From a virus, in IMG/VR virus record IMGVR_UViG_3300010155_000089, positions 1 to 25,380 of that record: DNA of 25,380 nucleotides. The stretch is one strand, 5' to 3'. The notes beneath the pieces were generated by a model. The model searched no databases. It saw only the letters and a list, made by a program, of their open reading frames with translations, and had not been told where the DNA came from. The position numbers were made by a program, and so were the translations under genes. How positions within the stretch are numbered: the stretch's first letter is position 1; the number at the start of each line of letters is the position of its first letter. Positions 1 to 25,380 of the stretch are shown here, piece after piece.

Positions 1-261
1 CATGCATTAAATTATATTATTCAGTCAACGGCTGCTGACTTATTTTTACGCCAAATGATTAAAGTATGGGAATATTTAAAAGATAAAAAATCTAATATTG
101 CTTTTTGTTTGCATGATTCTCTTATAATTGACTTACATCATGATGACGAGAATATAATTCAAGAAATAAAAGAATTATTTGCCGATACTGAATTAGGACG
201 CTTTAAAGTAAATGTTTCCCATGGCAAAAATTTTGGTGAAATGGTGGAAAGTAAAACATGA
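1..261 (+). CDS. Family A DNA polymerase, C-terminal fragment (5' end outside window)
   Basis: The reading frame is open from base 1 and ends at TGA 259-261, giving the last 86 residues. It shows the family A palm signature: NYIIQSTAADLF corresponds to the conserved QGTAAD region, LHDSLIID is the motif C position (HDE in Pol I, here HDS, keeping the catalytic Asp), and the end GKNFGEM matches the GxNWxE-like terminus of Pol I and phage polymerases. The protein would be the phage replicative or repair polymerase. Its stop overlaps the next start by 4 bp (ATGA), suggesting translational coupling. The window also encodes a complete family C polymerase at 15002-18433, which is unusual. Domain content upstream, such as a 3'-5' exonuclease, cannot be judged. 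Confidence 0.87.
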   Translation, partial: HALNYIIQSTAADLFLRQMIKVWEYLKDKKSNIAFCLHDSLIIDLHHDDENIIQEIKELFADTELGRFKVNVSHGKNFGEMVESKT

Positions 262-1124
262 AAACGATCATCGGCTTAGGAACTGCTGGATGCAATATTG
301 CTGCTAGCTTTTCCAAGTACCCTCAATATAAAATATATAAAATCAATAAAGGGTTGCAAAGTTCAAAGGATTGTTTTGATTTTCCGGAATTTAAAACTTT
401 AGAAGAATACGAAAAGAAGTGTCCAAGCTTTAAAAAATTTTTTAGATATGTGAAGGGGGATGTTTTGTTTATTACTAGCTGTGGAAAAATATCTGCCGCT
501 AGCCTGCGAATATTGGAACAGATAAGACACAAATGTAATATAAGTGTTTTGTATGCTCGCCCCGATTGTTCTTTGCTCCCGGGATTAAAGGTAAAAAACA
601 ATAATGTAATTTTTGGGGTATTGCAAGAATACGCACGGTCAGGGCTTTTTAAAAGAATTTATCTAGTTGATAATGTTGAGTTGTCTAAAATAATTGGGGA
701 CGTCCCCTTACGAGAAATACACACTCAAATGAACGAATTAATATCCTCTACCATGCATATGATTAACGTCTTTAAACATTCTAAGTCTGAAATTGACACT
801 TTTGATGAGACACTGGATTCTGCTAGGATATCAACTTTCAGTTTAGTTTCATATGAAGGAGGGGAAGAAAAATTATTTTTTGATCTTGACATTCCCAGAG
901 ACAAGTGTTATTATTATGGAGTGCCTGAAGAAATGTTAAAAACTGATGGTACTTTAATGAAAAATATCTCAGAACAGCTTAAAATTTTGAAACAGTATGA
1001 TAAAATAAAAGTCAGCTACGGGATTTTTTCAACAAGCTATGATACACCTTATATTTATGGCTTATTGAATAGTTCTGTGGTACAAAATGATAATTTTAGA
1101 CTTGACAAAGAAATCAATTTATAG
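258..1124 (+). CDS. Divergent FtsZ/tubulin-like protein, probably lacking a normal GTPase site
   Basis: 288 residues, start fixed by ATGA overlap with the polymerase gene. I see no close family, but the order of elements follows FtsZ from end to end: an N-terminal beta-strand plus glycine loop (IIGLGTAGCNIA, like FtsZ GVGGGGGNA), a second strand ending in an Asn (YKIYKIN, like FFAVNTD), a strand at the T4 position (GDVLFITSCG), then a strand like VAVVTKP (ISVLYARPD). A central helix region follows with LVDNVELSKII and a later NEL where FtsZ has NDKLLK and ND. The C-terminal half has alternating strands. The T4 loop GGGTGTG is absent (SCGKISAAS instead), so GTP hydrolysis would be impaired. 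This is a fold inference by eye. It could be a degenerate phage tubulin or an unrelated Rossmann-like protein. Confidence 0.5.
   Translation: MKTIIGLGTAGCNIAASFSKYPQYKIYKINKGLQSSKDCFDFPEFKTLEEYEKKCPSFKKFFRYVKGDVLFITSCGKISAASLRILEQIRHKCNISVLYARPDCSLLPGLKVKNNNVIFGVLQEYARSGLFKRIYLVDNVELSKIIGDVPLREIHTQMNELISSTMHMINVFKHSKSEIDTFDETLDSARISTFSLVSYEGGEEKLFFDLDIPRDKCYYYGVPEEMLKTDGTLMKNISEQLKILKQYDKIKVSYGIFSTSYDTPYIYGLLNSSVVQNDNFRLDKEINL
886..914 (+). promoter_or_regulatory. Possible internal sigma-70-type promoter
   Basis: TTGACA at 886-891, a 17 bp spacer and TATTAT at 909-914. It has the same layout as the intergenic promoters in this window but sits inside the tubulin-like gene, where a chance match in AT-rich coding DNA is possible. 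Confidence 0.25.
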
Positions 1125-1130
1125 TATTAT
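1102..1130 (+). promoter_or_regulatory. Sigma-70-type promoter of the SSB gene
   Basis: TTGACA at 1102-1107, 17 bp spacer, TATTAT at 1125-1130 (an overlapping TATAAT lies at 1128-1133). The -35 box is within the last codons of the upstream gene and the -10 begins directly after its stop at 1122-1124. Transcription should start near 1137, just before the leader hairpin. Confidence 0.75.
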
Positions 1131-1141
1131 AATAAAATCAG

Positions 1142-1188
1142 CAGTGTGAGAGAGTCATCACGCTGACTAAAAGGAGAAAAAAATGACT
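1142..1188 (+). promoter_or_regulatory. Leader hairpin/possible pseudoknot over the SSB start codon
   Basis: An 8 bp stem (CAGTGTGA 1142-1149 with TCACGCTG 1158-1165, one G-U pair) has an 8-base loop. AGTCAT at 1153-1158 is complementary to ATGACT at 1183-1188, which contains the start codon. The resulting H-type pseudoknot would have a 3-base first loop and a 17-base last loop holding the ribosome binding site AAGGAG (1171-1176), which is geometrically reasonable. T4 gene 32, the family prototype, is autoregulated through a leader pseudoknot. A similar role here is inference. Confidence 0.45.
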
Positions 1189-1947
1189 ATTGATATGAAG
1201 AAAATGAGAGAGCGCAAAAATGCTCTTGAAAGTAAAGGGGGCAACAATCGTTTTTGGCGCCCGCAAGATGGGGAACAAACTATCCGTATTGTTCCTACTG
1301 AAGATGGAGATCCGTTCAAGGATTATTGGTTCCATTATAATGTTGGAGATAATCCCGGCTTCTTGAGTCCAAAGCGAAACTTTGGCGAAGACTGTCCGTT
1401 GGATTCTTTTGTGCGCCAGCTTTGGCAGGAAGGCACAGAAGATAGTAAGAGAATGGCGAAAAAGCTTTCTGCTCGTCAGCGTTTCTTTGCGCCAGTTATT
1501 GTGCGTGGAGAAGAAGATAAAGGGGTTCGAGTTTGGGGTTTCGGTAAAACCGTTTATGAAACTCTCTTGAATCTTGTGCTTAATCCGGAATATGGAGATA
1601 TTACCGATGCTGAAGCGGGGACTGATCTTGTCCTTGGTTATGGAAAGCCATCCGGCGCAACCTTTCCAGTAACTCAGATTACGCCTAGGCGCCGCAGTTC
1701 AACGCTTTGTAAGGAACCTGAGAGGTGCCGTGAATTTTTGGAGTCTGTACCGGACTTTGATGAACTGTTTGCAGCTAGTCGAAAGTCTTTTGCAGAGGTG
1801 CAGGGGATGCTAGACGAATTTCTGTTGGGAGATGGAGATCCCGAAGAGAATTCCACCGAAACCACCAAATATGATGGTGGCACCGAGAAAGAAGCCACTA
1901 GGGGGACTTCCGTGGATAAAGCTTTCGCAGATCTTCTTGGTAAATAA
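1183..1947 (+). CDS. Single-stranded DNA-binding protein, T4 gp32-like
   Basis: 254 residues, start supported by AAGGAG 7 bases upstream. In T4-like phages this protein coats single-stranded DNA at the fork and organises polymerase, helicase and recombinase. Features seen: a basic N-terminus (KKMRERK), a central globular region rich in aromatic and basic residues (NNRFWRPQDGEQTIRIVP, then FKDYWFHYNV), then an acidic, low-complexity stretch from about residue 215 (DGDPEENSTE) ending in a short conserved-looking tip, DKAFADLLGK. This matches gp32 layout, where the acidic tail binds partner proteins. Cysteines occur (EDCPLD; LCKEPERC), but I cannot assign the gp32 zinc site with certainty. It has its own strong promoter and structured leader, and lies directly before the recombinase gene as expected for a recombination module. 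Confidence 0.72.
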   Translation: MTIDMKKMRERKNALESKGGNNRFWRPQDGEQTIRIVPTEDGDPFKDYWFHYNVGDNPGFLSPKRNFGEDCPLDSFVRQLWQEGTEDSKRMAKKLSARQRFFAPVIVRGEEDKGVRVWGFGKTVYETLLNLVLNPEYGDITDAEAGTDLVLGYGKPSGATFPVTQITPRRRSSTLCKEPERCREFLESVPDFDELFAASRKSFAEVQGMLDEFLLGDGDPEENSTETTKYDGGTEKEATRGTSVDKAFADLLGK

Positions 1948-1948
1948 T

Positions 1949-1991
1949 CTGTAAACCGCAGGGAGGCATGGGTTTACAGATGCCTCATTTT
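1949..1991 (+). terminator. Two mutually exclusive hairpins; possible attenuator between SSB and recombinase
   Basis: Hairpin A pairs CTGTAAACC (1949-1957) with GGTTTACAG (1971-1979). Hairpin B pairs GAGGCAT (1963-1969), which lies in the loop of A, with ATGCCTC (1980-1986) and is followed by ATTTTT, like a rho-independent terminator. Both cannot form fully, because no bases link the two 3' arms. The element could reduce read-through from the abundant SSB message into the recombinase gene. Regulation is inferred. Confidence 0.5.
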
Positions 1992-2013
1992 TATACACTA
2001 TAGGAGTTTTGAT

Positions 2014-3114
2014 ATGCCTAAGAAAAAGGCTGGCAAGCTTTCTATTGAAGATATGCGCAAGCTTATCAACAAGAAAGCGGGACTAAATGTTGCACACAAT
2101 TTAAATAAAGACAGCCCAACAATTGTAAAAGAATGGATTCCTACAGGATCGAGATGGCTTGACAGTATTATTTGCAGAGGGCGCCTGGCAGGAATTCCCA
2201 TTGGAAAGATTGTGGAGATTGCAGGCCTTGAATCAACCGGCAAATCATATATGGCGGCACAAGTTGCCGCTAACGCTCAAAAGATGGGCGTTGATGTTGT
2301 TTATTTTGATTCAGAATCCGCAATTGATCCGGGCTTCTTAGAAAAAACCGGCTGCAATGTTGATGATCTGTTGTATGTACAGGCAACCTCTGTGGAATTT
2401 GTGCTTGAGACAATTGAAGAGCTTCTTGGATCAAACGAAAACAAGATGCTTTTTATCTGGGATTCACTAGCATTAACGCCCGCAATCTCAGATATTGAAG
2501 GAGATTTTAATCCTCTTTCGTCCATGGCCGTTAAGGCCAGAATCCTTGCAAAAGGCATGTCAAAATTGACAGTTCCCATTGCGAATAGTCAATCGACATT
2601 TCTTGTTTTGAACCAGCTTAAAACAAACATCACCAGGAGCCCCTCAGAGACCCTCACAACGCCTTATATGACTCCTGGGGGTAAAGCTATGGTTTATGCC
2701 TACTCGTTGCGTGTGTGGCTCACAGGGCGCAAAGCAAAGGCTTCTTTCATCACAGATGACAAAGGCTTTCGAATCGGTTCAGAGGTCAAGGTAAAACTTG
2801 AAAAATCACGATTCGGGACAGCCGGTAGACAATGTAATTTTAAGATCCTATGGGGAGATGAAATCGGAGTACAAGATGAAGAAAGTTGGCTCGACGCGAT
2901 TAAGGGCTCACACCATTTAGTTAATAGTGGCGCATGGTTTGCGCTCACTTATGTTGATGGCACCACTGACAAATTTCAGACCGCAACCTGGAAGAAAAAA
3001 CTTGAAGATCCTAAGTTTAGGCAAAGAGTTTTAGAGATCATGGACGAAGAGATTATTATGAAGTTTGATGACCGTACAGGTTCAGCAGAATCTTTCTATG
3101 AAGAACGGGAATAA
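2014..3114 (+). CDS. uvsX: UvsX/RecA-like recombinase
   Basis: 366 residues, close to T4 UvsX (about 390) and RecA (about 350). It is an ATP-dependent strand-exchange protein for recombination-dependent replication and repair. The Walker A motif GLESTGKS lies at residues 71-78, a RecA-like acidic motif follows (YFDSESAID), and the Walker B strand is MLFIWDSLA. Later LNQLKTNITRSP and TTPYMTPGGKA match the RecA region around loops L1/L2, and the end is acidic as in UvsX. Start ATG is preceded by TAGGAG (2001-2006). It follows the SSB gene after a hairpin region, and no separate consensus promoter was found, so it may depend on read-through. No UvsY-type mediator was recognised. Confidence 0.92.
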   Translation: MPKKKAGKLSIEDMRKLINKKAGLNVAHNLNKDSPTIVKEWIPTGSRWLDSIICRGRLAGIPIGKIVEIAGLESTGKSYMAAQVAANAQKMGVDVVYFDSESAIDPGFLEKTGCNVDDLLYVQATSVEFVLETIEELLGSNENKMLFIWDSLALTPAISDIEGDFNPLSSMAVKARILAKGMSKLTVPIANSQSTFLVLNQLKTNITRSPSETLTTPYMTPGGKAMVYAYSLRVWLTGRKAKASFITDDKGFRIGSEVKVKLEKSRFGTAGRQCNFKILWGDEIGVQDEESWLDAIKGSHHLVNSGAWFALTYVDGTTDKFQTATWKKKLEDPKFRQRVLEIMDEEIIMKFDDRTGSAESFYEERE

Positions 3115-3158
3115 ACTCTTTTTGCTTACTAATTAATAGTATTGAGGGAGTACAGGAC

Positions 3159-3467
3159 ATGAAACTAAAACAATCGAGATTACAACAAATTATTAAAGAA
3201 GAATTAGCTATTGTTTTAGAGGACAACCTTGGAACCGGCCCCGCCCTCGCAGCTGCGGAAGACCAAGAAGGCATCTCTGACCGTGCGTCCGGTATTATGC
3301 AAGAAGATGACACGTGGATTCAGGGCGCCGAAGAAGATATTGAAAGGCGCGGTACCGAAGGTGTTTGCACTGGAGATAAATTCGGTGGTCCCACCTGTAA
3401 GCCCGGTACAAAGCGCTACAATTTAGCCAAAACTTTCCGTAAAATGGCAAAGAAAAAAAAGTCTTGA
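3159..3467 (+). CDS. Small phage protein with N-terminal LQQIIKEEL motif
   Basis: 102 residues with GAGGGAG upstream of the ATG. The N-terminus KQSRLQQIIKEELAIVLED is an amphipathic helix of a form (LxxIIKEEL) that I recall at the start of many unrelated proteins in marine phages; the recollection is unverified. The middle is acidic and glycine-rich, two cysteines occur (VCTGDKFGGPTC), and the C-terminus is strongly basic (FRKMAKKKKS). It could be a minor virion protein carrying a sorting or cleavage leader, or a small nucleic-acid-binding protein. It lies between the recombinase and exonuclease genes. Its stop codon overlaps the -35 box of the next promoter. Function is unknown. Confidence 0.7.
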   Translation: MKLKQSRLQQIIKEELAIVLEDNLGTGPALAAAEDQEGISDRASGIMQEDDTWIQGAEEDIERRGTEGVCTGDKFGGPTCKPGTKRYNLAKTFRKMAKKKKS

Positions 3468-3492
3468 CAAGTCTGATTTAATTTGGTAGTAT
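3464..3492 (+). promoter_or_regulatory. Sigma-70-type promoter, probably giving a leaderless mRNA
   Basis: TTGACA 3464-3469, 17 bp spacer, TAGTAT 3487-3492. The expected start site, 6-8 bases past the -10, falls at about 3499-3500, exactly on the ATG at 3500. No ribosome binding site precedes the ATG. An overlapping TATACT at 3490-3495 would need a poor 20 bp spacer. Confidence 0.7.
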
Positions 3493-3499
3493 ACTCTTT

Positions 3500-4459
3500 A
3501 TGAAGAGAGTAATGATTATTGACGCCCTCAATCAATTTTTGAGGGCCTATATTGTTAACCCAAGCTTATCTACAAATGGAGATCCCATTGGTGGAACTGC
3601 TGGGTTTCTTAAAATTCTGCAAAAACTTTGTCGAGAGATTAATCCTGATAGGGTTATTGTTTGTTGGGATGGTAAAGGTGGCAGCGCAAGAAGAAAGATT
3701 GTCAACAAAAACTATAAAGAAGGGAGAAAACCCTTACGTCTCAACCGAGATATTAAAAATCTTACTGAGGAAGAGGAACTTCAAAATAAGATTTGGCAGC
3801 AAATACGGCTTGTTGAATATCTAAATAATTTCCCAATAACTCAGTTAGTTTCAGATGGCTCAGAAGCAGACGATGTAATTTCTTTTATTACACAACATCC
3901 TGGTTTTTGGGGCTGGCAAAAAGTAATTGTCTCAAGCGATAAAGATTTCTTTCAACTGCTTGATAATGAAACTGTCCTCTACCGACCAACTCAAAAAGAA
4001 ATATTAAACAAAAAAAATATTGTTGAGAAGTTTGGTATTCATCCAACAAATTTTGCGTTAGCTCGCGCAATTGTGGGAGACAAGAGCGACAATTTAGATG
4101 GAGTCCCGGGAATTGGATTAGCGACCGTTGCAAAACGTTTGCCATTCCTTGCAGAAGAAAAGACATATGGTATTGACAAGGTGGTTGAATTCTGCGCGAA
4201 TGCTAATTCAACCTTAAAAGCATATCAAAACATTGTTGAGAGCGAACCAATCATTAAGGAAAATTATCAGTTGATGCAGCTATATTCTCCAAGTATTTCA
4301 GTTCAGAATAAAACTAAAATAAAATCTATAATCAGAGACACTGAATTAACATTTAATAAAACTTCTACAAATGGTATGATGCTGGAAGATGGTATTGGAA
4401 AAACAAACTGGAATGATCTTTATACATCTTTCAGAAAAATTGTTGTAGGAAATAAATAA
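3500..4459 (+). CDS. 5'-3' exonuclease / flap endonuclease (T4 RNase H-like)
   Basis: 319 residues, like T4 RNase H (305). It would remove RNA primers and flaps from Okazaki fragments. Metal-binding acidic motifs are in family order: MIIDALN (Asp 8), VIVCWDGKGG, the arch region basic patch RRKIVNKNYKEGRK, then SEADDVISF, VSSDKDFFQL and GDKSDNLDGVPGIG. The last is the Asp cluster followed by the helix-hairpin-helix typical of FEN enzymes. The start is the only sensible ATG: the protein begins two residues before the first conserved strand. There is no Shine-Dalgarno and the promoter places the message start at the ATG, so leaderless translation is likely. The following gene begins 6 bases after the stop. 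Confidence 0.88.
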   Translation: MKRVMIIDALNQFLRAYIVNPSLSTNGDPIGGTAGFLKILQKLCREINPDRVIVCWDGKGGSARRKIVNKNYKEGRKPLRLNRDIKNLTEEEELQNKIWQQIRLVEYLNNFPITQLVSDGSEADDVISFITQHPGFWGWQKVIVSSDKDFFQLLDNETVLYRPTQKEILNKKNIVEKFGIHPTNFALARAIVGDKSDNLDGVPGIGLATVAKRLPFLAEEKTYGIDKVVEFCANANSTLKAYQNIVESEPIIKENYQLMQLYSPSISVQNKTKIKSIIRDTELTFNKTSTNGMMLEDGIGKTNWNDLYTSFRKIVVGNK

Positions 4460-4465
4460 AATATT

Positions 4466-5329
4466 ATGACTATTCATGAGTGTGTTGGAAACACACCACT
4501 TATCAAGATAAGTGATAAAATATATGCGAAGTTAGAGACTTTTAATCCTTCAGGATCTATTAAAGATCGGATGGCATATTATATAATAAAGAAAGCTGAA
4601 GAATCTGGTGATTTAAGAAAGGGTTATACGATAGTTGAGGCTTCTTCTGGGAATACAGGCATTGCATTTGCTATGTTTGCAGCTGCGTATGGATATAATT
4701 GTATTATTATTATGCCTCGCAACATGAGCGCCGAGCGAAAAAAAATGATGAAAATGTTTGGCGCCAAAATAATTGAAGTCGGACATAATGCATTTAAAAG
4801 CGCGATAAAAAGAAGGGATAAGCTCGTTCATAACTTTGGCACCTATTGGTCTCCAATGCAGTTTAGTAATAAACATAACACTGAGTGCCACGAAACAATG
4901 ACAGCCAGAGAGATCCTCACACAGGTACCTGAAAACATATCTGCTTTGATTGCTGGGTCTGGAACCGGCGGTACTATTATGGGTTGTCATAATTTTTTGT
5001 CGGTGAAATTTCCAGATATGAAAACAGTTCTTGTGAAGCCGTCCGAACCAGCAGAAACCCATGGAATACAAGGCATTAACGATGGTGGTGACTTCTTATG
5101 TGACATGTCAAAAGTTGATGATGTAATAGAAATAACAACAAAAGAAGCCAAAGAGAGATCATGTCGTCTTGCCAAAGAAAACGGCCTTTTGGTTGGTATA
5201 AGCTCTGGAGCAAATATATTGGCTGCAGAAAAATGGGTTAAAAACAATAATCCGCCTGGTATTGTGGTAACATTTTTATGTGACCGTGGCGAAAGATATT
5301 TAAGTTGTTATAATGAAAAAATCAATTAA
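4466..5329 (+). CDS. cysK: Cysteine synthase-like PLP enzyme (CysK fold)
   Basis: 287 residues, shorter than bacterial CysK (about 320). The family beta-replaces the activated hydroxyl of O-acetylserine with sulfide to make cysteine. The PLP lysine is in SGSIKDRM (Lys 33), followed by the substrate loop ASSGNTGIA, the phosphate-binding loop GSGTGGTI and the C-terminal GISSGAN and FLCDRGERYLS. These are all diagnostic. The N-terminus is about 8 residues shorter than CysK before the lysine. Related enzymes with the same fold make cystathionine, phosphocysteine or diaminopropionate, so the exact substrate is not proven. No strong ribosome binding site is visible; the gene is probably coupled to the exonuclease gene. 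It is an unusual phage metabolic gene and lies beside an aminomutase. Confidence 0.88.
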   Translation: MTIHECVGNTPLIKISDKIYAKLETFNPSGSIKDRMAYYIIKKAEESGDLRKGYTIVEASSGNTGIAFAMFAAAYGYNCIIIMPRNMSAERKKMMKMFGAKIIEVGHNAFKSAIKRRDKLVHNFGTYWSPMQFSNKHNTECHETMTAREILTQVPENISALIAGSGTGGTIMGCHNFLSVKFPDMKTVLVKPSEPAETHGIQGINDGGDFLCDMSKVDDVIEITTKEAKERSCRLAKENGLLVGISSGANILAAEKWVKNNNPPGIVVTFLCDRGERYLSCYNEKIN

Positions 5330-5519
5330 TTTTATGTTATTTTTGCTCCTCCTGGGTGTTGTTCATCAAATCGATGGCGATGCTGTTGTGATTAAATATG
5401 AAAAAAGGGGGATAGTAAAATATTCTACAGTTTCTATAGCTGATTCTGTGTGCACTCCACGCGAGGGCCAAAGAGTTTTTTTCTACAAGGACTATAAGAT
5501 CGTAACTTGTGAAGAGTAA
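5313..5519 (+). CDS. Small exported protein
   Basis: 68 residues, overlapping the end of the cysteine synthase-like gene by 17 bp. The N-terminus MKKSINFMLFLLLLGVV is a typical signal peptide or single membrane anchor. The remaining about 45 residues look like a small beta-rich domain with two cysteines (SVCTPREGQ and IVTCEE) that could form a disulfide in the periplasm. No family was recognised. Position within the metabolic pair suggests co-expression rather than related function. It may act on the host envelope, for example in exclusion of other phages, but nothing in the sequence proves this. Confidence 0.6.
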   Translation: MKKSINFMLFLLLLGVVHQIDGDAVVIKYEKRGIVKYSTVSIADSVCTPREGQRVFFYKDYKIVTCEE

Positions 5520-5579
5520 GTTATCTTAAAACACCCTTAGAAAGTGCGACATAATAAAGTTTGCGAAGATATTTAAAGT

Positions 5580-6890
5580 ATGGGCTTTCCATGGAGGCAG
5601 TTTAGAGAAGATGAGTTTTGGAAGAAAATCCCTCTTTGGAAGGATATAGATTATAAAACTTTTATCGATCATAAGTGGCAAGAAAAGAATGCCATCATCA
5701 ATCATAAAAAACTTCTCAAGACTATCCAAGATCTTGTAGATCCGGATTTTCTAGAAGACGCTAAAAACGGCTTCTCACAGGCTCCGATGGCTGTAAGGGT
5801 GTCTCCCTATTTGTTGTCTTTAATCTCCTGGGAAACGCCCATTACTTGCCCAATACGGCGACAATTCTTGCCCCTCGCATCACAACTTTTACCCGACCAT
5901 CCGATGCTGAGATTTGACAGCCTCAACGAACAAGCAGATTCACCAGTAAAAGGGCTCACACATCGCTATGAAGACAAGGTTTTGTTTCTCGCTCTTGATA
6001 CGTGTCCCGTATATTGTCGCTTCTGCACTCGTGCTTACGCCGTTGGCAGCAGCACAATAACAGCAGAAAAAGTTTCTATTAAAGCATCAAGAGAAAGGTG
6101 GGGAAACGTTTTCAAGTATTTGCGAGAGCACAAAGAAATAGAAGATGTAGTAATATCTGGTGGCGATTCTTATCGCCTCAAGCCATCACAGATAAAAGAA
6201 ATAAGTCAAGAGCTTCTAAAGATCGATCACATAAGACGTTTTCGTTTTGCCACTAAAGGGCCAGCAGTAATGCCTATGAAGATTTTAACTGATCATGAGT
6301 GGGTCGATACATTGAGTTACTGGACAGAGAAGGCTCGGAAACAATATAAAGAGGTGTGTGTACATACTCACTTTAATCACGCATCTGAAATAACCAAAAT
6401 TACTCAAGATGCGATGAATCTTTTGTTTGCTAAGGGGATAAAGGTTAGAAACCAGTCTGTATTTCAGAAAGATGTCAATGATAGCTCAGAAGATATGAGA
6501 ATGTTAGTTAAGAAGTTAAGTTATATGAATGTACAACCTTATTATGTTTATGTTCATGATTTGACAGCAGGCACAGAAGATATGAGAACGTCAGTAAAAA
6601 CTGCAATGAATGTGGAAAAACAGGTTCGCGGAATCACCGCAGGCTTTAACACTCCTTTATTTGTGGTTGACGCGCCATCCGGAGGTGGCAAGCGCGCTAT
6701 ACATTCCTGTGAGTGGTATGATACCCTTACTGGAATTAGTGTGTGGAAGGCACCCTCTGTCAAGCCCGGCCAAAAGTTTTTATATTTTGACCCTCTTCAC
6801 TCTTTGCGGCCCGATATTCAAGAGGCGTGGCAGCAAGAAAATTTGCGGGATGGGATGATTGAATGTGCGTTGGGCCGGATAGATTATTAG
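5580..6890 (+). CDS. kamA: Lysine 2,3-aminomutase (radical SAM, PLP-dependent)
   Basis: 436 residues, similar to clostridial KamA (416) and longer than EpmB (about 340). The family moves the alpha-amino group of L-lysine to the beta carbon using S-adenosylmethionine, a 4Fe-4S cluster and PLP. The cluster motif CPVYCRFC has Cys 142, 146 and 149. GGDS gives a SAM-binding motif. The PLP lysine is Lys 371 in DAPSGGGK, and Asp 327 and Asp 364, equivalent to the residues that bind the substrate epsilon-amino group, are present at the same spacing as in clostridial KamA (37 and 7 residues). The site looks intact. Possible roles: beta-lysine as osmolyte, beta-lysylation of EF-P, or an unknown modification. 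The upstream ribosome binding site is weak. Confidence 0.92.
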   Translation: MGFPWRQFREDEFWKKIPLWKDIDYKTFIDHKWQEKNAIINHKKLLKTIQDLVDPDFLEDAKNGFSQAPMAVRVSPYLLSLISWETPITCPIRRQFLPLASQLLPDHPMLRFDSLNEQADSPVKGLTHRYEDKVLFLALDTCPVYCRFCTRAYAVGSSTITAEKVSIKASRERWGNVFKYLREHKEIEDVVISGGDSYRLKPSQIKEISQELLKIDHIRRFRFATKGPAVMPMKILTDHEWVDTLSYWTEKARKQYKEVCVHTHFNHASEITKITQDAMNLLFAKGIKVRNQSVFQKDVNDSSEDMRMLVKKLSYMNVQPYYVYVHDLTAGTEDMRTSVKTAMNVEKQVRGITAGFNTPLFVVDAPSGGGKRAIHSCEWYDTLTGISVWKAPSVKPGQKFLYFDPLHSLRPDIQEAWQQENLRDGMIECALGRIDY

Positions 6891-6919
6891 TTGACATCTC
6901 GAAGCAGATGTGATAATAT
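6891..6919 (+). promoter_or_regulatory. Sigma-70-type promoter for the tRNA-like element
   Basis: TTGACA 6891-6896 begins right after the aminomutase stop codon. A 17 bp spacer leads to TAATAT 6914-6919. The expected start, about 6926, lies 3 bases before the first base of the acceptor stem at 6929. Confidence 0.75.
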
Positions 6920-6928
6920 TTGATGTAT

Positions 6929-6979
6929 GCCCCCGTAGCTCAGCCGTAGGTCGCACGTTCAAATCGTGCCGGGGGTGCA
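6929..6979 (+). pseudogene. tRNA-like element lacking anticodon arm
   Basis: A 7 bp acceptor stem (GCCCCCG 6929-6935 with CGGGGGT 6970-6976, one terminal G-U) and a perfect T arm (GCACG, loop TTCAAAT, CGTGC, 6953-6969) are intact. Position-8/9 TA and the 5' half of a D stem (GCTC) are present, but only 11 bases separate GCTC from the T stem. The D-stem 3' half, anticodon arm and most of the variable loop are gone. The retained parts would form the acceptor/T-arm minihelix recognised by RNase P, the CCA-adding enzyme and EF-Tu. It has its own consensus promoter. It may be a deletion remnant or a functional decoy. The CCA end is not fully encoded. Confidence 0.7.
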
Positions 6980-6987
6980 AAAAAGTG

Positions 6988-7016
6988 TTGACAAACAAGC
7001 AAATATGGTTTATGAT
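6988..7016 (+). promoter_or_regulatory. Sigma-70-type promoter for tRNA-Leu
   Basis: TTGACA 6988-6993, 17 bp spacer, TATGAT 7011-7016. The start is expected near 7023, about 9 bases before the tRNA. The -35 lies only 8 bases after the tRNA-like element, so each RNA has its own promoter. Confidence 0.75.
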
Positions 7017-7031
7017 GAGTTAATGATAAAT

Positions 7032-7115
7032 GGCTGAATGGCGGAACTGGTAGACGCAAGGGACTTAAAATCCCTTGTCCATATGGGCGTGAGGGTTCGA
7101 GTCCCTCTTCAGCTA
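7032..7115 (+). tRNA. tRNA-Leu (anticodon UAA)
   Basis: Full cloverleaf with long variable arm as in leucine tRNAs. The acceptor stem is GGCTGAA (7032-7038) with TTCAGCT (7108-7114), and the discriminator is A 7115. D arm: GCG, loop, CGC. Anticodon stem AGGGA (7059-7063) with TCCCT (7071-7075) carries anticodon TAA at 7066-7068. T arm: GAGGG, TTCGAGT, CCCTC. It reads UUA, a frequent codon in this AT-rich genome. CCA is not encoded. Confidence 0.95.
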
Positions 7116-7148
7116 TTAGTTAAAAAATTAAATACAAGGAAAAAAAAT

Positions 7149-7406
7149 ATGTTTAAGAATTCAGATAAAAGTTTAGTAGAGTATTTCAAAAATATGAGGC
7201 GGCAGCCAGTCAAGAAAATTCAGGCCGCTATTAACAGGGAAGATTGGGATAAAGTCCGGGCATTAGCAACGCACATGAAATGTCCTATCGCACACATCGA
7301 ACAGACACTTATCAATTTTGCTGTAGATGTGGCTCTCAAAGAATATGATATACACAAAGGGGCTATTTGTTTTGGGCCTAGATCTTGCCACCCATCAACT
7401 GATTAA
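7149..7406 (+). CDS. Small unknown protein
   Basis: 85 residues starting at the ATG at 7149, preceded by ACAAGGAAAAAA. The open frame extends upstream to 7038 but only by reading through the tRNA, so that part is rejected. The protein is mostly helical with basic patches (MRRQPVKKIQ, then REDWDKVRALATHMKCP) and ends in RSCHPSTD. No family was recognised. Its promoter may be that of the tRNA, with RNA processing between them. A small regulatory or host-interacting role is possible but nothing in the sequence is diagnostic. Confidence 0.6.
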   Translation: MFKNSDKSLVEYFKNMRRQPVKKIQAAINREDWDKVRALATHMKCPIAHIEQTLINFAVDVALKEYDIHKGAICFGPRSCHPSTD

Positions 7407-7407
7407 T

Positions 7408-7593
7408 ATGGAAAATATGGAAATGGAAAAGATAGGCAAGCTTGGGTTTTGGAATGCATTAACATTAATTGTATTGTATTTCGTAGCCAAGAAAAATAGT
7501 GAAACTAAGCGACTTTTAGGGTGGGCAGTATTTGTAAGAATACTTCTCCCCGCTCTGTTGTCTGTTTTTCTATTTACTATTCTTTCTTTATAA
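7408..7593 (+). CDS. Small membrane protein
   Basis: 61 residues, ATG one base after the stop of the preceding gene (TAA T ATG). Two hydrophobic segments are visible, around FWNALTLIVLYFVA and ILLPALLSVFLFTILSL, separated by a basic loop (KKNSETKRLLGW). The layout suits a two-pass inner-membrane protein. No ribosome binding site is seen, so translational coupling is likely, and the two nearby ATG codons within the first six residues could also serve. It could be holin-like or anti-host, but it is not next to the endolysin, so no function is assigned. Confidence 0.55.
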   Translation: MENMEMEKIGKLGFWNALTLIVLYFVAKKNSETKRLLGWAVFVRILLPALLSVFLFTILSL

Positions 7594-7596
7594 CTC

Positions 7597-7625
7597 TTGA
7601 CAGTGCCACAGAAATGTTGTAATAT
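7597..7625 (+). promoter_or_regulatory. Sigma-70-type promoter of the helicase operon
   Basis: TTGACA 7597-7602, 17 bp spacer, TAATAT 7620-7625, immediately after the stop of the small membrane gene. The start is expected at about 7632. A strong ribosome binding site, GGAGGAGG (7636-7643), follows, 6 bases before the TTG start at 7650. Confidence 0.78.
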
Positions 7626-7649
7626 TGTGTATACCGGAGGAGGCTATAG

Positions 7650-9020
7650 TTGAACTATACAGAACAAGAAGATTTTTCTCAATTTGGGAAACCATTTCAA
7701 GAAAATTTATGTCAATTGATTTTTAGCAGCCGCGCTTTTGCCGATCAGATGCAAGAGGTGCTAGACATTAATTTTTTGGAGTTTAAGTATCTTCAAGTTT
7801 TTGTAAAATTAGTTTTTCATTATAAAGAAAAGTACGCCCGCCAGCCCTCCGAATCAATTATGGGGACCATTCTCAGGACGGAGTTAGCTAATGAGAATGA
7901 GTTGATCATAAAACAGATACGAGACTTTTTTGCAAGGATGTCTCGAACTGAAGTGCAGGATGAGGAATACATAAAAGATGTGGCTGTAGACTTTTGCAAA
8001 AAACAAGTCTTAAAAGAGGCAATATTAAAGTCAGTGCCTCTCCTCAAAAAATCTTCTTTTGATGATATCCAGAAACTCATAAACAACGCGATGAAACTGG
8101 GCAACGACAGCGATGATGGCTACCGGTATATTGAAGATTTTGAAAGAAGGTTTGAACTAAAGTCTAGAGATCCGGTTACAACAGGGTGGAAAGTACTTGA
8201 TGATCTAACCAAAGGGGGTATTGGTAATGGAGAGCTAGGTGTCGTTATTGCACCCACCGGCGCCGGTAAATCAATGGCGCTGGTACATTTAGGAGCCCAA
8301 GCTCTTAAAGAAGGCAAAACAGTAATCCATTATACTTTGGAGTTGTCAGACACAATTGTTGCCTCCCGATATGATAGTTGTATTACTGGAATTCCCCTGA
8401 GAGAACTCTTCAATCGAAAAGAGGAGATTTATGATGAGATTAAAGATATTTCTGGAAAATTAATTGTTAAAGAATATCCAACAAAATCTGCAAAAGTTGA
8501 CACACTTCGCAATCATTTAGAGAAGTTACAACAACAGGAAATTTCTGTTGATATGATCATTGTAGATTACGGAGATTTATTACGCTCAAATTTAAAAAAT
8601 GATGAGAAAAGACACCAATTGGAATCTATTTATGAAGAGCTACGAAGTTTAGCTCAAATTAATTCTTGTCCTGTTTGGACAGCTTCTCAGACGAATCGAT
8701 CCGGCTTAAATGCTGAAGTAATTACAATGGAGGCGATATCCGAAGCTTTTAACAAATGTTTTGTGGCAGACTTTATCTTTTCTATTTCTCGGACAGTTCA
8801 ACATAAAAATAGTAATGGGGGGAGGGTTTTTATTGCTAAGAATCGAAATGGCCCTGATGGTTTAATATATCCCATATTTATGGATCCCTCCAATGTCAAA
8901 ATTGACGTACTCCCCCAGATTGAAACTTTTGATGAAGTGAGAAAGAGCGAAGTGAAAAAACAAGAACAAACATTGCAAGAAAAATACAAAAATTATAGGA
9001 AAAAAAGGGGAAACCGATGA
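7650..9020 (+). CDS. dnaB: Replicative DNA helicase, DnaB/gp41 type
   Basis: 456 residues, similar to T4 gp41 (475) and DnaB (471). It is a hexameric ATP-driven helicase that unwinds the fork and recruits primase. An N-terminal helical domain spans about residues 1-150. The RecA-like motor has Walker A APTGAGKS at 201-208, Walker B MIIVDYGDLL, and a conserved VWTASQTNRSG motif followed by FSISRT. The C-terminus is basic (KNYRKKRGNR). The start is TTG, supported by the very strong GGAGGAGG and by the promoter spacing. It overlaps the reductase start by 4 bp (ATGA), so helicase and dNTP synthesis are translationally linked. No primase gene was found in the window. Confidence 0.9.
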   Translation: MNYTEQEDFSQFGKPFQENLCQLIFSSRAFADQMQEVLDINFLEFKYLQVFVKLVFHYKEKYARQPSESIMGTILRTELANENELIIKQIRDFFARMSRTEVQDEEYIKDVAVDFCKKQVLKEAILKSVPLLKKSSFDDIQKLINNAMKLGNDSDDGYRYIEDFERRFELKSRDPVTTGWKVLDDLTKGGIGNGELGVVIAPTGAGKSMALVHLGAQALKEGKTVIHYTLELSDTIVASRYDSCITGIPLRELFNRKEEIYDEIKDISGKLIVKEYPTKSAKVDTLRNHLEKLQQQEISVDMIIVDYGDLLRSNLKNDEKRHQLESIYEELRSLAQINSCPVWTASQTNRSGLNAEVITMEAISEAFNKCFVADFIFSISRTVQHKNSNGGRVFIAKNRNGPDGLIYPIFMDPSNVKIDVLPQIETFDEVRKSEVKKQEQTLQEKYKNYRKKRGNR

Positions 9021-10879
9021 CAATAGACACTGCAACACAAATATTATCCGACATTACAGTACATATGAAATATGCACGATATCTGCCTAAAAAAAATAGG
9101 AGAGAAACTTGGAAAGAGTTAGTTACTCGAAATTGTAAAATGCATATGAAGAAATATCCTGCATTAACGGAAGAAATTAAAGCAGCATATAAATATGTTT
9201 ATGCTAAAAAAGTTTTACCTTCGATGCGCTCTATGCAGTTTGGGGGGAAACCAATAGAGGTAGCGCCTAATAGAATATTTAATTGTGCATATTTGCCTAT
9301 CGACGATGAGCGCGCATTTGGAGAAGTCATGTTTCTTTTATTGGGTGGAACAGGCGTTGGCTACAGTGTACAAAAGCACCACACAGAGGAACTTCCAGAA
9401 ATAAAAAAGCCAAATAAGAATCGAACGCGACGCTATTTAGTTGGAGATTCAATTGAAGGCTGGTCCGACGCCGTTAAAAATTTAATGAAAAGTTATTTTT
9501 TCGGAGGCCCACGCCTGCGTTTTGATTTTAGTGACATTCGCCCAAAGGGTGCCCTCTTGGTAACCTCCGGAGGACAAGCTCCTGGGCCACAGCCACTTAG
9601 AGAATGTTTGGTAAAGATTGAGGGGATCTTGCAACTTAAAGAAGGGGGAGATCAACTTGAACCTATTGAGGTACATGACATAATTTGTCACATTGCTGAT
9701 GCTGTTTTGGCAGGAGGAATCCGAAGAGCTGCACTCATCTCCCTCTTTAGTGCGGATGACGATGAAATGATAGCGGCCAAAACAGGAACGTGGTGGGAAA
9801 AAAATCCACAGCGAGGACGCGCAAACAATTCCCTAGTTTTAATGCGTCATCGTATCACAAGAGAATATTTTAAAGAGTTGTGGGAGCGGATTGAAGCTAG
9901 CCGTGCTGGCGAACCAGGCTTCTATTTTACGAATGATAAAGACTGGGGTACCAACCCTTGTTGTGAAATTGGATTGCGACCTTTCCAATTTTGTAATCTT
10001 ACAGAAATTAATGCCAGCGATGTAGATACACAGGAAGAGTACGAGGCCAGGTGTAAAGCTGCAACTTTTATTGCGACGTTACAGGCTAGTTATACGGATT
10101 TTCATTATTTACGTGATGTCTGGAGAAAAAGTACTGAAAAAGATGCACTGATTGGAGTTAGTATGACAGGCATCGCCTCTGGAAAAGTTTTAAAATTAGA
10201 CATACAAAAAGCTGCTCGGATTGTTAAAAAAGAGAACATACGAGTAGCAAAACTAATTGGTATAAACCCGGCACGCAGAACTACATGTGTGAAGCCAGCC
10301 GGCACTACGTCTTTGACACTGGGAACGTCTAGCGGGATTCACGCTTGGCACAATGATTATTATATTCGGAGAATTCGGGTTGGGAAGAACGAAGCGATTT
10401 ACACTTATTTATCGATTATGCATCCCAAATTAATAGAGGATGAATATTTTAGACCACACGATACAGCAGTGATTAGCATACCACAAAAGGCGCCCACTGG
10501 AGCAATCACAAGACATGAGCAAGCTTTAGATCTCTTAGAAAGAGTTAAAAAGATTAGCCGGGAGTGGGTAGGGAATGGCCACAAAAGAGGGCAGAATTCA
10601 CACAATGTCTCTGCCACAATAAACATTAAAAAAGAGGAATGGGACGTCGTACAACAATGGATGTGGGAAAACCGTAAATATTATAACGGGTTGAGTATTC
10701 TTCCTCATGATGGAGGGTCGTATAAACAATCTCCCTTCGAGGATTGCACAGAAGAAATATACCAAAATTTGGTGACGGACCTAGAAAAAATCGATTTATC
10801 TCATGTAGTAGAACATGAAGATAATACTAATCTTGCCGGCGAATTAGCTTGCGCCGGCGGTGCATGTGAAATTAAATAG
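9017..10879 (+). CDS. nrdJ: Adenosylcobalamin-dependent (class II) ribonucleotide reductase, compact monomeric type
   Basis: 620 residues. It makes deoxyribonucleotides using coenzyme B12, so no separate radical subunit is needed. Catalytic residues match Lactobacillus RTPR: Cys 315 and Glu 317 in NPCCEI (thiyl radical cysteine and general base), Cys 326 eleven residues later and Cys 90 in FNCAYLP as the reducing pair, and the C-terminal shuttle pair Cys 612 and Cys 617 in ACAGGACEIK. KPAGTTSLTLGTSSGIH is the family phosphate-binding motif. It is about 120 residues shorter than the 739-residue RTPR, with most of the shortening before Cys 315. It overlaps the helicase gene. The host must supply or salvage cobalamin. 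Confidence 0.93.
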   Translation: MTIDTATQILSDITVHMKYARYLPKKNRRETWKELVTRNCKMHMKKYPALTEEIKAAYKYVYAKKVLPSMRSMQFGGKPIEVAPNRIFNCAYLPIDDERAFGEVMFLLLGGTGVGYSVQKHHTEELPEIKKPNKNRTRRYLVGDSIEGWSDAVKNLMKSYFFGGPRLRFDFSDIRPKGALLVTSGGQAPGPQPLRECLVKIEGILQLKEGGDQLEPIEVHDIICHIADAVLAGGIRRAALISLFSADDDEMIAAKTGTWWEKNPQRGRANNSLVLMRHRITREYFKELWERIEASRAGEPGFYFTNDKDWGTNPCCEIGLRPFQFCNLTEINASDVDTQEEYEARCKAATFIATLQASYTDFHYLRDVWRKSTEKDALIGVSMTGIASGKVLKLDIQKAARIVKKENIRVAKLIGINPARRTTCVKPAGTTSLTLGTSSGIHAWHNDYYIRRIRVGKNEAIYTYLSIMHPKLIEDEYFRPHDTAVISIPQKAPTGAITRHEQALDLLERVKKISREWVGNGHKRGQNSHNVSATINIKKEEWDVVQQWMWENRKYYNGLSILPHDGGSYKQSPFEDCTEEIYQNLVTDLEKIDLSHVVEHEDNTNLAGELACAGGACEIK

Positions 10880-10887
10880 GAGGAAAC

Positions 10888-11175
10888 ATGAATAATTTAA
10901 AGCTAGTGGATGATGGTTTAACTCAAGAAGAGGAAAGGGATCAGTATGTTGTTAAGTATCTTAAATCAATGTTAGCGATTGAAGAGGCAATCGAACCATA
11001 TAAAGAACAGAAAAAAGATCTCCGAAAGGAATATATTGAAAATGGCTGGTTGACTAAAGATGATATTTGGGCCGCAGTAAAAGCTTTTCGTCTCTATGAA
11101 AAAGGTGCTGATATGGATGATCTAAATGAGATGTTCAGCGCTATTGAAAAGAAGTTTGGAGCTTCTAATGTTTAA
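10888..11175 (+). CDS. Small helical protein, possibly GapR-like (DUF2312)
   Basis: 95 residues with AGGAGG placed ideally before the ATG. It is predicted almost entirely helical. The pattern LKSMLAIEEAIEPYKEQKKD, then EYIENGW, a turn and AVKAFRLYEKG resembles the GapR family, which binds overtwisted DNA ahead of forks and transcription: there a long helix reads LKSxxERxxxLExEKxxI, followed by AEAKGNGFD and a second helix. The match is by eye and weak. An unrelated coiled-coil protein is equally possible. Position directly after the reductase gene and before a GroES-like gene suggests co-expression with the replication genes. Confidence 0.6.
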   Translation: MNNLKLVDDGLTQEEERDQYVVKYLKSMLAIEEAIEPYKEQKKDLRKEYIENGWLTKDDIWAAVKAFRLYEKGADMDDLNEMFSAIEKKFGASNV

Positions 11176-11446
11176 ACCTGTTAATAGATATCTGTTAATC
11201 GAGAGGGCTGAAGAACCAGAGAAAGAAGACTCTTGTATTTTAGTTCCCGATGATTATAAAATCGCTAAAAAATCTGCCCATGGGGTGTATAATGTAATTG
11301 ATGCATCGGATGATTGCGAAAAGCTTTTAGACTGCAAGAATAAGAAGATTGTTGTAGATGAAACAATGGTACAAGAAATAGTATTAAACAAAGAAACTTA
11401 CTATTTAGTATTAGAAAACTATGTTTATGGAGTCCATATAGTATAG
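11168..11446 (+). CDS. GroES-like co-chaperonin
   Basis: 92 residues, start ATG at 11168 overlapping the preceding gene by 8 bp and supported by TTGGAG upstream. The open frame extends further upstream but within the neighbour. The layout follows GroES: FKPVNRYLLIERAEEPEKED like the GroES first strands (PLxDRVLVKR), a mobile-loop region ending in ILVPDD, a mid strand GVYNVIDAS like GEVxAVGxG, and a final EIVLNKETYYLVLENYVYGV like the GroES EExLIxxESDILA. T4 gp31 and some other phages replace host GroES so that GroEL can fold the large major capsid protein. Here a similar role is likely. Sequence identity to GroES is low. Confidence 0.6.
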   Translation: MFKPVNRYLLIERAEEPEKEDSCILVPDDYKIAKKSAHGVYNVIDASDDCEKLLDCKNKKIVVDETMVQEIVLNKETYYLVLENYVYGVHIV

Positions 11447-11468
11447 TAAACACAGGGGAAAAAAATGA

Positions 11469-12164
11469 ATGGAGAAATTATCAAAAGGTGAACTTTATCA
11501 ATTAGTGAGAGATGCCATGGCTGAAAAAGATCTCATTAAAGAAATGAGTTCTTATAACAGAGTAAGGCACCACATTGAAGGCGGCAATCCATTTGTTATT
11601 ATGTCTTCAGATCGTCATGAGAGAAGCGGAGCTGAAAATAGGCAAGCGTATAAACAGCTAAAACAAGAATTTGCTGCAGCCGGCTTTCCCTTTACTGAGT
11701 TAAAGGGCGGCTTTAAGGAAACCACTAAGGCAGAAACTGATCCTGAAACGGGTGAAGAAGTCGAAGTTGAGTTAGAGGAGCCGGTCCATGTTACAGAAAA
11801 TAGTATTTTAGTTACCTCTCATGCTCGTGGAGAAAACGCAGAGAGCCAGAGCGCCAAAGATTTATTTGATTTTGCAGCACAGATGTCTCAAAAATATAAC
11901 CAAGAGGCATTTATATTTGGAGAGGCTGCGATCACTGCGCGTGGAGATCAAGTAAAAGTCATCAATGCCTATGGCAAAGATGGTAGCCAAATACAAGATT
12001 CTTGGGCCGGCCCTTGGACTAGCGTGGAAACAGTTACTAAAGATGCTGATTTTTGGTCCAGAGCTAGCGGGAAACACTTCCAGTTAAAGGAGTCTAAAAA
12101 GACTTCTCAGCCAAAATCATGGTTTGAGGCGATGAAAAAAAGCAAACAAGGGATGACGTGGTAA
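11469..12164 (+). CDS. Conserved-looking unknown protein
   Basis: 231 residues preceded by AGGGGAAAAAAATGA; the ATG at 11469 is used, since the ATG at 11465 is in a frame that stops at once. The N-terminal helix LSKGELYQLVRDAM recalls the LxxIIKEEL-type leader seen at 3159. The next part (HHIEGGNPFVIMSSDRH, RQAYKQLKQEF, FPFTELKGGF) reads like an alpha/beta fold, loosely similar to DUF3293-type proteins. A mid region is acidic (DPETGEEVEVELEEPV), and a later FIFGEAAITARGD strand pair precedes a basic C-terminus. No catalytic motif was recognised. It lies between the GroES-like and thymidylate synthase genes and overlaps the latter by 7 bp. Confidence 0.7.
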   Translation: MEKLSKGELYQLVRDAMAEKDLIKEMSSYNRVRHHIEGGNPFVIMSSDRHERSGAENRQAYKQLKQEFAAAGFPFTELKGGFKETTKAETDPETGEEVEVELEEPVHVTENSILVTSHARGENAESQSAKDLFDFAAQMSQKYNQEAFIFGEAAITARGDQVKVINAYGKDGSQIQDSWAGPWTSVETVTKDADFWSRASGKHFQLKESKKTSQPKSWFEAMKKSKQGMTW

Positions 12165-12880
12165 AAAATTATAATCGCAAGATTGAATTGTTCGATGACA
12201 AAATTGGGTTTGTTGAATATGTGTCACATATGGGAACGGACCTCACAATTGTGAATTCAGCGCGCGTAAGTTTTGGAAAGCAAGTGGAAGAGTTGCACGA
12301 TCGCGATAAGAAATTAATCAAATATTTGATTAAGCATGGACACACTTCGACTTTAGAACACAACGTAGTTACATTGCGTTTTATGGTACCTCTGTTTATT
12401 AGGTCGCAACACCACCGTCATCGCACTTGGTCTTATAATGAAATTAGTAGAAGATATACCGATTTTAATTTAGAGTTTTATGAGCCGCACCAGTTTAGAA
12501 AACAGAGTGAGTCCAACAGACAAGCATCGACTAATTCGTTATTTGATCCGCTCATTAAGATCGGCCACAGTATAGAGGGAACATCGGCTAGTTATCTGGT
12601 TTCGAAACACAACAAACAGAGTGTTACCTTATACGATAAACTAATAAAACATGGTATTTGCCGGGAACAAGCCAGGGGAGTTTTACCTCAAAATTTATAT
12701 ACAGAATATTATGGCACTTGCAATTTAAATAACCTATTTAAATTCATAAGATTACGTACACATTCAGGCGCACAATGGGAAATACAAAAAGTAGCGAAAG
12801 CTTGTTTAACTATAGCAGAAGATCTGTTTCCAGTGAGTGTCGCGGCCCACAAGGAAGTAGTAGTCGAGGAGAAAAGGTAA
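12158..12880 (+). CDS. thyX: Flavin-dependent thymidylate synthase ThyX
   Basis: 240 residues, GTG start at 12158 overlapping the upstream gene. ThyX methylates dUMP to dTMP using methylene-tetrahydrofolate and FAD/NADPH. The signature RHRx7S is exact: Arg 87, His 88, Arg 89 then seven residues to Ser 97 in HRHRTWSYNEISRRY. STLEHNVVTLRF upstream and LRTHSGAQWEIQ near the C-terminus are the other conserved ThyX blocks. Length is standard. It works with the class II reductase and dUTPase elsewhere in the window to supply dTTP. An alternative start a few residues later is possible but no better ribosome binding site was seen. Confidence 0.95.
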   Translation: MVKNYNRKIELFDDKIGFVEYVSHMGTDLTIVNSARVSFGKQVEELHDRDKKLIKYLIKHGHTSTLEHNVVTLRFMVPLFIRSQHHRHRTWSYNEISRRYTDFNLEFYEPHQFRKQSESNRQASTNSLFDPLIKIGHSIEGTSASYLVSKHNKQSVTLYDKLIKHGICREQARGVLPQNLYTEYYGTCNLNNLFKFIRLRTHSGAQWEIQKVAKACLTIAEDLFPVSVAAHKEVVVEEKR

Positions 12881-13191
12881 TGGTAAAATATTTGATAATT
12901 ATGTTGATTTTGATGGGATTGCCAGTCGCATCATATGCTGGATCCACAAACAAAAAATATGATAAAATCGTGGCGGAGTGGAGCAGTCATCTTACAAAGC
13001 AGCGCAACGCAATTCATAGCATTTATGAGCATGGAAAAAAGAAATGTAACCCGGTGGCCACCGGCAGTACAGGCGCCATCAAAAATGGGTGTTATTCTTT
13101 GATCTTGGAGGAGTGGGAACTCGGCCTTAAAAAAATTGACACCAAATACTCTAAAATGTTCAAAATTTTTGCAAAAAATAAAGTTCGATAA
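12880..13191 (+). CDS. Small exported protein
   Basis: 103 residues. The ATG overlaps the thyX stop by one base (TAATG), with GAGGAGAAAAGG upstream. The open frame continues upstream inside thyX and is not used. MVKYLIIMLILMGLPVASYAGS is a clear signal peptide with an SYA-GS cleavage site. The mature part, about 80 residues, is helical and basic, with two cysteines (KKKCNP and KNGCYS) that may form a disulfide and a Gly/Ser/Thr-rich turn (VATGSTGAIK). No family was recognised. It would act in the periplasm, possibly on the envelope. Confidence 0.65.
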   Translation: MVKYLIIMLILMGLPVASYAGSTNKKYDKIVAEWSSHLTKQRNAIHSIYEHGKKKCNPVATGSTGAIKNGCYSLILEEWELGLKKIDTKYSKMFKIFAKNKVR

Positions 13192-13218
13192 TTTTTTAAT
13201 AAAACAATGGAGTTATAA

Positions 13219-13401
13219 ATGTATCTTGATATTTCAAGAGAAGAGCTATTTGCGCTCAGAACCCAGCTAGCGAAAAAATTAAAATATTTTTCCTCTCGCC
13301 CGGCTGAGTGGGCCTTCTGGAAAAAAACAGAAAACTTAGATGAGTTACATGAAATCTTTAAAAGGATAGATAAGCGCCTACAGGAAAGCGTTGCTGATTA
13401 A
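13219..13401 (+). CDS. Small unknown protein
   Basis: 60 residues with ATGGAG 7-12 bases upstream of the ATG. It is predicted as helical throughout, with a heptad-like pattern (LFALRTQLAKKLKYF, then LDELHEIFKRIDKRL) and an aromatic middle (WAFWKK). No family was recognised. Its end overlaps the next gene's TTG start by 11 bp. It may form a small helical dimer. Nothing indicates a specific function. Confidence 0.5.
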   Translation: MYLDISREELFALRTQLAKKLKYFSSRPAEWAFWKKTENLDELHEIFKRIDKRLQESVAD

Positions 13402-14131
13402 GCTCCCACAACGCCATTTGAATAAGGTGGTGGTGGGGGGTAGTTTAGCGGCTCTCCTTTATTCTTATGAAAACAATATTCCTTTAATAATAAACAAAGT
13501 CCAGAAGCCGCATGGCTTTGAAAAAGAAGGGTGGCTCTCCCGCGCTGAGAACAATTTATATAAATGGCATAATTTATATTATTTACTTTCCAACGCGGGT
13601 TTAAATTTATTAGGCACAAAAGCGCAGAATGTGAGGATTAAAGAAAGTAACATAAGCGTCACCACAAAGGGCGCTCGCGTAATTAAATTTAATTATAACA
13701 ATATTATTTTATTTGATGATGAAAGCGTCGCAGGCCTCCCTCTCCCAACAAAAGAAAATAAAGATTTTGTAGTATTAGACTGGATTATATCTAAATCATG
13801 TCAGACGCATACACACACTTTTTGGGAGACTCAAGACGACTTCGTAAAAGAGGTTCATTTTTATCCATCCGATAGAATTGACGGCCACCATCCCAATAGA
13901 AAGGATATTGTGGCCGTCTCTTATTTACAGAAGGAACAGTTGGAGGATTTTGAATATTCTGACACGTATGCGAAATTTAAAGTTATGGCGATGATGAAGG
14001 AAGCCAGTATTGGAGGGAGAAAATGCGGTGGTAACAACCAATATGCTTTAAATTTAGAGGTTACAAAAAGAGAAATAATAAAAGCAGCTATGCACACCTA
14101 CGAGAATACAGATAAGTTGGAGTTTAAATGA
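13391..14131 (+). CDS. Unknown protein with Rossmann-like N-terminus
   Basis: 246 residues from a TTG start with CAGGAAAG just upstream. No earlier start is available without entering the 13219 gene. Residues 11-35 (KVVVGGSLAALLYSYENNI) form a hydrophobic strand, GGxxAA turn and helix as in dinucleotide-binding folds, especially FAD enzymes of the UDP-galactopyranose mutase kind, although the second Gly of GxGxxG is not in canonical spacing. The rest includes an aromatic/histidine segment (TFWETQDDF, DGHHPNRKD) and a C-terminal GGRKCGGNNQYALNLE. I cannot name a family. It overlaps the next gene by 4 bp (ATGA), so the two products are probably made together. Confidence 0.62.
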   Translation: MLIKLPQRHLNKVVVGGSLAALLYSYENNIPLIINKVQKPHGFEKEGWLSRAENNLYKWHNLYYLLSNAGLNLLGTKAQNVRIKESNISVTTKGARVIKFNYNNIILFDDESVAGLPLPTKENKDFVVLDWIISKSCQTHTHTFWETQDDFVKEVHFYPSDRIDGHHPNRKDIVAVSYLQKEQLEDFEYSDTYAKFKVMAMMKEASIGGRKCGGNNQYALNLEVTKREIIKAAMHTYENTDKLEFK

Positions 14132-15018
14132 TTGAAGGTGGTATTCAGCTTACAACCAGCTTTCATTTATCAGGTATCATTCCTGTGGCGGGACAGAAAT
14201 TAGATTTTAATTTTCCATGGCATGATTGTTTGCAGCCGATCGGTGAAAATTATTTGGCTGTTGAAAGGGCAGTTTGGGAATGTGCTTGTGCAGGGTGCGA
14301 AACTATATGGATTGTTTGTCATGACGATATACAGCCTTTAATAAGACATCGCCTTGGGGACTTTGTACAAGATCCATTAAAATATGATTTACCAAGAAAG
14401 CGCGCCCCCAAACAATTTGAAAGAACGATACCAATTTATTACGTCCCCATCCACCCAAAGGATCGTGACAAAAGAGACTGTCTGGGGTGGAGTGTGCTTT
14501 ATGGCGCCTTAACCTCGTATTGGCTAAGCAAAACTATAAGTAAGTGGGTGGTACCTGATAAATATTATGCAGCATTTCCATATGGAATTTATGACCCCAC
14601 ATTAGTAATACCTTATCGAAGTAAAATATCCAGCAAAAAAGATTTTCACGTTTCTTTTGATGGTAAGACAATAAAAAATAATGAATACTTAGGATTTACT
14701 TTTGATGCCGAAGATTTTAAAGAAGCTCGTAGAATTATTAGAAAAGAAGGGACGGGAGAGTTTGCAGATTACGATGCGCCAAAAAGGATTCCGAGAGAAG
14801 AAAGATGGTCAGCTAGATTTTTTGAGCTTGACAAAATATTTAAGTGTGTTAAGATGGAAGATACCAGATTGGAGATACCTTGGTATTACAATATAGGAAA
14901 TTGGCAAGGATTGAAAACTTTTTTAGGAAGTGATTTTTCTCTTGACAGACCCGCTGGCGATGTGTTAGGATATCATGAGTGGAATATGATTGGAGTTGAC
15001 AATGAAGAAGACAAGTAA
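14128..15018 (+). CDS. Divergent nucleotidyltransferase-like protein
   Basis: 296 residues, ATGA overlap with the preceding gene. Residues 15-65 resemble the start of sugar-phosphate nucleotidyltransferases: SGIIPVAGQKLDF for the strand-glycine loop, CLQPIGENYLAVERAVWECA for the PKxLxPIxxxPxLxxxVxxA helix, then GCETIWIVC for the AGxxxIxIV strand. The normal arginine of GxGxRL and lysine of PKxL are not evident, so activity is uncertain. The remainder is rich in aromatic and charged residues with no motif I know. Its end overlaps the polymerase gene start by 17 bp and even supplies that gene's ribosome binding site. It may use nucleotides or be a structural relative with another role. Confidence 0.62.
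   Translation: MIEGGIQLTTSFHLSGIIPVAGQKLDFNFPWHDCLQPIGENYLAVERAVWECACAGCETIWIVCHDDIQPLIRHRLGDFVQDPLKYDLPRKRAPKQFERTIPIYYVPIHPKDRDKRDCLGWSVLYGALTSYWLSKTISKWVVPDKYYAAFPYGIYDPTLVIPYRSKISSKKDFHVSFDGKTIKNNEYLGFTFDAEDFKEARRIIRKEGTGEFADYDAPKRIPREERWSARFFELDKIFKCVKMEDTRLEIPWYYNIGNWQGLKTFLGSDFSLDRPAGDVLGYHEWNMIGVDNEEDK
14942..14971 (+). promoter_or_regulatory. Possible promoter ahead of DNA polymerase III alpha
   Basis: TTGACA 14942-14947, 18 bp spacer, TAGGAT 14966-14971, inside the 3' end of the preceding gene. The start would be near 14978, giving a leader of about 24 bases with GGAG at 14992-14995. It is weaker than the other promoter candidates. Confidence 0.35.
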
Positions 15019-18000
15019 AATACCTTTTGTTGGGTTACATGCTCATAGTGGGGTGGGATCACCGTTTGATGGACTTGGATATCCCCAAGAGCATATGAAC
15101 TTTGCATATGAGAATGGCTGTGATGCGTTAGCTTTAACCGATCATGGAAATATGAATGGGATGGCATATCAGGTATTGCATGCTAAAAAGATGCAAGAGG
15201 AAGGTAAAAACTTTAAACCTATTTTTGGAGTAGAAGCATATTTTCTCCCGAGTCTTTCAGAATGGAAAGAAGAATACGAACGAGTAAAGGAAGATAAAAA
15301 GGCGAAACGCGGCTTAGATGATTCAAGATCTGCTACAACAATTGAGGATGAAGGCTCATCAAAAGCCACAGTTAAAAACATATTAAACAGGAGACGCCAC
15401 TTAATCTTGTTGGCTCAAAATCAGATTGGGCTCACTAATATTTTCAAAATGGTCTCAAAATCTTTTTCTAAAGGGAGCTTTTATCGTTTCCCGCGTGTTG
15501 ATTATAAGATGCTGAAAAAACATAATGAGGGTGTTATTGCAGCCAGTGCATGTTTGGGTGGTGTATATGCTGGAAATTATTGGGAAAATAGAGAAAATGG
15601 CCATGGCGCCGTTTTAGAGGCGATGAGAAAAACCACAGAAAAGATGATGGATATCTTTGGAGATAGGTGGTACGGAGAATTACAGTGGAATAACGTACCG
15701 GAACAACATGAACTGAATAACTTTATTATTCAAACTTCTGAAAAATATGGTTTTAGTTTAATATCTACAGCGGATAGTCATTATCCATCTCCACAGGCAT
15801 GGAAAGACAGAGAATTATATAAGCGGTTAGGGTGGCTTGGAAAAGGGGGAATGCCATCATGGATGACTTCTGAACTTCCCATTGGTATTCAAGAAATTGG
15901 CTATGAGCTTTACCCAAAAAATGGCGATCAAATGTGGGAATCTTATAAGAAGTACTCTAAGGAATGTGGCGCCAGCTACGATGATGATCTTGTCCTCGCT
16001 TCAATTAAAGAAACACATAATATAGCGCACAATCGCATAGAGGCGTTTTTGCCAGATAGTACAGTAAGATTACCAGACTTTGTGGTACCACCGGGGTTTA
16101 CTGCTCCGCAGACACTCTCTCAACTTTGTTTTGAAGGTCTTCACACTTTAGATTTGTATACCAACGATATATATACAACTCGCCTCAAAGAGGAGTTGGG
16201 GGTCATTGAAGAAAGAGGATTTAGTAAATATTTTCTCACAATGAAAGCAGTAGTTGACAAAGCAAATTCAGTACAATTAACAGGCCCGGGCCGAGGATCC
16301 GCCGCCGGCTCTTTGGTTGCATATGCATTGGGAATTACACAAATTGACCCTATCAAATACAATCTTCTTTTCTCGCGCTTTTTACGCAGAGATACTAAAG
16401 ATTATCCCGATATTGATTATGATGTATCGGACCCAATGGAACTAAAGGAAATGTTGATTGAGGAATGGGGAGGAGATAAGGTTGTACCGATATCAAATTT
16501 TAACACTCTCCAACTGCGATCATTAATCAAAGATATTTCTAAGTTTTATCAGATTCCATTCACCGAAGTCAATGGAGTTACTGCTCGGATGCTGAAGGAA
16601 GCAACTCCCGTAGCCAAGAAAAAACATGGTATTAAATCTGGCGTTTACACCCCTACATTTGAAGAGGTGATGGAGTTTTCAGAATCACTTAAGAATTTTC
16701 TTAATAAATATCCGCATGTTGAAAATCATATTAATATTTTATATGGCCAAATGCGCTCCGTCTCTCGGCATGCAGGCGGCATTGTTATCGGAGAAGACTT
16801 AGATAAGTATATGCCTTTGATTAATAGCGGGGGCATAACTCAAACCCCTTGGTCCGAGGGGCAAAATGTACGGCACCTTGAACCAATGGGTTTTATTAAG
16901 TTTGATGTTCTTGGTCTTTCCACTCTTAAAATGATTGAAGGGGCGATTGGTCACATTTTAAAACGACATCATGGGGTTGAAAATCCCACATTTAAGGATA
17001 TAAAAAAGTATTATGATGATAATTTACATCCTGAGAAAATAGACCTCCACGATCAGAAGGTTTATGAAAATATTTTTCATAAGGGAAAGTGGGCTGGGAT
17101 ATTCCAATTCACTGAAAATGGCGCTCAGAAATTTTGTAGGAAAGCAAAGCCTAGAAATATTATTGACGTTGCCGCCATTACTTCTATTTATCGACCGGGC
17201 CCACTTGGAGCAAATGTTGATAAGCTTTACGTAAGAGCGAAGAAAGCACCGGAAGATATTTCATATGAACATGATTATGTCAAAGACTTGACAGAAGAGA
17301 CTTATGGCTTTCTTATTTTTCAAGAGCAAATTGCTCTTTTGGCCCACAAACTTGGTAAGGACTTAAGTTTGGATGAGGGCAATAAACTTCGTAAACTTCT
17401 CACAAAAAAGGGAACTGGAGCAGTCGAAGAGCAGAAAACTAAACTAAAACTTAAGTTTGTTGCAGGTTGCATAGAAAAGGGCTTAACTAAAAAATGGGCT
17501 AATGAAATGTGGCAAAAATTTGAGTTCTTTTCTGGATACGGCTTCAACAAGTCCCATGCTGTTTCTTACTCAGTCATTTCTTATCAGTGTGCATGGCTTT
17601 TTAATTATTATCCCGCAGAATGGATGGCTGCATTTTTAGACAAAGAGCCTGAAACTAGAAAAGAGAAAGCAATTAACTTGGCAAAGAAATTTAAATTTAA
17701 GGTGAAACCACTCGACATTAATAATTCTGGTATTGTTTGGGAAATTGATTCGGATAACAAAACCTTGATTCAACCCTTAACTTCATTAAAGGGGCTCGGA
17801 GATAAAGCAATTGAGCAGATTATTAATAATCGACCTTTTAATACTGCGGAAGAATTTCTTTTTAATGATAAAATCATATACAGCAAATTAAACAAGAAGG
17901 CGTTGGACGTTCTAGTCCGAAGCGGCGCCGTAAGTAACCTTGTTGACGATCGTTTTACTGGATTAAAACATTTTTGGTCTGCGGCAGTTGTTGATCGTCC

Positions 18001-18433
18001 AAAAAGTTTGAAGAAATTTGAAGAAAATATAGGATTGTATTCTCCGGAGGGCGATTTTAACGATGAAGAGAAAATTAATAATCTCGTCTCTCTTACTGGT
18101 ATATTTCCTATGAATTTAGTTTTAGATAGTGCGGTCAAACAAAGACTGGCTTACTATAAAGTGCCCCCTATAGGGGACTGGGACAACGATTTGGGAGTAG
18201 CTTGGTTTATTCCAAGAGAAGTAATCCCAAAGAAAACAAAGAATGGTAAAACATATTGGATTCTTAAAGTGATTGATAACACTTCGACTGTCACTTCAAT
18301 TAAGTGCTGGGGTGTTAATCCAGAACGGGATGAAATATATTTAAATCACCCCTATATGAGTAAACTTGATTATGATGAGCAGTGGGGGTTTAGTACTCGC
18401 TCAATTAAATATAACTTTAGGCTGTTAGCCTAA
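15002..18433 (+). CDS. dnaE: DNA polymerase III alpha subunit (family C)
   Basis: 1143 residues from ATG 15002, which has GGAG six bases upstream; the frame opens at a TTG twelve bases earlier. The PHP domain (to about 300) has LHAHS with His 13 and His 15, Asp 23, TDHGN, GVEAYF, RRHLILLA, ACLGG and TADSHY, so all nine metal-binding positions appear filled, as in bacteria with an active PHP exonuclease. The catalytic aspartates are Asp 470 and Asp 472 (DYPDIDYD) and Asp 635 (FIKFDVLGL). GPGRGSAAGSLVAYALGIT and SGYGFNKSHAVSY are palm/fingers signatures. The size equals bacterial DnaE. No epsilon, beta clamp or tau gene lies in the window. Confidence 0.96.
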   Translation: MKKTSKIPFVGLHAHSGVGSPFDGLGYPQEHMNFAYENGCDALALTDHGNMNGMAYQVLHAKKMQEEGKNFKPIFGVEAYFLPSLSEWKEEYERVKEDKKAKRGLDDSRSATTIEDEGSSKATVKNILNRRRHLILLAQNQIGLTNIFKMVSKSFSKGSFYRFPRVDYKMLKKHNEGVIAASACLGGVYAGNYWENRENGHGAVLEAMRKTTEKMMDIFGDRWYGELQWNNVPEQHELNNFIIQTSEKYGFSLISTADSHYPSPQAWKDRELYKRLGWLGKGGMPSWMTSELPIGIQEIGYELYPKNGDQMWESYKKYSKECGASYDDDLVLASIKETHNIAHNRIEAFLPDSTVRLPDFVVPPGFTAPQTLSQLCFEGLHTLDLYTNDIYTTRLKEELGVIEERGFSKYFLTMKAVVDKANSVQLTGPGRGSAAGSLVAYALGITQIDPIKYNLLFSRFLRRDTKDYPDIDYDVSDPMELKEMLIEEWGGDKVVPISNFNTLQLRSLIKDISKFYQIPFTEVNGVTARMLKEATPVAKKKHGIKSGVYTPTFEEVMEFSESLKNFLNKYPHVENHINILYGQMRSVSRHAGGIVIGEDLDKYMPLINSGGITQTPWSEGQNVRHLEPMGFIKFDVLGLSTLKMIEGAIGHILKRHHGVENPTFKDIKKYYDDNLHPEKIDLHDQKVYENIFHKGKWAGIFQFTENGAQKFCRKAKPRNIIDVAAITSIYRPGPLGANVDKLYVRAKKAPEDISYEHDYVKDLTEETYGFLIFQEQIALLAHKLGKDLSLDEGNKLRKLLTKKGTGAVEEQKTKLKLKFVAGCIEKGLTKKWANEMWQKFEFFSGYGFNKSHAVSYSVISYQCAWLFNYYPAEWMAAFLDKEPETRKEKAINLAKKFKFKVKPLDINNSGIVWEIDSDNKTLIQPLTSLKGLGDKAIEQIINNRPFNTAEEFLFNDKIIYSKLNKKALDVLVRSGAVSNLVDDRFTGLKHFWSAAVVDRPKSLKKFEENIGLYSPEGDFNDEEKINNLVSLTGIFPMNLVLDSAVKQRLAYYKVPPIGDWDNDLGVAWFIPREVIPKKTKNGKTYWILKVIDNTSTVTSIKCWGVNPERDEIYLNHPYMSKLDYDEQWGFSTRSIKYNFRLLA

Positions 18434-18450
18434 TTAAGATAGGGAGATAA

Positions 18451-18735
18451 ATGAGTTTTTCTAGAAAACTGCGTCGCAAGAGCGCAAATAAATTAAAAAA
18501 GAATGCTGAAAAAGAGATGGCAACAAAAATTGCACTTTTTGGGAAAATGGCTTCAAACTGTTTGACATGTGAAGAGCCTTTTGATAAAATGAACAAAGAG
18601 CATGTAATGTCTTGGAGCGTTGTTGTGCGTGAAAACGAAGAAAAAGTAAATCTCTATTGTCCAGAGTGCTGGGAAAGAGCAAAACTACTCATAGAAGACT
18701 TTAAAAAACATTTGGAGAAAAAAAATGATTCTTGA
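18451..18735 (+). CDS. Small zinc-ribbon protein
   Basis: 94 residues, AGGGAG upstream of the ATG. The strongly basic N-terminus (SRKLRRKSANKLKKNAEKE) is followed by two CxxC knuckles, Cys 37/Cys 40 (CLTC) and Cys 70/Cys 73 (CPEC), 29 residues apart, which would bind one zinc ion. The C-terminal helix is charged (LLIEDFKKHLEKK). The layout suggests a nucleic-acid-binding or protein-adaptor role beside the polymerase. Function is unknown. It overlaps the dUTPase start by 11 bp. Confidence 0.72.
   Translation: MSFSRKLRRKSANKLKKNAEKEMATKIALFGKMASNCLTCEEPFDKMNKEHVMSWSVVVRENEEKVNLYCPECWERAKLLIEDFKKHLEKKNDS
18562..18590 (+). promoter_or_regulatory. Possible internal promoter ahead of dUTPase
   Basis: TTGACA 18562-18567, 17 bp spacer, TAAAAT 18585-18590, inside the zinc-ribbon gene and about 130 bases before the dUTPase ATG. 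It fits the same consensus and spacer as the intergenic promoters, but a chance occurrence cannot be excluded. Confidence 0.4.
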
Positions 18736-19258
18736 ATATAGTAAAATTCGGCCTGATGTAGAGGATCCGTCCCGGGCAAATCCAAGCGACGCGGGAATGG
18801 ATGTATATTACAGTCCCGCAAATGGGAGCGACGTTTGGATTGATCCTTCTTTTAGTGAACGTCTCCAAACTGGCTTAAAATTTGGCATTCCTCATGGCTA
18901 TATGCTACAAGTCATGAACCGATCGAGCATCGCCGCTAAAAGAGATCTCGTCGTTGGCGCCCATGTTGTTGATTCGGGGTACGATGGAGAAGTTTTTGTT
19001 GACTTGCATAATATAGGCAATATGACTCAAGTTATAAGCCCAGGTGATAAAATAGCACAGGTTGTTTTGGTGCCCGTTATTCCCTTCAGAATAAGTGAAG
19101 TGGATGAAGAAGACCTTTATGACGAGTATCCCATCGCGCTATCTGATCGCGGCAACGGCGCGCTTGGTAGCACCGATGACGATAAAGGCGACGATGATTA
19201 CGATGATTATGAAGACGAAGACGAAGACGAAGACGAGGATTGGGAAGATGAAGAATAA
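18725..19258 (+). CDS. dut: dUTPase with acidic C-terminal tail
   Basis: 177 residues. It hydrolyses dUTP to dUMP, the ThyX substrate, and keeps uracil out of DNA. All five trimeric dUTPase motifs are in order: PSDAGMDVYY (20-29), RSSIA (66-70), GAHVVDSGYDGEV (78-90), PGDKIAQVVLVPV (107-119) and DRGNGALGST (141-150), where the usual aromatic of motif V (GGFGST) is replaced by Leu. Residues 151-177 are an added tail in which 22 of 27 residues are Asp or Glu, partly encoded by a hexamer repeat. Typical phage dUTPases end soon after motif V. The tail could mimic DNA or bind a partner. Confidence 0.93.
   Translation: MILEYSKIRPDVEDPSRANPSDAGMDVYYSPANGSDVWIDPSFSERLQTGLKFGIPHGYMLQVMNRSSIAAKRDLVVGAHVVDSGYDGEVFVDLHNIGNMTQVISPGDKIAQVVLVPVIPFRISEVDEEDLYDEYPIALSDRGNGALGSTDDDKGDDDYDDYEDEDEDEDEDWEDEE
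19211..19234 (+). repeat. Hexamer repeat in the dUTPase tail
   Basis: Four perfect tandem copies of GAAGAC, each adding Glu-Asp to the acidic tail. It could change copy number by slippage without a frameshift, because the unit is six bases. Confidence 0.9.
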
Positions 19259-19325
19259 AAACAGCGTCTTGGCGGGTCATGATTTTGGTTTTGGTACTAC
19301 AGCTGAAAGGAGAAAAAGAATATGA
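19248..19325 (+). CDS. Possible 25-residue peptide
   Basis: A short frame starts at ATG 19248 inside the dUTPase tail, shortly after TGGGAAG, and its stop overlaps the ATG of the DUF3310 gene (ATGA at 19322-19325). The product is 25 residues, with the middle GHDFGFGTTAERRKRI. Stop-start overlap is common between real genes in this window, which is the main support. It may serve only as a coupling leader. Confidence 0.3.
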   Translation: MKNKNSVLAGHDFGFGTTAERRKRI

Positions 19326-19657
19326 GTAAGGAATCTAGAAGTTTGATGCAAGGTAGCGATGTATATGTAGGAAACGATGTGTATGTTGAGGGGGAAAAAA
19401 AGAAACCCTGTAGGGCGAAAAAAGGATGTAAAAAGTGCAATGACAAAAAAGTTGATCACCCGGCACACTATAACGTTGGCAAAATCGAAGTTATTGATGC
19501 CATTGAAGATTGGGAACTTGGTTTTAACGACGGAAATGCGATTAAATATATCGCGAGACATCAACGCAAGGGGGATCCCATTCAAGATATTGAAAAAGCT
19601 ATTTGGTATCTTAAAAGACATTTAATAAACCTTAAGGAGGGAAGAAACAATGGATAA
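19322..19657 (+). CDS. DUF3310 family phage protein
   Basis: 111 residues with AAAGGAG upstream. The C-terminal 65 residues match the DUF3310 pattern well: DHPAHYNVGKIEVIDAIEDW, then LGFNDGNAIKYIARH, and a final DIEKAIWYLKRHL. The T7 relative, gp1.7, has been described as a nucleotide kinase; whether this protein shares that activity is inference. The N-terminal 45 residues form a separate region with a basic, cysteine-containing patch (PCRAKKGCKKC) that could bind metal. It overlaps the methyltransferase gene by 8 bp and belongs to the nucleotide-metabolism run. Confidence 0.85.
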   Translation: MSKESRSLMQGSDVYVGNDVYVEGEKKKPCRAKKGCKKCNDKKVDHPAHYNVGKIEVIDAIEDWELGFNDGNAIKYIARHQRKGDPIQDIEKAIWYLKRHLINLKEGRNNG

Positions 19658-20132
19658 CAAAACAACAGAATTAATGTTTTCATCAGGAAGGCTTAACTGG
19701 TCTACACCACAAGATTTTTTTGATAAATTAGACGGGGAACTAGGACCCTTTACGCTGGACGCATGCGCGTCGAAGGAAAATACTAAATGTGAAAAATATT
19801 ATTCTTCAAAGGATGATAGTTTAAAACAAGATTGGTCTGAAAATATTGTTTTTTGTAATCCTCCTTACGGACGAGGAATTAAGTACTGGATTAAAAAAGG
19901 ATATGAGGAGTCCTTAAAAAACAACACAAAAGTTGTTATGCTTATCCCATCTAGGACAGATACAAAGTACTGGCATGAGTATGTTATGAGGGCACAGGAA
20001 ATTAGATTTGTGAAAGGAAGGCTAAAATTTGGTAATTCAAGTAATTCCGCACCCTTCCCTTCGGCTGTTGTGGTTTTTAATTCAGGGCCCTCACCTTCCA
20101 TTTCGACAATGCAGAACAGAGGAGAACAATGA
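19650..20132 (+). CDS. dam: Phage DNA N6-adenine methyltransferase
   Basis: 160 residues, start ATG with GGAGGG upstream, overlapping the previous gene. It matches the short phage Dam family (PF05869 type): WSTPQDFFDKLD near the N-terminus, FTLDACASKEN as the SAM-side motif, and the catalytic FCNPPYGRG (the NPPY motif of adenine methyltransferases). LIPSRTDTKYWHEY and FVKGRLKFG are also typical. The enzyme would methylate adenine in phage DNA, for protection from host restriction or to mark strands. No separate recognition domain or cognate restriction enzyme is visible, so the target site is unknown. Confidence 0.9.
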   Translation: MDNKTTELMFSSGRLNWSTPQDFFDKLDGELGPFTLDACASKENTKCEKYYSSKDDSLKQDWSENIVFCNPPYGRGIKYWIKKGYEESLKNNTKVVMLIPSRTDTKYWHEYVMRAQEIRFVKGRLKFGNSSNSAPFPSAVVVFNSGPSPSISTMQNRGEQ

Positions 20133-21163
20133 TCCAACGAGGTTTTAGAGAAAGCTTATCTTTTGATGATGTTTTGCTCGTACCACAATATAGTGAAATT
20201 GAAAGTAGATCTCAGGTTGATATAAGTAGCAATTTAGATAATAATCTTAAATTTACCCTTCCAGTCATTTCCAGCCCGATGGATACAGTGACAGAGGAGG
20301 CCATGGCTATTGCAACACACACTGCCGGCGGTTTCGGCATTGTACATAGATATAATTCAATTAATGAACAAGCTGACATTGTTAAAAGAATTCGAGAGAA
20401 AAATTCTAGCATGCCAGTTGCCGTAGCCATCGGGGCTACTGGCGATTACATCGAGAGAGCCGAGAGAATGGTGCATCTTGGTGTGAAAATATTATGTGTC
20501 GACACAGCCCACGGGCACCATGTAGCAATGGAACGCGCTATCAAAACCTTAAAAGATAATTATGGGCAAAGGACACACATTATGGCTGGTAACGTCGCGA
20601 CTTTGGAAGGATTTAATGCTCTCGCAGAGTGGGGAGCAGACAGTATTCGTGTCGGCATCGGCGGCGGTAGTATATGTTCCACTAGATTGGTTTCAGGCCA
20701 TGGCGTCCCAACTCTACAAAGCATCGTAGAATGTGCCAGAACACCGTATTCAGCAAAAATTATTGCTGATGGCGGGATCAAAACAAGTGGAGACATTGTT
20801 AAGGCCCTGGCCGCAGGTGCAGATTTTGTTATGGTTGGGTCTTTGTTCGCAGGGACAAAGGAGACACCGGGAAATGTTTTTACATCAAACAAAGGAAAGA
20901 AGTATAAAATCTACAGAGGAATGGCATCAACAAAAGCACAAGAAGACTGGAGGGGGAAATCTTCCACCCCGGAAGGAGTTTCAACTACAGTTACCTACAA
21001 AGGGAAGGTTGCTTCTATATTGGATAATCTTTTGGGCGGTATTAGGAGTGGATTTAGCTATTCTGGTGTGCGATCTTTGAAAGATCTACAAATTAAAGCT
21101 AAGTTTATTCGGCAAACCGCCGCTGGCCAAGTAGAAAGCTCTACTCATATTATGAGAAAATAA
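20129..21163 (+). CDS. guaB: IMP dehydrogenase / GMP reductase family enzyme without CBS domains
   Basis: 344 residues forming a single TIM barrel. The CBS (Bateman) insert of ordinary IMPDH, about 120 residues, is missing. The active-site cysteine is Cys 183 in GIGGGSICSTR. LSFDDVLLVPQYS, SSPMDTVTE, IIADGGIKTSGDIVKALAAGAD and the YRGMAS flap region are all family signatures. The C-terminus (GQVESSTHIM) resembles IMPDH AGxxESHPHD more than GMP reductase, favouring oxidation of IMP to XMP on the route to GMP, but the size equals GMP reductase, so this is not settled. Without CBS domains the enzyme would escape nucleotide feedback. It overlaps the methyltransferase gene by 4 bp (ATGA). Confidence 0.88.
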   Translation: MIQRGFRESLSFDDVLLVPQYSEIESRSQVDISSNLDNNLKFTLPVISSPMDTVTEEAMAIATHTAGGFGIVHRYNSINEQADIVKRIREKNSSMPVAVAIGATGDYIERAERMVHLGVKILCVDTAHGHHVAMERAIKTLKDNYGQRTHIMAGNVATLEGFNALAEWGADSIRVGIGGGSICSTRLVSGHGVPTLQSIVECARTPYSAKIIADGGIKTSGDIVKALAAGADFVMVGSLFAGTKETPGNVFTSNKGKKYKIYRGMASTKAQEDWRGKSSTPEGVSTTVTYKGKVASILDNLLGGIRSGFSYSGVRSLKDLQIKAKFIRQTAAGQVESSTHIMRK

Positions 21164-21164
21164 G

Positions 21165-21491
21165 ATGTCTGAATATGGTTACGATAAAAAACAAATTTGT
21201 TTTGATAGTGTGGTAAAATTACACGCTGATCTTAAAATAAGGTTACACCACGATAACATAAAAATTAAAGAATTTTTTAATGAAGTAGTAAAAGCCTATG
21301 TTGAAAGAGACGAATACCTAACGGAGTTTGTGGAGAAACTAAAAGAAAAAAAGAAAATCTCTCAGAATATCAGAAACAAATCTTCGAAGTCACGTCAAAA
21401 ACAAAAAGAAATTATTAATCAATTTGGTTTGAATAAAGATGAAATTGAAAATATATTTGATATAATAGAAAAGGAGAATTCAGAGTTATGA
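21165..21491 (+). CDS. Possible ribbon-helix-helix DNA-binding protein
   Basis: 108 residues, ATG one base after the guaB stop. Residues 13-48 (DSVVKLHADLKIRLHHDNIK followed by EFFNEVVKAYVERD) fit the ribbon-helix-helix pattern: an alternating strand, helix, short turn and second helix ending in YxxR. The rest is a lysine-rich coiled coil (KLKEKKKIS to RQKQKEIIN) and an acidic C-terminal helix. Many phage repressors and regulators have this design. It overlaps the next small regulator by 4 bp, so the two are coupled. The match is by pattern only. Confidence 0.62.
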   Translation: MSEYGYDKKQICFDSVVKLHADLKIRLHHDNIKIKEFFNEVVKAYVERDEYLTEFVEKLKEKKKISQNIRNKSSKSRQKQKEIINQFGLNKDEIENIFDIIEKENSEL

Positions 21492-21727
21492 GAAAGTGTT
21501 TAGAAAAATGTGTTAAAAATAATATAAAATGTAAACAAAAAGAGTGTCGAGTGTGGATAGATTATGAAGTGGATATGAACTGTTCCCTCCTATCGGTACA
21601 GAAACACGGTGACTTAACATTAGAAGAAACAGCAAAGAGATTAAATTTAAGTATTGTGCGTGTAAAACAGTTACAGGACCGAGCCATACAAAAATTGCAA
21701 AAAAACAGACGTTTAAAGGTATTGTAA
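21488..21727 (+). CDS. Small sigma region 4-like DNA-binding protein
   Basis: 79 residues, ATGA overlap with the preceding gene. Residues 41-75 (GDLTLEETAKRLNLS, then VRVKQLQDRAIQKLQK) match the helix-turn-helix of sigma-70 region 4, which contacts the -35 box (LTLEEIGxxLGVTRERVRQIExxALxKLR). Regions 2 and 3 are absent, so it is not a full sigma factor. The N-terminus has five cysteines (4, 8, 15, 20, 32), enough for a zinc site or an Fe-S cluster. It could redirect host RNA polymerase, act as an anti-sigma or co-activator, or control the structural genes that follow. The family call is fairly firm; the role is inferred. Confidence 0.75.
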   Translation: MRKCLEKCVKNNIKCKQKECRVWIDYEVDMNCSLLSVQKHGDLTLEETAKRLNLSIVRVKQLQDRAIQKLQKNRRLKVL

Positions 21728-21745
21728 CTATTTATTAAAGGAAAC

Positions 21746-21760
21746 GCCAGAGGTGCTGGC
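21746..21760 (+). other. Small hairpin ahead of the virion gene region
   Basis: GCCAG and CTGGC form a 5 bp stem around a 5-base loop, between the sigma-like gene and the acidic virion protein. No T run follows, so it is not a terminator. It could be an RNA processing site or an operator. Confidence 0.3.
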
Positions 21761-21789
21761 ACACGGATCATAACAAGGAGATTTTTCCA

Positions 21790-22395
21790 ATGAGCAACAA
21801 AAAGAACTTACTAAAAGAAAACACAGTTCGGCGCTTTATGAAACTGGCCGGTACACAGGCTATCGGAAGTGGCTTTTTACAAGAGAATTATGAGGAGCTT
21901 ACTGAGGCTCCCGAAGATGAACTTGAGGCTGAAGTCGGAGTCGAAGTCGAAGAAGAGTTGCCTGGTGAGCCAGAAGGCGTTGAACTAGAAGCAGAAGAAG
22001 AAGTTGAAGAAGAGCCGGAAGACGAAGGCTCTATTGAAGCGTTTGCACGAGATACTTTAGATGCAGTTGCGCGCGTTGCTGAAAAGCATGGCGTCGACAT
22101 TGAAGTCGAAGAAGGTGAAGAGCCTGAAGAAGTAGAAGTCGGTGAAATGGAAGTTGAAGAAGGTGACCTGGAAGGGGAGCTTGGGCCTGGAGACGAAGAA
22201 GTTGAAGCCAAAGAGGAAGATGAGGAGGCGGCTTTAGAAGCCCTCCAAGAGATTACCTATATCGATGAAGACGTCTTGATGGAGAAGGTATATAAACGTG
22301 TTTCTTCACGACTACTTAAAGAAAAACGTGCAGATGCCGTAGCTGAAAAGTTGGCCCGAAGGCTAGCCAGTCGTGTTTCCAAGAAGCTACGCTAA
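21790..22395 (+). CDS. Acidic scaffold-like virion protein
   Basis: 201 residues, AAGGAG upstream of the ATG. The N-terminus has ENTVRRFMKLAGTQAIG followed by SGFLQENYEEL. I recall related motifs (RRFMKLA, then FLxE) at the start of marine phage head proteins, possibly a leader for packaging into the prohead and protease cleavage; the recollection is unverified. Residues about 40-155 are extremely rich in Glu with Val and Gly, in short repeats (EVEVEEGE-like), and interrupted by one helix (FARDTLDAVARVAEKHG). The C-terminus (KRVSSRLLKEKR onward) is basic and helical. An acidic, low-complexity core with a basic tail suits an internal scaffold protein, and a ClpP-like protease follows two genes later. 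Confidence 0.72.
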   Translation: MSNKKNLLKENTVRRFMKLAGTQAIGSGFLQENYEELTEAPEDELEAEVGVEVEEELPGEPEGVELEAEEEVEEEPEDEGSIEAFARDTLDAVARVAEKHGVDIEVEEGEEPEEVEVGEMEVEEGDLEGELGPGDEEVEAKEEDEEAALEALQEITYIDEDVLMEKVYKRVSSRLLKEKRADAVAEKLARRLASRVSKKLR

Positions 22396-22400
22396 TATAA

Positions 22401-22778
22401 ATGTATGAGTTGATATGGTTCGTTGCCGGCGCCATCACTTATAAATTTCTTTCAAAGTTGTTTGCCTTGGGGCAAGCTGCCGTTGTGTTTAAACATATTG
22501 AAATTAACATTTTAGTTATTTTGGCATCCTTGACGGAAGACATTTCGTTTATCAAGGCCCTTCGATATAAAACAATGAAAGACTCCGGTGTCGATCCCGA
22601 GCAAATAGAAAAGAATCGTGTGCTTGATGATGAATTCTTCGATGCGTGGAAAGTTTCTTGCATTTATAATATGCGTACATCAACACCACGTTATATCAAG
22701 CCCTCGTTTTCTACTTGGAACGAGGGAATGAATCTTATGAACAAATTTTATAAGGACCAGAAGAGTGACAGACTTTAA
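22401..22778 (+). CDS. Unknown protein with N-terminal hydrophobic segment
   Basis: 125 residues, ATG five bases after the preceding stop. The N-terminus (LIWFVAGAITYKFLSKLF) is hydrophobic enough for a membrane anchor, and a second moderately hydrophobic stretch (INILVILASL) follows. The remainder is soluble and helical with a tyrosine- and aromatic-rich end (RYIKPSFSTWNEGMNLMNKF). No family was recognised. Context between a scaffold-like and a protease gene suggests a head-related gene, but this is uncertain. It overlaps the next gene by 14 bp. Confidence 0.65.
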   Translation: MYELIWFVAGAITYKFLSKLFALGQAAVVFKHIEINILVILASLTEDISFIKALRYKTMKDSGVDPEQIEKNRVLDDEFFDAWKVSCIYNMRTSTPRYIKPSFSTWNEGMNLMNKFYKDQKSDRL

Positions 22779-23052
22779 AACAGGTAACAAAGCACTAGAA
22801 TGGTTTATAAAAGAGGGCGCCTTAACTCAGCAGGACAATATTTATACGGCGCCGCGAGTTTTTGTGGCAAATTCAATTATTAATTGGGTTAAAACAGAAT
22901 CTTCAACCTTAAAACAAAAAGAAATAGAGTATATAATGAAAACGGTGAGATTGTTTTTACAAAATCAACTGGAACTAAAATGGGCTGACGGCAGAATAGA
23001 AATAGTATCAACAACGAGTGCTGACAGTGAGCCATTGTTTGAAGAATTATGA
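22765..23052 (+). CDS. Small unknown protein
   Basis: 95 residues from a GTG start inside the end of the preceding gene, with GGACCAGAAGA upstream. The predicted pattern is alpha-beta: a helix with an aromatic (KALEWFIKEGAL), a strand with NIYTAPRVF, a long helix (STLKQKEIEYIMKTVRLFLQ) and an acidic C-terminus. No family was recognised. Its stop is followed within 19 bases by the protease start, with GAGGAATT providing the ribosome binding site for that gene. A structural or assembly role is possible from context only. Confidence 0.6.
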   Translation: MTDFKTGNKALEWFIKEGALTQQDNIYTAPRVFVANSIINWVKTESSTLKQKEIEYIMKTVRLFLQNQLELKWADGRIEIVSTTSADSEPLFEEL

Positions 23053-23070
23053 TCTTAACAGAGGAATTAT

Positions 23071-23757
23071 ATGAAACGCCTGACAGAAGAGAAAGAAGCT
23101 CCAGAAGAGAAAGAGGCGCCCCAAACCGACTCTTCAGTGGAACCAGAGAGATCTCCGATCATTTTGTTAAACTCTCTCAAAGAGGAGCCTCCAAAATTAA
23201 GGATGCTTGGCTTGTTCGGAGACTTAAACGAAGAAAAGGTAACTGACTTAGTTCAGGGTTTTTTTGCTTTGTATCAATGTGGGGCAGAAAATATTCATGA
23301 AGACCCAGAAGATGTAGGATCCCCTATAAAAGAGGTTATTTATAAACCCATTGAATTTAATATTTCAACGTGGGGCGGTTGTGCAAGGGGCATGTTTGCG
23401 GTTTATGACGCAATGCGAAGCGTGAGAGAGGAGTGTGAGATAATAACTTATGGTTTGGGGAAGGTTATGTCTGCCGGCGTTTTGCTATTGGCGGCAGGTA
23501 CTAAAGGTTCACGTAAAATTGGCAAAAATTGTCGAGTGATGATACATAGTGTTCGAGCCGATCAATTCGGAGCAATCCATAATCTTGAAAATGAGTTTGA
23601 AGAAACTAAATGGCTGCAAGAACAGCATATTAATGCCTTGGTAGAGGAATCAGATCTGAGCAAGAAACATCTTAAAAAGCTTTTGGACAGGAAGGTAAAC
23701 GTTTACCTTACAGCAAAAGAAGCGGTAGAATACGGCATAGCAGATATTATTGTTTAA
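23071..23757 (+). CDS. ClpP-like serine protease (possible head maturation protease)
   Basis: 228 residues, near ClpP size (about 200) with an added N-terminus rich in Glu and Pro (residues 1-25) that may be a leader. The triad is complete: Ser 134 in GKVMSAGVLLLAAG, His 159 in VMIHSV (25 residues on, as in ClpP), and Asp 206 in LLDRKVNVYLTAKEAVEYGIAD, where ClpP has TDRDNFMSAEEA. ISTWGGCARGMFAVYDAMR replaces the ClpP SPGGxVxAGxAIYDTM oxyanion region. No Clp ATPase accompanies it. In many tailed phages ClpP-fold enzymes cleave scaffold and capsid proteins, and the position after a scaffold-like gene fits that. Host-protein degradation is an alternative. Confidence 0.85.
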   Translation: MKRLTEEKEAPEEKEAPQTDSSVEPERSPIILLNSLKEEPPKLRMLGLFGDLNEEKVTDLVQGFFALYQCGAENIHEDPEDVGSPIKEVIYKPIEFNISTWGGCARGMFAVYDAMRSVREECEIITYGLGKVMSAGVLLLAAGTKGSRKIGKNCRVMIHSVRADQFGAIHNLENEFEETKWLQEQHINALVEESDLSKKHLKKLLDRKVNVYLTAKEAVEYGIADIIV

Positions 23758-23770
23758 AAGGGGAATTATT

Positions 23771-24679
23771 ATGGGTTGGAGACAAAATCTTTATAATAAG
23801 CGGTCGGCAAAAAAGTACGGGTGGTACCCTCGCTGGTTTGAAGCCGATGGTTTTAATGATGAACTGACTGAAAATATAAAAAACTTTCAACTGAACCACA
23901 GTCAGGCCCAAGATGGGTTGTGTGGCCCAATCACTTATCGGCTCATATTAGCCGCACGGGAAGCCTCTCAAAATAATATGCCTTCAGAAGACGAATGTAA
24001 ATATATTATTTGCGGTGACCGCAAGGTGCCCATCCAATGGGATAAAGTAAATAATATATATGAGGTTGATAACTATGCGCTCCCTTCCAACTGTTATAAA
24101 AAATATAAACCCAAGAAGAGAGACATCAAAATGATTATTACCCATTTTGATGTTTGTCTGTCGGCCGCATCTTGCAAGCGTGTTTTGGAAAAGAAAGGCA
24201 TATCCAGTCACTTTGTTATTGATAATGATGGCACGATTTGTCAGATGGTAGATCCTCAAAACAGCGCTTGGCATGCTGGTAAGAGGGCTGTGAATCGGGC
24301 TTCAATTGGTGTTGATATATCAAATGTATATTACACCAAATATCAGAGTTGGTACAAACGCAAGGGATTTGGTAGTAGGCCAGTCCTTGAGGATGTCAAG
24401 GTTCACGGCGTGAAATTGAGGGATTGTTTGGGCTTCTATCCGATACAAATTGAAGCGTATAAGACTCTAGTAAAAACCCTTTGTGATTTTTATAATATTC
24501 CCCTTGAGATGCCGATGAATGAAGACGGCGACGTCCTGCGTCGCGTCAGCAAAAGTGTTCGCTCTGGCAAATTTTCTGGAATTGCGAATCATTTTCATGT
24601 GACGAGAGGCAAAATTGATACTGCCAATCTTGACTGGGATAAGGTATTGAAAGAATTGCAGGAAAATGGCCATCGTTAA
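23771..24679 (+). CDS. N-acetylmuramoyl-L-alanine amidase endolysin
   Basis: 302 residues. ATG 23771 is chosen because AAAGGGGAATT precedes it; the frame opens at an upstream TTG inside the protease gene. The N-terminal part (GWYPRWFEADGFNDE to DGLCGPITYRLILAA) is a peptidoglycan-binding domain, with the DGxxGPxT motif. The amidase_2 domain begins near residue 118: IITHFDVC gives the first zinc His 125, SSHFVIDNDGTICQMVD the family strand pair, WHAGKRAVNRASIGVDISN the conserved core, and NHFHVTRGKID the second His (274 or 276) with Lys 281 and Asp 283. It would cleave the amide bond between muramic acid and the peptide at lysis. No holin was identified beside it, and no signal peptide is visible. 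Confidence 0.9.
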   Translation: MGWRQNLYNKRSAKKYGWYPRWFEADGFNDELTENIKNFQLNHSQAQDGLCGPITYRLILAAREASQNNMPSEDECKYIICGDRKVPIQWDKVNNIYEVDNYALPSNCYKKYKPKKRDIKMIITHFDVCLSAASCKRVLEKKGISSHFVIDNDGTICQMVDPQNSAWHAGKRAVNRASIGVDISNVYYTKYQSWYKRKGFGSRPVLEDVKVHGVKLRDCLGFYPIQIEAYKTLVKTLCDFYNIPLEMPMNEDGDVLRRVSKSVRSGKFSGIANHFHVTRGKIDTANLDWDKVLKELQENGHR

Positions 24680-24748
24680 CGTGGCACTCCTACTATATAC
24701 TAGTATAACAATAAGTTTAGTTTTGTTATTATTATTTTGGTATAGAGG

Positions 24749-24873
24749 TAAAAAGATGGCAAAAAGAATAGGATTGGCAAGGACACAAGCGCTTTTGGAG
24801 CAACTTAAAAGAGACATGTCTTGGGGCGGTTCAACCTTTCAAAATTATAAGAAAACAATAGAAGCAAAGACCA
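24749..24873 (+). repeat. Direct repeat, copy 1
   Basis: 125 bases at 24749-24873 recur at 25256-25380 with three differences seen, all transitions (C/T, A/G and C/T). The repeat covers the start codon and first 39 codons of two consecutive genes and indicates a recent tandem duplication of about 507 bp. Confidence 0.92.
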
Positions 24874-25199
24874 GTGATTATACAATCACAGCGGCCGATA
24901 GCGGGAAAATACTTACGACTGTAGGTGCAGCGGACACAGTTATATTTACCCTCCCAGCGGCAACCCCTTCACTACAAGGGGTTTGGGTTGAAATTGTGCA
25001 AGGGGCAGAAGAGGGTATGAGGATAACATGCGCCACCGCAGGCAGTATAATTTCTCAAGGTGCCGTTGATTGGGATTATCTTGAAAATGTATCTTCTGTT
25101 TTGACTGGGGCACATGCTGAGTGTGTCTGTACAGGCACAAAATGGATTGTTCGAGTAGCAGCAGTTTCTGTTGGTTATTGGTTGTTTACAAAACTTTAA
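24756..25199 (+). CDS. Putative beta-structured virion protein, duplicated (copy 1)
   Basis: 147 residues from ATG 24756, preceded by AGAGG and matching the start of the following copy. The frame also extends upstream to an ATG at 24666, adding 30 mostly hydrophobic residues that overlap the endolysin end. A helical N-terminus (RTQALLEQLKRDMSWGG) precedes a beta-rich domain (SDYTITAADSGKILTT, VIFTLPAATPSLQGVWVEIVQ and GTKWIVRVAAVSV). The YTITxADSGKxL and VxFTLPAA patterns are common in phage tail-fibre and virion decoration domains. Tandem duplication suggests a surface or spike protein that diversifies. The exact role is not proven. Confidence 0.75.
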   Translation: MAKRIGLARTQALLEQLKRDMSWGGSTFQNYKKTIEAKTSDYTITAADSGKILTTVGAADTVIFTLPAATPSLQGVWVEIVQGAEEGMRITCATAGSIISQGAVDWDYLENVSSVLTGAHAECVCTGTKWIVRVAAVSVGYWLFTKL

Positions 25200-25218
25200 T
25201 ATCTAATTATATTAGATA
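25200..25218 (+). other. AT-rich inverted repeat between duplicated genes
   Basis: TATCTAAT, a TAT spacer and ATTAGATA form an 8 bp perfect stem directly after the stop at 25199. A T run comes only after a further 12 bases, so it is at best a weak terminator, possibly a processing site. Confidence 0.4.
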
Positions 25219-25255
25219 ACGAATCTAGTTTTTATTTAATGTATAAGGGGAGAAA

Positions 25256-25380
25256 TAAAAAGATGGCAAAAAGAATAGGATTGGCAAGGACACAAGTGCT
25301 TTTGGAGCAACTTAAAAGAGACATGTCTTGGGGCGGTTCAACCTTTCAAAATTATAAGAGAATAATAGAAGCAAAGACCA
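25256..25380 (+). repeat. Direct repeat, copy 2 (runs to the window edge)
   Basis: Matches 24749-24873 except for three transitions. The repeat probably continues beyond the window. Confidence 0.92.
25263..25380 (+). CDS. Putative virion protein, duplicated (copy 2, 3' end outside window)
   Basis: The frame is open to the window end and gives 39 residues starting MAKRIGLARTQVLLEQLKR, nearly identical to copy 1 (Ala to Val, Lys-Thr to Arg-Ile changes). AAGGGGAG is the ribosome binding site. There is no upstream hydrophobic extension in this copy, which supports ATG 24756 as the ancestral start of copy 1. Confidence 0.8.
   Translation, partial: MAKRIGLARTQVLLEQLKRDMSWGGSTFQNYKRIIEAKT

Follow-up and report, generated by a model that had tools for sequence, protein, structure and literature searches.

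A truncated tRNA-Arg(UCU) element behind a KamA-type gene in a phage genome fragment, probably a recent pseudogene at a homing-prone locus

Whether an element with its own promoter, both ends of a tRNA and no anticodon is a functional minihelix RNA or the remnant of a broken tRNA gene is the question raised by one locus in the IMG/VR virus record IMGVR_UViG_3300010155_000089. The window analyzed here comprises positions 1 to 25,380 of that record. This 25.4-kb phage fragment encodes DnaB-like helicase, DNA polymerase, RNR, UvsX-like, Thy1, and KamA-type genes. No GenBank phage close to the window was found by DNA, and by protein only matches below 60% were obtained. The features under discussion are collected in Table 1.

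Table 1. Coordinates of the features discussed, in the window unless another record is named
Feature	Record	Position	Strand	Remarks
KamA-type radical SAM protein (lysine 2,3-aminomutase-like)	window	5580..6890	+	directly upstream of remnant promoter; synteny anchor
Sigma-70-type promoter	window	6891..6919	+	TTGACA (6891-6896), 17 nt, TAATAT (6914-6919); 10/12 consensus, TG before -10
tRNA-Arg(UCU) remnant	window	6929..6977	+	49 nt vs ~74 expected; identical sequence in L001
Acceptor stem, 5′ strand	window	6929..6935	+	GCCCCCG; pairs with CGGGGGT 6970-6976
D-stem 5′ strand and D-loop bases 1-2	window	6938..6943	+	GCTC + AG; D-stem 3′ strand absent
Deletion junction	window	6943..6944	+	25 nt gone between CTCAG and CCGTAGGTC; 3′ side = tRNA position 39|40
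Anticodon-stem 3′ strand and variable loop	window	6944..6952	+	CCGT (6944-6947) + AGGTC (6948-6952); same as intact tRNA-Arg of L003 and stump of L017
T arm	window	6953..6969	+	GCACG-TTCAAAT-CGTGC; 5-bp stem, perfect, by sequence and fold
Acceptor 3′ strand and discriminator	window	6970..6977	+	CGGGGGT + G; full CCA not encoded
Second promoter	window	6988..7016	+	TTGACA-17-TATGAT, ahead of tRNA-Leu; common to L017
tRNA-Leu(UAA), intact	window	7031..7116	+	sole complete tRNA in window; 0/86 changes vs L017
Cassette of type-B tRNA-Arg(UCU) and small HNH endonuclease	L017	2803-3850		
	L032	367-884		
	L095	43-256		
Armless-class member, Polaribacter phage Danklef_1	L230	3995-4051		annotated tRNA-OTHER
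Armless-class variant, Lactococcus phages bIL309 and bIL286	L298, L301	1494-1553 in each		60 nt, unannotated, no anticodon arm

From position 6929, the element reads GCCCCCG-TA-GCTCAG-CCGT-AGGTC-GCACG-TTCAAAT-CGTGC-CGGGGGT-G. The 7-bp acceptor stem is made up of six Watson-Crick pairs and a G1-U72 wobble, which is also present in the intact homologue L007, and the predicted fold of the remnant consists of the acceptor stem, the T arm, and an incidental 3-bp hairpin (-20.2 kcal/mol, z -1.55). A preliminary description of the element as having an intact acceptor stem and T arm and no anticodon was therefore borne out, as both stems pair unbroken and fold. It had also placed a loss of about 25 bases across the 3′ half of the D stem, the anticodon arm, and the variable loop. 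The size of the loss and the absence of the D-stem 3′ part agree with this, but the variable loop and the anticodon-stem 3′ strand are still there; the deletion took the anticodon loop and most of the D loop, together with the 3′ strand of the D stem and the 5′ strand of the anticodon stem. With neither anticodon arm nor D stem, the remnant does not qualify as a functional tRNA gene (RF00005).

The promoter reported ahead of the element proved to be near-consensus, and promoter-like sites within 6700-7200 numbered five where 1.0 was expected. In the relative L007, an intact tRNA-Arg is preceded by TTGACA-17-TATTAT in the position equivalent to that of the window promoter. To judge from L007, the promoter of the remnant is inherited from the intact tRNA gene.

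The remnant was not called when ARAGORN was run on the window, and with the Rfam tRNA model (RF00005), it was under the gathering cut-off and not listed even at E <= 10; a full-length tRNA overlooked by the scanner was ruled out, since both were negative. A covariance model of anticodon-less tRNA-like RNAs matched the remnant with 41 bits (E 5.8e-12), so the element is not a chance structure.

A search of IMG/VR for exact 40-mer matches yielded a single contig, L001, which comes from a different metagenome and has the identical deletion junction. The two records share 99.85% identity over 8,872 nt, with 12 mismatches. An assembler could conceivably drop 25 nt between short repeats, but the same junction in a second metagenome, in a contig that differs at those 12 positions, ruled out assembly error as the source of the deletion. 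An assembly or sequencing error concealing a full tRNA in the real genome is, on this evidence, extremely improbable.

Relatives of the KamA protein are encoded at 14 loci. At one of them, L007, a complete tRNA-Arg(UCU) with a promoter of like layout follows straight after the KamA gene, in the same place as the remnant, and intact alleles of this tRNA-Arg also lie near the locus in L019, L020, L022, L029, L003, L005, and L013. The records L029 (190 kb) and L020 (95 kb) each contain three tRNA matches, Arg(UCU), Leu(UAA), and Met(CAU), all at this locus. Like the tRNA-Arg(UCU) genes of large phages (RF00005), the remnant has their acceptor, T-arm sequence, variable loop, promoter, and, as in L007, their place behind the KamA gene; it differs from them in the missing anticodon and D stem, the sub-threshold Rfam result, and the lack of an ARAGORN call. 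Thus, a relative has the complete parent gene at this locus, and the window copy has lost an essential part, the anticodon, to a 25-nt deletion; both are marks of a pseudogene.

An intact phage tRNA-Arg(UCU) in L286 has the form GTAGCTCAG-CCGGATAGAGCAACGGACTTCTAAT-CCGTAGGTCGCA, with the D loop CCGGATAG, and removal of 25 nt between its two CCG copies reproduces the window junction letter for letter. It is plausible that the CCG repeats caused the deletion, L286 serving here as an illustration and not as the established ancestor of the window. A scan of IMG/VR for intact tRNA-Arg genes with similar arms (long-gap pattern) gave 23 loci, L286 among them, and all were of full length. When the truncated form was sought elsewhere in IMG/VR with a gapped pattern, only L001 shared it, and the idea of a conserved lineage of truncated tRNA-Arg was dropped on that result.

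The remnant is most probably a recent tRNA-Arg(UCU) pseudogene at a homing-prone locus and is probably still transcribed. A single 25-nt deletion, reaching from the D loop to the anticodon loop, would have left the promoter, acceptor stem, variable loop, and T arm in place. The promoter probably still fires, which would yield a minihelix RNA of ~50 nt unable to decode, and the stems may look perfect because the deletion is young. Plain slippage between the CCG repeats may suffice as the route. The case for a pseudogene lies in the intact or replaced tRNA-Arg(UCU) at the same locus in relatives and in a deletion that is real. Counted against it are the unblemished acceptor stem and T arm, with no sign of decay yet, and the maintenance of anticodon-less tRNA-like RNAs by other phages. 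Arg codons in the window are most often AGA (86/290), and losing the tRNA that reads this codon should cost the phage unless another copy lies outside the 25-kb fragment. The preliminary description had allowed for “simply a recent deletion,” and this is the option that the complete tRNA-Arg(UCU) of L007 supports. It had also named, as grounds for giving up a functional reading, a complete tRNA at this site in relatives and random decay of the window copy; the first was found in L007, but the second was not, since the window copy shows no decay as yet.

The nearest relatives of the window at the locus, L017, L018, and L024, have flanks that are 94.7% identical. In these contigs, the place of the KamA gene and of the 5′ half of the tRNA has been taken by an ORF of 142 aa, a different tRNA-Arg(UCU), and an HNH protein of 125 aa (phrog_2255 match, E 3e-33). 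The stop codon of the HNH gene falls inside CTAATCCGTAGGTC, the anticodon loop of the old tRNA, the 3′ half of which is kept behind the HNH gene as a stump starting from ...CTAATCCGTAGGTC. The same gene order is found in L032 and L094/L095, where the cassettes likewise terminate within the anticodon loop of the resident tRNA-Arg(UCU). In these cassettes of a type-B tRNA-Arg(UCU) and an HNH gene, the break is always at the anticodon loop, and the 3′ stump left behind matches the allele of the recipient: the stump of L032 equals the L029/L013 allele, and that of L095 is nearly the L019 allele. Such matches would fit repeated homing, with the 3′ half of the recipient's gene retained each time. 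Mirror-image 5′ tRNA stumps abut HNH genes in L033, L069, and L074 (just downstream of the HNH gene, on the minus strand), and L033 and L069 also contain, upstream, a complete tRNA-Arg(UCU) of a different type. Among relatives of the HNH protein, 63 of 79 are encoded no more than 300 bp from a tRNA gene, with tRNA-Arg(UCU) the most frequent neighbor, and tRNA density around them is 2.3 per kb within 500 bp versus 0.8 farther out.

These cassettes raise an alternative route for the deletion, namely repair after an HNH endonuclease cut in the anticodon loop. The window element could then be an escape scar, formed when short matching ends were joined and the tRNA and the target of the enzyme were destroyed together. 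The cassette ends in the anticodon loop of this very tRNA (L017/L018/L024, L032, and L094/L095) speak for such an origin, as do the 3′ stumps matching the alleles of the recipients, as repeated homing would give, and the end of the window deletion (39|40), which is within a few bases of the cassette junctions. However, an HNH gene of the tRNA-associated family was searched for in the window and L001 and was absent from both, and chance alone would often place a 25-nt deletion in a tRNA across its anticodon loop. The cut by the enzyme in that loop is itself hypothetical. We regard an escape scar as possible but doubtful.

A recent pseudogene was also weighed against a functional RNA, for which the preliminary description had cited the lack of mismatches in the stems. 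This argument did not stand. The sole other copy, L001, is too similar to be informative, since a divergence of 0.14% over 8.9 kb leaves ~0.07 changes expected in 49 nt. In addition, L017/L018/L024 keep a 3′ stump of this tRNA that is plainly dead yet has an equally perfect T arm, so intact stems are not evidence of function. Of 34 sites in the 3′ part of the remnant, three differ from the L017 stump, whereas the neighboring tRNA-Leu is unchanged over its 86 (Fisher p 0.02). All three differences would be tolerable in a tRNA, comprising one compensated T-stem pair and A/G at position 57, and they may therefore predate both lesions. More generally, intact stems in a lone truncated tRNA should be taken with caution, as they do not prove function.

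To see if tRNA-like RNAs without an anticodon form a kind, IMG/VR was scanned with the pattern GTAGCTCAG-N5..30-GGTTCGANTCC. The matches peaked at 40-43 nt, where the acceptor, D, and T arms are intact and a linker of 8-10 nt (about CYTDGGTC) replaces the anticodon arm. In alignment A1 (35 members, including L114, L116, L117, L135, L140, L151, L164, L168, L169, L171, L179, L180, L187, L195, L197, L221, L224, L229, and others), 98.2% of cells pair, a percentage inflated by preselection of the sequences for >= 6/7 acceptor pairs. Double changes number 157 versus 48 in shuffles, and the covariation score is 0.706 versus 0.153. Internal parts can be identical across hosts while the acceptors differ, as between Danklef_1 and an Oleispira contig. 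Cellular genomes (257 Gb) gave 36 matches to the same pattern, some due to chance, and the class is enriched in viral contigs. Its neighbor genes are of various kinds, among which those for head, terminase, portal, and tail proteins are frequent. ARAGORN missed the RNAs of this class. The RNA of bIL309 and bIL286 is a longer variant with 7/7 acceptor pairs, situated downstream of the endolysin and ~200 bp from the record end, and near-identical places occur in P335, TP712, and other Lactococcus phages. The 44-nt matches from a looser scan for truncated tRNAs were set aside as ordinary tRNA-Met in a shifted register. A search of the literature for anticodon-less phage tRNA-like RNAs found no description, which is weak evidence given the limited coverage; within the literature searched, the class seems undescribed.

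The window element shares with the armless RNAs (those of IMG/VR, Danklef_1, bIL309, and bIL286) an acceptor stem and a T arm with no anticodon arm, but in those RNAs a D arm and a linker of 8-10 nt are retained, and none of the sites inspected has a tRNA parent. The class is defined by a D arm GCTC/GAGC and 8-10 nt between the D and T arms; in the window, the D-stem 3′ strand is gone, and the element is ~9 nt too short. With the class model (R1), the window scored 41 bits, the intact tRNA-Args of relatives scored 45-58, and Danklef_1 scored 75. Because intact tRNA-Args outscore the window, a match to this model measures tRNA likeness only, and membership of the window in the class was rejected although the model matches it. 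An armless-class parent was considered as well, as a loss of 9 nt from it would give the same letters; L007 and the L017 stump (CTAAT before CCGTAGG) favor a full tRNA-Arg.

Because other phages keep anticodon-less tRNA-like RNAs, a decoy, primer, or minihelix function is still conceivable for the remnant. The phage might, for instance, use the acceptor stem and T arm alone to divert enzymes that process or cut tRNAs, or to provide a site at which RNase P trims the transcript. Such a reading draws on the existence of a covarying class, on three shorter relatives of that class (L158, L220, and L237) in which, as in the window, the D-stem 3′ strand is missing, and on the good promoter and perfect stems kept here. 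It is opposed by the absence of the D arm and 8-nt linker of the class, a class-model score lower than those of intact tRNA-Args, the lack of a second lineage with the truncated form at the locus, and a tRNA-Arg parent that is plainly recognizable at this site. It is very unlikely that the remnant arose independently as a functional anticodon-less tRNA-like RNA, with a minihelix that is both made and useful to the phage, as seems to hold for the separate armless class in other phages.

Taken by itself, the remnant interpreted as a pseudogene adds a further case to the broken tRNA genes of phages. At the same locus, however, tRNA-Arg(UCU) has been kept, swapped for an HNH gene plus tRNA, or deleted, depending on the relative, which makes tRNA turnover by homing endonucleases testable. 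Pseudogenes of tRNAs have been reported in T4-like phages (PMC1524935), and mobile elements leave fragments of tRNA genes (PMC9897764). As in the window, these are partial tRNAs that scanners mislabel or miss, located by mobile nucleases or integration sites; the window remnant differs in keeping both ends and losing the middle and in having no attachment-site duplication. The homing endonuclease SegB of phages T4/T6 is tied to tRNA genes and rearranges them (PMC13096335), and a passage of PMC10448857 citing Brok-Volchanskaya 2008 connects SegB-type endonucleases with phage tRNA regions. Like the HNH proteins of the window relatives, SegB-type enzymes are mobile endonucleases beside phage tRNA genes that replace or rearrange them. 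The HNH gene described here occurs only in the relatives and is absent from the window, and SegB is not known to belong to the HNH family.

Several further genes were observed. ARAGORN called tmRNA genes in two phage contigs related to the window, L010 (1764-2127) and L018 (1815-2117), the latter call lying ~1.6 kb upstream of the swapped tRNA-Arg. In the window, positions 4466-6890 encode a cysteine-synthase-like PLP enzyme followed by the KamA-type radical SAM protein, metabolic genes that are unusual in a virus. A GroES-like co-chaperonin is encoded at 11126-11446, and the product of 11469-12164 has a weak match to the SAM-lyase family (possibly an anti-restriction enzyme). An IMP dehydrogenase/GMP reductase domain (Pfam E 1.6e-112) at 20129-21163 adjoins a Dam-type methyltransferase.
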